Positions 1-64,000 of a DNA stretch of 64,000 nt are shown in pieces (position 1 is the stretch's first letter; every line of letters starts with the position of its first letter). Location of the stretch: assembly GCA_020161655.1 (NCBI GenBank), contig JAIUPC010000024.1, positions 62,001-126,000 on the forward strand, read 5' to 3'. Both the position numbers and the translations under genes were made by a program. Source of the DNA: Pseudomonadota bacterium. Lineage in GTDB: Bacteria; Pseudomonadota; Alphaproteobacteria; Rhodobacterales; Rhodobacteraceae. The notes beneath the pieces were generated by a model, which was not told where the DNA came from, did no database searches, and saw only the letters and a list, made by a program, of their open reading frames with translations.

Positions 1-570
1 GATGCCGGGGCCGGGGCGCTCATTCTCTTCGGGATGGTGCAGATCACCATGTTCGCAGGGGCCTTGGCGCGCGGCGAGGCGGTGCCGGCGCGGCGCTGGG
101 TCGGGGCGGGGCTGGCCTTTGCCGGGCTGGTGTATCTCTTGGCGCCGGGGTCGGTGCCGTCGGGTCATCCGGTCGAGGCGGCGCTGATGGCGGCGGCGGG
201 GGTCGGCTGGGGCGTCTATTCGCTGTCGGCGCGGGGCGCGGGCGATCCTTTGGCCGCGACGGGCTGGAACTTCATCCTGGCGGTGCCGGTGGCCCTGGCG
301 GTCTGGGCCATGGTGGCGCAAGGGGCCATGGTGCCGGCGGGGATTGCGCTGGCCGTGGTGTCGGGCGCCGTGACCTCGGGGCTTGGCTATGCGCTCTGGT
401 ATTCGGTGCTGCCGGTCCTTGGGGCGTCGCGGGGCGCAGTGGCGCAGCTGACGGTGCCGGTCTTTGCGCTCGCGGGCGGCATGGCGTTTCTGGGCGAGGT
501 GCTGACCCTGCGCTTCGCCATCGCCGCGATGCTGGTTATCGGCGGCGTCGCCCTGGCGCTGAGGCGCTAG
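1..570 (+). CDS. EamA/DMT family transporter, 5'-truncated
   Basis: The reading frame is open from the first base of the window, so the start codon and the N-terminal helices lie upstream. The visible part is about 189 residues of alternating hydrophobic helices and short loops, ending in a helix rich in Ala/Val/Leu. The pattern of small-residue helices with a conserved proline near the last repeat (VAQLTVPVFALAGG) is typical of the second EamA repeat of drug/metabolite exporters of the inner membrane. The substrate cannot be inferred. Its 3' end overlaps the convergent hydroxylase gene by about 35 bases, so neither gene has its own terminator between them. Confidence 0.8.
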   Translation, partial: DAGAGALILFGMVQITMFAGALARGEAVPARRWVGAGLAFAGLVYLLAPGSVPSGHPVEAALMAAAGVGWGVYSLSARGAGDPLAATGWNFILAVPVALAVWAMVAQGAMVPAGIALAVVSGAVTSGLGYALWYSVLPVLGASRGAVAQLTVPVFALAGGMAFLGEVLTLRFAIAAMLVIGGVALALRR

Positions 571-1411
571 GACCGGCGTCGGACGGGCCACCCGGAAGAT
601 TGCCGCTTGCCGGCCCTCGGAAGGGCTGCAGCAGCATCCGGTCGAGCCACAGATCGCGGCGGGTGCGGAAGCGGTCGAGACCGATCACCATGCCGTCGTG
701 CCCGTCCTTCGGCTGGTCGCGATAGGTGCCGAGGAGCCGGTCCCACCAGGGCAGGTTGAAGCCGAAGTTGCTGTTGGTCTCCTCCGGATGGACGGAATGA
801 TGGACGCGGTGCATGTCGGGCGTCACCAGGACGAGCCTCAGCAGCCGGTCTGCGGCGCGGGGCAGGCGGATGTTGGCGTGGCTGAAGATCGATGTCGCGT
901 TGAGCACGACCTCGAAGACGAGGACTGCGGCAGGCGGAGCGCCTAGGGCGGTGACGATGGCGATCTTCACGGCCATCGAGATCAGGATTTCGAGAGGATG
1001 GAAGCGCAGGCCGGTCGAGGCGTCGAACTCGAGATCGGCGTGGTGCATCCGGTGCAGCCGCCAAAGCGCCGGGACAGCGTGAAACACGACATGCTGAAGA
1101 TAGATCGCGAGGTCGAGGGCGAGGAAGGCCAAAGCCAGTGCGAGCCAGCCGGGCAGGGGCAAGGTATTGAAAAGACCCCAGCCGCGCTCTTCCGCGAGGA
1201 CTGCCGCGCCGACGGCGAGAAGCGGAAAGGCGAGCCGGACGAGTGCGGTGTCGATGAAGACGAGGGCGAGGTTGTTGGACCAGCGCAAGAGGCGTGGAAT
1301 CTCCATCCGCCGCCGAGGAGCCGAAAGCTCCCAGATCGCCATCGCCGCGAGTACGGCAAGAAAGGCGGCGAGGCGGATTTGAGGTTCGTGGGCGAGAAGG
1401 GCGTCAGCCAT
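536..1411 (-). CDS. Sterol desaturase / fatty acid hydroxylase family membrane protein
   Basis: This is a 291-residue integral membrane protein with the histidine clusters of di-iron membrane hydroxylases: HVVFH at about residues 107-111, HRMHH at 120-124 and HRVHH at 201-205, plus His178 in FSHAN. About four hydrophobic segments precede and surround these boxes. Family members hydroxylate or desaturate lipid carbons using O2 at the membrane face; the substrate here is unknown. The start ATG follows AGGAA with a short spacer. The C-terminal 20 residues are low-complexity (Gly/Ser/Ala/Arg) and are encoded by the stretch overlapping the convergent transporter gene, so the tail may be a recent extension by loss of an earlier stop. 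Confidence 0.85.
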   Translation of the reverse strand: MADALLAHEPQIRLAAFLAVLAAMAIWELSAPRRRMEIPRLLRWSNNLALVFIDTALVRLAFPLLAVGAAVLAEERGWGLFNTLPLPGWLALALAFLALDLAIYLQHVVFHAVPALWRLHRMHHADLEFDASTGLRFHPLEILISMAVKIAIVTALGAPPAAVLVFEVVLNATSIFSHANIRLPRAADRLLRLVLVTPDMHRVHHSVHPEETNSNFGFNLPWWDRLLGTYRDQPKDGHDGMVIGLDRFRTRRDLWLDRMLLQPFRGPASGNLPGGPSDAGPSASAPGRRRR

Positions 1412-1559
1412 CGTGATTCCTGCGTCTGAGGGGCCTCTTGCCAGGCCATGAAACTTGCAACCGAGTGAACGCGGCGGATGAGTTGCCCGGCGAGCGAAGG
1501 CGAACCAGTGATCGGTTCCACCGATTTGTTGGACGGGACGATGTTGGAGGCACGCCGTC

Positions 1560-2375
1560 TCACGCCTTCAGATAGTCGCTGATATGCCGGACCTTAACCT
1601 CGCGAGGAGTTTCCGAACCGCGCTGCATCAGGAAACGCACCTCGTCCCCAAGCGCGTGCTTGCGGATCGCGACCTGAGTCTCCCAGAAGTCGCCGACGTG
1701 TTGGCCATCAACCGAGAGGAGCAGCTCTCCCCCTTGCACGCCGGCCCGCGCCAGCTGGCTTTCCGGGCCGGGATCCTGGAGGACGAAACCGGGCGGCCCC
1801 GACTCGGTCGAGGCTGCGCCGCTCCACGCGGTGATCAGCGTTCGGGTGCCCAAATCCACGCAGCCGCAGGCGCCTATGCTGCACATGGGGCAGATACATG
1901 CACAAAGATGCCCGTCCTGGGCGAGTTGCCGAGCCACAACCCCTGGCAGCAGCCGCGCCGTGGACAGTGCGGCGTCGGCATGCGCCTTCAGATGCTTCGG
2001 CGCGATCTCCCGCAGAGGCGGCTCATAGAGCCGCAGCGCCATCTCGTACAGCATCGCGTAGCCGAGTGCGCAACGCTGGAACGCCAGGGACAGGTCCCGC
2101 AATGCCTCTGAGAACGCGGTGACCTCTCCCGATGCAGATTGAGGGCCTGCCGACTCCCCGCTCGGTTCGGCACCACCTGTGTCCTTCAGGTAAACAGAAA
2201 GCTGATCACGGTGCGTCTGCACCATTGGCTGGAGGCGCCGAATGGTGGCGATTGCATCGGGGTGCCCAGAGGACAATTGCTGCGCCTGATCAAGCCTTTC
2301 GGCCACTTCGGCTTCAAGCGCAACGAGTTCTGCTACGGTCCGGCGGATTGATTGGAAGCGCAGATCGGTCGTCAT
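1560..2375 (-). CDS. Unrecognised protein with cysteine-rich motif and C-terminal PDZ-like domain
   Basis: I do not recognise this 271-residue protein as a whole. Residues 1-60 look like a helical coiled segment (ELVALEAEVAERLDQ). A variable Ser/Gly linker follows (65-85), then a helical region (88-150), then a dense cysteine motif with Cys158, 160, 162, 165, 170 and 172 (CACICPMCSIGACGC). The last 75 residues read as a PDZ-like domain (GFVLQDPGPES, AGVQGGELLLSVDG, DEVRFLMQRG). There is no signal peptide or membrane segment, so a cytoplasmic location is likely. The cysteines could bind a metal or an Fe-S cluster, but this is inference. The gene stands alone, and its codon use looks less biased than that of its neighbours. 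Confidence 0.7.
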   Translation of the reverse strand: MTTDLRFQSIRRTVAELVALEAEVAERLDQAQQLSSGHPDAIATIRRLQPMVQTHRDQLSVYLKDTGGAEPSGESAGPQSASGEVTAFSEALRDLSLAFQRCALGYAMLYEMALRLYEPPLREIAPKHLKAHADAALSTARLLPGVVARQLAQDGHLCACICPMCSIGACGCVDLGTRTLITAWSGAASTESGPPGFVLQDPGPESQLARAGVQGGELLLSVDGQHVGDFWETQVAIRKHALGDEVRFLMQRGSETPREVKVRHISDYLKA

Positions 2376-2575
2376 TCCATGATCCTCCTTGTGCCAATCG
2401 GAACTGGTAAGGAGTCCGGCCCGTTCATGTCGGATCGGCTACAATGTCCGTTCCCTGATCATTCGTGGGAACTCAACATGAGACACTACACTTCGGAGAC
2501 ATCACTTGCAAATCGGGACCCGGCCGGTCGAGCGGGTGATACTGCTCTGACCCCCGGTTCTCCCTGCATCTGATG

Positions 2576-3190
2576 CTAACGTGCCGTTGCGACGCGGGCA
2601 TCGGTCAGCGGCGCACGCTCTCCGGGGCGGATCACGGCGGGGTCATAGGGCTTGCGGTCGAAGACCTCGTGCACCATCGGGGCGAAGAAGCCGATGGAAA
2701 GGGTGTCGTAGCCGGGATCGAAGCTCGACTGATCCCAGCGTTCGCAGAATTCGGCGCAGTCGTCCCAGTAGGGGCTGCCCTTGTGGCGGTCGCGCTTGTG
2801 CTGGTCGCCGCCGACATGGTGGCCGTAGTAGAGCATCTGGAAATCGCCGTGCTTTTCCACCACCCAGGTCACCTGCTCGCGCACGAAGGGCTTGAGGATG
2901 GTGGCTGCGTATTCGTCGTGATTGTAGGGGGCGAAGATGTCGCCGATGTCATGGAGGAGGGCGGCCACGATCCAGTCGGTATCGGCCCCGTCACGCCAGG
3001 CGCGGGTGGCGGCCTGGACCGAATGGCCGAGCCGGGTGATCTGGTAGCCCGAGAGGCTTTCGTCGAGATCGGTGAGCGCGGTCAGGAGCCGGTCGGCGGT
3101 GCCCTTGGTATGGTCGATCTCATGCGCGGTGAGGAACTCGTACTCCTCGCGCGTGCCGTCCTTCATCCGGGTGAAACTGACCTTGTCCAT
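2576..3190 (-). CDS. HD-domain protein, PhnZ/MIOX-like
   Basis: A 204-residue protein with an HD-type metal site: His56 in LGHSVQAATRA, His80-Asp81 in ALLHDIGD, His91 in YNHDEY, and the later GHHVGGDQH region. The layout (one early His, the HD pair, two downstream His) resembles the HD-domain mixed-valent di-iron oxygenases PhnZ/TmpB and myo-inositol oxygenase more than a phosphohydrolase, but motif reading alone cannot separate these. The start used here has a strong AGGAGG six bases upstream; an upstream in-frame ATG would add 17 residues without such a site. The gene is close to the EamA transporter in the same orientation, with about 57 bases between them, so co-transcription is possible. 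Confidence 0.75.
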   Translation of the reverse strand: MDKVSFTRMKDGTREEYEFLTAHEIDHTKGTADRLLTALTDLDESLSGYQITRLGHSVQAATRAWRDGADTDWIVAALLHDIGDIFAPYNHDEYAATILKPFVREQVTWVVEKHGDFQMLYYGHHVGGDQHKRDRHKGSPYWDDCAEFCERWDQSSFDPGYDTLSIGFFAPMVHEVFDRKPYDPAVIRPGERAPLTDARVATAR

Positions 3191-3247
3191 GGGCGCCTCC
3201 TTTGACCTCGAAAGGGGAGCGCAGAATTCGGGGATTGGCAAGGGGCC

Positions 3248-4147
3248 TCAGGCGGTCGCGAGTGACGGTCGCGTGACCAGCCGCGAGCCAAGCTGGATGA
3301 GCGCCACCCCGCCGAGGATGAGGACCAGCGACGCAATCTCCAGCCCCGAGATCGGCTCACCCACGGCGGCGCCGATCAGAAGGGCGACAACGGAGGGCAG
3401 GTAGGTGGCACCCGAGGCGCCGACGGCCCCGAGTTCCTCAAGCATGTAGTAGTAGAGGAGATAGGCGAGGCCGGTGCCGAGAATGCCCAGCCCGACGACG
3501 ACAGCCCAAAGCGCTCGGGGTGCCTCAATAATTGCAGACATGCCGGTGGTATCAGTCACCGCAAGCAGCGTCAGGAAACCAAGCCCCATCTGCCATGTCG
3601 CCAGTGCCACGGGCTTGAGGCCGAGCGGGGACAGGAAGCGGCGGGCATAGACGAAGGAGACGCCCACGCTGACGGTTCCGGCCAGCACCCAGAGGACGCC
3701 CGTCGTCGAAATCGTGGCGCCGTTTTCCCACGGGCGGGCGGCCAGGACGATGCCGAGAAAGCCGAGGCCGACGCCCGCCGCCATCACGGGATTGGGCCTT
3801 TCGGAACGAAGAAACACAAGCGAGGTCAGGAAGGTGACGATCGGTATGGCCCCGCCGAGAAGCCCGGCGACGCTGGACGGCAGAAGTGCTGTCCCTGCCA
3901 CGAAGCCGTAATAGTAGAACGAGGTCGCGAGCACCGACATGACGGCGAAATGCGGCAGATAGCGAAGCTGCGCCCGGCTGAGCGCGCCGGTCTTCCAGGC
4001 GACGAGCGCCAGGGGAACAAGGCCGGCCGCGACGCGCAGGAGCACCACCTGCATCGGCGGCAGCACTTCCGTCGACATCTTGATGAAGATGAAGTTTGAC
4101 CCCCAGACCAGTCCGACGAGGATGAGGGCGGCATAGGCGCGGGCCAT
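3248..4147 (-). CDS. EamA/DMT family transporter
   Basis: A 299-residue inner membrane protein with about ten hydrophobic segments arranged as two EamA repeats. The start MARAYAALILVGLVWGSNFIFIK has the WGSNF signature of the first helix of this exporter family. Length is normal for the family. It is divergent from a LysR-type regulator about 100 bases away, a usual layout in which the regulator controls the exporter in response to a ligand. The substrate cannot be read from sequence; amino acids or small metabolites are common for this clade. Confidence 0.88.
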   Translation of the reverse strand: MARAYAALILVGLVWGSNFIFIKMSTEVLPPMQVVLLRVAAGLVPLALVAWKTGALSRAQLRYLPHFAVMSVLATSFYYYGFVAGTALLPSSVAGLLGGAIPIVTFLTSLVFLRSERPNPVMAAGVGLGFLGIVLAARPWENGATISTTGVLWVLAGTVSVGVSFVYARRFLSPLGLKPVALATWQMGLGFLTLLAVTDTTGMSAIIEAPRALWAVVVGLGILGTGLAYLLYYYMLEELGAVGASGATYLPSVVALLIGAAVGEPISGLEIASLVLILGGVALIQLGSRLVTRPSLATA

Positions 4148-4229
4148 GTGGGTGACTTTCTATTGGTGTTGACCGGACCATATAGCCCGGAAACGCCACC
4201 CCTTTCGCGCCAGAAGAAAACCTGTCAGG

Positions 4230-4246
4230 CTGTAGAAAATCTGCAG
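4230..4246. promoter_or_regulatory. Candidate LysR-type operator (CTGTAG-N5-CTGCAG)
   Basis: A near-perfect dyad CTGTAG aaaat CTGCAG (one mismatch) lies just upstream of the LysR start and in the region shared with the divergent transporter. It fits the T-N11-A style half-sites of LysR regulators. Binding is inferred only. Confidence 0.35.
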
Positions 4247-4254
4247 GCTTGAAA

Positions 4255-5124
4255 ATGATCCCACGCCGCAAGCTTCCGCCGCTGAATGCCCTCCGCGCCT
4301 TCGAGGTTGCGGGGCGGCGGCTGAATTTCCGCGTCGCGGCCGAGGAGCTTGGCGTGTCGCAGGGGGCTGTCGCCCAGCAGGTCCGGGCGCTTGAGGATCA
4401 TCTGGGCCAGCCGCTTTTTCATCGCCTCTCGCGCGGACTTGCCCTGACGGCGCAGGGTGTGGCCTATCTTGCCGATGTGAGCCACGCCTTCGACACGCTC
4501 GGGACCGCGACGGACCGGCTGGCGCTGAGGCCCGACCGGGTGACGATCAGCGTCTCGCCCACGGTCGCCTCGCGCCTTTTGATCCCGAGGATCGCCGATC
4601 TGAGGCAGGTGCTGGAGGGAGTGGAGCTGCGCACCATCGCGGACGAGGAACTGCCGGATTTCGACCGTGACGATGTGGACATTGCCATCGGCCCCGGTCG
4701 TCCGCCCTTTCCGGCGGATGTGGAGGCGCTGCTTCTGATCCCGCAGGACAACATCGCCGTCATCAGCCCGAAGCTTGTGCCGGGGCGCCTGCCGCTGACG
4801 GAGGCAGAGATCCTGTCCCTGCCGCTGGTCCACCACTGCTTTGACACCTGGCCGAAGTTCCTGAAGGTCAAGGGCCCCTTGCCGGGGCCGAGGTTCAGCC
4901 TGACCACGCTTGCCATAGATGCGGCCCTTGCCGGGCAGGGGGCTGTCGTCTCGCCCCGCGCCTTTGTCGCCGATGAACTGGCGGACGGGCGGCTGGTGCA
5001 GATCAGCGAAAGATCGCTGCGGGTGGCGCCGGATTATTACGCCTTGCGGAGCCGCGCCACGGCGTCCCGCGCCTCTGCCGTGGCGGCCTGGGACTGGTGC
5101 ATCGAAACCTTTCTGGTGCGGTAA
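4255..5124 (+). CDS. LysR family transcriptional regulator (GcvA-like)
   Basis: A 289-residue LysR regulator. Residues 1-65 form the winged helix-turn-helix (LNALRAFEVAGRRLNF, AAEELGVSQGAVAQQVRALE, LFHRL), and the rest is the periplasmic-binding-like effector domain. The wording of the HTH (PPLNALRAFEV, SQGAVAQQ) is the GcvA subgroup. I chose the ATG preceded by an AGG at about eight bases; a TTG two codons upstream is the alternative. It is divergent from the EamA exporter and probably controls it and itself through the dyad in the gap. Confidence 0.88.
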   Translation: MIPRRKLPPLNALRAFEVAGRRLNFRVAAEELGVSQGAVAQQVRALEDHLGQPLFHRLSRGLALTAQGVAYLADVSHAFDTLGTATDRLALRPDRVTISVSPTVASRLLIPRIADLRQVLEGVELRTIADEELPDFDRDDVDIAIGPGRPPFPADVEALLLIPQDNIAVISPKLVPGRLPLTEAEILSLPLVHHCFDTWPKFLKVKGPLPGPRFSLTTLAIDAALAGQGAVVSPRAFVADELADGRLVQISERSLRVAPDYYALRSRATASRASAVAAWDWCIETFLVR

Positions 5125-5156
5125 AGTCAGGGTCCTGCCGGCAGAGGGCGGAACCG

Positions 5157-5651
5157 TCAGTCGCCCCGCCGCGCCGTCTCGATCGCCGCGATGTCGATCT
5201 TGCGCATCGTCATCATCGCCTCCATCGCGCGCTTCGATGCCGCGGGGTCGGGGTCGCTCATCGCCTCCATCAGGGCGCGGGGGACGATCTGCCAGGAAAG
5301 GCCCCAGCGGTCCTTGCACCAGCCGCATTCGCTTTCCTGGCCGCCGTTGCCCACGATGGCATTCCAGTAGCGGTCGGTTTCGCCTTGCGTGTCGGTGAAG
5401 ACCTGGAAGGAGACCGCTTCGGTGAACCTGAAGGCGGAGCCGCCGTTCAGGCCGACGAAGGGTTGGCCGAGGATCGTGAATTCGACGACGATCTCCTCGC
5501 CCGCCCGCGTCGAGGGGTTGTCGGCGGGGGAGGCGAGGCCGGAGGTGACATGGCTGTCGGGGAAGGTCGCAGCGTAGAACTCCGCCGCAGCCCGGGCCTC
5601 GCCGTCGAACCAGAGGCAGGGCACGATGCGGTGCTTTTGCGAGACGGTCAC
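5157..5651 (-). CDS. VOC superfamily protein (PhnB/3-demethylubiquinone methyltransferase-fold)
   Basis: A 164-residue protein of the PhnB-like VOC family: HRIVPCLWFDGEARAAAEFY at the start, ILGQPFVGLNGG in the middle and GWCKDRWGLSWQIVP near the end are family signatures. These are beta-alpha-beta-beta-beta metal-binding folds; most members have no proven reaction. It is the third gene of a minus-strand operon, with its ATG overlapping the stop of the upstream gene by four bases, which implies translational coupling. The neighbours (a second VOC protein, a DUF1428 protein and an HxlR regulator) point to detoxification of a reactive small molecule, which is inference. Confidence 0.85.
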   Translation of the reverse strand: MTVSQKHRIVPCLWFDGEARAAAEFYAATFPDSHVTSGLASPADNPSTRAGEEIVVEFTILGQPFVGLNGGSAFRFTEAVSFQVFTDTQGETDRYWNAIVGNGGQESECGWCKDRWGLSWQIVPRALMEAMSDPDPAASKRAMEAMMTMRKIDIAAIETARRGD

Positions 5652-6403
5652 TTCGGGCCGACCAATGCGAAGACCGTGCCTTCCGGGTCTTTCGCCTGGA
5701 AGATCCAGGCCCCGCCCGGCACCTCCATCGGGCCGTGCAGCAGTTCCCCGCCCGCTGCCTTGGCCGTGGCGATGGCCTTGTCGATGCCCTCCACGCCGAA
5801 ATAGGGGAGCCAGGCGGGCGGCAATCCGGGGGCGGGCAGGGCCATCATGCCGCCGATGTCGGCGCCCTTGTCGGCGAAGATATGGTAGCTGCCCATCTCG
5901 CCCATCGGCATTTCGGTCGAGGGCTTCCAGTCGAAATGCTTGCCGTAGAAGGCGAGCGCGGCCTTGGGGTCGGGGGTCAGAAGCTCGTTCCAGTTGCCGT
6001 GGCCCGTCTTCTTCTGGTCGAAGGCGCCGCCCGCGCCGCCGGGCAGGGGCTGGAGGATGCCGAAATAGGCGCCCTGCGGGTCGGTCAGGATGGAAAAGCG
6101 GCCGGTGTTGGGGATGTCGGCGGGCGGTACGATGATCTGACCGCCGTCCGCCGCGACCGCCGCCGCGGTCATGTCGGCACTGTCGACGGCAAAATAGATC
6201 ATCCAGTAGGTCGGGGAATTCGGGTCGTCGGGCGCCATCATGCCGGCGACCATCGTGTCGCCCATGCTGGCGAGGTGGTAGTCGAAGCCCTCCATCGGCG
6301 CTTTCGACATCTGCCAGCCAAGGAGCTTGCCGTAGAAGGCGCCCGCCTCTGCCGGCTTGCGGGTGGCGAGTTCGTACCAGCAGGGGGTGCCGTGATCGCT
6401 CAT
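5648..6403 (-). CDS. Tandem glyoxalase/VOC domain protein
   Basis: A 251-residue protein built of two VOC repeats, roughly residues 5-115 and 130-250. Each opens with a conserved start (GTPCWYELATRKPAEAGAFY and GNWNELLTPDPKAALAFY) and ends with a DPQG/DPEG turn followed by a hydrophobic strand (DPQGAYFGILQP, DPEGTVFALVGP). This is the layout of the Streptomyces-type glyoxalase/bleomycin-resistance-like family. Four-base overlaps on both sides place it in the middle of a coupled three-gene operon. The substrate is unknown. Confidence 0.87.
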   Translation of the reverse strand: MSDHGTPCWYELATRKPAEAGAFYGKLLGWQMSKAPMEGFDYHLASMGDTMVAGMMAPDDPNSPTYWMIYFAVDSADMTAAAVAADGGQIIVPPADIPNTGRFSILTDPQGAYFGILQPLPGGAGGAFDQKKTGHGNWNELLTPDPKAALAFYGKHFDWKPSTEMPMGEMGSYHIFADKGADIGGMMALPAPGLPPAWLPYFGVEGIDKAIATAKAAGGELLHGPMEVPGGAWIFQAKDPEGTVFALVGPK

Positions 6404-6771
6404 TTCGCGGTTCCTTCCATCAGGATCGGCTCGAACCCGCCATAGATCAGGCGCTTGCCATCGAAGGGCATTTCATTCATCGAGCCGGCCATCGCCGGGT
6501 CGTCCATCATCTTCTTGTAGGCGGCTTCGCGGGTGGCCTTGTCGGGCCAGGTCATCCAGCAGAAGACCACGGTTTCGTCCTTGGTGGCGCCCACGGCGCG
6601 CAGGAAGTCGGTCTGCTTGCCCGCCGGCACATCGTCGCCCCAGCAGACGGTCAGGGAACTGGCCCCGGCCTTCTGGAAGGTCGGCCACCACTTGGCCTCA
6701 TGGGCGCGGTATTCCTCGCGGTTCGCGGTCGGGACGGGAATCACGAATCCATCGACATAGGGCATGGCCAT
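6400..6771 (-). CDS. DUF1428 family protein (YbaA-like)
   Basis: A 123-residue protein with the DUF1428 signature start (YVDGFVIPVPTANREEYRAHEAKWWPTF reduced to its key words YVDGFV, VPTANREEY) and the late MPFDGKRLIYGGFEPIL. These are dimeric alpha-beta-barrel proteins of unknown function, often called RNA signal recognition particle 4.5S-type protein in older annotations. It is the first gene of the VOC operon, divergent from the HxlR regulator, with a 69-base gap that contains a candidate operator. Confidence 0.85.
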   Translation of the reverse strand: MAMPYVDGFVIPVPTANREEYRAHEAKWWPTFQKAGASSLTVCWGDDVPAGKQTDFLRAVGATKDETVVFCWMTWPDKATREAAYKKMMDDPAMAGSMNEMPFDGKRLIYGGFEPILMEGTAK

Positions 6772-6807
6772 TCCTCCGGTTCTGCTTGCCGGAGCAGGCT
6801 GCGCCGG

Positions 6808-6831
6808 TTAGTAGTAAAAAGCAACTAGTAG
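6808..6831. promoter_or_regulatory. Candidate HxlR-family operator (TAGT-N8-ACTA)
   Basis: The AT-rich core of the divergent gap holds overlapping TAGT half-sites and a dyad TAGT aaaaagca ACTA, unusual in this GC-rich DNA. HxlR family regulators such as YodB bind TACTA-type dyads of similar length. It lies 10-33 bases before the regulator start, suited to autoregulation and control of the VOC operon. Confidence 0.45.
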
Positions 6832-6840
6832 TGCGAAATT

Positions 6841-7518
6841 ATGACTGTACCCGGCGAAAGCCCGCGCCCGTCCCGGCGCAGCATCCATGAGGAAGGCTGC
6901 ATCGCCGCGCATGCGCTGGACATTCTCGGCGAACGCTGGACCTTCCTTGTGATGCGCGAGCTGATGTTCGGGCCGAAGCGGTTCGGGCTAATCCGCGCCG
7001 GATTGCCGGGGATCAGCGCCTCGGTCCTGACCCAGCGGCTTGAGGGGCTTGAGGCGTCGGGGATCGTGCAGCGGGTGCTTTTGCCGAAGCCGGCGGAGGT
7101 GCAGGTCTATGCGCTGACCGACGTGGGCCTTGCCGCGCGTCCGGTGATCGAGGCCCTGTGCCGCTGGGGCGTGGTGATGCCGGGGCATGATCCGACGAAG
7201 TTCATCAGCCCGACCTCGCTCATGTTCTCGATGATGGTGATGGTCGATGCGGATGCCGCGCGGGGGCTGGACCTGCGGGCGGGCTTCGACCTTGGGCGGG
7301 AAAGCTTCCAAGGTGCGCTGGTCGATGGCCGCTGGGAGGTGGAGCCGGGGCCGGCGGAGGGTGATCTTGTCTTTGCCGGCAGCCCGAATGCGCTTGCCCC
7401 GGTGATCTACGGGCCGCGGCGGCTGGCCGATTGGGAAGGGTCCGAGGCGGTGCGGTTCAGCGGCGATCCGGTGCTCGGCCAGCGCTTCATCGACCTTTTC
7501 AGCCTGAGGCGCGGCTGA
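6841..7518 (+). CDS. HxlR family winged-helix regulator
   Basis: A 225-residue protein. The first 110 residues are a classic HxlR domain (CIAAHALDILGERWTFLVMRELMFGPKRFG, here abbreviated to its start CIAAHALDIL and the wing region VQVYALTDVG), including the N-terminal cysteine that senses electrophiles in well-studied members. The remaining about 110 residues form an extra C-terminal domain resembling an SCP2-like or ligand-binding fold, longer than the minimal HxlR length of about 110. It is divergent from the VOC/DUF1428 operon and is its likely regulator. Confidence 0.87.
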   Translation: MTVPGESPRPSRRSIHEEGCIAAHALDILGERWTFLVMRELMFGPKRFGLIRAGLPGISASVLTQRLEGLEASGIVQRVLLPKPAEVQVYALTDVGLAARPVIEALCRWGVVMPGHDPTKFISPTSLMFSMMVMVDADAARGLDLRAGFDLGRESFQGALVDGRWEVEPGPAEGDLVFAGSPNALAPVIYGPRRLADWEGSEAVRFSGDPVLGQRFIDLFSLRRG

Positions 7519-7531
7519 AGTTCGGCCCGGC

Positions 7532-7867
7532 TCAGTCGGTGATCTTCTTCACGAATTGCGACTTGAGGCCGATCTGCCCGATCCCGGGGATCTTGCAGTC
7601 GATGTCATGGTCGCCGTCGACGAGCCTGATCCCGCGCACCTTGGTGCCGACCTTGATGACATCGGACGAGCCTTTCAGCTTCAGGTCCTTGATCACCGTG
7701 ACCGAGTCGCCATCGGCGAGCGGATTGCCGACGCTGTCGTGCACCACGGATTCGGGTGAAGTGTCGCGCGACCATTCGTGGCCGCATTCCGGGCAGGCAA
7801 GAAGGGCGTCCGCCTCATAGGTATAGGTGGAGCGGCATTCGGGGCAGGGCGGCAGGGTCTCGGTCAT
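7532..7867 (-). CDS. yjdM: PhnA/YjdM-type zinc ribbon protein
   Basis: A 111-residue protein, the usual length of E. coli YjdM (PhnA). The N-terminal zinc ribbon has two CxxC pairs (CPECRS and CPECGHEW), and the C-terminal domain carries the family words [15 protein letters not shown] and [12 protein letters not shown]. Despite the older name alkylphosphonate utilisation protein, the family has no firm catalytic role. The frame is open further upstream, but only this ATG begins the conserved sequence. It sits between the HxlR gene (convergent) and the metallophosphoesterase (same strand), 55 bases from the latter. Confidence 0.9.
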
Positions 7868-7922
7868 GGCGCGGCCTATAACAAGGCGCGCGCCGGAAGG
7901 ACAAGGCGGTTTCGTGCCGCCC

Positions 7923-8726
7923 CTATCCGGCCAGATGCCAGAGGCCGTCCCGGCGGAGAAAGCGCCGGCGCGTCGCGGGGCGGAAGGCGGCGGTGCCGTC
8001 GGCGGCGATCCAGGGGGTGACGGAGATGGCATCGGCTTCGAGGTCGAGGACGGAAAAGCCGTGGTCACGCTCGCCCGGACGGTCGCAAAGCGCGGTGCCG
8101 GTCTGGACCATGAGGAGGGGCTGCGGCGTCGCCTCGGTGATGCCGAGGCCGATTTCCCAGTGGTGGAGATGGCCGGTGAGGACGACCTGCAACCCGTCGC
8201 GGACGAGGCCGGGCAATGCGGTTTCGACGCCATGCGTCTCATCCCTGCGAAAGCCCGCCGGCACTTTCAAGGGATGGTGGCAGGCGAGGATCGGGACCAT
8301 GCCGTTCTTGCGGCCCTTGAGGCCGGCGAAGATGCGGCGGAGATCGTCGTCGCGGAGCTGGCCGCCGCGCCAGCGGTAGGGATCGGCAGTGTTGGCGCAG
8401 AAGATCAGCGCCGCCCCTGCCTCGCGCATGGGGCTGAGGTCGGGGGCGACATGGCGCTGCCAGCCGCCGAAGGTGGCGAGGAAGCGGGCGGGGAGGTTGA
8501 AGAGCGGGATGTCATGGTTGCCGGGCAGGGTGACGAACGGCAGGCCGAGGCCGCGAAGGAATTCCATCGCCCGTCGGAACTGCCCGGCCCGCGCCCGGTG
8601 GGTGAGGTCGCCCGAGACGATCAAAAGATCGGGGCGGGCGGCAACGACCGCCTCGTGCAGCGGCTGGACAAGGTCGGCGCGTTCGCTGCCGAAGTGGAGG
8701 TCGGTCAGGTGGAGAAGCCGGGTCAT
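7923..8726 (-). CDS. Calcineurin-like metallophosphoesterase (CpdA/Icc-like)
   Basis: A 267-residue cytoplasmic protein with the full dinuclear-metal motif set: LTDLHFG near residue 7, SGDLT near 38, GNHD near 69, ACHHPL near 148 and GHLHHW near 180. This resembles class III cyclic nucleotide phosphodiesterases (CpdA/Icc) and related phosphoesterases; the exact substrate is not determined by motifs. The stop-start overlap of four bases with the upstream lipid-kinase-like gene shows they are one operon, which may hint at a phospholipid- or nucleotide-related substrate. Confidence 0.87.
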
Positions 8727-9664
8727 GTCTTGCCTTCGTCCGGCTTTTCGACGGGCGCCACGACCTTCAGCGCGCCGGGGTGCATCAGAAGGCGGAAGGG
8801 CGCGGACATCCGCGCCTTTTCGCCGTCGAGCGCCACGAGCTTGCGCCTGCGCCGCGTCTCGATCAGCATTTCGTCAGAGATGATGAGGTCGAAATCCTCG
8901 CCCCGCGCCACCTTGCCGAGGGCGAGCCTCAGCGAGGCCACCATCAGCGCGCGCCGCGATTTCCCCTTGACGACGAAAAGGCCGAAATGGCCGTCGCGCA
9001 CCGCTTCGGCGCCGTCCATGCCGAAGCTTTCAAGCTGGAAGGCGCTGCGGGCGATGAAGGCCAAGGGTGTGTAGATGTCGCGCTGCCGGCCGTCGACGGT
9101 CAGCGAGAGATGCATCGGGTCGCGGAGGTTGAGGACGCTGAGCAGCGCCGACCAATAGGCGAGAAGCCGGCTTCTCCCCCAGCGGTCATAGATCGCCTCG
9201 CGCCGTTGCAGCATATGGGGATAGAGCCCGAAGCTGAGGTTATTGAGAAAGACGCGGTCGTTGACGGTGCCGACATCGCGCGCCTCCACCCGGCCGGCGA
9301 GGAGCGCGGCAAGGGCGTCGTCCAGCGTCTCCATCCCCAGTTCGCGGGCGAAATAGTTGAAGGTGCCGCCGGGGAGGGGGGCCATCACCGCCTCGGTGCC
9401 GGCAAGGGCGCCGGCGACGGCCGATTGCGTGCCGTCACCGCCAAGCGCCGCAACCACGTCGCTGCCTTCGGCGACGGCGGCCTTGGCGGCGCGGGCGATC
9501 TCCTGGCCCTTCACCGGGCGCAGGATGAGCCTGCCCACCGCGGGTTCAAGCCGGGCGCGAATCTCCTCCACCCGGGCATCGGCGTCCTTCTTGCCGGCCT
9601 TCGCGTTGAGAATGAGCGTGACCTTCGCGCGGGCGAGGTCGAGGTCCGACGTGGTGCTGGCCAT
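8723..9664 (-). CDS. Diacylglycerol/sphingosine kinase family protein (YegS-like)
   Basis: A 313-residue protein with the DAGK catalytic fold: ILNAKAGKKDAD near residue 17, the nucleotide motif AALGGDGTQSAVA near 72 and PLPGGTFNYFARELGM near 96. YegS/BmrU-type enzymes phosphorylate lipid hydroxyls using ATP. The first 150 residues match the catalytic domain, and the C-terminal half is the beta-rich second domain. It is first in a two-gene operon with the metallophosphoesterase. Confidence 0.88.
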   Translation of the reverse strand: MASTTSDLDLARAKVTLILNAKAGKKDADARVEEIRARLEPAVGRLILRPVKGQEIARAAKAAVAEGSDVVAALGGDGTQSAVAGALAGTEAVMAPLPGGTFNYFARELGMETLDDALAALLAGRVEARDVGTVNDRVFLNNLSFGLYPHMLQRREAIYDRWGRSRLLAYWSALLSVLNLRDPMHLSLTVDGRQRDIYTPLAFIARSAFQLESFGMDGAEAVRDGHFGLFVVKGKSRRALMVASLRLALGKVARGEDFDLIISDEMLIETRRRRKLVALDGEKARMSAPFRLLMHPGALKVVAPVEKPDEGKT

Positions 9665-9742
9665 GGCATCCTTTGCGATCAGTCCCGTCGCGGGCGGGCA
9701 GGGAACAATGCGCCAAGGGCCGCCGGGTTCCCGTGCGGGCGG

Positions 9743-10174
9743 TCAAACCGCCCGGTCGAGCTTGGTCGAGAGATGGATAAGGCTTTCTGAGCTTTTCACC
9801 CCCGTCATCTCGCCGATCTGGTCTAGGACGTTGTCGAGGACGGTGGTCGAGGGCGCGGCGATCTGGAGAAGGAAATCGACGCGGCCGGAGGTGGTATGGA
9901 CGCGCTCCACCTCGGCGATCGACTTCAGGCGGGTCAGGACGCCGGCCTGTGCCCTGGGCTCGATCGTCAGAAGAACGGTGGCGCGGATGCGGGTCTGGCG
10001 GGCGGCTTCGCCGAGCTTCACCGTGTAGCCGGCGATCACCCCGGTCGATTCGAGCCGTTCGAGCCGGGCCTGAATCGTGGACCGCGCTACCTTTAGTCGG
10101 CGCGCCAGCGTGGCCACCGATATGCGGGCATCGGCCCCGAGGGCGGCGAGGATAGCGCGGTCTAGATCGTCCAT
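9743..10174 (-). CDS. Lrp/AsnC family regulator
   Basis: A 143-residue feast/famine regulator. Residues 1-50 form the helix-turn-helix (MDDLDRAILAALGADARIS, VARSTIQARLERLE) and the rest is the RAM ligand-binding domain (LLTIEPRAQAGVLTRL, VHTTSGRVDFLLQI). It is divergent from ornithine decarboxylase, so control of polyamine or arginine/ornithine metabolism is a reasonable guess, not shown. Confidence 0.88.
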   Translation of the reverse strand: MDDLDRAILAALGADARISVATLARRLKVARSTIQARLERLESTGVIAGYTVKLGEAARQTRIRATVLLTIEPRAQAGVLTRLKSIAEVERVHTTSGRVDFLLQIAAPSTTVLDNVLDQIGEMTGVKSSESLIHLSTKLDRAV

Positions 10175-10203
10175 TCGGCAACACCAACAGATTGATGGGC
10201 AAT

Positions 10204-10220
10204 TTCGTCAATATAACGAA
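10204..10220. promoter_or_regulatory. Candidate Lrp-type site (TTCGT-N7-ACGAA)
   Basis: A perfect 5-bp dyad TTCGT caatata ACGAA with an AT-rich centre lies 30 bases before the Lrp start, the shape of Lrp/AsnC boxes. Suggests autoregulation. Confidence 0.4.
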
Positions 10221-10398
10221 GATGCCGCGCATTTCTACTCTTTTGATCGGTAAAAATGTGCCCCATATCCCGGCAGACTTCGTACAGGAAAAGGGCGGCT
10301 CATACGCACCTGGCCTGGTTGGTAGAAACGCGTAAGCGTCTCCCGACCCGTCAAGCCGGGGCAAGAGGTGGCTGCGCTCTGTTGGCAGGAGCACGCCG
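10221..10398 (+). promoter_or_regulatory. Leader of ornithine decarboxylase, possibly structured
   Basis: This stretch before the decarboxylase contains the tight hairpin ACGC gtaa GCGT and an in-frame-open, Arg-rich short reading frame beginning ATG TGC CCC at about 10255 that runs past the decarboxylase start. Alphaproteobacterial ornithine decarboxylase genes often carry the speF RNA motif or an Arg-rich leader peptide here. I cannot confirm either from eye. Confidence 0.3.
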
Positions 10399-11541
10399 AT
10401 GGGGCTTTCCAAAACTATCTGGACGAATCCGTCCGAATTTCTCCGTACGCAACAGCCGGTCAACCCGGTGATGTTCTTCGCGCCCGCCGTCCTTCAGGCG
10501 ACCGCGCGGCGCTTCATCGACGGCTTTCCCGGCCTCGTGACCTATGCGGTCAAGTCGAACCCCGACGAGATGGTGATCCAGAACCTCGTTGCCGCCGGCA
10601 TCCAGGGCTTCGACGTCGCCTCGCCCGTAGAGATCGAGATGATCGCGCGGCTCGCGCCCACGGCGGCGATGCACTACCACAACCCGGTCCGCGCCCGGCA
10701 CGAGATCGAATATGCCGTGTCGATGGGTGTCACGTCCTATTCGGTCGACAGCCGGTCCGAGCTTCAGAAGCTGATCGAGATCGTGCCGCAGGGCGCCGAA
10801 ATCTCGGTCCGCTTCAAGCTGCCGGTGTCGGGGGCCGCCTACAACTTCGGCGCCAAGTTCGGCGCCACGGTGGAACTGGCGGCGGACCTCCTCAAGGTGG
10901 TGGCCGTGAGCGGTTTCACCCCGTCGCTTACCTTCCATCCGGGGACGCAATGCACCGATCCGATGGCCTGGGACGCCTACCTGCGCGCCGCGGCCGAGAT
11001 CTGCCGTCTGGCCGGCGTGAAGGCGCAGCGCCTCAACACCGGCGGCGGCTTCCCGTCGCACCGGCTGAACGGCGTGGTGCCGGAGCTTGAGGCGATCTTC
11101 GCGCTGATCGAGCGGGTTGCGGACGAGGCCTTCGACGGCAACGCGCCGGCACTCGTCTGTGAGCCGGGTCGTGGCATGGTGGCGGAAGCCTTCTCGCTCG
11201 CCGCACAGGTCAAGGGCGTGCGTGACGACGAGCATGTGTTCCTGAACGACGGCACCTACGGCAACCTCGACGAACTGCCGATCACCGGCATCATCGACCG
11301 CATCGCCGTGATCTCGCCGGAAGGCCAGCGCCGCATGGGCGCCCCGCGTCCGCGCGTGATCTTCGGCCCGACCTGCGACAGCGTCGACCGCCTGCCGGGT
11401 GACGTGGGGCTGCCGGGCGACATCGCGGAAGGCGACTATGTCGTCTTTTCCGGGATGGGCGCCTATTCGACCGCGACCAACACCCGCTTCAACGGCTTTG
11501 GCGACATGGTCGTCGCCACGGTGATGTCGCTGGCCAACTGA
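10399..11541 (+). CDS. Ornithine decarboxylase, fold-III (eukaryote-like) type
   Basis: A 380-residue PLP enzyme of the alanine-racemase-fold decarboxylases. Lys52 in TYAVKSNPD is the PLP Schiff-base lysine; HPGTQC, the glycine loop NTGGGFPS, the EPGRGMV motif and FGPTCDSVD (the catalytic Cys-Asp of the partner subunit) are all present. The enzyme makes putrescine from ornithine in the cytoplasm; diaminopimelate or lysine decarboxylase activity is less likely given CDSVD. Length fits the bacterial short form. An Lrp-type regulator is divergent, and a strong terminator follows, so the gene is probably monocistronic. Confidence 0.92.
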   Translation: MGLSKTIWTNPSEFLRTQQPVNPVMFFAPAVLQATARRFIDGFPGLVTYAVKSNPDEMVIQNLVAAGIQGFDVASPVEIEMIARLAPTAAMHYHNPVRARHEIEYAVSMGVTSYSVDSRSELQKLIEIVPQGAEISVRFKLPVSGAAYNFGAKFGATVELAADLLKVVAVSGFTPSLTFHPGTQCTDPMAWDAYLRAAAEICRLAGVKAQRLNTGGGFPSHRLNGVVPELEAIFALIERVADEAFDGNAPALVCEPGRGMVAEAFSLAAQVKGVRDDEHVFLNDGTYGNLDELPITGIIDRIAVISPEGQRRMGAPRPRVIFGPTCDSVDRLPGDVGLPGDIAEGDYVVFSGMGAYSTATNTRFNGFGDMVVATVMSLAN

Positions 11542-11562
11542 CCGCCGGCCAAGGATTGTGAC

Positions 11563-11595
11563 AAAGGCCCGGGCCGCGAGGTCCGGGCCTTTTTC
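11563..11595 (+). terminator. Rho-independent terminator of ornithine decarboxylase
   Basis: A 10-bp perfect stem AAAGGCCCGG / CCGGGCCTTT with a 10-base loop, followed by a T run, 21 bases after the stop codon. Confidence 0.9.
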
Positions 11596-11884
11596 GTGCC
11601 GCACCGGGTCCGCCGCAGAGTGGCCGCGCCGGCGATCCACTTTTTGTCAAACTTTGCTGCGCATGTTGGTGTCACCGCCTCGGGGGCGTGCGGCGGTGAA
11701 AGGGTTTCGCAATGGGCGACGGTCACGGCTGGTTCCCGATCCCTGACAGCGGCGGTCCCGCAGGGGCATTGTCCGCGCTCCGGGCCGTTCCAGGGTTTGC
11801 AATGCCGGGTAAGCCATTCCGGTATTGGAGGGAACCGCTGAACGGGTCTATCGTTGAACCTCGGGAAGGTAACGGGAGGCGAGG
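11596..11884. other. Gene-free stretch before the DUF2235 gene, two hairpins
   Basis: No coding frame is supported. It holds an 8-bp inverted repeat TCACCGCC / GGCGGTGA (11672-11679 and 11692-11699) and a 9-bp stem CAATGCCGG / CCGGTATTG with one G-U pair (11800-11808 and 11819-11827). Either may be part of a long 5' leader of the downstream gene. Confidence 0.4.
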
Positions 11885-12961
11885 GTGACGGGGCTTGCCG
11901 AAAAGCTCCTGAATATGCTGCGCATCGGCAGGCGCGTCGAGACCAGCGCGCCGGTCCGGGGCCGGGAGCCTTGCGATCATGTCATCCTGCTTGATGGCAC
12001 GCTCTCCACGCTGAACCCCGGACAGGAAACCAACATCGGCCTGATCTACCGGCTGCTGCGGAGCCACCCCGCCTCTTCCCGCCTCTCGCTTTACTATGAG
12101 GCCGGGGTGCAGTGGCACATGTGGCGCGACACGCCCGATGTGGCGATGGGGCGCGGCATCAACCGGCAGATCCGCCGCGCCTATGGCTGGCTCGCCAGCC
12201 GCTACCGGCCCGGCGACCGCATCTTCCTTTTTGGCTATTCGCGTGGCGCCTATGCCGTGCGCTCGCTCGCCGGGCTGATCGACCAGGTTGGCCTCTTGAA
12301 GAGCGAGCATGCGACGGAAAGGAACGTGCAGCTTGCCTACCGCTATTACCAGCGTGGCGGCAATTCCACCTTCATCCCGGTCTTCCGCCGCAAGTTCTGC
12401 CGCGAGGCCGTCGAGATCGAGATGATCGGCGTCTTCGATACGGTGAAGGCGCTGGGCGTGCGGCTGCCCTTCCTCTGGATGTGGACCGAACCGCAGCACG
12501 AGTTTCACAACCACGCGCTCAGCCCCATCGTCCGCCACGGCTTTCAGGCGCTGGCCCACGACGAAAATCGCGCCGCCTATGCGCCGATCCTGTGGGAGAC
12601 GGCGAAGGGCGACTGGCAGGGGCGGGTGGAGCAGATGTGGTTCCGCGGCACCCATGGCGACGTGGGCGGGCAGCTTGGCGGGTTGGAGGCGTCGCGGCCA
12701 TTGGCGAACCTGCCGCTGATCTGGATGCTCGACAAGGCGGAGCATTGCGGCTTGCGCCTGCCCGAAGGCTGGCGGACGCGCTTCGATACCGACCCCGCCG
12801 CGCCCTCGGTCGGCACCTGGGGCGGCTGGGGCAAGGCCTTTCTTTTGCGTTCCCGCCGCGATGTCGGCCGCGATCCAAGCGAGCGGGTCCATGGCTCGGT
12901 GCAGCCGAAAGCGCATATGCAGTTCCCGCTGCCGCTGCCGCATTTCAGCCGGCGGTCGTGA
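11885..12961 (+). CDS. DUF2235 alpha/beta hydrolase (Tle1-like phospholipase fold)
   Basis: A 358-residue protein starting at GTG. The N-terminal strand and oxyanion region read CDHVILLDGTLSTLNPG, the nucleophile elbow is FGYSRGAYAVRSLAGL (Ser in GYSRG), and later an Asp (GVFDTVKALG) and a His (WFRGTHGDVGG) complete the triad layout of the DUF2235 family. The type VI effector phospholipase Tle1 has this fold, but no VgrG, adaptor or immunity gene is nearby, so a housekeeping hydrolase is more likely. No signal peptide is visible. Its neighbour metF is convergent. Confidence 0.82.
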   Translation: MTGLAEKLLNMLRIGRRVETSAPVRGREPCDHVILLDGTLSTLNPGQETNIGLIYRLLRSHPASSRLSLYYEAGVQWHMWRDTPDVAMGRGINRQIRRAYGWLASRYRPGDRIFLFGYSRGAYAVRSLAGLIDQVGLLKSEHATERNVQLAYRYYQRGGNSTFIPVFRRKFCREAVEIEMIGVFDTVKALGVRLPFLWMWTEPQHEFHNHALSPIVRHGFQALAHDENRAAYAPILWETAKGDWQGRVEQMWFRGTHGDVGGQLGGLEASRPLANLPLIWMLDKAEHCGLRLPEGWRTRFDTDPAAPSVGTWGGWGKAFLLRSRRDVGRDPSERVHGSVQPKAHMQFPLPLPHFSRRS

Positions 12962-12984
12962 GCGTCTGACCAAACTGGAAGATG

Positions 12985-13022
12985 GACAAAAAGAGGCCCC
13001 GGCCAGAGGTTGGTCCGGGGCC
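12985..13022 (-). terminator. Rho-independent terminator of metF
   Basis: Read on the minus strand, the stem GGCCCCGG / CCGGGGCC with a 12-base loop is followed by CTCTTTTTG. It lies about 20 bases past the metF stop codon. Confidence 0.85.
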
Positions 13023-13043
13023 GAAAAGTGCGGAACGGCGTTT

Positions 13044-13910
13044 TCAGGCGACGTTCTGCAGGGAGACTTGCGGCACGATGCCAAGTGCTGCGCAGACGTT
13101 GCGCGTCATCTGGGGCCGGTTCAGCGTGTAGAAGTGGAGTTCGTCCACGCCTTCCTCGATCAACCGTTCGCAAAGGACGGTGCATTGGGTCAGCGCCAGA
13201 AGGTCCTCGCGCCCGTCGCGGATCGCATGGACGAAGGCTTCTTCCAGACGCGGCGGAATCTCGGCGTTGCAGCGCTGGGCAAAGCGGCGGGCACCCTCCC
13301 AAGAGATGATCGGCAGGATGCCCGGCACGATCGGCGCGTCGATGCCGGCCTTGGCGCAGGCGTCGCGGAACCTCAGGAACGTCTCAGCCTCGAAGAAGAA
13401 CTGGGTGATGGCGCGGCTGGCGCCGGCGTCGATCTTGCGCTTCAGCCAGGCCACATCGGCCTGTTCATGCGCGGCATCAGGATGACGCTCAGGATAGGCG
13501 CCGACGGCGATGTTGAACTTGCCGGTCTTGGCCAGCGCCTCGACCAGTTCGACCGAATTGGCGAAGCCTTCGCCATGCGGCACGAAGCGTTCCGCGCCCT
13601 TCGGCGCATCGCCGCGCAGCGCCACGATGTCGCGCACCCCGGCGGCGGCGTAGGATTCGGCGATCTCCAGCGTCTCGGCCTTCGTCGCATCAACGCAGGT
13701 CAGATGCGCCGCAACGCGAAGCCCGTAGTTCTTGCCGATGGTCGTGACCGCCTCATGCGTCAGTTCGCGCGTGGTGCCGCCGGCGCCGTAGGTGACGGAG
13801 ACATAATCGGGCTGCAAGGGCTGCAACGCCTGCACGGTTTCCCAAAGCCGGAAGGATGCGTCCAGCGTATGCGGCGGGAAGAATTCGAAAGAGAGGCGGG
13901 GCGCGGCCAT
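13044..13910 (-). CDS. metF: 5,10-methylenetetrahydrofolate reductase
   Basis: A 288-residue FAD enzyme of the TIM-barrel MetF family, reducing methylene-THF to methyl-THF for methionine synthesis in the cytoplasm. Family words are SFEFFPPHT at the start, VSVTYGAGGTTR near 45, LTCVDAT near 75, DIVALRGDAP near 96, and ITQFFFEAETFLRF near 170. The chosen ATG follows AAGGAA at seven bases; an upstream in-frame ATG would overlap the regulatory repeats. The divergent gene is a MetR-type activator and the gap carries two inverted repeats, so control by MetR and homocysteine is likely. Confidence 0.93.
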   Translation of the reverse strand: MAAPRLSFEFFPPHTLDASFRLWETVQALQPLQPDYVSVTYGAGGTTRELTHEAVTTIGKNYGLRVAAHLTCVDATKAETLEIAESYAAAGVRDIVALRGDAPKGAERFVPHGEGFANSVELVEALAKTGKFNIAVGAYPERHPDAAHEQADVAWLKRKIDAGASRAITQFFFEAETFLRFRDACAKAGIDAPIVPGILPIISWEGARRFAQRCNAEIPPRLEEAFVHAIRDGREDLLALTQCTVLCERLIEEGVDELHFYTLNRPQMTRNVCAALGIVPQVSLQNVA

Positions 13911-13936
13911 GGGATATTCCTTAAGTTGTTGCGCCC

Positions 13937-13964
13937 TTGTCTCATTTCCGTGGATGTGAGACAA
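13937..13964. promoter_or_regulatory. Inverted repeat 1 in the metF-metR gap (TTGTCTCA / TGAGACAA)
   Basis: A perfect 8-bp inverted repeat separated by 12 bases, close to the metF start. It may be an operator or overlap the promoter of metF. Confidence 0.45.
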
Positions 13965-13965
13965 A

Positions 13966-13991
13966 TTCATAATCTGCATCATGATTATGAA
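13966..13991. promoter_or_regulatory. Inverted repeat 2 in the metF-metR gap, candidate MetR box (TTCATAATC / GATTATGAA)
   Basis: A perfect 9-bp inverted repeat with an 8-base spacer, ending 8 bases before the metR start. The outer TTCA/TGAA words are the same as in the enterobacterial MetR consensus (TGAA and TTCA half-sites), though arranged in the opposite order. It is well placed for autorepression of metR and control of metF. Confidence 0.55.
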
Positions 13992-13999
13992 AATCGCTC

Positions 14000-14905
14000 A
14001 TGCACATCGAACTCCGGCACCTCCGCACCATCAAGGCGATCCACGACAGCGGCGGCCTTGCCCGCGCGGCGGAGGTGATGAACATGACGCAATCCGCGCT
14101 CAGCCATCAGGTCAAGGGGTTGGAGGATCAGGCGGGGGTGGAGCTTTTCGTGCGCCGGTCAAAGCCCTTGAGGCTTTCGGCGGCGGGGCAGCGGCTTCTG
14201 CGCGCCGCCGAACGCATCCTGCCGGAGATCGAGGCGGTGGGAGAGGAGTTCCGCGCCCTTCGTTCGGGCCGGTCGGGGCGCTTGCATATCGCCATCGAGT
14301 GCCACGCCTGTTTCGACTGGCTCTTTCCGGTCCTCGAACAGTTCCGCCGCGCCTGGCCCGAGGTTGACGTGGACATCCGCCCCGGCCTTGCCTTCGGCGC
14401 GATGGAGGCCTTGATGCGGGAGGAGGTCGATCTGGTCATCTCCTCCGATCCCGAAAGGCTAGAGGGCATCGGCTTCAACCCGCTCTTCGACTATTCGCCG
14501 ACGCTGGTGGCGGCGCGGACCAGTCCGCTGGCAGAAAAACCCTTCATCGAGGCGGAGGATCTGCGTGATCAGGTCATCATCACCTATCCGGTGGACCGCA
14601 CCCGGCTGGATGTCTTCACCGGCCTTCTGACCCCGGCGCGGGTGGAGCCGCAGGCGGTCCGGCAGGTGGAACTGACGGCGGTGATCCTGATGCTGGTCGC
14701 CTCGGGGCGCGGCGTGTCGGTTCTGCCCGACTGGGTTCTGCGTGAAGCGAAGTACCAGCCGGATTATGTGACGCGGCCCCTGACGGCAAAGGGTCTGACG
14801 AAGCGGATGTACGCGGCGACAAGGGAAGAGGAGGCGACACTGCCCTATATGGCGCATTTCCTGCGGCTGGCGCGAACGGAACCTGTTAAACTGCAAAGGC
14901 AATGA
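14000..14905 (+). CDS. metR: LysR-type activator of methionine biosynthesis
   Basis: A 301-residue LysR regulator that follows E. coli MetR closely in wording: LRHLRTIKAIHDSGGLARAA, MTQSALSHQ, LFVRRSKPLRLS, LHIAIECHACFDWLFP, LVISSDP, FDYSPTLVAA and DRTRLDVF all have direct counterparts. MetR senses homocysteine and activates late methionine genes. It is divergent from metF with two inverted repeats between. Its stop overlaps the start of the GDPD gene by four bases, so the two are co-transcribed even though no functional link is evident. Confidence 0.9.
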   Translation: MHIELRHLRTIKAIHDSGGLARAAEVMNMTQSALSHQVKGLEDQAGVELFVRRSKPLRLSAAGQRLLRAAERILPEIEAVGEEFRALRSGRSGRLHIAIECHACFDWLFPVLEQFRRAWPEVDVDIRPGLAFGAMEALMREEVDLVISSDPERLEGIGFNPLFDYSPTLVAARTSPLAEKPFIEAEDLRDQVIITYPVDRTRLDVFTGLLTPARVEPQAVRQVELTAVILMLVASGRGVSVLPDWVLREAKYQPDYVTRPLTAKGLTKRMYAATREEEATLPYMAHFLRLARTEPVKLQRQ

Positions 14906-15666
14906 CCAGTTACCCTTTTCTCGATCATCCAAGGCCCATCGCCTTCGCCCACCGGGGCGGAGCGCTTGAGGCCGAGGAGAACACGATGGCGGCCTTCGCC
15001 CATGCCGTGCGGCTCGGTTACACCCATATCGAGACCGACATTCAGGCGACGAAGGACGGGGTTGCGGTCGTTTTCCACGACGACACTCTGGAGCGGATGA
15101 CGGGGGAGCCGGAGCGAGTCGCGGACCTCACTTGGGACGAGTTGTCGAAGCGGCGGACGAAGGGCGGCGAGGCGATCCCGCTTCTGGATGAGTTGTTCGA
15201 GGAATGGCCGGGGCTATACGTCAATCTGGAGCCGAAGTCGGCAGCCTCGGTCGATGCGATGGCCCATTCGATCCGGCGCGCCGGGGCGACCGCCCGCGTC
15301 TGCGTGGGCGCTTTCGAGGAGGCCTATACGCAGAAGCTCAGGGCGTTGCTGGGGCCTGAGCTTTGCTGGTCGCCGGCCCATGCCGGAGTGTTCAAACTAT
15401 GGCTCGCGGGCTGGCATCTGCCGGTCGAGGTGCCGGAGTTTCCCTGTGTTCAGGTGCCGACGCATTTCCGGGGCATCCCGGTCGTGACGCGGGGCTTCGT
15501 GAAGGCCGCCCATGCGCGCGGCGTTCAGGTCCATGTCTGGACCGTGGACGGGGAGGCGGAGATGGTGCGGCTCCTTGACATCGGCGTCGATGCGCTGATG
15601 ACCGACCGGCCCGGCTTGCTGCGGCAGGTGCTGGAGCGGCGGGGGCAGTGGCACGGCGCGGAATAG
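14902..15666 (+). CDS. Glycerophosphodiester phosphodiesterase
   Basis: A 254-residue GDPD-family enzyme without signal peptide. AHRGGALEAEENTMAAF holds the catalytic His and Glu pair, IETDIQATKDGVAVVFHDDTLERM the metal-binding Glu/Asp and second His, and NLEPKS a further metal ligand. The enzyme releases sn-glycerol 3-phosphate from deacylated phospholipids. It is translationally coupled to metR by a four-base overlap. Confidence 0.9.
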   Translation: MTSYPFLDHPRPIAFAHRGGALEAEENTMAAFAHAVRLGYTHIETDIQATKDGVAVVFHDDTLERMTGEPERVADLTWDELSKRRTKGGEAIPLLDELFEEWPGLYVNLEPKSAASVDAMAHSIRRAGATARVCVGAFEEAYTQKLRALLGPELCWSPAHAGVFKLWLAGWHLPVEVPEFPCVQVPTHFRGIPVVTRGFVKAAHARGVQVHVWTVDGEAEMVRLLDIGVDALMTDRPGLLRQVLERRGQWHGAE

Positions 15667-15724
15667 CCCTTCACATCAGGGCGTGGCTTGCGTATAGCCC
15701 GCGCCTGATCCCCGGAGACCGAAG

Positions 15725-16516
15725 ATGCAAGGCAGCGCCAACCTCAACCTCATGATCAAGGCCGCCCGCAAGGCAGGCCGCAGCCTCGTGAAGGATTTCC
15801 GCGAGGTCGAGAACCTTCAGGTTTCGGTCAAGGGGGCAGGCGATTTCGTCAGCCGCGCCGATACGGCGGCGGAGAACATCATCCGCGAAGAGCTGATGGG
15901 CGCGCGCCCGACCTATGGCTGGCTGGGCGAGGAAACGGGTGAGGCGGATGGCGCCGACCCAACCCGGCGCTGGATCGTCGATCCCCTGGATGGCACCACG
16001 AACTTCCTCCACGGGTTGCCGCATTGGTCGATCTCCATCGCGCTTGAGCACAAGGGCGAGGTCGTCGCGGGCGTAGTCTTCGATCCGGCAAAGGATGAGC
16101 TTTTCTGGGCCGAGAAGGGTGCCGGCGCCTGGATGAACGAAAGCCGCGTCCGCGTCTCGGGCCGCCGCAACCTTGGCGAGGCGTTGCTGGCGACGGGCGT
16201 GCCTTTCGGCGCCAAGAAGACGCTGCCGGCGACGATGCGCGATTTTGCCCGGCTGATGCCGGCGACGGCAGGGATCAGGCGCTTCGGCTCCGCCGCGCTC
16301 GACCTCGCCTATGTCGCGGCGGGGCGCTTCGACGCCTATTGGGAACGCGAGATCAACGCCTGGGACATGGCGGCGGGTCTGATCCTTGTCCGTGAGGCGG
16401 GCGGCTTTGCCGAGGCCGTGCGCGAGGGCCGCGACATCTTCGAAAGCGGCACGGTCCTAGCGGCGAACAGCGACCTCTTCGCGCCGATCGCCAAGATCCT
16501 GCGCCAGCCGGAGTAA
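15725..16516 (+). CDS. suhB: Inositol monophosphatase family protein
   Basis: A 263-residue Mg-dependent, Li-sensitive phosphatase of the SuhB type. Motif GEETGE near residue 70, WIVDPLDGTTNFLHG near 85 (WxxDPLDGT metal site) and WEREINAWDMAAGLIL near 205 are all present. SuhB acts on inositol-1-phosphate and also takes part in rRNA antitermination in E. coli. It follows the GDPD gene by 58 bases on the same strand. Confidence 0.9.
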   Translation: MQGSANLNLMIKAARKAGRSLVKDFREVENLQVSVKGAGDFVSRADTAAENIIREELMGARPTYGWLGEETGEADGADPTRRWIVDPLDGTTNFLHGLPHWSISIALEHKGEVVAGVVFDPAKDELFWAEKGAGAWMNESRVRVSGRRNLGEALLATGVPFGAKKTLPATMRDFARLMPATAGIRRFGSAALDLAYVAAGRFDAYWEREINAWDMAAGLILVREAGGFAEAVREGRDIFESGTVLAANSDLFAPIAKILRQPE

Positions 16517-16553
16517 GGGGGCCTTCTGCCCCCTCTTGCCGCTTCGGCGGCAA
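16517..16553 (+). terminator. Two short hairpins after suhB
   Basis: GGGGGC cttct GCCCCC is followed immediately by TTGCCGC ttcg GCGGCAA, starting at the base after the stop codon. There is no long T run, so it may work as an imperfect terminator or an mRNA-stabilising end. Confidence 0.5.
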
Positions 16554-16586
16554 TTCACCCCCGAGAGTATTTCAGGGCAGAAAGTG
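16554..16586. repeat. Candidate dispersed gene-end element (CCCCCGAGAGTATTTCAGGG)
   Basis: The stretch between suhB and the convergent rhomboid gene contains CCCCCGAGAGTATTT followed by an A/G-rich tail. I recall very similar strings at gene ends in other Rhodobacteraceae genomes; only one copy is in this window, so repetition is not shown here. Confidence 0.3.
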
Positions 16587-17327
16587 TCAGCGCCGTCGGC
16601 GGATGACGGGGATCGACGAGCGTTGGTAGACCGCGTCGGGATGCGGTGGCTTGCCATGGGTCTGCCGCCAGAAGCCCGAACCGCCGCGCCTGAGCCAGAG
16701 CGGCAGCGCGAGGATCACCCCAGCGACGAAGCCGCCGGCATGGGCCCAGAAGGCGACGCCGCCGCCTTCCATTGATGCGGTGAAGCCGCCGAAGACCTGC
16801 AGCGCGAACCAGATGCCGAGCATGACCCAGGCCGGCAGCGGGAAGACCTTGAAGATGATGACGATGATCACGACGACATCGACCCGCGCGCGGGGAAACA
16901 TCAGGAGATAGCCGCCCATCACCCCGGCGATGGCGCCCGAGGCGCCGACGGTCGGCACCACGGAATCCGGTGCTGCGGCGATATGGGCAAGGGCGGCGGC
17001 GACACCGGCGGCAAGGTAGAAGATCAGGAAGCCGACATGGCCCATCTGGTCTTCGAGGTTGTCGCCGAAAATCCAGAGGAAAAGCATGTTGCCGCCGATA
17101 TGCATCCAGCCGGCATGGAGGAACATCGAGGTGAGGATGCCCGTATAGTCGCCGTATTCGGTCACCAGCGCGGGGTAGAGCGCATAGTTGTTCCAGAATA
17201 CCGCCAGCGCGCGGTCATTGCCCATATAGGGCAGTTGCAGCGCGAAGATCAGCGCATTGATCGCGATCAGCGCATAGACGACATAGGGCCGCCGTGAGGA
17301 TGGGTTGTGGTCGCGGATCGGGAACAT
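16587..17327 (-). CDS. Rhomboid family intramembrane serine protease
   Basis: A 246-residue membrane protein with six or so hydrophobic segments. FLHAGWMHIGGNMLFLWIFG carries the HxxxN loop, VGASGAIAGVMGG the catalytic Ser (GASGA), and FWAHAGGFVAGV the catalytic His, giving a complete Ser-His dyad. I chose the ATG that begins MFPIRDHNP because it starts the conserved cytoplasmic leader; a longer frame upstream is antisense to putA's end and lacks hydrophobic content. The substrate is unknown. Confidence 0.9.
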   Translation of the reverse strand: MFPIRDHNPSSRRPYVVYALIAINALIFALQLPYMGNDRALAVFWNNYALYPALVTEYGDYTGILTSMFLHAGWMHIGGNMLFLWIFGDNLEDQMGHVGFLIFYLAAGVAAALAHIAAAPDSVVPTVGASGAIAGVMGGYLLMFPRARVDVVVIIVIIFKVFPLPAWVMLGIWFALQVFGGFTASMEGGGVAFWAHAGGFVAGVILALPLWLRRGGSGFWRQTHGKPPHPDAVYQRSSIPVIRRRR

Positions 17328-17358
17328 GGCGCCACGCTTCCCGATCCGCGCGCTTTGG

Positions 17359-20300
17359 TCAAGCGTTACCGGCTTCCGCCAGCAGGGCCGCGTTGCCGCC
17401 CGAAGCGGTCGTGTCGACGCAGACGTGACGTTCATGCGCGACATGGCCGCGGTCGGGCTTGCCGGTGATGAGCGGCAGGATTGGTCCCTTGCGGGCGGCG
17501 AGCGTCCGGGCGAGCGTGCGGGCCGTCGCCGCGTCACCCCACCAGAGGACGCCGGAGAAGCCTTCGAGCGTGGCGAGGGCCTCGGGTGCGATGCTGCCCG
17601 AAATCGCCACGGCGCGGCCGCCGAGATCCTCGACCGCCTTCGCTTGCGCCTCGACCGCCGCCCGGCCGGGGCCGAGGCAGAGGAGCGGCACGCGGGCCGT
17701 GAGGGTCAGGCGGTTGGATTCGCCGGTCGGGCCGGGGAGGTCGTGGGTGGCGATGACCGCATGCGCCGGGCCGGTCCTGAGCGCGGCCTTGATCGACGGC
17801 AGGTCGGCTTCGCCTTCGGCGGCGGAGGCCTTGACGGTCGGGGCTTCGGCCAGGGTGAAACGATCGAGATAGTCCGGCCCGCCAGCCTTCGGCCCGGTGC
17901 CCGACAGCCCCTCGCCACCAAAGGGCTGGGAGCCGACGACGGCGCCGATCTGGTTGCGGTTGACGTAGATATTGCCGATGTGCAGCGCCTCGGTCAGTTC
18001 CTGCACGCGGTTGTCGATCCTCGTGTGGAGCCCGAAGGTCAGGCCGTAACCGGTTGAATTGATGTCGTCGATGACCTTTGGCAGATCCTCGGCGGCGAAG
18101 GTCGCGACATGGAGGACGGGGCCGAAGATCTCGCGCTGCATCTCCTTGATGCCGGTCACGCGGATGACGCTTGGCGCGATGAAATGGCCCTGCTTCGGCA
18201 CGGGAACGTCGCGGAGGAGCCGGCCATCGCGGCGCGCGGCCTCGATATGGTCGCGGATGCCGCCCTGCGCCTCGGCGTCGATCACCGGGCCGACATCGGT
18301 GGCAAGAGACCATGGGTCGCCGATCTTCAGCTCTTCCATGGCGCCGAAAAGCATGTCGGTGAAATGGGCGGCGATGTCGTCCTGCACGTAGAGGCAACGG
18401 AGCGCCGAACAGCGCTGGCCCGCCGACTGGAAGGACGAGGCGACGATGTCGCGCACCGCCTGTTCGGGAAGGGCCGTGGAATCGACGATCATCGCATTGA
18501 GGCCGCCGGTTTCGGCGATCAGGGGCGCGCCGGGGACGAGGTGTTCAGCCATGGCGCGGCGGATGATGAGCGCGGTTTCGGTCGAGCCGGTGAAGCAGAC
18601 GCCGCCGACGCGCGGGTCGGAGGTGAGCCGCGCGCCGACCGTGGCACCATCGCCGGGCAGGAGTTGCAGCGCCGAGGCCGGGACGCCGGCCTTGTGGAGA
18701 AGCGCCACCGCGAAGGTGGCGATGAGCGGCGTCTGTTCGGCAGGCTTGGCAAGGACCGAGTTGCCGGCAGCAAGGGCCGCGGCGATCTGGCCGGTGAAGA
18801 TGGCGAGCGGGAAGTTCCAGGGGCTGATGCAGGCAAAGATGCCGACCGGCGCCTTGGTGTTCGCGCTGCCTTGCGCGGCGTAGTAGCGGAGGAAATCCAC
18901 CGCCTCGCGGAGTTCCGACACCGCATCGGGCAGGATCTTGCCGGCCTCGCGCGTCAGAAGCGCGAAGATGGCGCCGAAGTTCTCCTCATAAAGCTCGGCC
19001 GCGCGGCCAAGGATCTTGGCGCGGTCTGCGGCGGAAGCGGTCCATGGCCGGGCGGAGGATAGCGCGCAGTCGACATCAGCAGAGGTCGCCTCGACCACGG
19101 CTCCGACCTGATCGCCAGTCGCGGGGTTCAGGACGGCAAGGCTGCGCCCGCCGGTGACCTTGCCGGCGAGCATCGGCTGGGCGGTGAAGCGGGTGTTGGC
19201 AAAAGCCTCCCGCGCGGCGTCGATGCGGGCGAGGGTCGGGGTGTCGGTCAGGTCGAAGCCTTCGGAGTTTCGCCGCTCCGGCGCGAAAAGTGCCGGGCCC
19301 TTGCGGATCGAACGGTTGGTGAGCGCGGGCAGCATCGCCTCGGCCGCCGTGATCGGGCAGGCGGCGACGACTTCCGCCGGCACATCCTCATCCACCACCT
19401 GGTTGACGAAGGAGGAGTTGGCGCCGTTTTCCAGCAGGCGCCGGACGAGATAGGCGAGAAGGTCGCGGTGCGCGCCCACGGGCGCATAGATGCGGCAGCG
19501 GGTCTTGTCGCGCTTAAGGACGATGTCGTGGAGCCTTTCGCCCATGCCGTGCAGGCGCTGGAACTCGAACGGGCGGCCATGCGCCATGTCCAGAATGGCG
19601 GCGACGGTATGCGCGTTGTGGGTGGCGAATTGCGGATAGACGCGGTCGGTCATGCCGAGAAGCTTCTTGGCATTGGCGATGTAGCTGACATCGGTCGCTT
19701 CCTTGCGGGTGAAGACCGGGAAATCGGTCAGGCCCATGACCTGCGCCCGCTTTACCTCGGCGTCCCAGTAGGCGCCTTTCACGAGGCGGACCATGATCTT
19801 GCGGTCATGCTTCTGGCTCAGCGCATAGAGCCAGTCGAGGACGGCGCCGGCGCGGCGGCCATAGGCCTGCACGACCACGCCGAAACCGTCCCAGCCCTTC
19901 AGCTCGGGGTCGGACAGGACCGCCTCGATCACCTTCATCGACAGTTCCAGCCGGTCGGCCTCTTCGGCGTCGATGTTGAAGCCCATCCGCGCCTTCGCCG
20001 CCTGCCGGGCGAGATCGCGGGTGACGGGCACCAGTTCCGCCATCACGCGGGCTTCCTGCGCCACCTCGTAGCGGGGGTGAAGGGCGGAAAGCTTGACCGA
20101 GATGCCGGGATTGGCGCGGATGTCGCTGCTGCGTGCGGCGCGGGCGATGGCGCTGATCGCTTTTGAATAGGCCTTGGCGTAGCGTTCGGCATCCTCGGCG
20201 GTCTTCGCCGCTTCGCCGAGCATGTCGTAGGAATAGGTGTACCCCTGCGCCTCCATCCTGGCGGCGCGCTCCATGGCGGCGTTGATCGTCTCGCCCAGAA

Positions 20301-20802
20301 CGAACTGGCGGCCCATCTCTTTCATCGCCTGCCGGACGGCGCGGCGGATGACCGGCTCGCCCAGACGCCGGATCGCGCCGCGGAGGTGGCCAGCTATCCC
20401 CGGTTCCTGATCGTCCAGCACCTTGCCGGTCAGCATCAGCGCCCAGGTCGAGGCGTTGACGAGCGAGGAGGCGGACTGGCCAAGGTGCTTGCCCCAGTCG
20501 GAGGGCGCGATCTTGTCCTCGATCAGGGCATCCATCGTCTCGGCGTCGGGCACGCGCAAGAGCGCCTCGGCGAGGCACATGAGCGAGATGCCCTCTTCGG
20601 TGGAAAGCCCGTATTCGGCGAGGAAGACCTCCATCAGGCCGGGGCGGGCATCGGCGCGGATCTGGCGGACGAGATCGGCGCCGGATGCCGAAATGCGGGC
20701 GCGGTCCTCGGCCGAAAGGCTCGCAGAGGCGATGAGCCGGGTGACGAGATCGGATTCGTCGGCAAGCGTGCCGGTTTCGATGGCTTTCCAGTGGCTGGTC
20801 AT
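17359..20802 (-). CDS. putA: Bifunctional proline dehydrogenase / P5C dehydrogenase
   Basis: A 1147-residue enzyme oxidising proline to glutamate with FAD then NAD. Residues up to about 450 are the PRODH barrel (VKLSALHPRYE, MVRLVKGAYWD). About 520-980 is the aldehyde dehydrogenase (CISPWNFPLAIF, AETGGLNAMIVD, SAGQRCSALRCLY with the catalytic Cys). The last about 150 residues are the C-terminal lid-like domain seen in long PutAs. There is no ribbon-helix-helix domain at the N terminus, so unlike E. coli PutA it does not repress its own gene; the divergent Lrp-type gene is the likely regulator. Confidence 0.95.
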   Translation of the reverse strand: MTSHWKAIETGTLADESDLVTRLIASASLSAEDRARISASGADLVRQIRADARPGLMEVFLAEYGLSTEEGISLMCLAEALLRVPDAETMDALIEDKIAPSDWGKHLGQSASSLVNASTWALMLTGKVLDDQEPGIAGHLRGAIRRLGEPVIRRAVRQAMKEMGRQFVLGETINAAMERAARMEAQGYTYSYDMLGEAAKTAEDAERYAKAYSKAISAIARAARSSDIRANPGISVKLSALHPRYEVAQEARVMAELVPVTRDLARQAAKARMGFNIDAEEADRLELSMKVIEAVLSDPELKGWDGFGVVVQAYGRRAGAVLDWLYALSQKHDRKIMVRLVKGAYWDAEVKRAQVMGLTDFPVFTRKEATDVSYIANAKKLLGMTDRVYPQFATHNAHTVAAILDMAHGRPFEFQRLHGMGERLHDIVLKRDKTRCRIYAPVGAHRDLLAYLVRRLLENGANSSFVNQVVDEDVPAEVVAACPITAAEAMLPALTNRSIRKGPALFAPERRNSEGFDLTDTPTLARIDAAREAFANTRFTAQPMLAGKVTGGRSLAVLNPATGDQVGAVVEATSADVDCALSSARPWTASAADRAKILGRAAELYEENFGAIFALLTREAGKILPDAVSELREAVDFLRYYAAQGSANTKAPVGIFACISPWNFPLAIFTGQIAAALAAGNSVLAKPAEQTPLIATFAVALLHKAGVPASALQLLPGDGATVGARLTSDPRVGGVCFTGSTETALIIRRAMAEHLVPGAPLIAETGGLNAMIVDSTALPEQAVRDIVASSFQSAGQRCSALRCLYVQDDIAAHFTDMLFGAMEELKIGDPWSLATDVGPVIDAEAQGGIRDHIEAARRDGRLLRDVPVPKQGHFIAPSVIRVTGIKEMQREIFGPVLHVATFAAEDLPKVIDDINSTGYGLTFGLHTRIDNRVQELTEALHIGNIYVNRNQIGAVVGSQPFGGEGLSGTGPKAGGPDYLDRFTLAEAPTVKASAAEGEADLPSIKAALRTGPAHAVIATHDLPGPTGESNRLTLTARVPLLCLGPGRAAVEAQAKAVEDLGGRAVAISGSIAPEALATLEGFSGVLWWGDAATARTLARTLAARKGPILPLITGKPDRGHVAHERHVCVDTTASGGNAALLAEAGNA

Positions 20803-20906
20803 GATGTCCTCCGCGTGTGCGGACCATGATAAACTTGATCGGCGAGGCGTTCTGACTGAATATCTGCCGAATGATAGTCAACTGAACTGAAAATCGTGAT
20901 TCCGAT

Positions 20907-21371
20907 ATGCCGAATGAACTTCCCGAGCTTGACCGCTTCGACCGCGCGATTCTGACGGCGCTGGCCGAGGACGGGCGGCTGCCGGTCACGGAACTTGCCC
21001 GTCGTATCGGCCTGTCGAAGACGCCGACCCAGGCGCGGGTGAAGCGGCTTGAGGAAACCGGCGTCATCGCCGGCTACCGCGCCGTCCTCAGCCCGATCCG
21101 CATGGGCCTCGCCCATGTGGCTTTCGTCGAGGTGCGTCTGTCGGACACGCGCGAGGCGGCGCTGCAGGCTTTCAACAGGGCCGTGCGCGGGATGCCGGAG
21201 ATCGAGGAATGCCACATGATGGCGGCGGGCTTCGACTATCTGATGAAGGTCAGGACCAGCGACATCGCCGATTACCGCCGGGTCTTGGGGGAGCGCATCT
21301 CGACCCTCCCTCACGTCGCCTCAACCTCGACCTATGTGGCGATGGAAGCGGTGAAGGAGGCGGGGATCTGA
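20907..21371 (+). CDS. putR: Lrp/AsnC family proline-responsive regulator
   Basis: A 154-residue Lrp family protein: HTH in residues 8-60 (LDRFDRAILTALAEDGRLP, GLSKTPTQARVKRLEETG) and a RAM domain after. In Agrobacterium and Rhodobacter, PutR of this type activates putA in response to proline. The divergent position 104 bases from putA supports that role. The gap contains an imperfect dyad TGACT / AGTCA (20853-20880) that could be part of its site. Confidence 0.85.
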   Translation: MPNELPELDRFDRAILTALAEDGRLPVTELARRIGLSKTPTQARVKRLEETGVIAGYRAVLSPIRMGLAHVAFVEVRLSDTREAALQAFNRAVRGMPEIEECHMMAAGFDYLMKVRTSDIADYRRVLGERISTLPHVASTSTYVAMEAVKEAGI

Positions 21372-21427
21372 CCCCTGCCGATTGAACGGTGGCGCCGGCG
21401 CTGCTATCACCCGGCGCGGAGCCGTCA

Positions 21428-21509
21428 CCCCGTGTGGCGAAACTGGTAGACGCAGGAGACTTAAAATCTCTCGCCTTCGGGCTTCCCGGTTCGATCCCGG
21501 GCGCGGGGA
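21428..21509 (+). tRNA. tRNA-Leu(UAA)
   Basis: Acceptor stem CCCCGTG / CGCGGGG with one G-U pair, D arm with GGTAGA, anticodon loop CTTAAAA (anticodon TAA), a 13-base variable arm and T arm CCCGG TTCGATC CCGGG. The discriminator base is A, as required for leucine. CCA is not encoded. The 82-base length with a long variable arm fits a class II tRNA. It faces the convergent prs gene with only nine bases between. Confidence 0.95.
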
Positions 21510-21518
21510 CGGTTCCGA

Positions 21519-22538
21519 TCAGCCGCGGCTATACATGCCTTCGTAGATCGGCCCGAGGGTTTCGGCGTCGAAGAGCGAAGAAACCGAGGTGCCCGACCAG
21601 ATGTTCATGATCGCCTGCGCGAAGAGGGGCGCGGTCGGGACGATGCGGATGTTCTTGGCGGATTTCACATGGGCCGTCGGCTCGATGGAATCGGTGATGA
21701 CAAGGCTTTTCATGACCGAATTGCCGACCCGCTCCACCGCCGGGCCGGAAAGGACGCCGTGGGTGATGTAGGCATGGACCTCGGCCGCGCCCGCTTCGAT
21801 CAGCACTTCGGCCGCCTTGCAGAGCGTGCCGGCGGTATCGCAGATGTCGTCCACGATGATGCAGGTCTGTCCCGTCACATCGCCGATCACCGTCATCTCG
21901 GCAATCTCGCCCGCCTTGACCCGGCGCTTGTCGACGATGGCAAGGCCGGAACCGATGCGCTGCGCGAGTTCGCGGGCGCGGGCCACGCCGCCGACATCGG
22001 GGGAAACCACGGTCAGCTTGTCGAGCTTGCCCTTGAAGTGATGCTCCACGTCCAGCGCGAAGATCGGCGCGGCATAGAGGTTGTCGACCGGGATGTCGAA
22101 GAAGCCCTGGATCTGCGCGGCGTGAAGATCGAGCGTCAGGATGCGGTCGACGCCCGCCTCGGTGATGAGGTTGGCGACGAGCTTGGCGGAGATCGGCGTG
22201 CGCGCCTTGGCGCGGCGGTCCTGGCGGGCATAGCCGAAATAGGGGATCACGGCGGTGATGCGATCGGCCGAGGAGCGCTTCAGCGCATCCGTCATGATGA
22301 GGAGTTCCATCAGGTTGTCGTTCGCTGGGTTCGACGTCGACTGGATGATGTACATGTCCTCGCCGCGGACGTTCTCATAGACCTCGACGAAGATCTCCTG
22401 ATCGTTGAACCGTTCCACCCGCGCCTCGACAAGGCCGACGCTCATCCCCCGGTGCATCGACATGCGCCGGGCGATGGATTTGGCAAGCGATGCGTTGGAA
22501 TTGCCGGCGATCAGCTTCGGTTCGGTCATGCTGGCCAT
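21519..22538 (-). CDS. prs: Ribose-phosphate pyrophosphokinase
   Basis: A 339-residue PRPP synthetase, making PRPP from ribose 5-phosphate and ATP for nucleotide, His and Trp synthesis. Signatures are [18 protein letters not shown] near residue 42, [10 protein letters not shown] near 100, [14 protein letters not shown] near 134, and the PRPP-binding loop [14 protein letters not shown] near 230. Length and motifs match class I enzymes. The start follows AGGACC; an alternative ATG three codons later is also possible. Confidence 0.95.
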
Positions 22539-22718
22539 GTGCGGGTCCTATTTGCGCCGGTCCGTAGGCCAGCGGCGGGGATTCGTGAGGGTTGCCACCG
22601 CTTAGCACCGGCCTTGCCGGCCCGCAAATGCGAAGGATCGGCACCTGCATGGGGAAGGTCGGAAAAGCAGAAGGCCGCCTTGCGGCGGCCCTGTACCGGC
22701 ACCCCTGCCGGGAAATTT

Positions 22719-22793
22719 TGGAGCGGGCGATGAGATTCGAACTCACGACCCTAACCTTGGCAAGGTTATGCTCTACCCCTGAGCTACGCCCGC
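22719..22793 (-). tRNA. tRNA-Gly(GCC)
   Basis: Read on the minus strand: acceptor GCGGGCG / CGCCCGC, D arm GCTC / GAGC, anticodon stem TAACC / GGTTA with loop TTGCCAA (anticodon GCC), T arm around TTCGAAT, discriminator T and an encoded CCA (22719-22721). It lies about 180 bases upstream of prs on the same strand. Confidence 0.97.
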
Positions 22794-23202
22794 ATCCTTG
22801 GGTGAGGGGGATTTATAAACTCTGCCGCATGGCTGCAAGGGGAAAATAGCGGGCCCGTGCGAGATTCTTCGGATGGGGGGAAAGGTTGTGGCCGGGTGCT
22901 GTGGCGGGCAGCTTCGACGGGACCGTTGTAGCGCGGGCCGGTGCGTTCTGATTCGCCTTATGGCCGCGCCGCGTAATGTAACCGCATGAAATCGTGCATC
23001 TATTGGTTAATGCGTGATGAAGCCCCACGGCATTCCGCATCAATCCTCCAAGATGGCGGGTGATTAACAATCATGGCGCAATAGTGCCGAATCTTCGACG
23101 CAAACGTGTCGAAATGCGGGCGAAATCCGGGTGCTCACTGAGGTCATCGCCGCAACGGCGGCCACACTCCCCAACGGGAGGCCATCAGGAAAGGACGACC
23201 CC
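22794..23202. other. Gene-free stretch between tRNA-Gly and the Hint-domain gene
   Basis: No supported gene. The right half (about 22975-23100) is AT-rich compared with the surroundings, with TTAA words (GGTTAATGCG, GATTAACAAT), and is the likely promoter region of the downstream gene. The left half should contain the promoter for the tRNA on the minus strand. Confidence 0.4.
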
Positions 23203-23823
23203 ATGTTCATGCAGCACATCCGCCAGTTCGAGCGCGCCGAACCTGTCCGCCCGCTCGATACCCTGTTGGCGCGCCGTCCGCGGCGGGACGGCATCCCCGG
23301 CGCCACGCTTGTCGAGACCGTGACGGGCTGGCGGCGCGCCGACAGCCTGCGGCCGGGCGACCGGGTGGCGACCTGGGACGGCGGGCTCCGCGAGCTTCAG
23401 GCGCTCAATTCCGGGCGGATGGAGGCGGGCGAAACCCTCGTCCGCGTTCCCGGCGGTGCGCTCGACAATTGCAGCGAGGTCTGGCTGCACGCAGGCCAGC
23501 TGGTGCTGATCCGGTCGCCTTTCGCCGCCGCCATCCTCGATGCCGAGGCGGTGCTTCTGCCCGCCGCAGCGCTCATCGGTTTTGGTGGCATCAGCCTTGC
23601 AATGCCGGCCAAGGCCCAAAACCTCGTCTCGCTGCATTTCGAAGCTGATGAGTTGATCTTCGCCGCCTCGGGCCTTTGCCTGCACGCCGCCCCGGCAAAC
23701 GCAGCGCCGCTCACCTGCACGCTCGGCTATCTGCCGATCCTCAGCGCCGAACGCGGCCACGATCTGATGGCGCTGATCGGCGCCGGGGCGATGACGTCGG
23801 CGGAACTGCCCCGCGCCGCCTGA
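23203..23823 (+). CDS. Hint-domain (Hedgehog/intein-like) protein, degenerate nucleophile
   Basis: A 206-residue protein. Residues 27-60 match the start of the Rhodobacteraceae Hint domain (IPGATLVETVTGW, RRADSLRPGDRVATWDGG), and later VWLHAGQLVLI and GFGGISLAMP fit the rest of the beta-rich fold. Active Hint domains begin with Cys or Ser at the splice point; here the residue in that place is not Cys (RDGIPGATLVE), so autocleavage may be lost. I chose ATG after GGAAAGGA; a GTG 24 codons upstream is an alternative. Substrate or partner domains such as hemolysin-type repeats are absent, unlike larger family members. Confidence 0.7.
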   Translation: MFMQHIRQFERAEPVRPLDTLLARRPRRDGIPGATLVETVTGWRRADSLRPGDRVATWDGGLRELQALNSGRMEAGETLVRVPGGALDNCSEVWLHAGQLVLIRSPFAAAILDAEAVLLPAAALIGFGGISLAMPAKAQNLVSLHFEADELIFAASGLCLHAAPANAAPLTCTLGYLPILSAERGHDLMALIGAGAMTSAELPRAA

Positions 23824-23870
23824 GCCGGGCAGCGGGCGACGGGAATGTGCGAAGACCGCGCGGCCCCGTC

Positions 23871-24194
23871 TCATCCCGCTGCCCTGCGGCTGCGGAACAC
23901 CAGCCGCGCGGGGGCCGGCTGGTCCCCCTCAATCAGACGGAAGATACTGTCCTCGTCACGCCTTGGCGTCGCAACCGCCACCGGTGACTGCCTCAGGTCA
24001 TCCCAAAGCTGGCGCGCCCGATCCTCAAGTGCTTCGATCTGGCGGCTGACACGCTGAAACCCCTCGACCCGTGCCGATTGCGGGACGGCATCGTCGCCGC
24101 CCAGCCACCCAAGCGCACCGCGCACGGTGCCCAAGGTCAGGATCACGTCCTGCACCAGAAAGAACTCCAAAGCTTCTCGGGCATTGCCGGCCAT
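23871..24194 (-). CDS. Small conserved-looking hypothetical protein
   Basis: A 107-residue, mostly helical protein with no recognised domain. ALEFFLVQDVILTLG at the start could be an amphipathic or weakly hydrophobic helix, and VSRQIEALEDRARQLWDDL reads as a coiled coil. Its ATG is preceded by a GAGGGG ribosome-binding site, which supports a real gene. It is convergent with the Hint-domain gene and lies about 75 bases from pyc (same strand). Confidence 0.55.
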   Translation of the reverse strand: MAGNAREALEFFLVQDVILTLGTVRGALGWLGGDDAVPQSARVEGFQRVSRQIEALEDRARQLWDDLRQSPVAVATPRRDEDSIFRLIEGDQPAPARLVFRSRRAAG

Positions 24195-24270
24195 GCTGTC
24201 ACCCCTCTGTTCCCCTTGGGGGGAGACTAGGGCGCGAAGTCCTAATGCCCGGCTAACCGGCGCGGCCCGA

Positions 24271-27200
24271 TCATTCGAATTCGATCAGCAGGTCTTTCGC
24301 GTCGATCTGGCTGCCGGTCTGGACATGGACGGCCTTCACCACCGCCGCGCGGTCGGCATGGATGCCGGTCTCCATCTTCATCGCCTCGATGGTCAGCATC
24401 AGGTCGCCGGCATTGACCTTCTGCCCGACCGAGACCACGACCGAGGCGATGGACCCCGGCATCGGCGCGCCGATGTGGCTGGGGTTGCCCTCGGCGGCCT
24501 TCGGGCGCTGCCGGGTCTGCGCCTTGACGAGACGGTTCGGCACCCGGATCACGCGCGGCTGGCCGTTCAGTTCGAAGAAGACCTTGACGTCGCCGTCCTC
24601 GCCGGTCTCGCCCACCGCCTGAAGCCGGATCTCCAGCGTCTTGCCGGGGTCGATCTCGGCGGAAAACTCCTCGCCCGGCTCCATGCCGTAGAAGAAGATC
24701 TTGGTTGGCAGCGTGCGGACCGGACCATAGACGCGGTGCCGCCCCATGTAGTCGAGGAAGACCTTGGGATACATGAGGTAGCCGTTCAGATCCTCATCAT
24801 CGACGGCAAAGCCCATGAGGTCTTTCGAGACCGTGGCGCGGGTCTTTTCCAGATCGACGGGCGGCATGTGCTTGCCGGGGCGTTCCGTATTCGGCTTTTC
24901 GCCCTTCAGCACCTTCTTCAGGATGCCTTCCGGGAAACCGCCCGGAGGTTGCCCTAGGTTGCCGCGCATCATGTCGACGACGGAGTCGGGGAAGGCGACA
25001 TCGGTGGCGGGGTCTTCGACCTGCGTCCGCGTCAGCCCCTGCGCCACCATCATCAGCGCCATGTCGCCCACGACCTTGGACGAAGGCGTGACCTTGACGA
25101 TGTCGCCGAACATCCGGTTCACGTCGGCATAGGTCTGCGCAACCTCATGCCAGCGTTCCTCAAGCCCCAGCGAACGCGCCTGCGCCTTGAGGTTGGTGAA
25201 CTGACCGCCCGGCATTTCGTGCAGGTAGACCTCTGAGGCCGGAGCCTCCAGCCCCGATTCAAAGGCCCGGTACTGGTGGCGCACCGCTTCCCAGTAGTTT
25301 GAAATCTCGCGGATCGCCTGCATGTCGAGTCCGGTGTCACGCTCGGTATGGGCCATCGCCTCGACGATGGAGCCAAGGCAGGGCTGCGAGGTGCCGCCGG
25401 AGAAGGCATCCATCGCCGCATCGACCGCATCGACGCCCGCATCTGCGGCGGCAAGGATCGTCGCCCCGGCGATGCCTGAGGTGTCATGGGTGTGGAAATG
25501 GATCGGCAGGCCGACCTCTTCCTTCAGCGCCTTGAAAAGCTGGCGGGCAGCAGCGGGCTTCAGAAGCCCGGCCATGTCCTTCAGGCCCAGGACATGCGCG
25601 CCGGCGGCCTTCAGGTCTTTGCCCATGGCGACGTAGTACTTCAGGTCGTACTTGGCACGGTCGGGGTTCAGGATGTCGCCGGTATAGCAGATCGCGGCCT
25701 CGCAGACCCTTTCCGCCTCGACCACGGCATCCATGGCGACGCGCATGTTCTCCACCCAGTTGAGGGAATCGAACACGCGGAACACGTCGATGCCGGTTTT
25801 CGCGGCCTGGGATACGAAGGATCGAACAACATTGTCGGGGTAGTTGGTGTAGCCGACGCCGTTCGACGCCCTGAGAAGCATCTGCGTCATGATGTTGGGC
25901 ATGGCCTTGCGGAGATCCCGCAGACGCTGCCAAGGGCATTCCTGCAAGAAGCGGTAGGCAACGTCGAAGGTCGCGCCGCCCCAGCATTCGACCGAGAAAA
26001 GCTGCGGCAGGTTGGCAGCATAGGCCGGGGCCACGCGGATCATGTCGATGGATCGCATCCGGGTGGCAAGCAGCGACTGGTGCCCGTCCCGCATCGTCGT
26101 GTCGGTCAGAAGGAGCTTCTTCTGCGCGCCCATCCAATCGGCGACCGCCTGCGGGCCTTGCGCAAGAAGAAGATCGCGGGTGCCCTTGACCGGCGCCTTT
26201 TCAGGGCGGGGCGCCTTTGGCGTCCGCGCCTCGGCGGGCGGCTTCGGGCGGCCAGCCGTTTCCGGATGCCCGTTCACGGTGATGTCGGCGATATAGGTCA
26301 GGATCTTTGTCGCCCGGTCGCGGCGCTTCTTGAAATCGAAAAGCGCGGGCGTGGTGTCGATGAACTTCGTCGTCACCGTGTTGTTGAGGAAGGCCGGATG
26401 CCTGAGCAGGTTTTCCACAAAGGCGATGTTGGTCGACACACCGCGGATGCGGAATTCGGAAAGCGCCCGCTTCATCCGGGCGATAGCTTGGTCAGGCGTC
26501 TGCGCCCAGGCGGTGACCTTCACCAGAAGGGAATCGTAGTAGCGCGTGATGACCGCACCGGAATAGGCGGTGCCGCCGTCAAGCCGGATGCCGTTGCCGG
26601 TGGCCGAGCGGTAAGCGGTGATGCGGCCATAGTCGGGGATGAAGTTGTTCTGCGGGTCCTCGGTCGTGACCCGGCACTGGAGCGCGTGGCCGCGAAGCTC
26701 CACCTCTTCCTGCCGCGCGACGCCGGTCGCCTCGGCAAGCGTCTTGCCCTCGGCGATCTTGATCTGCGCCTGCACGATGTCGATGCCGGTCACTTCCTCG
26801 GTCACGGTATGCTCGACCTGGACGCGGGGGTTGACCTCGATGAAGTAGAAGGCGCCCGTGTCGATATCCATCAGGAATTCGACGGTGCCCGCGCATTCAT
26901 AGCCGACATGGGCGCAGATGCGCTTGCCAAGCTCGCAGACCTCGGCGCGCTGGGCGTCGGTCAGGTAGGGGGCGGGGGCGCGCTCGACGACCTTCTGGTT
27001 GCGGCGCTGCACGGTGCAGTCGCGTTCGTAGAGGTGGTAGATGGTGCCGGCCTTGTCGCCGAGGATCTGCACCTCTACGTGGCGGGCGCGGAGGATCATC
27101 TTTTCCAGATAGCCTTCGCCATTGCCGAAGGCGGCTTCCGCCTCGCGCCGGCCTTCGCGGACCTTTTCGGCCAGCTCTTCCGGCCCGTTGATCGGACGCA

Positions 27201-27711
27201 TCCCGCGCCCGCCGCCACCCCAGCTTGCCTTGAGCATCAGGGGATAGCCGACCTCGGCCGCCTGTGCCTTGATCTTCTCCATGTCGTCGCCAAGAACCTC
27301 GGTCGCCGGGATCACCGGCACCCCGGCCTCGACCGCAACGCGGCGGGCGGAGGCCTTGTCGCCAAGGGCGCGCATGGTCGCGGCCTTCGGGCCGATGAAG
27401 GTGATCCCCGCCGCATCGCAGGCATCGACGAAATCGGGGTTTTCGGAGAGAAGCCCGTAGCCCGGATGGATTGCATCGGCGCCGCAGTCCTTCGCCACGC
27501 GGATGATCTCGGGGATGGAGAGATATGCCGTAACCGGCCCCAGCCCCTCGCCGATCCGGTAGGCCTCATCAGCCTTGAAGCGGTGGAGGGAAAGCTTGTC
27601 CTCCTCGGCATAAACCGCCACGGTTCGCTTGCCGAGTTCCGTCGCCGCCCGCATCACGCGGATCGCGATCTCGCCACGGTTGGCAATCAGGATCTTCTTG
27701 AATTCGGACAT
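24271..27711 (-). CDS. pyc: Pyruvate carboxylase
   Basis: A 1146-residue single-chain biotin enzyme carboxylating pyruvate to oxaloacetate. The order is biotin carboxylase (residues 1-450; KILIANRGEIAIRVMRA, KASWGGGGRGMR, FIEVNPRVQVEHTVTE), carboxyltransferase (about 530-830; DTTMRDGHQSLLATRMR, FHTHDTSG), the PYC tetramerisation segment, and the biotinyl domain with EAMKMET about 35 residues from the C terminus. No frameshift or missing motif is seen. GGGGAGA precedes the ATG. It is monocistronic by position. Confidence 0.97.
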   Translation of the reverse strand: MSEFKKILIANRGEIAIRVMRAATELGKRTVAVYAEEDKLSLHRFKADEAYRIGEGLGPVTAYLSIPEIIRVAKDCGADAIHPGYGLLSENPDFVDACDAAGITFIGPKAATMRALGDKASARRVAVEAGVPVIPATEVLGDDMEKIKAQAAEVGYPLMLKASWGGGGRGMRPINGPEELAEKVREGRREAEAAFGNGEGYLEKMILRARHVEVQILGDKAGTIYHLYERDCTVQRRNQKVVERAPAPYLTDAQRAEVCELGKRICAHVGYECAGTVEFLMDIDTGAFYFIEVNPRVQVEHTVTEEVTGIDIVQAQIKIAEGKTLAEATGVARQEEVELRGHALQCRVTTEDPQNNFIPDYGRITAYRSATGNGIRLDGGTAYSGAVITRYYDSLLVKVTAWAQTPDQAIARMKRALSEFRIRGVSTNIAFVENLLRHPAFLNNTVTTKFIDTTPALFDFKKRRDRATKILTYIADITVNGHPETAGRPKPPAEARTPKAPRPEKAPVKGTRDLLLAQGPQAVADWMGAQKKLLLTDTTMRDGHQSLLATRMRSIDMIRVAPAYAANLPQLFSVECWGGATFDVAYRFLQECPWQRLRDLRKAMPNIMTQMLLRASNGVGYTNYPDNVVRSFVSQAAKTGIDVFRVFDSLNWVENMRVAMDAVVEAERVCEAAICYTGDILNPDRAKYDLKYYVAMGKDLKAAGAHVLGLKDMAGLLKPAAARQLFKALKEEVGLPIHFHTHDTSGIAGATILAAADAGVDAVDAAMDAFSGGTSQPCLGSIVEAMAHTERDTGLDMQAIREISNYWEAVRHQYRAFESGLEAPASEVYLHEMPGGQFTNLKAQARSLGLEERWHEVAQTYADVNRMFGDIVKVTPSSKVVGDMALMMVAQGLTRTQVEDPATDVAFPDSVVDMMRGNLGQPPGGFPEGILKKVLKGEKPNTERPGKHMPPVDLEKTRATVSKDLMGFAVDDEDLNGYLMYPKVFLDYMGRHRVYGPVRTLPTKIFFYGMEPGEEFSAEIDPGKTLEIRLQAVGETGEDGDVKVFFELNGQPRVIRVPNRLVKAQTRQRPKAAEGNPSHIGAPMPGSIASVVVSVGQKVNAGDLMLTIEAMKMETGIHADRAAVVKAVHVQTGSQIDAKDLLIEFE

Positions 27712-27876
27712 GGCAGTCTCCCCGGGTCGGCGGGCGGAACATTAGCGATGCTGCGCTGCGGCGCAATGGCTTTGGACGGCGCTTCCGCCCGATTTCCGCA
27801 ACATTCTGTTCGTGATATACCGCCATGTCCGGCGGAATGGTGCGCGAACGAAGCAAAACCGCCGAATGCGACAAAG

Positions 27877-29010
27877 TCACGCGATAAGGCGTGACCGCAC
27901 ATCTGCCAGCCTGCGCGCGCCAAGCTGACCCATGTTGGAGACAAGGTCGAGCCGAAGCATGTCGACCAGATGCGCTGGGCCAGACTCGCCCAAGGCCGCC
28001 AGCGCATAGTGCCAGGCGCGGCCCAGCATGACGAAATCGGCGCCAAGTGCGATCGCGCGCAGAATGTCGAGCCCGCCTTCGACGCCGCTGTCGAAGATCA
28101 CCGGCAGCGTCGTCGCCGCGCGGATGGCGGGCAGCGCCTCGATCGAGGCGGGCGCAGCGTCGAACTGGCGGCCGGCGTGGTTCGATACCCAGATTGCGTC
28201 GACGCCTTCGTCCTGAAGTCGCGCGACATCATCGGCGCGCAAGACGCCCTTGACGATGAACGGCCCCTGCCATTCGTCCCTGAGCCGTTTCACATAGTCC
28301 CAATCGGGCGAGGTCCTGAGGAGATAGCCGACATGCGCGGTGGATGAGGTCTTGACCGTGGTATCGGCATAGCTGTCCATCAGCCGCATCCGCGGCATCC
28401 CGTGGGTCAAGGTGCCCAAGGCCCACGCCGGGCATTGCAGCACCTGCGCCAGAAGCCTTGGTGTCAGACGCGGCGGCTGGGTCAGGCCCGACCGGGTCTG
28501 GCGTTCGCGCCGGCTCGCCACCGGGACATCGACCGTCAGGATCAGCGCCGAAAACCCGGCATCCTTCGCCCGCTTCAGCATGTCGGCGCGAATGCCTGCA
28601 TCACGCGGCGGATACATCTGGAACCAGCCATGCTTGCCAAGGACCGGGGCCAGCGCCTCGGGCGTCTGCGCCGCGACGGTGGAAAGCCCGTAGGGAATCT
28701 CGGCCTTCGCGGCGGCAGCGGCCAGCAGCCGCTCCGCATCCGGCCAGAAGAGGCCGGACATGCCGACCGGCGATATGCCGAAGGGCAGGGGGTAGGTCTG
28801 GCCGAACATCGAGACGGTTAAATCCGGCGTGAACTCGCCATGCAGGACCGATGGGCTGAGGAGAACCTCATCAAGCTTCGCCCGGTTCCGGGCCTGCGTC
28901 GCCTCGGCCCCGGTGGCGCTGTCGAGATATTCCCAGACGAACCACGGCATCCGGGCCCTTGCGCGGGCCTTGAGGTCGGAAATCGCCGGATAGCGCTGGT
29001 AAAGGTCCAT
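27877..29010 (-). CDS. lldD: FMN-dependent L-lactate dehydrogenase (alpha-hydroxy acid oxidase family)
   Basis: A 377-residue flavoprotein. DLYQRYPAISDLKARARARM at the start, PVGMSGLFWPDAE, TVDVPVASRRERQ, FIVKGVLRADD and WVSNHAGRQFD (catalytic His, with Ala in place of the usual second Gly) followed by FDSGVEGGLDILRAIALGADFVMLGR give the complete TIM-barrel FMN signature. Family members oxidise L-lactate, mandelate or glycolate; lactate is most common. The frame is open 54 codons further upstream, but the conserved start is the ATG used here. It is divergent from the uvrD-like helicase gene. Confidence 0.87.
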   Translation of the reverse strand: MDLYQRYPAISDLKARARARMPWFVWEYLDSATGAEATQARNRAKLDEVLLSPSVLHGEFTPDLTVSMFGQTYPLPFGISPVGMSGLFWPDAERLLAAAAAKAEIPYGLSTVAAQTPEALAPVLGKHGWFQMYPPRDAGIRADMLKRAKDAGFSALILTVDVPVASRRERQTRSGLTQPPRLTPRLLAQVLQCPAWALGTLTHGMPRMRLMDSYADTTVKTSSTAHVGYLLRTSPDWDYVKRLRDEWQGPFIVKGVLRADDVARLQDEGVDAIWVSNHAGRQFDAAPASIEALPAIRAATTLPVIFDSGVEGGLDILRAIALGADFVMLGRAWHYALAALGESGPAHLVDMLRLDLVSNMGQLGARRLADVRSRLIA

Positions 29011-29113
29011 GGCGCATTTCTTCGCGGGGCGCGCGCGAAAGTCCAGTCCGGGCCGCGGAACAGAGTGTGAACGCGGCTTTAAATCGCACCGCAGAGCGGC
29101 TAGATTGCCACCC

Positions 29114-31474
29114 ATGAGCAGTTCCGACGACCTCGACGCCTTCGAAGGCGCATCGCTTTCCGCCCGCGCCATGGCCGCGCGGCCCGCACCCTATCTCGAC
29201 GGGCTGAACCCCGAGCAGCGGCGTGCGGTGGAGGCTGTCGAAGGGCCGGTCCTGATGCTCGCCGGCGCCGGCACGGGCAAGACCCGCGCGCTGACGGCGC
29301 GGATCGCGCATATCCTCGGGCGCGGTCTGGCGCGGCCGAATGAGATTCTTGCGGTAACCTTCACCAACAAGGCCGCGCGCGAGATGAAGGAGCGTGTCGG
29401 GCGGCTTCTGGGTGGCTCCGTCGAGGGCCTGCCGTGGATGGGCACCTTCCATTCGCTTTCGGTGAAGATCTTGCGGCGTCATGCCGAACTCGTCGGCCTC
29501 AAGTCCAACTTCACCATCCTCGATACCGACGACCAGATCCGGCTTCTGAAACAGGTCATCGCGGCGGCCAATATCGACGAAAAGCGCTGGCCGGCGCGGC
29601 AGTTGGCCGGCCTGATCGACGCCTGGAAGAACCGCGCCTGGGGGCCGGAGCAGGTGCCGGCCTCGGAAGCCAGCCACTTCAACAACATGGGGACGGAGCT
29701 TTATGCCGCCTACCAGCAGCGGCTTCTGACGCTGAATGCTACCGATTTCGGCGACCTCCTCCTCCATGTCGTCACGATCTTCCAGAAGCACCCGGACGTG
29801 CTGGAGCAGTACCAGCGCTGGCTCAAGTATATCCTTGTCGACGAGTATCAGGATACCAACGTCGCCCAGTACCTCTGGCTCAGGCTCCTCGCCGCCAGGC
29901 ACAAGAACATCTGCTGCGTCGGCGATGACGACCAGTCGATCTACGGCTGGCGCGGGGCAGAGGTCGGCAACATCCTGCGCTTCGAGAAGGATTTTCCGGG
30001 CGCCGTGGTGATCCGGCTGGAACAGAACTACCGCTCGACCGAGCATATCCTTGCCGCCGCCTCGGGCCTGATCTCCGCCAATGCCGGGCGGCTCGGCAAG
30101 ACGCTCTGGACCGAGGCGAAGGGCGGCGAGAAGGTGCGCCTCATCGGCCATTGGGATGGCGAGGAAGAGGCGCGCTGGATCGGCGAGGAGGCGGAGGCGC
30201 TGCAACGCGGGACCCGCGGCCTCGGGCCGCACAGCCTGAACCGACAGGCCATCCTCGTCCGCGCCTCCCACCAGATGCGCGCCTTCGAGGACCGCTTCCT
30301 GACCATCGGTCTGCCTTACCGCGTCATCGGCGGCCCGCGTTTCTATGAACGCCTCGAAATCCGCGATGCCATGGCCTATTTCCGGCTCGCCGTCTCGCCC
30401 GACGACGATCTGGCCTTCGAGCGGATCGTGAACACGCCGAAGCGCGGCCTTGGCGACAAGGCGGTGCAGACCATCCAGATGCAGGCGCGAGAGGATGGCG
30501 TCAGCCTCCTGGAAGGGGCGCGCTATGCCGTCGCCTCGGGCCGGATCGGCGGCAAGGGCGGTGCGGCGCTTCGCGTGCTGGTCGAGGCGGTGGATCGCTG
30601 GCACCGGGCCGTGCAGGTCATGGACTATGATCATGTCCGGCTGGCCGAGACGATCCTCGACGAAAGCGGCTATACTGGCATGTGGCAGGCCGACAAAACG
30701 CCCGAGGCGCCGGGGCGGCTTGAAAACCTCAAGGAACTGGTCAAGGCCCTGGAGAATTTCGACAATCTTCAGGGCTTTCTCGAACATGTCTCGCTCATCA
30801 TGGACAATGACAGCGAGGATGCGGAGGAGAAGATCACCATCATGACGCTCCACGCCGCCAAGGGGCTGGAGTTTCCGGTAGTCTTCCTGCCGGGCTGGGA
30901 GGATGGGCTTTTCCCCTCGCAGCGATCGATGGATGAAAGCGGGCTCAAGGGCCTCGAAGAGGAACGGCGGCTTGGCTATGTCGGCATCACCCGGGCGGAG
31001 GAGTTGTGCACCATCTCCTTTGCGGGAAACCGCCGCGTCTATGGCCAGTGGCAAAGCCAGATGCCCTCGCGCTTCATCGACGAGCTGCCGGCAAAGCATG
31101 TGGAGGTTCTGACGCCCCCCGGCCTTTACGGCGGCGGCTACGGTGCGGCGGCGCAAAGCTTCGGCTCTACCGGGATCGAGGCGCGGGCGGCGCGGGCCGA
31201 TGTCTACAACTCGCCGGGCTGGAAGCGGATGCAGGACCGCTCCAGCCAGCGACCGGTCAGCCAGCCGCGCGAGGCGCGCCATTCGGTGACCGACCTTGAT
31301 GCGGTGTCGTCCTTCACCGAGGGCGACCGGGTTTTCCACAAGAAATTCGGCTATGGCACGGTCGAGGCGCTGGAAGGCGACAAGCTTGAGATCGCCTTCG
31401 ACAAGGCGGGCGTGAAGCACGTCCTTTCGGGCTATGTCATCGCCGCCGACATCGCCGACGAGATCCCGTTCTGA
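29114..31474 (+). CDS. UvrD/PcrA-family DNA helicase
   Basis: A 786-residue superfamily 1A 3'-5' helicase used in repair and replication restart. LNPEQRRAVEAVEGP (Q motif), LAGAGTGKTRALTARI (Walker A), AVTFTNKAAREMKER, VDEYQDTN (Walker B), GDDDQSIYGWRGA and IMTLHAAKGLEFPVVF follow in order. The C terminus (about residues 725-786; GDRVFHKKFGYGTVEALEGD) is the RNA-polymerase-binding Tudor-like domain of PcrA/UvrD. The start was placed at the ATG of MSSSDDLDAF rather than the 35-codon-longer frame because the extension is unlike coding sequence and overlaps the divergent gene. Confidence 0.93.
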   Translation: MSSSDDLDAFEGASLSARAMAARPAPYLDGLNPEQRRAVEAVEGPVLMLAGAGTGKTRALTARIAHILGRGLARPNEILAVTFTNKAAREMKERVGRLLGGSVEGLPWMGTFHSLSVKILRRHAELVGLKSNFTILDTDDQIRLLKQVIAAANIDEKRWPARQLAGLIDAWKNRAWGPEQVPASEASHFNNMGTELYAAYQQRLLTLNATDFGDLLLHVVTIFQKHPDVLEQYQRWLKYILVDEYQDTNVAQYLWLRLLAARHKNICCVGDDDQSIYGWRGAEVGNILRFEKDFPGAVVIRLEQNYRSTEHILAAASGLISANAGRLGKTLWTEAKGGEKVRLIGHWDGEEEARWIGEEAEALQRGTRGLGPHSLNRQAILVRASHQMRAFEDRFLTIGLPYRVIGGPRFYERLEIRDAMAYFRLAVSPDDDLAFERIVNTPKRGLGDKAVQTIQMQAREDGVSLLEGARYAVASGRIGGKGGAALRVLVEAVDRWHRAVQVMDYDHVRLAETILDESGYTGMWQADKTPEAPGRLENLKELVKALENFDNLQGFLEHVSLIMDNDSEDAEEKITIMTLHAAKGLEFPVVFLPGWEDGLFPSQRSMDESGLKGLEEERRLGYVGITRAEELCTISFAGNRRVYGQWQSQMPSRFIDELPAKHVEVLTPPGLYGGGYGAAAQSFGSTGIEARAARADVYNSPGWKRMQDRSSQRPVSQPREARHSVTDLDAVSSFTEGDRVFHKKFGYGTVEALEGDKLEIAFDKAGVKHVLSGYVIAADIADEIPF

Positions 31475-32623
31475 TCAGGCGACCCGGCGGGTGGCGCGGG
31501 ACAGGCCATGGACGGCCAGCCCCGCCAGAAGCCCCCAGAAAGCGCCGCCGACGCCAAAGACGCTGACGCCCGAAGCGGCCGTGACAAGCGTTGTCGCTGC
31601 CGCGAAGCGTTCCTCGGGCTTGGCGAAAGCGGCGGCGGTGGCGCCGATCAGGGGGGCGGTCAGCGCTAGGCCGACGACGACCACCAGAAGCGCGGGCGGA
31701 AGCACGGCGAAGATCGCCAGGATCAGCGGGCCGAAGACCGCGAGGCAGGCCCAGAAGAAGCCGTAGGCCAGCCCGACCTTCCAGCGCTCTGCCCGGTCGG
31801 GGTGGACATCATCGCCAAGGCAGATCGCCGCCGTGATCGCCGCCATGTTGATCGTATGGCCACCGAAAAGGGCCGCAATCGCCGAAAGCCCGCCCGTGAC
31901 CGTCAGCGCCGGGCGTACCGGCGGGGTGTAGCCGGCACCACGAAGGACGGCGAAACCCGGCAGGTTCTGCGAGGCCATGGTGACAAGGTAAAGCGGCAGG
32001 GCGAGGCCGATGAGCGCGCCCATGGACCAGACGGGTGCGATGAAGACCGGCTCAGGCAGGGTCAGCGACAGCGCCGGAAGGCCGGTGCCGCCGGCGAAGG
32101 CCAGCGCCAGCCCGGTGGCGAGGGCGGCGAGGACAGCGAAGGCCGGGCTCCAGAGCCTGACCGCGAGGAAGACCGACACGACCGGCAGGATCAGCGCCGG
32201 CTCGGCGGCGGCAGCCGGCGGCACCTTGAGGCAGAAGGGCAGGAGGACGCCCGCGAGCATCCCCGCCGCGATGCCGGAGGGGATTGCCGAGACGAGCCTC
32301 TCCAAGGGGCGCACCAGCCCGGTCAGCAGGATGAGAAGCCCGGCGATCACGAAGGCGCCGACGCCTTCCGCCATGCTCAGCCCCTCGGACGCGGCGATCA
32401 GCGCGGCCCCCGGCGTCGACCAGGCGAGGACGACGGGCACCCGCGCATAGGCCGAAAGCCCGGCGCTGCCCACGGCCTTGGCGATGCAGACGGCAAAGAC
32501 CCAGGACGCGGTCTCAGTCGGTGTCGCCCCAAGCGCCGCCGCCGCCGCGAGGACGAGCGTGATGGTCGAGCCGTAGCCGACAAGAGCCGCGACGAACGCC
32601 GCCGAGAAAACCGATAGCCGCAC
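31475..32623 (-). CDS. BenE family benzoate/H+ symporter-like membrane protein
   Basis: A 382-residue protein of 11-12 hydrophobic segments starting at GTG with AAGGGGG four bases upstream. FVAALVGYGSTITLVLAAAAALGAT and YARVPVVLAWSTPGAALI are BenE signatures, as is GGHTINMAAITAAIC. The family imports benzoate, but without ben genes nearby an aromatic substrate is only a guess. It is convergent with the helicase gene; the two stop codons abut. Confidence 0.88.
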   Translation of the reverse strand: MRLSVFSAAFVAALVGYGSTITLVLAAAAALGATPTETASWVFAVCIAKAVGSAGLSAYARVPVVLAWSTPGAALIAASEGLSMAEGVGAFVIAGLLILLTGLVRPLERLVSAIPSGIAAGMLAGVLLPFCLKVPPAAAAEPALILPVVSVFLAVRLWSPAFAVLAALATGLALAFAGGTGLPALSLTLPEPVFIAPVWSMGALIGLALPLYLVTMASQNLPGFAVLRGAGYTPPVRPALTVTGGLSAIAALFGGHTINMAAITAAICLGDDVHPDRAERWKVGLAYGFFWACLAVFGPLILAIFAVLPPALLVVVVGLALTAPLIGATAAAFAKPEERFAAATTLVTAASGVSVFGVGGAFWGLLAGLAVHGLSRATRRVA

Positions 32624-32683
32624 ACCGCCCCCTTCAGAGCTTTGCGCAGAGGCTAGCCGGGCCGTTCGGAAGGGGCAATGGCG

Positions 32684-33271
32684 CTACCTTTCGTTGAAAC
32701 CCTTGCCGGCGAAGATGCGCGACGCCGCTTTGTCGATCCGCGACAGGCGGGTTTCCGGCTTCTTCGGTTCGGAGAAATAGAGAAGGTATCCGCGCCGCCG
32801 CCCCGGTGTCAGCGCCTCGAACGCCTCGCGGTAGGCCTGGTCGGCATCGAGCTTGGCGATGAGTTCCCCAGGATAGGCAAGGTCGTCCTTCGGCAGGTCC
32901 ACCTTCAGCCCGGCCTTTTCGACCGCCATGGCCTCGTCGATGTACTCCCGTAGGACCGCTTCCTGCGCGGCGATCTCCGCAACACTGTGGAGTTTCACCA
33001 CCCGCGAGGAGCGCGAGTTTTCGCCCGGCGCCACGAGGATGCCGGCCCGGTCCTTCAGGAGGACGCCCTTGAAGAAACCAAGGGCTGCATGATCCTTGAA
33101 GCCCCAGATGATCGCGACATTGCCGCCATCGACCGTATAGACCGGCGAGCGCCATTTGAATTCTTCCTTGAGGCCGCTTTCGAGGAGGATCGCGCTCAGC
33201 GCCTGAAGCTCCGCCTGCCAGGCGGTGAGCCTGGTGAAGAACACGCCGACCCTGCGATCGGTCTCAACCAT
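32684..33271 (-). CDS. YdeI/OmdA family protein with N-terminal DUF1801-like domain
   Basis: A 195-residue soluble protein. The N-terminal 115 residues (EEFKWRSPVYTVDGGNVAIIWGFKDHAALGFFKG in outline: KWRSPVYTV, GFKDHAALGFF) match the YdhG/DUF1801 fold; the C-terminal 60 residues (FEALTPGRRRGYLLYFSEPKKPETRLSRI, in outline TPGRRRGYL, SRIDKA) match the YdeI/OmdA helical tail. Members are linked to peptide resistance in some bacteria but the mechanism is unknown. A GAGGAGG site six bases before ATG supports the start. Confidence 0.85.
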   Translation of the reverse strand: MVETDRRVGVFFTRLTAWQAELQALSAILLESGLKEEFKWRSPVYTVDGGNVAIIWGFKDHAALGFFKGVLLKDRAGILVAPGENSRSSRVVKLHSVAEIAAQEAVLREYIDEAMAVEKAGLKVDLPKDDLAYPGELIAKLDADQAYREAFEALTPGRRRGYLLYFSEPKKPETRLSRIDKAASRIFAGKGFNER

Positions 33272-33343
33272 CGGAACCTCCTCACGCGAGGGACGGAAAG
33301 GCTAGTGCCGCATCCGCCATCTGTCCATCAGCGCAAATGAAAA

Positions 33344-33413
33344 GGCGGCGGTCCCAGGGAGGAGGAGGGGACCGCCGCCGCAACGCTTCGGCCCCAGGGA
33401 GGAGGAGGGGGCC
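33344..33413 (-). ncRNA. CcsR-like small RNA, unit 4 (two CCUCCUCCC hairpins, terminal)
   Basis: Two hairpins: GGCCCC / GGGGCC (33390-33413) and the 12-bp perfect stem GGCGGCGGTCCC / GGGACCGCCGCC (33344-33379). Both loops are the identical 12 bases, CTCCTCCTCCCT on the transcribed minus strand. The last hairpin is followed by TTTTCATTT, so it doubles as the terminator of the whole locus. Confidence 0.85.
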
Positions 33414-33425
33414 TCGCGCGTTCTG

Positions 33426-33516
33426 GTGAAGATGCGGTGGCAGCTCAGGGAGGAGGAGGAGCTGCCACCGCTCTTCACTACGTTCCGCGCCCAAGGGAGG
33501 AGGAGGGGGCGGACCG
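33426..33516 (-). ncRNA. CcsR-like small RNA, unit 3 (two CCUCCUCCC hairpins)
   Basis: Hairpin one (33481-33516) has stem TCCGC-CCC / GGG-GCGGA with a bulged G. Hairpin two (33426-33478) is the longest of the array: 13 perfect pairs around the loop plus 7 more beyond one bulged T. Both loops contain CTCCTCCTCCCT on the minus strand. Confidence 0.85.
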
Positions 33517-33576
33517 TATGCCTTTGGGCCGTATCAGGCCCGAATTTCGTCCGGCGTCCCGCCGGGAGGGGAAGAC

Positions 33577-33654
33577 GCGGCGACCCCAGGGAGGAGGAGG
33601 GGGCCGCCGCTCTTCTTCACGGGACCTCCAGGGAGGAGGAGGGAGGGACCCGTG
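33577..33654 (-). ncRNA. CcsR-like small RNA, unit 2 (two CCUCCUCCC hairpins)
   Basis: Hairpin one (33618-33654) has an outer CACGGG / CCCGTG stem and an inner CCTCC / GGAGG stem. Hairpin two (33577-33610) has GCGGCG / CGCCGC and CCCC / GGGG around one mismatch. Both leave the same 12-base loop. A further weak hairpin with a degenerate loop (33554-33578, GCGTC / GACGC) overlaps the downstream edge. Confidence 0.85.
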
Positions 33655-33684
33655 TCACGTTGGGCCTTTTGGGCCCGGTCAGTT

Positions 33685-33750
33685 GCGGCAACATCCGGGA
33701 GGAAGTGTTGCCGCTTGCCCCGGGGCCTAAGGGAGGAGGAGTGGCCCCGG
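33685..33750 (-). ncRNA. CcsR-like small RNA, unit 1 (one canonical, one degenerate loop)
   Basis: Hairpin one (33720-33750) has stem CCGGGGCC / GGCCCCGG and the canonical loop. Hairpin two (33685-33714) has a perfect 9-bp stem GCGGCAACA / TGTTGCCGC, but its loop reads CTTCCTCCCGGA on the minus strand, the only one of eight that departs from the shared 12-mer. It begins eight bases after the DUF1127 stop codon. Confidence 0.83.
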
Positions 33751-33758
33751 AGAATTCC

Positions 33759-33974
33759 TTATTTGCCGTATGCGGCTTCGGTCGCGATCGAGGTGATCGA
33801 CGAACGGGCGATGCCCAGGTCAGCCAGATCACGGTCGTTCAGCGCGTTCAGTTCCGCGACGGTCTGCCGGTACACGCTGTAGCGGCGGCGGGTTTCGCCA
33901 AGACGGGCGACAAGGCCGTTCAGCGAGGCGAAGATGCCCCATTCGCCAGTGCGGGTTGCGTTTGCATAAGCCAT
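33759..33974 (-). CDS. ccaF1: DUF1127 small RNA-binding protein (CcaF1-like)
   Basis: A 71-residue basic protein. The C-terminal half YRQTVAELNALNDRDLADLGIARSSI is the DUF1127 (YjiS) signature, here abbreviated to ELNALNDRDLADLGI. In R. sphaeroides the homologous gene RSP_6037 encodes CcaF1, an RNA-binding protein that affects maturation and turnover of the CcsR1-4 RNAs transcribed from the same message. The same order is seen here: the protein gene first, the hairpin units directly after. The symbol is assigned on synteny and family, not on alignment. Confidence 0.88.
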   Translation of the reverse strand: MAYANATRTGEWGIFASLNGLVARLGETRRRYSVYRQTVAELNALNDRDLADLGIARSSITSIATEAAYGK

Positions 33975-34026
33975 TTTCGGTGCCTTCTACTTAACTTCGA
34001 CTGCGTGGTGTTCTACGCTGTTGGAG

Positions 34027-34057
34027 CTAACATGGGCCGAATGCTGCGGCTGCACAA
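34027..34057 (-). promoter_or_regulatory. Possible RpoH-type promoter of the DUF1127-CcsR locus
   Basis: On the minus strand TTGTGC, a 15-base spacer and CCCATGTTAG lie 52 or more bases before the DUF1127 start. The CCCAT-type -10 is reminiscent of heat-shock sigma promoters, which drive this locus in R. sphaeroides. The -35 word is a weak match. Confidence 0.3.
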
Positions 34058-34220
34058 TAGCGCACCTAATCAATGCTGCCATGCAGCATGTGCATGGCCA
34101 GGGGTTGCAAATTCGCGTTCCGTTACGGCAGGTTGCACAAAACTGTTACAGTAGCCGTTGCGGCTGATACAAAACTGACGCGGCGTGCTCAGATCATGAG
34201 CGGAACGGAAAGGCGAAGCG

Positions 34221-35294
34221 ATGGAAGTCACTCAAGACCAGGTAATCGAGGCGCTTCGCAGGGTGGCACTTCCCGATGGGGCGAATCTGGTTTCGGCCGA
34301 TCTCATCCGCGCGCTTTCGGTCTCAGCCGGCGCCGTCCGCTTCGTCATCGAGGCGCCCGATCCGGCGCTGGCGGGGCGTCTCGGCCCGGTGCGTGACGCG
34401 GCGGAGGCGGCAGTCCGTGCGCTTTCCGGCGTCACCGAGGTTTCAGCGGTTCTGACCGCCCACGGGCCGGCGCCGAAGCCTGCCGCGCCCCCCAGCCTCA
34501 AGATCGGCGGCCACCCGACACCGCAGGCCGGGCCGCAGCGGGTCGCGGGGGTGAACCGCATCGTCGCCATCGCTTCGGGCAAGGGCGGCGTCGGCAAATC
34601 CACGCTGTCGTCGAACCTCGCCGTGGCGCTGGCCCGGCAGGGGCGGCGGGTCGGTCTTCTCGACGCTGATATATACGGTCCGTCGCAGCCGCGGATGATG
34701 GGTGTGTCGAAGCGCCCGGCTTCGCCCGACGGCAAGACCATCCTGCCGCTTGTCGCGCATGGCGTGACGATGATGTCGATCGGCCTCATGCTGAAAGAGG
34801 ATGAGGCGGTCGTCTGGCGCGGCCCGATGCTGATGGGCGCGCTGCAACAGCTTCTCGGTCAGGTCGCCTGGGGCGAGCTTGACGTTCTCATCGTCGACCT
34901 GCCGCCCGGCACCGGCGACGTGCAGCTTACACTGTGCCAGAAGACGCACCTGACCGGGGCTATCGTCGTCTCCACCCCGCAGGACGTGGCGCTGATCGAC
35001 GCGCGCCGCGCCATCGACATGTTCGGCAAGCTGAAGACGCCGATCCTCGGGCTGGTGGAGAACATGTCTACTTATATATGCCCCAACTGCGGGCATGAGG
35101 CGCATCTCTTCGGCCATGGCGGCGTCGCCGCCGAAGCGCAGCGCCTTGGCGTGCCGTTCCTGGGCGAGGTGCCGCTCAGCCTTGAGATCCGTCTCGCGGG
35201 CGATGCCGGCACACCGATTGCGGCAGGCGAGGGGCCGATGGCCGAGGCCTATGCCCGCCTTGCGCAGCGCCTGATCGCCGGCGGGCTGGCCTGA
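34221..35294 (+). CDS. apbC: Mrp/ApbC-family iron-sulfur carrier ATPase
   Basis: A 357-residue Mrp/NBP35-type P-loop protein. The N-terminal 90 residues are a MIP18/DUF59-like domain ([22 protein letters not shown]). The deviant Walker A reads [17 protein letters not shown] near residue 118, followed by [29 protein letters not shown] and [20 protein letters not shown], whose CxxC binds the shared Fe-S cluster of the dimer. It transfers Fe-S clusters to target enzymes in the cytoplasm. Confidence 0.93.
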
Positions 35295-35319
35295 ACCGCC
35301 GCCCGAAGGGGCGATACTC

Positions 35320-35364
35320 CGGGAAATCACGGGAACGGCTTCCCTGCTACGGGAAGCCACGGGA
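35320..35364 (+). promoter_or_regulatory. 10-bp-spaced CGGGA boxes, array A (candidate MraZ sites)
   Basis: CGGGA occurs at 35320, 35330, 35350 and 35360, all in the same 10-bp phase with five-base spacers, with the 35340 place taken by the complementary TTCCC. E. coli MraZ binds TGGGN repeats with five-base spacers, so the spacing matches although the first base is C. Confidence 0.5.
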
Positions 35365-35484
35365 CTAATTCCCCGCAATCAGGGATTCTCGAATCACGGG
35401 CCGGTGAATCGCCGTGACTGCGGCCAGATTCCGGCCGGATGTCAGGTGTTTTCAGTCTGGCTTGGCGTCGATTGCGAAGGTTAT

Positions 35485-35509
35485 CGGGAAATTACGGGAA
35501 CTGATGGGC
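35485..35509 (+). promoter_or_regulatory. 10-bp-spaced (C/T)GGG boxes, array B (candidate MraZ operator)
   Basis: CGGGA aatta CGGGA actga TGGGC: three boxes with exact five-base spacers, the geometry of the E. coli MraZ operator, followed 15 bases later by TATATG. Proposed site of MraZ autoregulation of the dcw cluster. Confidence 0.55.
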
Positions 35510-35956
35510 GCCGTCTGGGTCTCTATATGTGGTGTTTTTGTGAACTACCAGACGCTAGGTATGCTGATGTTGGTAGAGATTCCTCGCAACATCCTGTTCT
35601 TGGTGGGGCGCCGTGCCAGAATCCGGGCTTTTCGAAGCAAGATTCTTGTTGCTTCCCGTAAAGTCCCATGACAATGCTGTAACCACAGATGAGGACGGGC
35701 ACAGACGGGCACCAAGACCCAAAAGGCAAAGTCAGGTTTCATACAGGCACCCGCTTTCATCGAACCAGAGAGATCCGACGCGCGAGCGAGCAGACATCCC
35801 CCCAGGTGGCATGCGCAGTCGGACGAACCCAGAGATGGGACAGGGCGGCGGATCGAGCGGTGGCAGCAGCTCGGTCCGCCGTTGTCCTTTCAAGGGTCTG
35901 GTGGCCGAAACGGCAGTGAATTCCGGGGGATGGGACAGTGACGGGAGCGCGGGCCA

Positions 35957-36463
35957 TTGGCACGCAGGTTCAGAGGCTCGGAGACTTTCAAGGTGGACGC
36001 GAAGGGTCGCGTTTCCATCCCGGCCGCCTTCCGTCGTGTCATCGAATCCTGTGATCCCGACTGGAAAGAGGGCCTCCGCCCCAACATCCTCGTCGTCTAC
36101 GGGCCTGAAACCCAGGACTGGCTCGAGGTTTTCTCGATGGAAGCCGTGCATGAGATGGACGAGCAGATCGGCCTCATGCAGCGCGGCTCGCCGGAGCGGC
36201 TTCGCAACGAAGACCTGATGTATGGCCAGTCGTTCGAGGCGCAGGTGGACGATGACGGCCGCCTGACCATCCCGCAGAAATACCGCGACAAGATCGGCCT
36301 GAAGGGCGAAGCCTTCTTCATTTCCGCCGGCGACTATTTCCGCATCTGGTCTCCAGAAGCCTATGAGGCGCACAACGCGCGCCGGAGCCGGAAGCAGGCC
36401 GACCAATATCCCGAGGACTTCGATCCCCGAAGCCTCCTGCCACCCCTTCCGCCGAAGGTGTAG
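35957..36463 (+). CDS. mraZ: MraZ transcriptional regulator
   Basis: A 168-residue AbrB-like DNA-binding protein with the two MraZ motifs, DAKGRVSIPAAFR near residue 15 and DDDGRLTIPQKYR near 98. It forms ring-shaped oligomers and represses its own dcw operon. The start is TTG, the only in-frame codon compatible with the conserved RRFRGSE start; TGGGA (35931) and CGGGA (35942) lie right before it and overlap the GGGAG ribosome-binding site, so MraZ could also bind there. It is the first gene of the cluster and nearly abuts rsmH. Confidence 0.92.
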   Translation: MARRFRGSETFKVDAKGRVSIPAAFRRVIESCDPDWKEGLRPNILVVYGPETQDWLEVFSMEAVHEMDEQIGLMQRGSPERLRNEDLMYGQSFEAQVDDDGRLTIPQKYRDKIGLKGEAFFISAGDYFRIWSPEAYEAHNARRSRKQADQYPEDFDPRSLLPPLPPKV

Positions 36464-36466
36464 GAC

Positions 36467-37462
36467 ATGGCCGCTGCCGCTGCCCGCGCCAACGATCCCG
36501 AACCGCACATTCCCGTCCTTCTCGGGCCGATCCTTCAGGCGGTGGCCCCGGTCACGGGGCTCTGGGTCGACGGCACCTTCGGCGCCGGCGGCTATGCACG
36601 CGGGCTTCTCGCCGCTGGCGCGGCAGGGGTCATCGGCATTGACCGCGATCCGGCGGTGTTCCGCATGGCCGAGGCGTGGCGCGCCGACTATGGCGACCGC
36701 CTGCGACTGGTCGAAGGCACATTCTCCGACCTTGACGCCCTTGCCGGCGAGCCTGTCGACGGCGTCGTCCTCGACCTCGGCGTGTCCTCGATGCAGCTTG
36801 ACCAGGCCGAGCGCGGTTTTTCCTTCCAGAAGGACGGCCCCCTCGACATGCGCATGGCCGACAGTGGCATGAGTGCCGCCGATCTCGTCAACACCGCGAC
36901 CGAGGCCGAACTGGCCGACATCATCTTCCACTATGGCGAAGACCGCGCCGCCCGCCGCATCGCGCGCGCCATCGTCGCCGCGCGGCCTCTTTCCCGGACG
37001 CTCGATCTTGTCCGCGTGGTGGAGCGTTGCCTGCCGCGCGCCAAGCCGGGACAGAGCCATCCGGCGACGCGCACATTCCAGGCAATCCGTATTGCGGTGA
37101 ACGACGAATTCGGGCAATTGGCCGAAGGGCTCGAGGCCGCCGAACGGGCGTTGAAACCCGGCGGGCAGCTTGCCGTCGTCACCTTCCATTCGCTCGAAGA
37201 CCGCATTGTGAAACGCTTTTTCCAGATCCGTTCGGGTGCCGAAGGGCAGGGCAGCCGCCACGCCCCCGCCCGCGTCCAGGAAAAACCCGCCTTCACGCTG
37301 AAGACCCGCCGCGCCATCGGACCGGACGAAGACGAAACCGCCCGCAACCCGCGCGCGCGGTCGTCGAAGCTTCGGATCGGCATCCGCACCGACGCGCCTG
37401 CTGGGCGGGCCGACCGCGCGGCACTCGGCTTGCCGAAACCTGCCCTGGAGGGACGCTCATGA
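36467..37462 (+). CDS. rsmH: 16S rRNA (cytosine-1402-N4)-methyltransferase
   Basis: A 331-residue SAM-dependent enzyme methylating C1402 of 16S rRNA (older name mraW). [13 protein letters not shown] at the start, [15 protein letters not shown] (SAM loop), [28 protein letters not shown] (in outline LDLGVSS) and [13 protein letters not shown] near residue 240 are all present. Its stop overlaps the ftsL start (ATGA). Confidence 0.95.
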
Positions 37463-37824
37463 TGCGCAATCTGATGCTCATTCTCTCCGGGCTGTTCGTC
37501 ATGGGACTGGCCTTCTGGGCATACCGCGAAAACTACCGGACCCAGGCCGAGATTGCCTCCGTCCGCGATCTTCAGCAGGAGATTCGCCAGCTGAAGGAAT
37601 CGCTTTCCGTCCTCAACGCCGAATGGGCCTATCTCAACCGGCCCGACCGGTTGCGCGAGCTTGCCGACCTCAACTTTGCGCGCCTCGGCCTTCTGCCGCT
37701 TGAGCCAGAGCAGTTCGGCGGGGTTTCGACGATCGTCTACCCCGATCTCGCCCTGCCTCCGATAACCAACCCGATCGAAACAGCCGCCGCACCCGCCGTC
37801 GATACGGGGGAGGACACGCCATGA
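37459..37824 (+). CDS. ftsL: Cell division protein FtsL
   Basis: A 121-residue bitopic membrane protein: a short cytoplasmic N terminus, one hydrophobic segment (about residues 5-21; [17 protein letters not shown]), then a periplasmic coiled coil ([26 protein letters not shown]) with a heptad pattern, and a Pro-rich tail. Sequence similarity within the family is low; the position between rsmH and ftsI settles the call. It overlaps both neighbours by four bases. FtsL works with FtsB and FtsQ to activate FtsWI. Confidence 0.88.
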
Positions 37825-39614
37825 CCCCCCGCATCCCGCTTCGCCCGCTTGCCCGCATCCTTTCGGCCCGCGCCAAAGGTGAAAACCCTGACGTGATCGA
37901 ACGCGAGAACATCCGCGTCCGTCATGAAGAGATGCGCGACCGCAGCCGCCTGATGGCGGAGGGGCGGCTTTTCCTCCTCGGGCTGGCCTTCTTCGCGGCT
38001 TTCGGCGTCGTCGGCGCACGCATGGGCCTTCTCGCCGCGACCGAGCCGGTTGAGCCGGTCAGCGCAGCCGGCGGTGCCGCCATCGTCGCGCAGCGTGCCG
38101 ACATCGTCGACCGCGAGGGGCGCATCCTGGCGACGAACCTGGTCACTCATTCGCTTTACGCACAGCCGCCGCTGATGGTGGACCCCGCCCGCGCTGCGGA
38201 AAGGCTGATCGAGATTTTCCCCGACCTCGACGTGGCGCAGTTGAAGAAGGACTTCAGCGGCAGGCGCAAGTTCCTCTGGGTGAAGAAGAAGATCTCGCCC
38301 GAGCAGATGCAGCTCGTGCATGAGATCGGCGATCCCGGCCTTCTCTTCGGCCCGCGCGAGTTGCGGCTTTACCCCAATGGCGCCATCGCCGCCCATGTCC
38401 TCGGCGGCGCGAGCTTTGGCCGCGAGGGCGTGCGCTCGGCCGAGGTTGTCGGTACGGCGGGAGTTGAGAAGACCTTTGACACCTGGCTCCGCGATCCGGC
38501 CAACGGTGGCGCGCCCCTGCAGCTTTCGCTTGACCTGACGGTCCAGTCTGCTGTCGAGGATGTGCTCGCCGGCGGGATGAAGCTGCTGAACGCGCGCGGC
38601 GCGGCTGCAATGCTCATGGATGCGCGGAGCGGCGAGATCATCGCCATGGCCTCGCTGCCTGACTTCGATCCCAACACTCGGCCCCGCGTTGCGGCGGGCA
38701 CTCCGGCTGGCGATGCGCCGGTGTTCGACCGGGTGGTGCAGGGCGTCTACGAATACGGGTCGGTGTTCAAGCTGTTTACGATCGGCCAGGCGCTCGATAT
38801 GGGCCTGGTGGGTCCCGACACGATACTCGACACCAAGGGTCCGTTGCGTGTCGGCAAGTTCCGCATCAAGGATTTCCGCAACTACGGCGATCGGCTTTCC
38901 GTGACCGAGGTGCTTGAGAAAAGCTCCAACATCGGCACCGCGCGGATCGCACTCATGATCGGCGCCGAGCAGCAGCAGGCCTTCTTCGAGCGGCTCGGCT
39001 TTACCCGGTCGACCTCGATCGAGATCGCCGAGGCGCAGGGCAGCAAGCCGATCGTGCAGAAGCGCTGGTCCGATATTGTGAGCGTGACCACCGCCTACGG
39101 TCAGGGCATTGCGATCAGCCAGGCGCATCTCGCCGCTGCCTATGCCGCCATGGTCAACGGCGGCACGCGGGTGACGCCGACGCTCCTGCGCGGGGGCGGC
39201 GGCGGCGGTCCGGGCGCGGGAGAGCGGATCATTTCGGCCGAAACCTCGGCGACCCTGCGCCGGATGCTCCGGCTCACCGTGGCCGAGGGCACCGCGACGC
39301 TGGCCGATGTGCCGGGCTACGAAGTCGGCGGCAAGACCGGCACCGCCAACAAGCCTGACCCCAAGGGCGGCTATTACGACGACAGGAACATAGCGACCTT
39401 CGCAGCCGCCTTCCCGATGTCGGACCCCAAATATGTTCTCGTCGTCTCGCTCGACGAGGCTACCGAGACTTCGGGCACCGAGCCGCGCCGGACGGCAGGC
39501 TGGACGGCGGTTCCGGTGGGGGGCGAGATCATTCGCCGTGCCGCGCCGCTTCTCGGGATGCGACCCGAACTTGAACAGGTCGCGGAGGCTGGGATAATAC
39601 GCGTCCGCAATTGA
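37821..39614 (+). CDS. ftsI: Division-specific transpeptidase (PBP3)
   Basis: A 597-residue class B penicillin-binding protein that cross-links septal peptidoglycan. One membrane segment (about residues 50-68) is followed by the pedestal domain (DIVDREGRILATNL). The catalytic motifs are SVFK (Ser near residue 314) in YEYGSVFKLF, SSN near 369 in EKSSNIGTA and KTG near 506 in GGKTGTANK. Start ATG overlaps ftsL by four bases. Confidence 0.96.
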   Translation: MTPRIPLRPLARILSARAKGENPDVIERENIRVRHEEMRDRSRLMAEGRLFLLGLAFFAAFGVVGARMGLLAATEPVEPVSAAGGAAIVAQRADIVDREGRILATNLVTHSLYAQPPLMVDPARAAERLIEIFPDLDVAQLKKDFSGRRKFLWVKKKISPEQMQLVHEIGDPGLLFGPRELRLYPNGAIAAHVLGGASFGREGVRSAEVVGTAGVEKTFDTWLRDPANGGAPLQLSLDLTVQSAVEDVLAGGMKLLNARGAAAMLMDARSGEIIAMASLPDFDPNTRPRVAAGTPAGDAPVFDRVVQGVYEYGSVFKLFTIGQALDMGLVGPDTILDTKGPLRVGKFRIKDFRNYGDRLSVTEVLEKSSNIGTARIALMIGAEQQQAFFERLGFTRSTSIEIAEAQGSKPIVQKRWSDIVSVTTAYGQGIAISQAHLAAAYAAMVNGGTRVTPTLLRGGGGGGPGAGERIISAETSATLRRMLRLTVAEGTATLADVPGYEVGGKTGTANKPDPKGGYYDDRNIATFAAAFPMSDPKYVLVVSLDEATETSGTEPRRTAGWTAVPVGGEIIRRAAPLLGMRPELEQVAEAGIIRVRN

Positions 39615-39645
39615 CAGGCGCGTGAAGCGCCGAAAGGGGCGCGAG

Positions 39646-41127
39646 ATGGCGGCAGAAACGAAGACACTGGCGGAACTGGGGCTGACCGCGCAGGGCGGGC
39701 GCGAAGCACGTATCACCGGCCTTGCCGTCGACAGCCGTCAGGTCAAGCCTGGCTTCCTTTTCGCGGCGCTGCCGGGCTCTACCGTCCATGGCGGCCAGTT
39801 CATCCAGTACGCGCTCCGCATGGGCGCCGCAGCCGTCCTGACCGACCGCGAGGGCGCCGAGATCGCAAAGGCCGAGCTCGCGGCATCAGACGCGGCCCTT
39901 GTCCTCGCCGAGGACCCGCGGCAGGCGCTGGCCTTCACCGCCGCCCTCTGGTTCGGGCGCCAGCCGGAAACCATGGTCGCGGTGACCGGCACCTCTGGCA
40001 AGACCTCGGTCGCCACCTTCACCCGGCAGATCTGGCAGGCGCTCGGGATCAAGGCCGCGAACCTTGGCACGATGGGCGTCCTTGGCGATTTCACTGCGCC
40101 CCTTGCGCATACCACGCCGGAACCGATCACGCTTCACCGGATATTACGCGACATTGCCGATGCCGGGATCACCCATGCGGCGATGGAAGCCTCCTCGCAT
40201 GGTCTAGATCAGGGCCGGCTTGATGGGGTGCGGCTGAAGGCGGCCGCTTTCACCAACTTCAGCCAGGACCACCTCGATTACCACGCCAATTTCGACGACT
40301 ACTTCGCCGCCAAGGCCGGTCTTTTTGCCCGCGTCCTGCCGGATGATGGCGTCGCCGTCATCAATATCGACGAGGCGCGCGGGCGCGAGATGGCCGGGAT
40401 CGCGCGCGGGCGCGGGCAAAGGCTCATCACCGTCGGGCGCGACCCCTTGGCCGACCTGCGCATCGCCGGGCAGCGCTATGATGCGACCGGGCAGGACCTG
40501 CGCTTCAGCTTCGCCGGCCAGACCCATATGGCGCGGCTGGCGCTGATCGGCGGCTTCCAGTCCGAAAACGTGCTGGCCGCCGCAGGCCTCGCCATCGCGG
40601 CGGGGGCCTCGGCCGAAGCGGTCTTTGCCTCGCTCCACCAGCTCACCACCGTGCGCGGACGGATGGAGCTTGCCGCCAAGCGCGACAATGGCGCCACCGT
40701 CTTCGTCGACTATTCGCACAAGCCCGGCGCGCTGGCTTCGGCGCTGCAGTCGCTCCGCCCCCATGTCCTTGGCCGCATCGTCGTGGTCTTCGGCGCCGGT
40801 GGCGACCGCGACCGGCTGAAACGGCCGCTGATGGGCGAGGCTGCGGCGGAGTTTGCCGATGTGGTCATCGTCACTGATGACAACCCCCGCAGCGAAGACC
40901 CCGCCGCAATCCGCGCCGAGGTGCTGAAGGGCTGCCCCGAGGCGACCGAGGTCGGCGACCGCGCCGAGGCGATCCTGAGGGGCGTCGATGCGCTGCTGCC
41001 GGGCGATGCGCTTCTGATTGCCGGCAAGGGGCATGAGACGGGGCAGATCATCGGCAGCGACATCTACCCCTTCGACGATGCGGAGCAGGCGAGCGTCGCC
41101 GTCGCGGCGCTGGAAGGCCGGATCTGA
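39646..41127 (+). CDS. murE: UDP-MurNAc-tripeptide synthetase (meso-DAP adding)
   Basis: A 493-residue Mur ligase. VTGTSGKTSVATF is the P-loop near residue 112, TTPEPITLHRIL and EASSHGLDQGRL the substrate region, and DDNPRSEDP near 420 contains the DNPR word that marks meso-diaminopimelate specificity. The ATG follows AAGGGG; a GTG eight codons upstream is less likely. Its stop shares a base with the murF start. Confidence 0.96.
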   Translation: MAAETKTLAELGLTAQGGREARITGLAVDSRQVKPGFLFAALPGSTVHGGQFIQYALRMGAAAVLTDREGAEIAKAELAASDAALVLAEDPRQALAFTAALWFGRQPETMVAVTGTSGKTSVATFTRQIWQALGIKAANLGTMGVLGDFTAPLAHTTPEPITLHRILRDIADAGITHAAMEASSHGLDQGRLDGVRLKAAAFTNFSQDHLDYHANFDDYFAAKAGLFARVLPDDGVAVINIDEARGREMAGIARGRGQRLITVGRDPLADLRIAGQRYDATGQDLRFSFAGQTHMARLALIGGFQSENVLAAAGLAIAAGASAEAVFASLHQLTTVRGRMELAAKRDNGATVFVDYSHKPGALASALQSLRPHVLGRIVVVFGAGGDRDRLKRPLMGEAAAEFADVVIVTDDNPRSEDPAAIRAEVLKGCPEATEVGDRAEAILRGVDALLPGDALLIAGKGHETGQIIGSDIYPFDDAEQASVAVAALEGRI

Positions 41128-42575
41128 TGGCCGCGCTCTGGACCTCGGACGATGCCGTCAAGGCGACCGGCGGGCGGGCGACGAAGGCTTTCGCCGCCAC
41201 CGGCATCTCCATCGATACCCGCTCGCTTCAGCCCGGCGATCTTTTCGTCGCGCTCAAGGACGTGCGCGACGGGCATGACTTCGTGGCGGATGCCTTGCGG
41301 AAGGGCGCCGCCGCCGCCCTCGTCTCGCGCATCCCCGAGGGTTGTTCCGAGGCCGATCCCCTGCTGATCGTGCCGGACGTGCTGGACGGTCTGACGGCCC
41401 TCGGCAAGGCCGGGCGCGACCGGGCATCCGCGAAGGTCGTCGCCGTCACCGGATCGGTCGGCAAGACCTCCACCAAGGAAATGCTGCGCGCCGTTCTTGC
41501 CGGGCAGGGGAGGGTCCATGCCGCCGAGGCGAGCTTCAACAACCACTGGGGCGTGCCGATCACGCTGGCGCGGCTGCCTCAGGATGCAGACTTTGCCGTC
41601 ATCGAGATCGGCATGAACCATCCCGGCGAAATCGCCCCCCTTGCCCGGCTCGCCCGGCCGCATGTGGCGATGATCACCACCGTGGCGCCCGCGCATCTCG
41701 AAGCTTTCGAGAATATCGAAGGCATCGCGCATGAGAAGGCGGCGATCTTCGCGGGGCTTGAGCCGCATGGAACCGCCGTGATCCCCTCCGGCCTCGACGT
41801 GACGCCGATCCTCCGCGCCGCCGCCGAAGGCGCTGGCGCCACGATCCTCAGCTTCGGCACCGATGCCGCCGACGACTTCCGCGCCGATGAGGTCACGCTG
41901 GCGCAGGACCGCACCATCGTGAAGGCGACCCGGCAGGGCCAGCCGATGCTTTTCAAGGTGCAGACAGCGGGGCGGCATTTCGCGATGAACGCGCTCGGCG
42001 TCCTTGCCGTCGCCGATGCGCTTGGTGCTGATCCGGCGGTTGCCGCCTGCGACCTTGGCCTCTGGTCGCCGCCCGCCGGGCGCGGCGCGCGCGAGAAGAT
42101 CTATCTCGACATCGTGGATGAGGCGCTGAGCTTTGATCTTCTCGACGATGCCTTCAACGCCAACCCCGCCTCGATGGCTGCAGCGCTTGAGGTCCTTGCC
42201 GCCGCCGAACCGCGCCATGAGGTGGGTCGCAAGCGCGAAGGCCGCCGCATCGCCGTCTTGGGCGACATGCTGGAACTTGGTCGGGATGAGTTCGCTCTGC
42301 ATGAGGCTATCGCCGATCACCCGGCAATGGCCCAGATCCATACTGTCCACTGCGTCGGACCCCGGATGCGCGTGCTCTGGAACCGGCTTCCGGATCGCAA
42401 GCGCGGCATGTGGCACGCGACGGCGGCCGAGATGGCGGCAGCGGCCTACCAGATCGCCGATGCCGGCGACATCGTGCTGGTCAAGGGCTCGAAAGGGTCG
42501 AAGGTGAGTGTTGTGGTTGACGCGCTGAAGAAACTCGGGCAACCGGGCGCGGGCGCATCGCAGGGGACAGAGTAG
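41127..42575 (+). CDS. murF: UDP-MurNAc-pentapeptide synthetase
   Basis: A 482-residue Mur ligase adding D-Ala-D-Ala. The P-loop is VTGSVGKTSTKEMLRAVL, followed by FNNHWGVPITL, EIGMNHPGEI and the C-terminal FNANPASMAAALEVL and AVLGDMLELG, all typical of MurF. The ATG overlaps the murE TGA by one base, implying coupled translation; mraY starts directly after its stop. Confidence 0.96.
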   Translation: MAALWTSDDAVKATGGRATKAFAATGISIDTRSLQPGDLFVALKDVRDGHDFVADALRKGAAAALVSRIPEGCSEADPLLIVPDVLDGLTALGKAGRDRASAKVVAVTGSVGKTSTKEMLRAVLAGQGRVHAAEASFNNHWGVPITLARLPQDADFAVIEIGMNHPGEIAPLARLARPHVAMITTVAPAHLEAFENIEGIAHEKAAIFAGLEPHGTAVIPSGLDVTPILRAAAEGAGATILSFGTDAADDFRADEVTLAQDRTIVKATRQGQPMLFKVQTAGRHFAMNALGVLAVADALGADPAVAACDLGLWSPPAGRGAREKIYLDIVDEALSFDLLDDAFNANPASMAAALEVLAAAEPRHEVGRKREGRRIAVLGDMLELGRDEFALHEAIADHPAMAQIHTVHCVGPRMRVLWNRLPDRKRGMWHATAAEMAAAAYQIADAGDIVLVKGSKGSKVSVVVDALKKLGQPGAGASQGTE

Positions 42576-43658
42576 ATGCTTTACTGGCTATCGGGGCTTG
42601 CCGAGGGCGGCGACCTCTTCAACCTGTTCCGCTACATCACCTTCCGGGCGGGCGCGGCCTTTTTCACGGCCCTGCTCTTCGGGTTCTTCTTTGGCCAACC
42701 TCTCATCAACTTCCTGAGACGAAAGCAGAAAAAGGGCCAGCCGATCCGTGATGACGGCCCGCAGTCGCATTTTTCCAAGGCCGGGACGCCGACGATGGGG
42801 GGCCTCCTGATCCTGTCGGCGCTCTTCGTCTCCACGCTTCTCTGGGCGCGGTTCGACAGCCCCTATATCTGGATCATCCTCTTCGTCACCTGCGGCTTCG
42901 GCCTGATCGGCTTTGCCGATGACTATGCCAAGGTCACGAAGCAGAACACCAAGGGCGTCTCTTCCCGCATCCGGATGCTCGCGGGGCTGGTGATCGCCGC
43001 CATCGCCGGAGCCGCCGCTGCCTGGGTTCACCCGGATGCGTTGACGAACCAGCTTGCGCTGCCGGTCTTCAAGAACGTCCTCATCAACCTTGGTATCCTC
43101 TTCGTCCCCTTCGCGATGATCGTCATCGTCGGCGCGGCCAATGCCGTGAACCTGACCGACGGGCTGGACGGGCTTGCCGTCATGCCGGTGATGATCGCCG
43201 CCGCGACCTTCGGGATCATCGCCTATTTCGTCGGCAACGCGAATTTCTCGAACTACCTTGGCCTGCACTACGTGCCGGGCACGGGCGAGATACTTGTCTT
43301 CGCCGCCGCCCTGATCGGCGGTGGCCTTGGCTTTCTCTGGTACAACGCCCCGCCGGCGGCGGTCTTCATGGGCGACACCGGCTCGCTGGCCCTTGGCGGT
43401 GCGCTTGGCGCCATCGCGGTATCGACCAAGCATGAGATCGTCCTTGCCATCGTCGGCGGCCTTTTCGTGGTCGAGGCGCTGAGCGTCATCATCCAGGTCG
43501 CCTATTTCAAGCGCACCGGAAAGCGCGTCTTCCTGATGGCGCCGATCCACCACCACTTCGAAAAGAAGGGCTGGGCCGAGCCGCAGATCGTGATCCGCTT
43601 CTGGATCATCTCGCTGATCCTCGCGCTCATCGGCCTCGCCACGCTCAAGGTGCGTTGA
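42576..43658 (+). CDS. mraY: Phospho-MurNAc-pentapeptide transferase
   Basis: A 360-residue inner membrane enzyme with ten hydrophobic segments, making lipid I. Conserved cytoplasmic loops: [22 protein letters not shown] (DD motif), [25 protein letters not shown] and [13 protein letters not shown]. Length equals that of E. coli MraY (360). The start codon follows the murF stop without a gap. In most relatives murD follows; here 93 bases and extra genes intervene. Confidence 0.97.
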
Positions 43659-43751
43659 CGCCGCCTGCTTCCCCTGCCAGCTTGGCCTTCGGGACGCACC
43701 GGCGCGCGGGGGGCGGCCCGAACTGGCCTTGAAGCCTCGGGGAGGGGCAGG

Positions 43752-44495
43752 GTGGCACGTTACGCGCTTCTGACCGACATCCACGCCAACCGCGAAGCCT
43801 TCGAGGCGGTTCTTGCCGACCTTGCCGGGCGCGGTATCACCCGCATCGTGATCCTTGGCGACATCGTCGGCTACGGCCCCGATCCCGGCTGGTGCGTCGA
43901 CCGCGCCAAGGCCCTCGCGGGCGAAGGGGCGGTCATCGTCCAGGGCAACCATGATGCCGCCATCGCGCAGATCGACAATTCGATGAACGCGATTGCCCGG
44001 ACCGCCATCGAATGGACCTGCGGCCAGCTTGATGCGGCACAGGGCGCGTTCCTTGAGGGCTTGCCGCTTTCGGTTGCGGAAGATGACCTGATCTTCGTCC
44101 ATGCCAGCGCCGATTGCCCGAAGGACTGGATCTATGTGACGAGCGAACGCTCCGCTTGGCCGAGCTTTGCCGCCACGAAGGCGCGGGCGATCTTCTGCGG
44201 TCATGTCCATGTGCCGGCGATCTACAGTTGCGACCTGTCCAGCCGGGTCCAGTCGCAACGGATCACCGCCGGAATGCCGGTGCCGCTGATCCGCTCGCGC
44301 CGCTGGCTCGCGGTCGTGGGCGCCGTCGGCCAGCCCCGCGACGGGGTGCCTGAGGCGGCCTATGCCATCCTTGACACCGCGAAAAACGAAGTGACCTTTC
44401 GTCGCGTCCCCTATGACAAGGCGGCGACTTCGGCCAAGGTCCGCGCGGCGGGCCTGCCGGAAACGCTGGCCCTCCGCCTTCTCAGGGGAAGCTGA
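43752..44495 (+). CDS. Metallophosphoesterase inside the dcw cluster
   Basis: A 247-residue calcineurin-like phosphoesterase starting at GTG. Asp9-x-His11 (LTDIHANREAF), GDIVGYGPDP (Asp37), GNHD (66-68 Asn-His-Asp) and CGHVHVPAIY near residue 150 make the dinuclear metal site. The GDIVGYGP wording is the MJ0936/PrpE-like group, which includes protein phosphatases and nucleotide phosphodiesterases. It ends three bases before the kinase-UspA gene, so the two form a kinase-phosphatase pair by position. Substrate unknown. Confidence 0.87.
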   Translation: MARYALLTDIHANREAFEAVLADLAGRGITRIVILGDIVGYGPDPGWCVDRAKALAGEGAVIVQGNHDAAIAQIDNSMNAIARTAIEWTCGQLDAAQGAFLEGLPLSVAEDDLIFVHASADCPKDWIYVTSERSAWPSFAATKARAIFCGHVHVPAIYSCDLSSRVQSQRITAGMPVPLIRSRRWLAVVGAVGQPRDGVPEAAYAILDTAKNEVTFRRVPYDKAATSAKVRAAGLPETLALRLLRGS

Positions 44496-44498
44496 ACG

Positions 44499-45956
44499 AT
44501 GCGCATCCGCCCGCACAAGGGACTTCAGATCGACGGGTTCACGCTTGGCGATTGCCTCCATACCGGCGGCTTCGCGACCATCTGGGACGCCACCCACGCG
44601 CTTTACCGCACGCCTCTGGTGATGAAGGTGCCGACGATCCTTGACGGCTACGATGGCCCGACGATCGTCGGCTTCGAGGTCGAGCAGATGATCATGCCGC
44701 GCCTCACCGGACCGCATGTGCCCCGCGTCTATGCCGAGGGCGACTTCGCCACGATGCCCTATATCGTGACCGAAAGGCTGCCGGGGGATTCGCTCCTGAA
44801 GCTTTTCAAGAGCGCGCCGCTGCCGATTGAGGAGGTCGTGGCGCTGGCGGTCAAGATGGCGACCGCGTTGCACGAACTCCACAAGCAGCATGTGATCCAC
44901 CTCGACCTCAAGCCCGCCAACCTGATGATGCGCGAGACGGGAGAGATCGTCTTCGTCGACTTCGGCCTGTCGCGGCACGACCATCTGCCCGACCTCCTGG
45001 CCGAGGAATTCCGCATCCCGATGGGGACCTATCCCTATATTGCGCCGGAGCAATACCTCAGGTCGCGCGACGACCTCAGAAGCGACATCTTCGCGCTGGG
45101 GGCGATGATTTATGAGCTTGCGACCGGCAAGCAGCCCTTCGGCGAACCGATGAACCTGCGCGGCGTCAGGAAGCGGCTCTGGCGCGATCCGGTGCCGCCG
45201 CGCGCACTCAAGTTCCGTTTCCCTGACTGGCTGCAAGAGGTGATCCTGCGGGCGCTCGAGGTCGATCCGAAGGACCGCTACCAGTCCGCCGCGCAGATGC
45301 TCTTCGACCTTCAGCATCCCGCACAGGTGAAGATCACCCCGCGCGGCGAAAAGCTGCAGCAGGACGGGAAGGGCGAGGTCTTCCGCCGCTGGCGCCGGAT
45401 GCGGCGGGTGAAAAGCTTCGGGCCGCCGCCCGCAAACGCGCTCGCCCAGATGGACAATGCGCCGATCCTCATGGTCGCCGTCGATCTTTCGCCCGAGATG
45501 GAGGCGCTGGCGCTCAGGCTTCTGCAAGCCGTGCGGCGGATCAGGGCGACGCAGAGCGACGCGCGCGTGGCTTGCGTCAACGTCATCAAGACCGCCCGCA
45601 TCGGCATCGACCAGACCACGGACGATGCCGGTGTCAACCTCCATGTCTCCCGCCTCGTCGCGCTGAAAAGCTGGGCGGCGCAGCTTGATCTGTCGGAAGA
45701 ACAGGTGACGGTCGCGATCCTCGAAGGCCCCGATCCGGCGGCGGAGATCATCGGCTATGCTGTCAACAACCAGGTCGACCACATCCTGATGGGCGCGCGC
45801 GGCAGTTCCAGCACGCGGCGCTTCCTCGGCTCGGTCTCAAGCCAGGTAGTGGCCGAGGCGCCCTGCAGCGTGACCGTGGTGCGGATACCAAGCTATGCGA
45901 GTGCGCTCGATCTGCCTGCTGCAGCCGACAATGCCCGCGACCGCGCCGACGCATGA
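44499..45956 (+). CDS. Ser/Thr protein kinase with C-terminal universal stress (UspA) domain
   Basis: A 485-residue soluble fusion. Residues 12-275 are a Hanks-type kinase: glycine loop LGDCLHTGGFATIWDA, Lys43 (VMKVP), catalytic loop HLDLKPANLMM (Asp136, Lys138, Asn141), DFG at 154-156, APE at 182-184 and the late Asp of SDIFALG. All catalytic residues are kept, so it should be active. After a basic linker (280-310), residues 322-463 form a UspA domain ending GARGSSSTRRFLGSVS, close to the ATP-binding motif of Usp proteins. There is no membrane segment or PASTA repeat, unlike cell-wall-sensing PknB/Stk1. Position inside the dcw cluster suggests a role linking stress or nucleotide state to wall synthesis, which is inference. 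Confidence 0.9.
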   Translation: MRIRPHKGLQIDGFTLGDCLHTGGFATIWDATHALYRTPLVMKVPTILDGYDGPTIVGFEVEQMIMPRLTGPHVPRVYAEGDFATMPYIVTERLPGDSLLKLFKSAPLPIEEVVALAVKMATALHELHKQHVIHLDLKPANLMMRETGEIVFVDFGLSRHDHLPDLLAEEFRIPMGTYPYIAPEQYLRSRDDLRSDIFALGAMIYELATGKQPFGEPMNLRGVRKRLWRDPVPPRALKFRFPDWLQEVILRALEVDPKDRYQSAAQMLFDLQHPAQVKITPRGEKLQQDGKGEVFRRWRRMRRVKSFGPPPANALAQMDNAPILMVAVDLSPEMEALALRLLQAVRRIRATQSDARVACVNVIKTARIGIDQTTDDAGVNLHVSRLVALKSWAAQLDLSEEQVTVAILEGPDPAAEIIGYAVNNQVDHILMGARGSSSTRRFLGSVSSQVVAEAPCSVTVVRIPSYASALDLPAAADNARDRADA

Positions 45957-46100
45957 CCGCCAGAGCCGCTGACGCTCACGCGGGTTCACCTTGACGTGCG
46001 CACACCACCCCGTGACGCGGGCGTGATGGTCCGCGCTGCTAGGCTTCGTTTGCGTCCATTTCCGGCGCGTCACGAGGCCACTGGCCCAAGGGGACTGATC

Positions 46101-46379
46101 ATGAAAATTCTGCTTGCCGCACTATCGCTTGTTGCTGCTTCCGCTCTGCCGACCCTGACCTTCGCTCAGGATATGGACCCGGCGAAGATCACTTGCGCCG
46201 AGTTCGGGGCCATGGACAGCGCCGGCATGATGCATGCTGTCGAGGCGATCCACAAAGCCGGCCCGGACGGCGCCATGGCGATGGATGCCGCCAAGACCGA
46301 AGAGGCCGTCAAGATGACCACCACGCATTGCGAGGGCAAACCCGACATGATGGCCATGGACGCCATGATGATGAAGTGA
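46101..46379 (+). CDS. HdeA/HdeB-family periplasmic protein, Met-rich
   Basis: A 92-residue secreted protein: signal peptide of about 22 residues (MKILLAALSLVAASALPTLTFA-Q, cleavage after TFA), then a helical domain with two cysteines (ITCAEF and THCEGKP) as in acid-stress chaperones HdeA/HdeB. Fourteen methionines, with a tail DMMAMDAMMMK, are unusual and might bind copper. An AAGGGGA site precedes the ATG. It stands alone between the kinase and murD, followed by a GC hairpin. Confidence 0.8.
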   Translation: MKILLAALSLVAASALPTLTFAQDMDPAKITCAEFGAMDSAGMMHAVEAIHKAGPDGAMAMDAAKTEEAVKMTTTHCEGKPDMMAMDAMMMK

Positions 46380-46386
46380 CCGTGGC

Positions 46387-46415
46387 GCGGGGGCGCACCT
46401 GTCGCGCGCCCCCGC
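46387..46415 (+). terminator. GC-rich hairpin after the HdeA-like gene
   Basis: Stem GCGGGGGCGC / GCGCCCCCGC with a 9-base loop, seven bases after the stop codon. No T run follows, so termination may be partial. Confidence 0.55.
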
Positions 46416-46563
46416 CTTCGTCCGATCCTGAACCAGACACGGGGCCGTTGCCGCGCCGAATGCGCCGGCAGACCCACTCCTCCCTTTCCCTTTCCGGCTG
46501 GCTCCAATATCCCAACGGGGTAACGCAGGGGTCTTGAAGCTCCTGCCTGTGGCGGAGGCATGC

Positions 46564-47964
46564 ATGATACCCGTGGTCGGATACAGCGGCGCGCGCGTGG
46601 CGGTCCTTGGTCTGGGGCGGTCGGGCCTTGCCACGGCCCACGCACTTGCCGCCGGCGATGCGGTGCCCTGCCTCTGGGACGACAGCCCCGAAGCCCGCGC
46701 CAAGGCCGAGGCCGAAGGCTTTGCCCTGACCGACCTCACCCGCACTGACGCCTGGGCAGGGATGGCCGCGCTGATCGTCTCGCCCGGCATCCCGCATCTT
46801 TACCCAGAACCGAACCCTATCATCCGGCGCGCGCTGGAAGCTGGCGTGCCGGTCGACAATGACATCGGGCTTTTCTTCCGCTCCTGGGCGACGCCGGACT
46901 GGGATGAGATGGACCGCACGCCGAAGGTCGTGGCGATCACCGGGTCGAACGGCAAATCGACGACGACCGCCCTCATCCACCACATCCTGAAGGAGGCTGG
47001 CCGCCCGACGCAGATGGCCGGCAACATCGGGCGCGGGGTTCTGGACATCGACCCGGCGACGGACGGCGAGGTCGTGGTCCTGGAGCTTTCCTCCTACCAG
47101 ACCGAGTTGGCCCGCGCGCTGACGCCCGACATCGCCGTCTTCACCAACCTTTCGCCTGACCATCTCGACCGCCACGGCGGCAAGGGCGGCTATTTCGCCG
47201 CCAAGCGCCGGCTGTTCTCGGAAGGCGGGCCAGACCGCGCTGTGGTCGGCATTGATGAGGTCGAGGGTCTGTTCCTCGCCAACCAGCTGTCGCAGGGCCC
47301 CGCCGACGACCGGGTGATCCGCATCTCGTCTGGCCAGAAGCTTGACGGCGAAGGCTGGTCGGTCTTCGCGCGGAAGGGGTTCCTCGCCGAGTGGCGGAAG
47401 GGGCGGCAGGTCGCCGCCATTGATCTCCGCGAGGTCAAGGGCCTGCCCGGCGCCCATAACCACCAGAACGCCTGCGCTGCCTATGCCGCGACTCGCAGCC
47501 TCGGCCTCGGCCCCAAGGAGATCGAGAAGGCACTCCACTCCTTCGCTGGCCTGCCGCATCGAAGCCAGCTTGTCGGCGAAAGGGACGGGGTCCGGTTCGT
47601 CAACGACTCGAAGGCCACGAATGTCGACAGCGCCGCAAAGGCGCTTCAGGCCTTCCCGAAGATCCGCTGGATCGCCGGGGGTCTTGGCAAGGACGGCGGC
47701 ATCGCCGCGCTGAAGCCCTTCCTCGGCGCGGTGGTAAAAGCCTATCTCATCGGCCATTCCGCCCGCGATTTCGCGCTGGAACTTGGCGGCACCCCGCATG
47801 AAATCTGCGAGACTATGGAGCGCGCGGTGGCCCGCGCGGCGGAGGAAGCGGACGCGGGAGAAACCGTGCTCCTCGCCCCCGCCGCCGCCTCTTTCGACCA
47901 GTACCCGAACTTCGAAAAGCGCGGCGAGGATTTCACGGCGAGGGTCAGGGTTATTGTCGGATGA
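46564..47964 (+). CDS. murD: UDP-MurNAc-L-alanine--D-glutamate ligase
   Basis: A 466-residue Mur ligase. The N-terminal Rossmann region reads [17 protein letters not shown], the P-loop [17 protein letters not shown] near residue 125, then [20 protein letters not shown] and the C-terminal [13 protein letters not shown]. The ATG is preceded by GGAGG at five bases; a TTG ten codons upstream is an alternative. It lies 2.9 kb from mraY because of the inserted genes. Confidence 0.95.
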
Positions 47965-48004
47965 GGTCAGCCAATTGCCGCCAAAGTGGCTCGACCGGGC
48001 CGAC

Positions 48005-48454
48005 ATGGAACGGGATTGCCACTACACCTATCTGAAATTTACGTCTTTGACCCGGCCCTTGGAAGAGGCGACCTCAACCCTCGGGGTGGCGCCTGACAAA
48101 GGCTGGTCATGCGGCGATGCGAGGGGTTCTGACCGAACTAGAGGCACCTTTCTGCACTCCACCTGGGCGCTTTGTAGCGGTCTCGTTCGCTATTCCTCAT
48201 TTGAGGCGCATCTTCAGGGGCTTTGGTGTCCTGCGGCGCCCACAGAGCCCAACATCGCCAAGCTTGGGCCTGACTGGAAAGGCACGCTGCAGTTCGTAGG
48301 CAGATTTCTTGATCGCAGAACACCTTTCACGATTGAGGCAGGTCATTTCCGTTACTGCGCGATGCACGGTCTGGACCTTGATTTCGATTTTTGTTTCGAT
48401 CCAATGACATGGGGCTATTTCGAAGCCGAGGAACGAGGGAACGGCAGGGGTTGA
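48005..48454 (+). CDS. DUF4279-like small protein, probable insertion
   Basis: A 149-residue protein starting MERDCHYTYLKF. The pattern (strand, LEEATSTLGVAPDKGWSCGD, then LHSTWAL and a long middle segment) resembles DUF4279 proteins, whose function is unknown. Codon choice is clearly less GC-biased than in murD and ftsW, which suggests transfer into the cluster. Its frame is open into murD's 3' end, so the start is uncertain. It lies one base before the cupin gene. Confidence 0.6.
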   Translation: MERDCHYTYLKFTSLTRPLEEATSTLGVAPDKGWSCGDARGSDRTRGTFLHSTWALCSGLVRYSSFEAHLQGLWCPAAPTEPNIAKLGPDWKGTLQFVGRFLDRRTPFTIEAGHFRYCAMHGLDLDFDFCFDPMTWGYFEAEERGNGRG

Positions 48455-48455
48455 C

Positions 48456-49064
48456 GTGACGGACCCGAGACATCCCCACCGCAGCCCAGCGCTCGTCCGG
48501 TTCATCGCCGCCGCCGAGGCCGCCGTCATGGCCGATGCCGCGCCCGGTTCCGCCGCCGCGCAGGCCGCAGGGCTTGTGTTCGACCGCGCTGGGTCCGTGG
48601 CGGGCGAGCCGGCGACCGAGACCCCCCGGAGCCTGCCGGTCTGCCGCCAATGGCTCGGCCCCGCGCTGGCGATGGGGGCCAGCATCCGACGCGCAGCCGT
48701 TGCCGAGGCCGTCGCCGAAATCGCCCCCGGCCTGCACTGGATGCACCGCGCCGGATCGGAAACTGCGGCGCCCACCTTCCGCAACGGCCATGCCAACGCG
48801 CTGATCCTCGGCCCGCGCGGGATCGAGACGCGCGACGATGTCTGGATCGGTGTCACGCTGATGGCGCCCGGCACCACCTATGTCGATCACGATCACCCGC
48901 CGGAAGAGGTCTACCTGTCGCTGACCCCCGGTGAATGGTGGAATGCCGGCATGGACTGGACCGATCCGGGCATGACCGGGCTGATCTACAACCCGCCGGG
49001 CATCCGCCACGCGATGCGCGCGGGCGCGACGCCGTTCCTGGCCCTCTGGTTCCTGCCGGTCTGA
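48456..49064 (+). CDS. DMSP lyase family cupin (DddL/DddQ-like)
   Basis: A 202-residue cupin starting at GTG. The metal motif His145-x-His147-x3-Glu151-x-Tyr153 in VDHDHPPEEVYLSL and the second motif IYNPPGIRHAMRAG (His185) with ATPFLALWF match the DddL/DddQ/DddK/DddW group that cleaves DMSP to dimethyl sulfide and acrylate; the tyrosine is the proposed catalytic base. The substrate remains unproven. It is unusual between murD and ftsW and is tightly spaced after the DUF4279-like gene. Confidence 0.78.
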   Translation: MTDPRHPHRSPALVRFIAAAEAAVMADAAPGSAAAQAAGLVFDRAGSVAGEPATETPRSLPVCRQWLGPALAMGASIRRAAVAEAVAEIAPGLHWMHRAGSETAAPTFRNGHANALILGPRGIETRDDVWIGVTLMAPGTTYVDHDHPPEEVYLSLTPGEWWNAGMDWTDPGMTGLIYNPPGIRHAMRAGATPFLALWFLPV

Positions 49065-49186
49065 TCTTTTCCCCGCCGGCGCGGAAGCGCCCCATCGTTC
49101 AGTCTAGCCACCCACGGCGTTCTCCGCTACACTTCGCCCCAGACCCGGCAAACGGGCAGGTACGAGGCAGTGAGAGCGGTATTCCC

Positions 49187-50353
49187 ATGACAGAAATGGT
49201 GTTTGGCACCGCCCCTTCGCGCGCGGGTGATCCGGTTCTTCCCCGCTGGTGGCGCACGATCGACCGATGGTCGCTGGCCTGCGTCCTTGTCCTCTTCGGC
49301 ATCGGCCTGCTCCTCGGTCTTGCCGCCTCGGTGCCCCTGGCGGAAAAGAACGGGCTGGAGCCCTTCTACTACGTCACCCGGCAGGCATTCTTCGGCGGGG
49401 TCGGACTTGCCGCCATGGTCCTCGTCTCGATGATGGCGCCCGACATGGTGCGGCGGATGGGGGTGCTTGGCTTCCTTGTCACCTTCGTGGCGCTGCTCAT
49501 GCTCCCGGTCCTGGGCACGGATTACGGCAAGGGCGCGACGCGCTGGTATTCCCTCGGCTTCGCCAGTTTCCAGCCGTCCGAGTTCCTCAAGCCCTTCTTC
49601 GTCATCATCTGCGCCTGGCTGATGGCCGCCGCGCAGGAAATCAACGGGCCGCCGGGGCGCCTCTATTCCTTCCTGCTGGCCGTCACTGTCGTTCTGCTGC
49701 TCGCCTTCCAGCCTGACTTCGGCCAGGCCTCCCTCGTCTTGTTCGCCTGGGGCGTCATGTACTTTGTGGCCGGCGCCCCGATCACGCTTCTCACGATCAT
49801 CGGCGGGATCGTGGTCGCAGGCGGCGTCGCCGCCTATGACGCATCCGAGCATTTCGCCCGCCGGATCGACGGGTTCCTGTCGTCCGAGATCGACCCGCGC
49901 ACCCAGATCGGCTATGCGACTGATGCCATCCAGTCGGGCGGCTTCTTCGGCGTGGGGGTCGGCGAGGGTACGGTGAAATGGTCGCTGCCCGACGCCCATA
50001 CCGACTTCATCATCGCCGTCGCGGCTGAGGAATACGGGCTGATCCTCGTCCTCATCATCATCGCACTCTATGCCGCCATCACTGTCCGCTCGATGCTGAG
50101 ACTGATGAAGGAGCGCGACCCGTTCATCCGGCTGGGCGGCACCGGGCTGGCCTGCGCCTTCGGGGTGCAGGCGCTTATCAACATGGGTGTGGCGGTCAGG
50201 CTGCTGCCTGCCAAAGGCATGACGCTGCCCTTCGTGAGCTATGGTGGGTCGTCCCTCATAGCCTCGGGCATCGCGCTTGGCATGCTTCTGGCGCTGACCC
50301 GGTCGCGACCGCAGGGGCGCTTGCGCGACTTTCTTGGCAAGCGGAGCCACTAG
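49187..50353 (+). CDS. ftsW: Septal peptidoglycan glycosyltransferase
   Basis: A 388-residue SEDS protein with ten membrane segments. GATRWYSLGFASFQPSEFLKPF (in outline WYSLGFASFQPSEF), FQPDFGQASLV (catalytic Asp of the SEDS family), and near the end LPAKGMTLPFVSYGGSSLIASG are family signatures. It polymerises septal glycan with FtsI. The GTG start of murG comes directly after its stop. ATG three codons later is an alternative start. Confidence 0.95.
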   Translation: MTEMVFGTAPSRAGDPVLPRWWRTIDRWSLACVLVLFGIGLLLGLAASVPLAEKNGLEPFYYVTRQAFFGGVGLAAMVLVSMMAPDMVRRMGVLGFLVTFVALLMLPVLGTDYGKGATRWYSLGFASFQPSEFLKPFFVIICAWLMAAAQEINGPPGRLYSFLLAVTVVLLLAFQPDFGQASLVLFAWGVMYFVAGAPITLLTIIGGIVVAGGVAAYDASEHFARRIDGFLSSEIDPRTQIGYATDAIQSGGFFGVGVGEGTVKWSLPDAHTDFIIAVAAEEYGLILVLIIIALYAAITVRSMLRLMKERDPFIRLGGTGLACAFGVQALINMGVAVRLLPAKGMTLPFVSYGGSSLIASGIALGMLLALTRSRPQGRLRDFLGKRSH

Positions 50354-51451
50354 GTGGCCCAGCCCCTCCTGCTCATTGCCGCCGGGGGAACCGGCGGCCA
50401 CATGTTCCCTGCGCAGGCTTTGGCGGAGGCAATGGTGGCGCGCGGCTGGCGGCTGAAGCTTTCGACCGACGCGCGGGGCGCGCGCTATGCCGGCGCCTTC
50501 CCCAAGGCAGTGACGGTCGAGGAGGTCAGCTCCGCCACCTTCGCCCGGGGCGGGATTGCCGCCAAGGCGCTGGTCCCGTTCCGCATCGCGGGCGGCGTGG
50601 CGGGGGCGGTGGCCGCCCTCAGGCGTGACCGGCCCACAGTTGTCGTCGGCTTCGGCGGCTATCCGACGATCCCGGCGCTGGCGGCGGCGACGATCCTGCG
50701 CCTGCCGCGGATGATCCACGAGCAGAATGGTGTCCTTGGCCGGGTGAACCGCCTTTTCGCCACCCGCGTCGATGCCATCGCCTGCGGCATCTGGCCGACC
50801 GACCTGCCGCAAGGCGCCAAGGGCAGCTTCACCGGCAATCCCGTCCGTTCCGCCATCCTGGAACGCGCCGGCGCGCCCTACATTCCGCCCGGCGACTATC
50901 CGATGAGCCTTCTGGTCATCGGCGGCAGCCAGGGCGCGCGCATCCTGTCCGACGTGGTGCCAGAGGCTCTGGCCGCCCTGCCCGAAGGCTTCCGCGCCAA
51001 TCTCCGCGTCGCCCATCAGGCCCGCGCCGAGGATCAGGCCCGCGCCACCGAAGCCTATGCGCGCGCCGGCATCCGCGCCGAGGTGGAGTCCTTCTTCACC
51101 GACATTCCCCGGCGTCTCAGCGAGGCACAACTGGTGATCTCCCGCTCCGGCGCCTCTTCGGTCGCCGACATTGCGATCATCGGTCGGCCCGCGATCCTCG
51201 TGCCCTTCGCCGCAGCGGCCAGTGACCACCAGACCGCCAACGCGCGCGGGCTGGTTGACGCCGGGGCGGCCATCGTGGTCCCGGAGAAGCAGCTTGACGC
51301 CGCCACGCTCGCGGGGCATGTCGCCGCGATCCTTGAAAACCCCAAAGGGGCGACGGCCATGGCCTCTGCTGCCCTGGGCTACGGAACCCCCGACGCGACG
51401 GACCGCCTGGTCGAGATGGTCCTCGCCCTGACCGAAAGACGAGTGCAATGA
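50354..51451 (+). CDS. murG: Lipid II synthase (GlcNAc transferase)
   Basis: A 365-residue GT28 glycosyltransferase at the inner face of the membrane. [20 protein letters not shown] is the first glycine-rich loop, [12 protein letters not shown] and [11 protein letters not shown] follow, GGSQGAR is the hinge loop and [17 protein letters not shown] the UDP-GlcNAc site. It starts with GTG immediately after ftsW; murC overlaps by four bases. Confidence 0.97.
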
Positions 51452-52860
51452 ACGCCGCCACGAAACTTCCCGGGGAACTGGGTCCGATCCATTTCATCGG
51501 CATCGGCGGCATCGGCATGTCGGGCATCGCCGAGGTTCTCATCACGCTTGGCTACCGGGTGCAGGGATCGGATGCGAAGGCCTCGAAGATCACCGACCGG
51601 CTGGTGAAGCTGGGCGCCACCTTCTTCGAAGGCCAGCGCGCCGAGAACGTGGGCGAAGCGGCGGTTGTGGTCATGTCCTCGGCCATCAAGAAGGGCAATC
51701 CCGAGCTTGAGGAGGCGCGGCGGCGCGACCTTCCGGTGGTCCGGCGGGCCGAGATGCTGGCGGAGCTGATGCGGCTTCGGTCCAACGTCGCCATCGCCGG
51801 GACGCATGGCAAGACGACGACGACGACGATGGTGGCGACGCTTCTCGACAAGGGCGGGTTCGATCCGACCGTCATCAACGGCGGCATCATCCATGCCTAT
51901 GGCTCCAACGCCCGCGCCGGGGCAGGGGAGTGGATGGTGGTCGAGGCCGACGAAAGCGACGGTTCCTTCAACCGCCTGCCGGCGACCATCGCCATCGTCA
52001 CCAATATCGACCCTGAACATATGGAACATTGGGGCACGATCGAAGCGCTTCGGAAGGGGTTTTTCGACTTTGTTTCGAACATTCCCTTCTATGGCCTCGC
52101 CGTCTGCTGCACCGACCATCCCGAGGTTCAGGCCCTTGTCGGTCGCGTCACCGACCGCCGCGTGGTGACCTTCGGCTTCAACGCCCAGGCCGATGTCCGC
52201 GCCGTCAACCTGACCTACAAGGCCGGCGTCGCGCATTTCGACATTGCGCTCGCTGCCGAAGACCAGGTGATCGAGGGCTGCACCCTGCCGATGCCCGGAG
52301 ATCACAACGTTTCCAATGCCTTGGCCGCCGTCGCCGTGGCCCGTCACCTTGGCATGAAGAAGGATGAGATCCGCGAGGCGCTGGCCGGGTTCGGCGGCGT
52401 CAACCGACGCTTCACCAAGGTTGGCGAAGTTCTGGGCGGCGTCACCATCATCGACGACTACGGCCACCACCCGGTCGAGATCGCCGCCGTCCTGAAAGCC
52501 GCGCGGCAGGCCGTCGCCGACCGCAAGGGCGCCCGCGTCATCGCCTGCCACCAGCCCCATCGCTATACGAGATTATCCAATCTTTTCGAGGACTTCTGCA
52601 CCTGCTTCAACGAGGCCGACGTGGTCGCCATCGCCGAGGTCTATGCCGCCGGCGAAGACCCGATCCCCGGTGCCTCGCGCGATGATCTGGTGGCCGGCCT
52701 GATCCGCCACGGCCACCGCCATGTCCGCGCGATCCTCGATGAGGCCGACCTTGAACGGCTGGTGCGGGAACAGGCCAAGCCTGGAGATATAGTGGTCTGC
52801 CTTGGCGCCGGTACCATATCTGCCTGGGCCAACGCACTGCCCGCCCGGCTCGGCCCATGA
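51448..52860 (+). CDS. murC: UDP-MurNAc--L-alanine ligase
   Basis: A 470-residue Mur ligase catalysing the first peptide-adding step. [17 protein letters not shown] is the Rossmann loop, [18 protein letters not shown] the P-loop near residue 113, EADESDGSF and [13 protein letters not shown] the substrate region, and [14 protein letters not shown] the conserved DDYGHHP. Four-base overlaps on both sides show tight coupling. Confidence 0.97.
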
Positions 52861-53126
52861 GCGCGGCCGGCATCGCCGCCTGCCTCTGGGTGCTGGCAGC
52901 GGCCGTGGTGGCGCTTTTGCCGATGCGCCGGCAATATGGCCCTGGCTTCGTCCTTCTCGGCCTTGCCCCCGTGCTGATCCTCTGGCTGAGCCTGACCTAT
53001 GGCTGGTGGGTCGGCATCGTGGCGGTCCTCGCCTTCGTCTCGATGTTCCGCAGGCCATTGTTTTTTATCGGAAAACGCCTGATCGGCAAGGCGCCGGCAG
53101 CAGGTTGGGACCGGCGCCCGAAATGA
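52857..53126 (+). CDS. DUF2484 family small membrane protein, copy 1
   Basis: An 89-residue protein with two to three hydrophobic segments ([23 protein letters not shown], in outline [15 protein letters not shown], then [15 protein letters not shown]). DUF2484 proteins are found in Rhodobacteraceae between murC and murB; function unknown. It overlaps murC and copy 2 by four bases each. Confidence 0.8.
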
Positions 53127-53362
53127 ACGGCTCGATGATCCTCGCCTGCCTCTGGGCCGTCACCGCGACCCTGATCGCCATCCTGCCCTCCCGCGACCGG
53201 CACTGGCGCGCGGCCTATCTCCTCATCGTCGCCGGCATCCCGATCCTCGGCTGGGTGACGCTGCAGAACGGCCCCTGGGTCGGCCTCGTCGTGCTGGGTG
53301 CCGGAGCCTCGATCCTGCGCTGGCCGCTGGTCTATCTGTGGCGCCGGATCAGGCGCTTCTGA
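53123..53362 (+). CDS. DUF2484 family small membrane protein, copy 2
   Basis: A 79-residue protein with the same layout as its neighbour: ILACLWAVTATLIAILPSRDR at the N terminus (compare [19 protein letters not shown]) and GPWVGLVVLGAGASILRWPL near the C terminus. The pair therefore looks like a tandem duplication. Overlap ATGA with copy 1. Confidence 0.8.
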   Translation: MNGSMILACLWAVTATLIAILPSRDRHWRAAYLLIVAGIPILGWVTLQNGPWVGLVVLGAGASILRWPLVYLWRRIRRF

Positions 53363-53471
53363 GGGGCGGGTTTTCGTCGGGTTTGCGTATGGCATCCGTC
53401 CCGACAGGCGTCGGGCATTTTGCCTGACAGCGGTGCTTGCCGGGGGGAGGGGTTTCGGGGAGAGTTGGGGG

Positions 53472-54704
53472 ATGGTGAGGGTCGAGGATATCGGTTCACA
53501 AACTCTGCGGCTATGGCTGGATGGGCAGGCTCCCCAAGTCTCGCTGAGACTCGCGCACCGGGTGGCGGCGCGAGTGCTTTCCTACGGCGATCCGAGCCTC
53601 TGGAGCTATCCAGGCCATGAAAGCCCGGAAGATCTCCCCTCCGCCCGATGTGCGCTTTCGGTCATTCGGTCGAACCTTGTCCTTCAGGTCTTGGGCCAAG
53701 ATGCCGAAGCGTTCTCGGTGGACTGGCTGGAAACCTATGTTCGAGTGGCGGAACGGGACTACATCAACCTTCAGGATACTTTCGACCAGAATGTCGGCGA
53801 AGCACTCGCTGTCCCGATCGCGGGAATCCCGGGAGCGATTGTGCATCGACGCCCATTCAGCGACATGGATAGCGGCAGCCAGTTCCAGACGACCAGCATT
53901 TCAGGGTCTGCGGCGAGCGTGGTGTCAAGGGGCGCTTCCTTCGGGAGACCGACGCAACACGGTATGGAAAGGGACGATGCCGAATGGTGGAATGCAGTCC
54001 GCGCCGACGCAGCGGCCGCATTGAGCGGTGGCAATCCAGCCCTGCATTTGTCCCCCGGCCACGGCGCAGCATGGGTCAAAGTAAGAGACATTTGGCGCAA
54101 GCGTGGCAGAGACTGGGATTTCTGGATCGGATGGAATGAAGCAACCATCGAAGGCAAGACGCTGGATTTTGGGCTTCTGAAGGCGGTCGCAAACATCTCG
54201 GATGGCACTTGGTCGCAGGGACCGAAGGCGGTGGCGGAGGAGATCGCGCGGATAGAGGAGCGCCTGCGCCTGCTCGACCTCGTAGTGGAACTCAAGAGGA
54301 GCCTTGCTGAAGCGACTAGCGCCGCCGCGATCGGTGTCGCTTCCCCGCAGCAAAGGGGACACAACCAGCCACCGGACTTGATCGACGCATCAATGAAGGT
54401 CCGTGAAACTTCGACCGCCATCCGTGCTGCGCTAGACGAAGCAGAAACCGAGTTGGCCAAGCCCGACCCTGCGCCTTCGGCTCTCACAAGGATTGCGACG
54501 ACGCTCGCGGCTACCGTCGCGGTGGCGGCCAGCTATTGCGGGGACAAGCTGGACATCTTCATCACCAAAGCCGTCGAAGAGGGCGGCAGCGCTTTCGGAA
54601 AGTGGGGCGTCCCCACTCTGATCGCGTATTGGGCAACTCCGAACGGAACCATGCAGATGTTGATAAAGGGACTGTTCGATCTCGCATCCAAACTATCGCC
54701 TTAG
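53472..54704 (+). CDS. Unrecognised protein with GHNxPPD motif and C-terminal hydrophobic segment
   Basis: I do not recognise this 410-residue protein as a whole. Residues 55-130 are helical; the centre (about 160-230) has Trp-rich words (WWNAVRADAAAAL, DWDFWIGWNEATIEG, GTWSQGPKAVAEEIARIEERL). A motif RGHNQPPDLI lies near residue 302; GHNxPP strings recur in alphaproteobacterial hypothetical proteins, often of mobile or prophage origin, as far as I recall. Near the end ATTLAATVAVAASY could be membrane-associated. Codon use is less GC-biased than in murC and murB, suggesting transfer. A GGGGGA ribosome-binding site precedes the ATG. Confidence 0.65.
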   Translation: MVRVEDIGSQTLRLWLDGQAPQVSLRLAHRVAARVLSYGDPSLWSYPGHESPEDLPSARCALSVIRSNLVLQVLGQDAEAFSVDWLETYVRVAERDYINLQDTFDQNVGEALAVPIAGIPGAIVHRRPFSDMDSGSQFQTTSISGSAASVVSRGASFGRPTQHGMERDDAEWWNAVRADAAAALSGGNPALHLSPGHGAAWVKVRDIWRKRGRDWDFWIGWNEATIEGKTLDFGLLKAVANISDGTWSQGPKAVAEEIARIEERLRLLDLVVELKRSLAEATSAAAIGVASPQQRGHNQPPDLIDASMKVRETSTAIRAALDEAETELAKPDPAPSALTRIATTLAATVAVAASYCGDKLDIFITKAVEEGGSAFGKWGVPTLIAYWATPNGTMQMLIKGLFDLASKLSP

Positions 54705-54726
54705 CGATCTTTCGCCGGATGAACCG

Positions 54727-54774
54727 CCCCCCGGGGCGGGCGCGTTTCACACACCCCCCCCCGGGGCGGGCGCG
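54727..54774. repeat. Two copies of an 18-bp GC direct repeat
   Basis: CCCCCCGGGGCGGGCGCG occurs at 54727-54744 and 54757-54774, 12 bases apart, after the stop of the GHNxPP gene. Each copy contains the palindrome CCCCGGGG. Confidence 0.75.
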
Positions 54775-54830
54775 AAGGGGGAGTGGGGCTTGGTAGTAAC
54801 CGTGAGACATTGGCGTTGGGCGGCGCAAGA

Positions 54831-54853
54831 GTCGGGGTGAACCCCGACCTACG
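54831..54853. repeat. REP-like palindrome before murB
   Basis: The 18-base GTCGGGGTGAACCCCGAC (8-bp arms) followed by CTACG resembles short dispersed palindromes common between genes in Rhodobacteraceae. Only one copy is in this window. Confidence 0.5.
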
Positions 54854-54899
54854 TTGATGCGCTTGCCTTCCTCTCCTGCCCGCTCTAACCAACCCGACC

Positions 54900-55820
54900 A
54901 TGACCGAGATGCTTCCCCCCGTGCGTGGCACGTTGACGCCTGAGCGGCCCCTGGCCGACCTGACCTGGCTTCGGGTCGGCGGGCCGGCGGAGTGGCTGTT
55001 CCAGCCGGCGGATGTTGACGACCTTTCGGCGTTCCTTGCGGCGCTGCCTGAGGATGTGTCCGTGTTTCCGATGGGGGTGGGGTCGAACCTGATCGTCCGG
55101 GATGGCGGCATAAGGGGTGTGGTGATCCGGCTTGGCCGGGGCTTCAATGGCATCTCCGTCGCGGGCAACCGCGTCACCGCCGGGGCGGCAGCACTTGATG
55201 CCCATGTGGCGCGGAAGGCGGCGGAGGCGGGGGTGGACCTTACCTTCCTCCGCACCATTCCCGGCGCCATGGGCGGGGCGGTCAGGATGAATGCGGGCTG
55301 CTATGGCAGCTACACCGCCGATCATTTCATCCAAGCGACGGTGGTGATGCGCGATGGCTCCTTCCGGACCATCGGCAAGGACGAGGCCGGGTTTGGTTAT
55401 CGTTCTTCCGCCTTGCCGGAGGGCGCGGTGATCGTCGAGGCGGTTCTGGAGGGCGAGGGCGGCGATCCCGAAGCGCTGAATGCGCGGATGGAGGAGCAGC
55501 TTGCCAAGCGCGATGCGACCCAGCCGGTCAAGGACCGCTCTGCCGGGTCGACCTTCCGCAATCCGGCGGGCTATTCCTCGACCGGGCGGGCGGACGATGT
55601 CCACGACCTCAAGGCCTGGACGCTGATCGACCGGGCGGGGCTGCGTGGCCACAGGCTCGGCGGGGCGCAGATGAGCGAGAAGCATCCGAATTTTCTCATC
55701 AACACCGGCGGGGCGACGGCGGCGGACCTGGAGGGCCTCGGCGAATACGTGCGCGAGAAGGTGCGCGCGGAAAGCGGCCATGACCTTCAGTGGGAAGTGA
55801 TCCGGATCGGGGATCGTTGA
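54900..55820 (+). CDS. murB: UDP-N-acetylenolpyruvoylglucosamine reductase
   Basis: A 306-residue FAD enzyme of the short (type II) MurB class. [40 protein letters not shown] and [16 protein letters not shown] are the FAD and substrate loops; [10 protein letters not shown] holds the catalytic Ser. It reduces UDP-GlcNAc-enolpyruvate to UDP-MurNAc. It is preceded by the inserted gene and repeats, so it may have its own promoter. Confidence 0.95.
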
Positions 55821-55858
55821 GGCGGTTTTTTACCGCCCGGTCGCCCAAAGCGACCGGG
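55821..55858 (+). terminator. Double hairpin after murB
   Basis: GGCGGT ttttt ACCGCC starts at the base after the murB stop and is followed by the perfect 9-bp CCCGGTCGC / GCGACCGGG with a 5-base loop. The two stems share CC, so they may be alternatives. Confidence 0.6.
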
Positions 55859-55860
55859 CC

Positions 55861-55914
55861 GCGCCGGCCCGCCCCCACGGGGCGGCGCGATGGCGCCACC
55901 CCGCGGGCCGGCGC
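55861..55914. repeat. 12-bp perfect inverted repeat between murB and marC
   Basis: GCGCCGGCCCGC (55861-55872) and GCGGGCCGGCGC (55903-55914) are exact complements around a 30-base GC-rich centre. It could form a cruciform or serve as a bidirectional transcript end for the convergent pair. Confidence 0.65.
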
Positions 55915-55959
55915 TGCCCTTCGTTGTGACGGATAAAGGCGATCAGAGTAGGATTGCCG

Positions 55960-56625
55960 CTAATTGGCCGGCGCGCTCAAGGGGCTGTCGGCCGCGGCGG
56001 GCACGTCGATGATCCCGACCGACGAAAGCCCGCCGATCACGGAATCGACCGCGACGGTGGCCAGGACGATGCCCATGACCCGGCTGATGATCGAGGCGCC
56101 GGTGCGGCCGATGATCCTTTGCATCTGCGAGGCAAGGAGCAAAAGCCCGAGCGTCACCAGAAGCACGACCATCAGCAGCGCCGCCGTCACCGTCTGGTCA
56201 CCGATGGAATTGCGGTGGTTGTCGGTCAGGATCACCACGGCGAGCATGGCGCCGGGCGAGGCGATGGAGGGCATGGCAAGGGGAAAGACCGCGCCGTCGA
56301 GATGGTCACGCTCGGCCTGTTCGATCTCGGCCTCGGGTTTTGACTCGCCGAAGATCATGGTGAGGGCGAAGAGGAAAAGGATGATGCCGCCGGCGATCTG
56401 GAACGAGCCGAGGCGCATCCCGATGGATTCCATCAGCACCTGGCCGCCGACGAGGAAGGCCAGAAGCACCACCGCCGCCACCGCGACGGCGCGGATGGCG
56501 AGGCGGGCATGGAGCCGCCTTGGCACATTCTGGGTGACGTAGAGAAAGACCGGCAGCGACCCGATCGGGTCGATGACCACGAAGAGGATGACGAATTCCC
56601 GGATCATGCTTTGCCAGTCGAACAT
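55960..56625 (-). CDS. MarC family inner membrane protein
   Basis: A 221-residue protein with six hydrophobic segments. FVILFVVIDPIGSLPVFLYVT near the N terminus, FQIAGGIILFLFAL and PLAMPSIASPGAMLAVVIL are MarC signatures. The role of the family is unresolved. The ATG follows AAAGG at six bases; an ATG eight codons upstream is possible. It runs against the dcw genes, dividing murB from ddl, so ddl and the genes after it need their own promoter (in the gap 56626-56770). Confidence 0.9.
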   Translation of the reverse strand: MFDWQSMIREFVILFVVIDPIGSLPVFLYVTQNVPRRLHARLAIRAVAVAAVVLLAFLVGGQVLMESIGMRLGSFQIAGGIILFLFALTMIFGESKPEAEIEQAERDHLDGAVFPLAMPSIASPGAMLAVVILTDNHRNSIGDQTVTAALLMVVLLVTLGLLLLASQMQRIIGRTGASIISRVMGIVLATVAVDSVIGGLSSVGIIDVPAAADSPLSAPAN

Positions 56626-56770
56626 CGGAACCTTTCTGCTGCGATTCATCCTGACATAGGCGAGGCTCGGCGAACACGCAATTTCCGCGGAACAAAAGAC
56701 TTTTGCAATCCTGCCGAAGCAGTTACAGTGACCATGCAAACCCGGGCAAACCGGGAATGAAAGGCAAAAC

Positions 56771-57694
56771 GTGGCGGGCATGTCGAGCAGGGCAGCCCCC
56801 AAGGTGGCGGTACTGATGGGCGGCCTTTCCGCAGAGCGGGATGTGTCGCTGTCGAGCGGGCGCGAATGCGCCAACGCCCTGAGGGAGGCGGGTTATGAAG
56901 TGGTCGAGCTTGATGCTGGCCGCGACCTTGCTGCACGCCTTGCGGAGATAAAGCCCGACGTCTGTTTCAACGCGCTCCACGGTCGCTGGGGCGAGGATGG
57001 CTGCGTTCAGGGCCTGCTTGAATGGCTGGGCATTCCCTATACGCATTCCGGCGTGCTGGCCTCGGCGCTGGCGATGGACAAGAGCCGGGCCAAGGACACG
57101 TTCCGCGGGGCGGGCCTGCCGGTCGTCGAAAGCCTGATCGCGCCGGCGATCGAAGTGCGGCAGCGTCATGTGATGCAGCCGCCCTATGTGGTGAAGCCCA
57201 ACAACGAAGGCTCGTCGGTCGGGGTCTATATCGTGCATGAGGCGGCGAACGGGCCGCCGAAGCTCGATCCCGGGATGCCCGAGGCGGTCATGGTCGAGAC
57301 CTATGTGCCGGGGCGGGAGTTCACCTGTTCGGTCTTTGGCGACCGCACCGTCTGCGTGACCGAGATCATCACCGCGGGCTGGTACGACTATCATGCGAAA
57401 TATGCCCCCGGCGGGTCGCGGCATGTCTGCCCGGCGGAGATTCCGGCAGAGATTTCCGACGCCATCATGGATATTGCCCTTCGCGCGCACCGGGCGCTGG
57501 GGTGCCGTGGCCTCAGCCGCTGCGATTTCCGCTGGGATGACAGCCGGGGGCTGGCGGGACTTTACCTCCTTGAGATCAACACCCAGCCGGGGATGACGCC
57601 GACCTCGCTCGCGCCCGAACAGGCAGCGGCGGGGGGGATGAGCTTTCCGGACCTCTGCAAATGGATCGTGGAGGATGCCTCATGCGGGCGCTAG
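56771..57694 (+). CDS. ddl: D-alanine--D-alanine ligase
   Basis: A 307-residue ATP-grasp ligase. [17 protein letters not shown] and [21 protein letters not shown] (in outline [14 protein letters not shown]) are the N-terminal motifs, [14 protein letters not shown] the ATP loop and [15 protein letters not shown] the Mg site near the C terminus. It starts at GTG after AAAGG. The final codons overlap the ftsQ start. Confidence 0.96.
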
Positions 57695-58614
57695 GCGGAC
57701 AGTCAACGGGAGGGCGGGCCCACGGCGGCGCAAAGAGCCGCTACCGCGAGGAAAGCCGGCGCGAGAAGCGCGATCCGGCGCCGTCGCGCCTGTCATACAA
57801 GATCGAAAGGCTGTGGCTCACGCCGCTCTTCCGCCTCGGCATCCGCGTCGGCCTGCCTTTCGCGCTGGCCTTTGCGGTGGGGGCGCTCTGGCTTGCCGAT
57901 GCCGGGCGTCGGGATGCGATCCGGCTGGCTTATGAACATGTCCGCACCTCGATCCAGGAGCGGCCCGAGTTCATGGTGACGATGATGGCGGTCGATGGTG
58001 CGTCGGAGCCGGTCGACCGGGCGATCCGGTCGATGCTGCCGGTCGAACTGCCGGTCTCGTCCTTCCAGCTTGACCTTGAGGCGATGCGCGCGACGATCGA
58101 GCAGATCGACGCCGTCGCTTCGGCGGAGCTTCATGTCCGCAAGGGCGGCGTCCTCCAGATCACCGTGGCCGAGCGGCAGCCGGAGATCCTCTGGCGCAGT
58201 GCCTACGGGCTGGAGATGCTCGACCGCACCGGGCACCGGGTGGCGACGCTTCTGGACCGTTCGGCGCGGCCCGAACTGCCGGTGATCGCCGGCGAGGGCG
58301 CGGACGGGCAGGTTGACGAGGCGCTGAGGCTTTTCGCCGCCGCCGGCCCGCTTGGGCCAAGGGTCCGAGGGCTTATCCGCATCGGCGAGCGGCGTTGGGA
58401 CGTGGTCCTTGACCGCGACCAGCGCATCCTGCTGCCCGAGGACGATCCTGTCTCGGCGCTTCAGCGGGTGGCCGCCCTCGACAGCGCGCAGGACATGATG
58501 GCGCGCGACCTCACCATCGTCGACATGCGCAATTCCGCACGGCCGACCGTGCGCCTTGCCGCTTCTTCCAGCGAACTTCTCACCAGCCAGATTACCGGGG
58601 CCTCCGCACCATGA
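57682..58614 (+). CDS. ftsQ: Cell division protein FtsQ
   Basis: A 310-residue bitopic protein: a basic cytoplasmic tail of about 50 residues ([17 protein letters not shown]), one membrane segment (about 57-77; [16 protein letters not shown]), then the POTRA domain ([13 protein letters not shown]) and the beta domain ([11 protein letters not shown]). FtsQ connects early and late divisome proteins. The ATG follows GGAGG at seven bases and overlaps the end of ddl by 13 bases. Confidence 0.92.
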
Positions 58615-59942
58615 CCGATCTTTGCCAGACCCAAAGAGCCATGCGCAACATCCGGCGGGCCGCGCTTCAACGCGGGCTGGTCGCGGTGCTTGATGTCGGC
58701 ACATCGAAGATCGCCTGCCTTGTCCTGAAGTTCGATCCGGGTGAGTCGGTGCGCGAGGATGGCCTCGGCTCGCTCGCCGGGCAGACGCAGTTCCGCGTCA
58801 TCGGCGCGGCGACGACCCGGTCGCGCGGCGTGCGCTTCGGCGAGGTCGACGCGATGCAGGAGACGGAGCGCGCGATCCGCACCGCCGTGCAGGCGGCGCA
58901 GAAGATGGCGCAGGTCAGGGTCGATCATGTCATCGCCTGTTTTTCCGGCGCGTATCCGCGGAGCTACGGCCTTGCCGGGGAGGTGCAGCTGACCGAAGGC
59001 CAGGTGAGCGAGCAGGACGTGGCGCGGGTGCTGGCCGCCTGCGACGTGCCGGATTTCGGCGCCGGGCGCGACGTGCTGCATGCCCATCCGGTCAACTTCG
59101 CCATCGACCACCGTTCGGGCTTCGGCGATCCGCGCGGCCATGTCGGCAGCAAGCTGGCCGCCGACATGCACCTGCTGACCACGGACTCGGTCGCGGTGCA
59201 GAACCTTCTCTACTGCATCAAGCGCTGCGATCTTGAGATCGCGGGCATCGCCTCATCGGCATATGTCGCGGGCCTCGCGAGCCTTGTGGAGGATGAGCAG
59301 GAACTGGGCGCGGCCTGCATCGACATGGGCGGCGGTTCCACCGGCATCTCGATCTTCTTCAAGAAGCACATGATCTTTGCCGATAGCGTGCGGCTGGGCG
59401 GCGACCATGTCACCGGCGACATCTCCAAGGGCCTAAGGGTATCGGCGACGACGGCGGAGCGGATCAAGACGATGAACGGCGGCATCCATGCCACCGGCAT
59501 GGACGACCGCGAGATGATCGAGATCGGCGGCGACAGCGGCGACTGGGAAAAGGACCGCCGCAAGGTCAGCCGGACCGAGCTGATCGGCATCATGCGGCCG
59601 CGCGTCGAGGAGATATTGGAAGAGGCGCGGGGCGTCCTTGATGCGGCGGGCTTCGACCAGCTTCCGAGCCAGCAGATCGTGCTGACGGGCGGCGCCAGCC
59701 AGATCCCCGGTCTCGACATGCTGGCGGCGCGAATCCTCGGCCAGAACGTGCGACTCGGGCGGCCTCTTCGCGTCCAGGGATTGCCGCAGGCGGCGACCGG
59801 CCCTTCGTTTTCTTCAACCGTAGGCCTGTGCCTGTTCGCGGCGCACCCGCAGGACGAGTGGTGGGATTTCGAGATCCCTGCCGAACGCTACCCCGCGCGG
59901 TCGCTGCGCCGGGCGATGAAATGGTTTAAAGACAACTGGTAA
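58611..59942 (+). CDS. ftsA: Cell division protein FtsA
   Basis: A 443-residue actin-fold ATPase that tethers FtsZ to the membrane. VAVLDVGTSKIACLV (phosphate 1), CIDMGGGSTGISIF (phosphate 2) and VLTGGASQIPGLDMLA (adenosine) are conserved, and the C-terminal amphipathic helix SLRRAMKWFKDNW is the membrane anchor. The start overlaps ftsQ by four bases. A gap of about 170 bases separates it from ftsZ. Confidence 0.95.
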   Translation: MTDLCQTQRAMRNIRRAALQRGLVAVLDVGTSKIACLVLKFDPGESVREDGLGSLAGQTQFRVIGAATTRSRGVRFGEVDAMQETERAIRTAVQAAQKMAQVRVDHVIACFSGAYPRSYGLAGEVQLTEGQVSEQDVARVLAACDVPDFGAGRDVLHAHPVNFAIDHRSGFGDPRGHVGSKLAADMHLLTTDSVAVQNLLYCIKRCDLEIAGIASSAYVAGLASLVEDEQELGAACIDMGGGSTGISIFFKKHMIFADSVRLGGDHVTGDISKGLRVSATTAERIKTMNGGIHATGMDDREMIEIGGDSGDWEKDRRKVSRTELIGIMRPRVEEILEEARGVLDAAGFDQLPSQQIVLTGGASQIPGLDMLAARILGQNVRLGRPLRVQGLPQAATGPSFSSTVGLCLFAAHPQDEWWDFEIPAERYPARSLRRAMKWFKDNW

Positions 59943-59990
59943 ACCCACGATGTTGATGTGTCGGCAAGATGCCGCTTACGAGTTCCGATC

Positions 59991-60010
59991 AGGCACTATA
60001 TTTTGTGCGA
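59991..60010. promoter_or_regulatory. Possible ftsZ promoter element with GCAC-N8-GTGC dyad
   Basis: The ftsA-ftsZ gap contains TATATT (59998-60003) inside the dyad GCAC tatatttt GTGC. It is the most AT-rich point of the gap and could be a -10 with an overlapping operator. No clear -35 is seen. Confidence 0.3.
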
Positions 60011-60113
60011 TTGCAGCGATTTTGGCGTGACCTAAGGCCAAGTCGTCGGTAAAATCGGTCCAATGCGGATAAGGGGCCCGGCCATGACCGGGAAAACGAC
60101 AGGCGGATAGGAC

Positions 60114-61751
60114 ATGGCATTGAATTTGACGATGACGGAACGTGAGGACCTAAAGCCAAGGATCACGGTTTTCGGGGTTGGCGGTGCGGGCGGCAATGCT
60201 GTCAACAACATGATTCAGAAGCAGCTTGAGGGGGTCGAGTTCGTCGTCGCGAACACCGACGCGCAGGCGCTTCAGCAAAGCCATGCGCCGGCGCGCATCC
60301 AGATGGGCGTGCGCGCCACCGAAGGTCTGGGCGCCGGGGCGCGTCCTGCTGTCGGTGCGGCCGCTGCCGAGGAAACCATCGAGGAGATCGTCGATCACCT
60401 CGCCGGTGCCCATATGTGCTTCATCACCGCCGGCATGGGTGGCGGCACCGGAACCGGCGCGGCCCCGATCATCGCGCAGGCCGCGCGGGAGCTTGGCGTC
60501 CTGACCGTCGGCGTCGTGACGAAGCCCTTCCAGTTCGAAGGCGCCAAGCGGATGCGTCAGGCCGAGGAGGGCATCGAGGCCCTGCAGAAGGTCGTCGATA
60601 CGCTCATCATCATTCCGAACCAGAACCTCTTCCGCCTCGCCAATGAAAAGACCACCTTCACCGAGGCCTTCGCGCTGGCGGATGACGTGCTCTACCAGGG
60701 CGTCAAGGGTGTCACCGACCTGATGGTGAAGCCGGGCCTCATCAACCTCGACTTCGCCGATGTCCGCTCGGTGATGGACGAGATGGGCAAGGCGATGATG
60801 GGCACCGGCGAGGCCGCCGGCGACGATCGCGCGATCCAGGCGGCGGAGAAGGCGATTGCCAACCCGCTGCTGGACGAGATCAGCCTGAAGGGCGCCAAGG
60901 GGGTTCTCATCAACATCACCGGCGGTCACGACCTGACGCTCTTTGAACTGGACGAAGCCGCCAACCGCATCCGCGAAGAAGTCGATCCCGACGCCAACAT
61001 CATCGTCGGCTCGACGCTGGATGACTCGATGGAAGGCAACATGCGGGTTTCGGTCGTGGCGACCGGCATCGACGCCGCCGTGTCGCATGTCGACATGCCG
61101 ACGCCGCGCCGCCGCATGGCCGAGCCGCTGCCGGCCCCGGTCCATGTCCATGCCGCGCCGGAACGCGCGCCGCAGCCCGAAGCGCCGCGCGCCTCGGACA
61201 ATGCCTTCCGCCTGAGCCGCGAGGAGCGGGTCGAGGAGCCGGTCCGCGAGGAGCCCGCGCGCCACGCGCCGCGCACGCTCTTCGACGATGACAGCGCCGA
61301 TGACGATCTGCCGCCGCCGGTCTACCGTCCGACCCAGGCGCAGGCCGCGCCGCAGTCCTTCCATGTCGAGGATGACGCGGAAAGCTTCGTGGCGCCGCGC
61401 GCCCGCGCTGCCGGAACCCCGTCGCCCGAGGCGCTGGCGCGTCTGCAGGCTGCGGTCAACCGCCAGCCGGCTTCCGCCGCCCAGACCCGCGCCGCAGCAC
61501 CGCAGGCCCCTGCCGCGCCTGCGGCCGCCCACCCCTCGCGGATGCCGGAAAAGCCGCGCTTCGGCATCAACACGCTGCTGAACCGGATGGCGGGTCATGC
61601 CTCGGACCAGAGCGCGCCGCCCGCGGCCCGGACCCAGCCGGCGATGCGCCAGCAACCCCGGATCAACTCGTCGTTCGACGACGAACCGGAGGCCGACCCA
61701 GACCAGGAGCGCATCGAAATCCCCGCGTTCCTGCGTCGCCAGGCAAACTGA
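60114..61751 (+). CDS. ftsZ: Cell division GTPase FtsZ
   Basis: A 545-residue tubulin homologue forming the division ring. [18 protein letters not shown] begins the core, [15 protein letters not shown] is the GTP signature near residue 108, [12 protein letters not shown] the T7 loop region. After about residue 320 comes a long Pro/Ala/Arg-rich linker of about 210 residues, typical of alphaproteobacteria, and then the C-terminal peptide [12 protein letters not shown], which binds FtsA. A terminator follows, closing the division part of the cluster. Confidence 0.97.
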
Positions 61752-61756
61752 CGCAA

Positions 61757-61770
61757 GGTCACATGTGACC
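61757..61770. promoter_or_regulatory. 14-bp perfect palindrome after ftsZ (GGTCACATGTGACC)
   Basis: A perfect palindrome with no loop, five bases after the ftsZ stop and just before its terminator. Such loop-less palindromes are more like protein-binding sites than RNA hairpins; TCACA/TGTGA words are those of CRP/FNR-type sites. Confidence 0.45.
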
Positions 61771-61772
61771 GG

Positions 61773-61803
61773 AAGGGCCGGAGCGATCCGGCCTTTTTCT
61801 TTT
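61773..61803 (+). terminator. Rho-independent terminator of ftsZ
   Basis: Stem GGCCGGA gcga TCCGGCC (extended by AAG/TTT) followed by TTTTTCTTTTT. Confidence 0.9.
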
Positions 61804-61903
61804 TGCAATCAAGGGATTGCGCAAAGTTTCGCTGCATTGCGGCTTCATGACGCTGCTTTGCAGCATCATTGTTACATTCCGTTGCAAAGAGTGAGTTGAG
61901 ATT

Positions 61904-61971
61904 GGCCCCCATCATCTTTACCTCAGGTTCACAAATAATAAGGGGGCCCATGTTCGGGCTTGCGGGCTGAC
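61904..61971 (+). promoter_or_regulatory. lpxC leader: SD-pairing element and six-codon mini-ORF
   Basis: GGCCCCC (61904-61910) is complementary to GGGGGCC (61942-61948), which contains the only strong ribosome-binding-like AGGGGG. That site is followed by ATG TTC GGG CTT GCG GGC TGA (61950-61970), and the lpxC GTG starts one base after the stop. The layout would allow control by SD masking and re-initiation. Confidence 0.45.
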
Positions 61972-62892
61972 GTGCAGACCACCATCAAATCGCCGGTGAC
62001 GTTCACGGGAACCGGGCTTCATTCGGGCCTCCGGGCGCGGATGACGATCAATCCGGCTTCGGCCGAATATGGTATCTGGTTCCGCCGCACCGATGTGATC
62101 GGCAAGGACCCCCTGGTGCCGGCGCGCTGGGACGCGGTCCCGAATGCCCGGCTCTGCACCGTGATCGAGAATGCCGCCGGCGTTCAGGTCTCCACCATCG
62201 AGCATGTCATGGCGGCGCTTGCCGGCTGCGGCATCCACAATGCGCTGATCGAGATCGACGGGCCGGAAGTGCCGATCCTTGATGGCTCCGCCGCGCCCTT
62301 CGCCGCCGGCATCATGGCCCGCGGTATCCGCGTCTTCGACGCGCCGCTGCGCTGCTACGAAGTGCTGAAGCCGGTCGAGGTGCGCGAGGGCGAGGCCTTT
62401 GCCCGTCTGGAACCGGCCGAGACGCTGGAGATCGACTTCGCCATCGACTTCACCGATGCCGCCATCGGCCACCAGCGCAAGCATCTGGTGATGGCGAACG
62501 GCACCTTCCTGCGCGAGCTTTCCGACAGCCGCACCTTCTGCCGTCAGGCGGATGTTGATTTCATGCGCGACAATGGCCTTGCCCTTGGCGGCAGCTACGA
62601 CAATGCCGTTGTCGTCGATGGCGACCGCGTGCTGAGCCCCGGCGGTTTCCGTCACCGTGACGAGCCGGTGCGCCACAAGATGCTCGACGCGCTTGGCGAC
62701 CTCGCGCTCGCCGGGGCGCCGCTTCTGGGCCGCTATACCGGCAACCGCGCCGGCCATGCGATGACCAATAAGCTTCTGCGTGCCTTCTTCGCCATGCCGG
62801 GGGCCTACCGGCTGGTCGAATGCGACGCCGCGCGACGCCGGCTGTTGCCCGGAAGCAGCATCAGCAAGGCTGACGTCCCGGCTGTCGCCTGA
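61972..62892 (+). CDS. lpxC: UDP-3-O-acyl-N-acetylglucosamine deacetylase
   Basis: A 306-residue Zn enzyme, the committed step of lipid A synthesis. TIKSPVTFTGTGLHSG begins the first domain, TIEHVMAALAGCGI contains one Zn His, and VRHKMLDALGDL has the HKxxD Zn site; the catalytic His lies in NRAGHAMTNK. I chose GTG, giving the family-like start MQTTIKSPV; a TTG four codons upstream is possible. The strong ribosome-binding site upstream serves an out-of-frame ATG instead. Confidence 0.93.
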   Translation: MQTTIKSPVTFTGTGLHSGLRARMTINPASAEYGIWFRRTDVIGKDPLVPARWDAVPNARLCTVIENAAGVQVSTIEHVMAALAGCGIHNALIEIDGPEVPILDGSAAPFAAGIMARGIRVFDAPLRCYEVLKPVEVREGEAFARLEPAETLEIDFAIDFTDAAIGHQRKHLVMANGTFLRELSDSRTFCRQADVDFMRDNGLALGGSYDNAVVVDGDRVLSPGGFRHRDEPVRHKMLDALGDLALAGAPLLGRYTGNRAGHAMTNKLLRAFFAMPGAYRLVECDAARRRLLPGSSISKADVPAVA

Positions 62893-62997
62893 CTTCCCGA
62901 ACGCAAGATTGCCGTTTTGCGCAGCCGATTTTTCTGTGCTAGGACGTGGCGAACCGCTCCGCGACGCAGGCCCATCGAGGCCATTGCGGGGAAGCGG

Positions 62998-63876
62998 ATG
63001 ACTGAAGGCAGAGACGGGGGCGGGCAAGGAATGGTGCGGGCGAAAGAAGCGGCAAAACTTGTCGGCGCCCTGGTGCTGGTTGCGTCTCTGACGGCCTGCG
63101 GCGGGGGTGCCCAGAACAAGGGACCCGACCTTGAGAAGATGGATGCCGAGCAGATCTACAAGCTTGGCGAGTTCGAGCTTGCGAACAACCGCAAGAGCGA
63201 CAGTGCCATCAAGTATTTCGCCGAGGTCGAACGGCTTTACCCCTATTCGGAATGGGCCAAGCGCGCGCTCATCATGCAGGCCTTCAGCTATCATCAGGGC
63301 CGCAAGTACGAGGAAAGCCGCTCGGCAGCGCAGCGCTACATCGACACCTATCCCGCCGACGAGGACGCGGCCTATGCCAAGTACCTTCTCGCGCTCAGCT
63401 ATTACGACCAGATCGACGATGTCGGCCGCGATCAGGGTCTGACCTTCCAGGCGCTGCAGGCCTTGCGCGCGGTGATCGAGGAATATCCCGACAGCGAATA
63501 TGCCCAGTCGGCGATCCTGAAGTTCGACCTCGCCTTCGACCATCTCGCGGCGAAGGAAATGGAGATCGGCCGCTACTACCTGAAGCGCCAGCACTATGCC
63601 GCCGCCATCAACCGCTTCCGCGTGGTGGTGGAACAGTACCAGACCACCAGCCACACGCCCGAGGCGCTTTACCGTCTGATCGAAGCCTATCTGTCCCTGG
63701 GCTTCACCGATGAGGCGCAGTCGGCGGGCGCGATCCTGGGCTACAACTTCCAGTCGACGGTCTGGTATCAGGATGCCTACAGGCTGCTGACCCAGAAGGG
63801 GCTGGCGCTGGAAGCCAAGGGCGACGGCTGGCTTGCCACCGTCTATCGCCAGGTCATCAAGGGCGAATGGCTGTGA
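62998..63876 (+). CDS. bamD: Outer membrane assembly lipoprotein BamD (ComL)
   Basis: A 292-residue lipoprotein of the BAM complex. A signal segment LVGALVLVASLTAC with lipobox LTAC-G is followed by TPR-like repeats (AEQIYKLGEFELAN, AIKYFAEVERLYPYSEWAK, YAKYLLALSYYDQI). It sits at the periplasmic face of the outer membrane and helps insert beta-barrels. ATG after GGGGAAG is used; the ATG 11 codons later (AAGGA directly before it) would give a shorter signal peptide. Confidence 0.93.
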   Translation: MTEGRDGGGQGMVRAKEAAKLVGALVLVASLTACGGGAQNKGPDLEKMDAEQIYKLGEFELANNRKSDSAIKYFAEVERLYPYSEWAKRALIMQAFSYHQGRKYEESRSAAQRYIDTYPADEDAAYAKYLLALSYYDQIDDVGRDQGLTFQALQALRAVIEEYPDSEYAQSAILKFDLAFDHLAAKEMEIGRYYLKRQHYAAAINRFRVVVEQYQTTSHTPEALYRLIEAYLSLGFTDEAQSAGAILGYNFQSTVWYQDAYRLLTQKGLALEAKGDGWLATVYRQVIKGEWL

Positions 63877-63880
63877 TCGG

Positions 63881-63903
63881 GGGATGGGCGCATCGCCCAT
63901 CCT
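63881..63903. repeat. Hairpin between bamD and recN, REP-like
   Basis: ATGGGCG cat CGCCCAT with GGG/TCC extending it, followed by CTACG. Like the palindrome before murB it ends in CTACG, a feature of short dispersed palindromes in this family. It may act as the bamD transcript end. Confidence 0.5.
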
Positions 63904-63916
63904 ACGGGGTCGGGTG

Positions 63917-64000
63917 TGCTGCGCGCGCTTGAAATCCGCGACATGCTGCTGATCGACCGGCTGGACCTTCGGTTCCAGCCGGGTCTCAATGTGCTGACCG
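63917..64000 (+). CDS. recN: DNA repair protein RecN, 3'-truncated by the window end
   Basis: Only 28 codons are visible, starting with GTG. LRALEIRDMLLIDRLDLRFQPGLNVLT matches the RecN N terminus immediately before its Walker A motif (in outline EIRDMLLIDRL, FQPGLNVLT). RecN is an SMC-like ATPase in double-strand break repair. The order lpxC-bamD-recN is standard for alphaproteobacteria, which supports the call. Confidence 0.88.

Follow-up and report, generated by a model that had tools for sequence, protein, structure and literature searches.

The window, the whole 64,000-nucleotide stretch of Rhodobacteraceae DNA analysed here, very probably carries a CcsR1-4/ccaF1-type locus, in which one transcript from a stress promoter would yield four anti-Shine-Dalgarno small RNAs. 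The array is an ordinary CcsR/cuckoo member in kind that falls short of the Rfam cut-off, and this kind of RNA is already known. It extends a known family, and the additions beyond the first reading are an asymmetry between the two hairpins of each unit and a VtlR-type promoter. We favor, with moderate confidence, a model in which the DUF1127/anti-Shine-Dalgarno operons of Rhodobacteraceae form a conserved regulon directly controlled by an LsrB/VtlR-type protein, with each unit combining a weaker hairpin on the 5′ side and a stronger, conserved one on the 3′ side. The gene and the array comprise the following features.

33759–33974, minus strand: DUF1127 gene, 71 amino acids, CcaF1-like (PF06568, E 3.4e-11, 43.1 bits, cut-off 23.3)
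33344–33752, minus strand: anti-Shine-Dalgarno hairpin array, eight hairpins in four two-hairpin units (folding, and RF02791 in four registers)
33680–33757, minus strand: unit 1, CcsR1-type, hairpins 33752-33718 and 33714-33685 (RF02791 1-83, 33.2 bits, E 4e-06)
33572–33658, minus strand: unit 2, CcsR1-type, hairpins 33654-33618 and 33615-33571 (RF02791 1-83, 43.0 bits, E 5.2e-09)
33429–33521, minus strand: unit 3, CcsR1-type, hairpins about 33521-33477 and 33478-33426 (RF02791 1-83, 31.5 bits, E 1.3e-05); hairpin 6 covaries among 12 sequences
33340–33423, minus strand: unit 4, CcsR1-type, hairpins 33422-33382 and 33379-33344 (RF02791 1-83, 43.5 bits, E 3.5e-09)
33335–33343, minus strand: T-rich tail TTTTCATTT after the last hairpin, likely an intrinsic terminator (sequence, and the pattern in relatives)

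The original prediction had placed eight minus-strand hairpins, seven of them with an identical 12-mer loop, behind a DUF1127 gene, and each of these elements was recovered. The PF06568 match exceeds its cut-off, hairpin 1 follows the stop codon of the gene after six bases on the same strand, and all eight hairpins are present from 33752 to 33344. The predicted span had extended to 33974, an end coordinate that also takes in the DUF1127 gene. The exact 12-mer CTCCTCCTCCCT (minus strand) occupies seven of the eight loops, and hairpin 2 (33714-33685) deviates with the shorter variant TTCCTCCC. In the source genome (4,079,253 bases, 24 contigs), CTCCTCCTCCCT has seven exact copies, all within 386 bases of the array. 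One-mismatch places number 23 more, giving a total of 30, compared with 34 for the reversed-pattern control at up to one mismatch; thus, the clustering of exact copies is exceptional and the total count is not. CCTCC-loop hairpins are common in this G+C-rich window, where, of 141 outside the array, 78 satisfy loose limits and 20 attain -15 kcal/mol. Hairpins alone therefore prove little, and the case for the array is carried by the identical, clustered loops together with the covarying arms. The array stems span 7–19 bp in the hairpin scan, hairpin 3 forms 6 + 5 bp in the unconstrained fold, and a ninth fold from the scan (33589-33551) overlaps hairpin 4 and was left uncounted. The loop-to-loop distances (36, 61, 42, 94, 47, 51, and 40) alternate between short and long. 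The grouping into four pairs, originally drawn from the gaps, is upheld by four in-register RF02791 matches; the gaps themselves differ with the re-drawn stems, and spacing marks the boundary between units 3 and 4 weakly (51, versus 47 within unit 3).

At the Rfam gathering score, a search of the whole window returned tRNA only. With the threshold relaxed, all four units align to RF02791 (CcsR1, "Conserved CCUCCUCCC motif stress-induced RNA 1" in Rfam) along the entire model (1-83), with scores of 31.5–43.5 bits (E 3.5e-9 to 1.3e-5) that all stay below the gathering score of 65.3. A fifth, weak match in the window is to the plus strand (22.8 bits, E 0.0049), and in the source genome at E ≤ 0.01 the four units are the only matches. 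Weak matches appear in two of 14 control genomes, none over the cut-off and only one of the 14 at E ≤ 0.001. Across Rhodobacteraceae, 324 of 394 genomes have a match at E ≤ 0.001 and 17 of 394 pass the cut-off, which is accordingly narrow. The six best-scoring loci, fetched from the 17 genomes over the cut-off, are pair-spaced arrays with 7–14 loop motifs; all six have the same promoter block, and their upstream frame is DUF1127-like by eye. Among the 394 family genomes, 296 contain the pair pattern CCTCCTCCC-N22-50-CCTCCTCCC. Its reversed form matches in a minority of genomes, with two matches in the source genome versus four for the true pattern. The units exhibit the makeup of CcsR1, namely two hairpins per unit, CCUCCUCCC-type loops, and variable stems, while matches to RF02344 (alpha-r14/NfeR1) reach 42.1, 33.5, and 23.8 bits against a cut-off of 58.8. 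Conserved or identical loops on variable helices are described as a trait of the cuckoo family (PMC3927594, PMC4504443); this combination is a known family hallmark and no peculiarity of the window locus. The covariance search with a cuckoo RNA model, which had been proposed as a check, therefore agrees with the predicted assignment: the RF02791 matches, although below the gathering score, and the DUF1127 gene in front identify a cuckoo locus of the CcsR1-4/ccaF1 type.

The locus resembles its R. sphaeroides counterpart (RSP_6037; RF02791, CIN1) in the co-oriented DUF1127 gene in front, the four two-hairpin units, the conserved CCUCCUCCC loops, the terminator at the end, and a nearby mraZ/dcw cluster, and its promoter may likewise be sigma-32-like. 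It differs in its lower scores (31.5–43.5 bits, below 65.3), in the longer CUCCUCCUCCCU of seven loops, and in the shorter loop of hairpin 2. In R. sphaeroides, ccaF1 and CcsR1-4 are reported to be co-transcribed in the same order from an RpoHI/RpoHII promoter to a Rho-independent terminator, and the CcsR1-4 transcript to be processed by RNase E and CcaF1 (PMC10253847); turnover by PNPase has also been reported. The R. sphaeroides loci RSs0680 and RSs0682 are presumably neighbors, judging from their numbering. In the window, mrp-like and mraZ genes adjoin the locus. The long leader from the mrp-like gene to mraZ (35295-35956), a counterpart of the R. sphaeroides UpsM region, has no Rfam match at E ≤ 0.1; the UpsM small RNA is described as originating in the mraZ leader (PMC7866481).

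DUF1127 matches were found in 34 of 61 genomes, including the source genome. The 38 DUF1127 loci scanned include the window locus as L039 and a single record entered as both L031 and L040; 34 of the 38 carry an array and four carry none (L036, L037, L038, and L067). Fifteen hairpins with a single loop, ACCTCCTCCC, and differing stems follow the DUF1127 gene at L060 (G027). The array of L082 (G209) has 26 loop motifs and consists partly of tandem copies of a three-hairpin block with weak, medium, and strong stems.

Pairing between the hairpin arms was assessed without folding, using spacing-defined pairs from outside the same-genus set plus those of the window. The arms of 5′ hairpins (n = 84) pair with their own partner at 7.89 of 9 positions, versus 6.65 with swapped partners and 6.79 in the highest of 20 shuffles; for 3′ hairpins (n = 83), the corresponding values are 8.83, 7.77, and 7.91. 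Hairpin 6 was additionally aligned across 12 sequences, the window copy included. These are 12 of 17 candidates, five at position 4 having been left out, and the 17 were chosen by a common 5′ flank and a strong fold, which biases them towards good pairing. In this alignment, 97.1% of the cells are paired, and sliding the partner lowers pairing to 28–56%. Five of the 12 pairs changed on both sides, a count reached by 13 of 500 shuffles, and the covariation score was reached by none of the 500. The number of further pair types (9, versus a shuffle mean of 9.4; reached by 404 of 500 shuffles) shows no excess. The pairing of the array-hairpin arms is under selection, and the expectation that covarying stems would stay paired in related genomes was borne out. 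These results bear on whether the feature acts as DNA, with a G-quadruplex in the plus-strand GGGAGGAGGAGG and the hairpins incidental. Seven of the eight loops, all but that of hairpin 2, do read on the plus strand as four G-tracts separated by single bases; however, the flanking arms, which a quadruplex would not require, covary, and in relatives the hairpins are arranged by spacing and by strength. We regard this DNA-level reading as extremely improbable.

The two hairpins of a unit are of different types. For this comparison, pairs were set by spacing alone (at most 46 within and at least 52 outside). Outside the set labeled same genus (29 loci, nearly all from other genera, with two source records named Paracoccus), 78 of 80 pairs have the 3′ hairpin as their stronger member. 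The same holds for 24 of 26 pairs from 16 genus-set loci, window included, and for all four units of the window, two of which conform to the spacing rule. In the regular part of L082, hairpin strengths increase from 5′ to 3′. The motif CGGYGR lies in the 26 bases before the loop in 65 of 82 3′ hairpins versus 2 of 82 5′ hairpins (80 outside pairs and two from the window). The RF02791 consensus of Rfam has a conserved GCGGCG in its second hairpin, so that the two-type finding is partly implicit in Rfam. Each stem had been described as different and independent, yet well paired. The good pairing stands, with own-partner pairing and covariation behind it; full independence does not. Hairpins 4 and 6 have GAAGAGCGG...CCGC(A/G)TCTTC in common, so not all window stems are independent, and the CGGYGR motif of the 3′ hairpins and the strength rule likewise leave the stems only partly so.

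The last hairpin was predicted to double as a terminator, and the hairpin followed by TTTTCATTT after the last unit fits an intrinsic terminator by sequence. In relatives, the last hairpins of arrays are T-tailed, with a mean best count of 5.82 T in 7 (n = 22), compared with 2.44 T in 7 for internal 3′ hairpins (n = 59). The internal 3′ hairpins lack T-runs and are therefore not terminator-like. An origin of these hairpins as terminators retired after tandem duplication was considered and rejected, as their downstream T count (2.44 in 7) is no different from that of 5′ hairpins (2.33). The same counts weigh against the view that the array amounts to successive transcription terminators or to an artefact of simple tandem repetition. 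Although the 3′ hairpins look like intrinsic terminators, the internal ones of relatives have no T-run (2.44 T in 7, versus 5.82 after the last hairpin). The L082 array did grow by repeated copying of a block of three hairpins, but in the window most stems differ and the loops are identical, the opposite of what recent tandem copying leaves. That view is highly unlikely, if marginally less so than the quadruplex.

Upstream of the DUF1127 gene, TTGTGC...CCCATGTT has what we take to be a resemblance to sigma-32/RpoH sites, and it recurs in relatives. The promoter region contains the following elements.

34071–34085, minus strand: distal box TGCATGGCAGCATTG, VtlR/LsrB-type by resemblance (one mismatch to the published Brucella motif)
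34042–34057, minus strand: proximal box TTGTGCAGCCGCAGCA, overlapping the -35-like TTGTGC and starting 28 nt after the start of the distal box
34029–34036, minus strand: -10-like CCCATGTT (sequence and relatives; an RpoHI/RpoHII promoter is published for the R. sphaeroides operon)

The VtlR-binding motif reported for Brucella is CAATGCAGCCATGCA (PMC12595884), whose reverse complement is identical to the distal box except at one base. The VtlR-box core printed for Brucella and Agrobacterium is GCAT-N3-TG-N3-T (PMC7486931); the window has GCAT-GGC-AG-CAT-T, which departs from the exact core in that A replaces the T of TG. A composite site, defined as both boxes 26–29 nt apart with at most 7 of 29 mismatches, was sought in arrays with at least 450 nt upstream. 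L082, with too short an upstream region, and arrays without two folded hairpins or an exact CCTCCTCCC were left out, and L095 was entered twice with one promoter. On this basis, the composite site is present at 55 of 62 arrays (20 of 20 in the genus set, 35 of 42 in the others), while single-base shuffles of the same upstream sequences, 20 for each, all had at least 9 mismatches. The misses are L064 (with three arrays), L066, L079, L083, and L092; at L064 (G028), several DUF1127 matches lie close together, and all three of its arrays fail the test.

Within the source genome, two places match the proximal box perfectly and five others do so with one mismatch, versus one for the reversed control, and both perfect copies precede a DUF1127 gene with cuckoo hairpins. 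The distal 15-mer occurs once exactly, at no place with one mismatch, and at ten with two; at up to three mismatches it has 117 places versus 26 for the reversed pattern. The second DUF1127 gene of this genome (C23:226350-226529) is accompanied, by eye, by one two-hairpin cuckoo unit and a terminator (G000:C23:226233-226580). Its proximal box is perfect, and 5 of the 15 bases in its distal box deviate (by eye), which counts against a strict two-box rule.

A candidate for the protein that would bind the distal box was sought through the lsrB–trxB operon of Rhizobiales, the order to which LsrB is said to be unique (PMC11975290). Among 115 genomes across the class, 111 have trxB; in the 30 best-scoring loci fetched, a LysR-type frame lies downstream of trxB in 18, and these frames are taken to be lsrB from their linkage. 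The source genome encodes 37 LysR proteins at E ≤ 1e-8. One of them, L169 (G000:C6:582610-583512), is the best match for all 18 trxB-linked frames in a one-way comparison (25–50% identity), leading the next LysR protein of the genome at 36% identity or more in 17 of 18, with 25% versus 24% for L160. The DNA-binding part of L169 is 61–85% identical to that of 16 of the 18 frames (two were unaligned) and the remainder 28–41%; its DNA-binding part is 31–50% identical to the 7 of 36 paralogs shown. The genome thus appears to encode an LsrB/VtlR-type LysR protein, closest to those linked to trxB. Unlike lsrB in Rhizobiales, the L169 gene is not beside trxB, where no LysR frame is directly adjacent (neighbors named by eye). 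The LysR gene nearest to trxB (~2 kb, C24:380200) is not the best match of the trxB-linked frames, and autoregulation through the box was set aside, as the 2.2-kb L169 locus has no site with up to 4 mismatches to the 15-mer.

An L169 homologue at E ≤ 1e-80 is present in 383 of 394 family genomes, a near-universal distribution that makes its presence alone uninformative. With a limit of E 1e-126 for weaker homologues, picked after the table had been seen and counted by hand, the motif pair is absent from 20 of the 21 genomes whose homologue is weaker (the exception is G320), and 20 of the 21 lack an RF02791 match (the exception is G202). The motif pair is missing in 6 of 11 genomes without a homologue and in 72 of 362 others. 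This co-occurrence of regulator and array is consistent with a functional link, with phylogeny as a confounder. Nothing in the literature searched, as far as its text was available and with most subscription papers outside the search, links LsrB or VtlR to a DUF1127/CcsR operon. On the strength of the promoter sequence, the DUF1127/CcsR promoter may be controlled by a LysR-type protein. The parallel with the VtlR/LsrB regulon of Brucella and Agrobacterium (AbcR small RNAs, VrsA, and DUF1127 genes) lies in the box CAATGCAGCCATGCA and the LysR type of the regulator.

In the proposed mechanism, a stress sigma factor, probably joined by a LysR activator, would drive one transcript comprising the DUF1127 gene and the array and ending at the last hairpin. 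By analogy with R. sphaeroides, RNase E, helped by the DUF1127 protein, would release four small RNAs of about 80 nt with two hairpins each. Their loops (CUCCUCCUCCCU in seven of eight) would pair with purine-rich ribosome-binding sites (AGGGAGGA) and keep ribosomes off, and the eight copies would provide dose and redundancy. The stronger 3′ hairpin with its conserved lower stem would probably guard the 3′ end against PNPase. GGGAGGA is found 4–10 nt before ATG at 92 places versus 14 for the reversed pattern; this excess reflects ordinary Shine-Dalgarno use and therefore shows that such sites are in use, not that they are targeted. The array might instead act as a sponge or decoy that titrates either another G-rich RNA or some protein, for example CcaF1. 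Eight near-identical loops per transcript, and loop motifs that number from 2 to 26 per array across the loci scanned, would be expected if dose alone matters, and CcaF1 is reported to bind RNA and to affect CcsR levels (PMC10253847). However, the loops have anti-Shine-Dalgarno sense, the R. sphaeroides CcsR1-4 RNAs are reported to target flhR mRNA (PMC8307010), and the related NfeR1 acts through its loops, which silence ntrB by pairing (PMC10746234). We consider a sponge unlikely, though the least implausible of the alternatives to small RNAs that block translation. The alpha-r14/NfeR1 RNAs (RF02344; Sinorhizobium and relatives) share identical CCUCCUCCC loops on variable stems with the window units, and NfeR1 is reported to be activated by the LysR regulator LsrB (PMC10746234). 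They differ from the window units in having three hairpins in one RNA and a promoter of their own, and they are reported to be Hfq-independent.

If the LysR reading of the promoter is true, a likely regulator would be named for a widespread stress operon, and the literatures on CcsR/CcaF1 in Rhodobacter and on VtlR/LsrB, AbcR, NfeR1, and DUF1127 in rhizobia and Brucella would be joined. One ancestral circuit, from a LysR protein to DUF1127 and anti-Shine-Dalgarno small RNAs, would then underlie Rhodobacterales and Rhizobiales. This would be at odds with the published statement that LsrB is unique to Rhizobiales and with the description, in the text available, of the R. sphaeroides operon as driven by RpoHI/RpoHII only. 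The rule of a weak 5′ and a strong, conserved 3′ hairpin would offer a handle on small-RNA maturation and protection.

Just before trxB in the source genome (G000:C24:379200-383300; L133, L175) lie LysR, TauD-like dioxygenase, and HD-domain genes, named by eye. This arrangement may resemble the phosphonate-degrading pairs of the TmpAB type.
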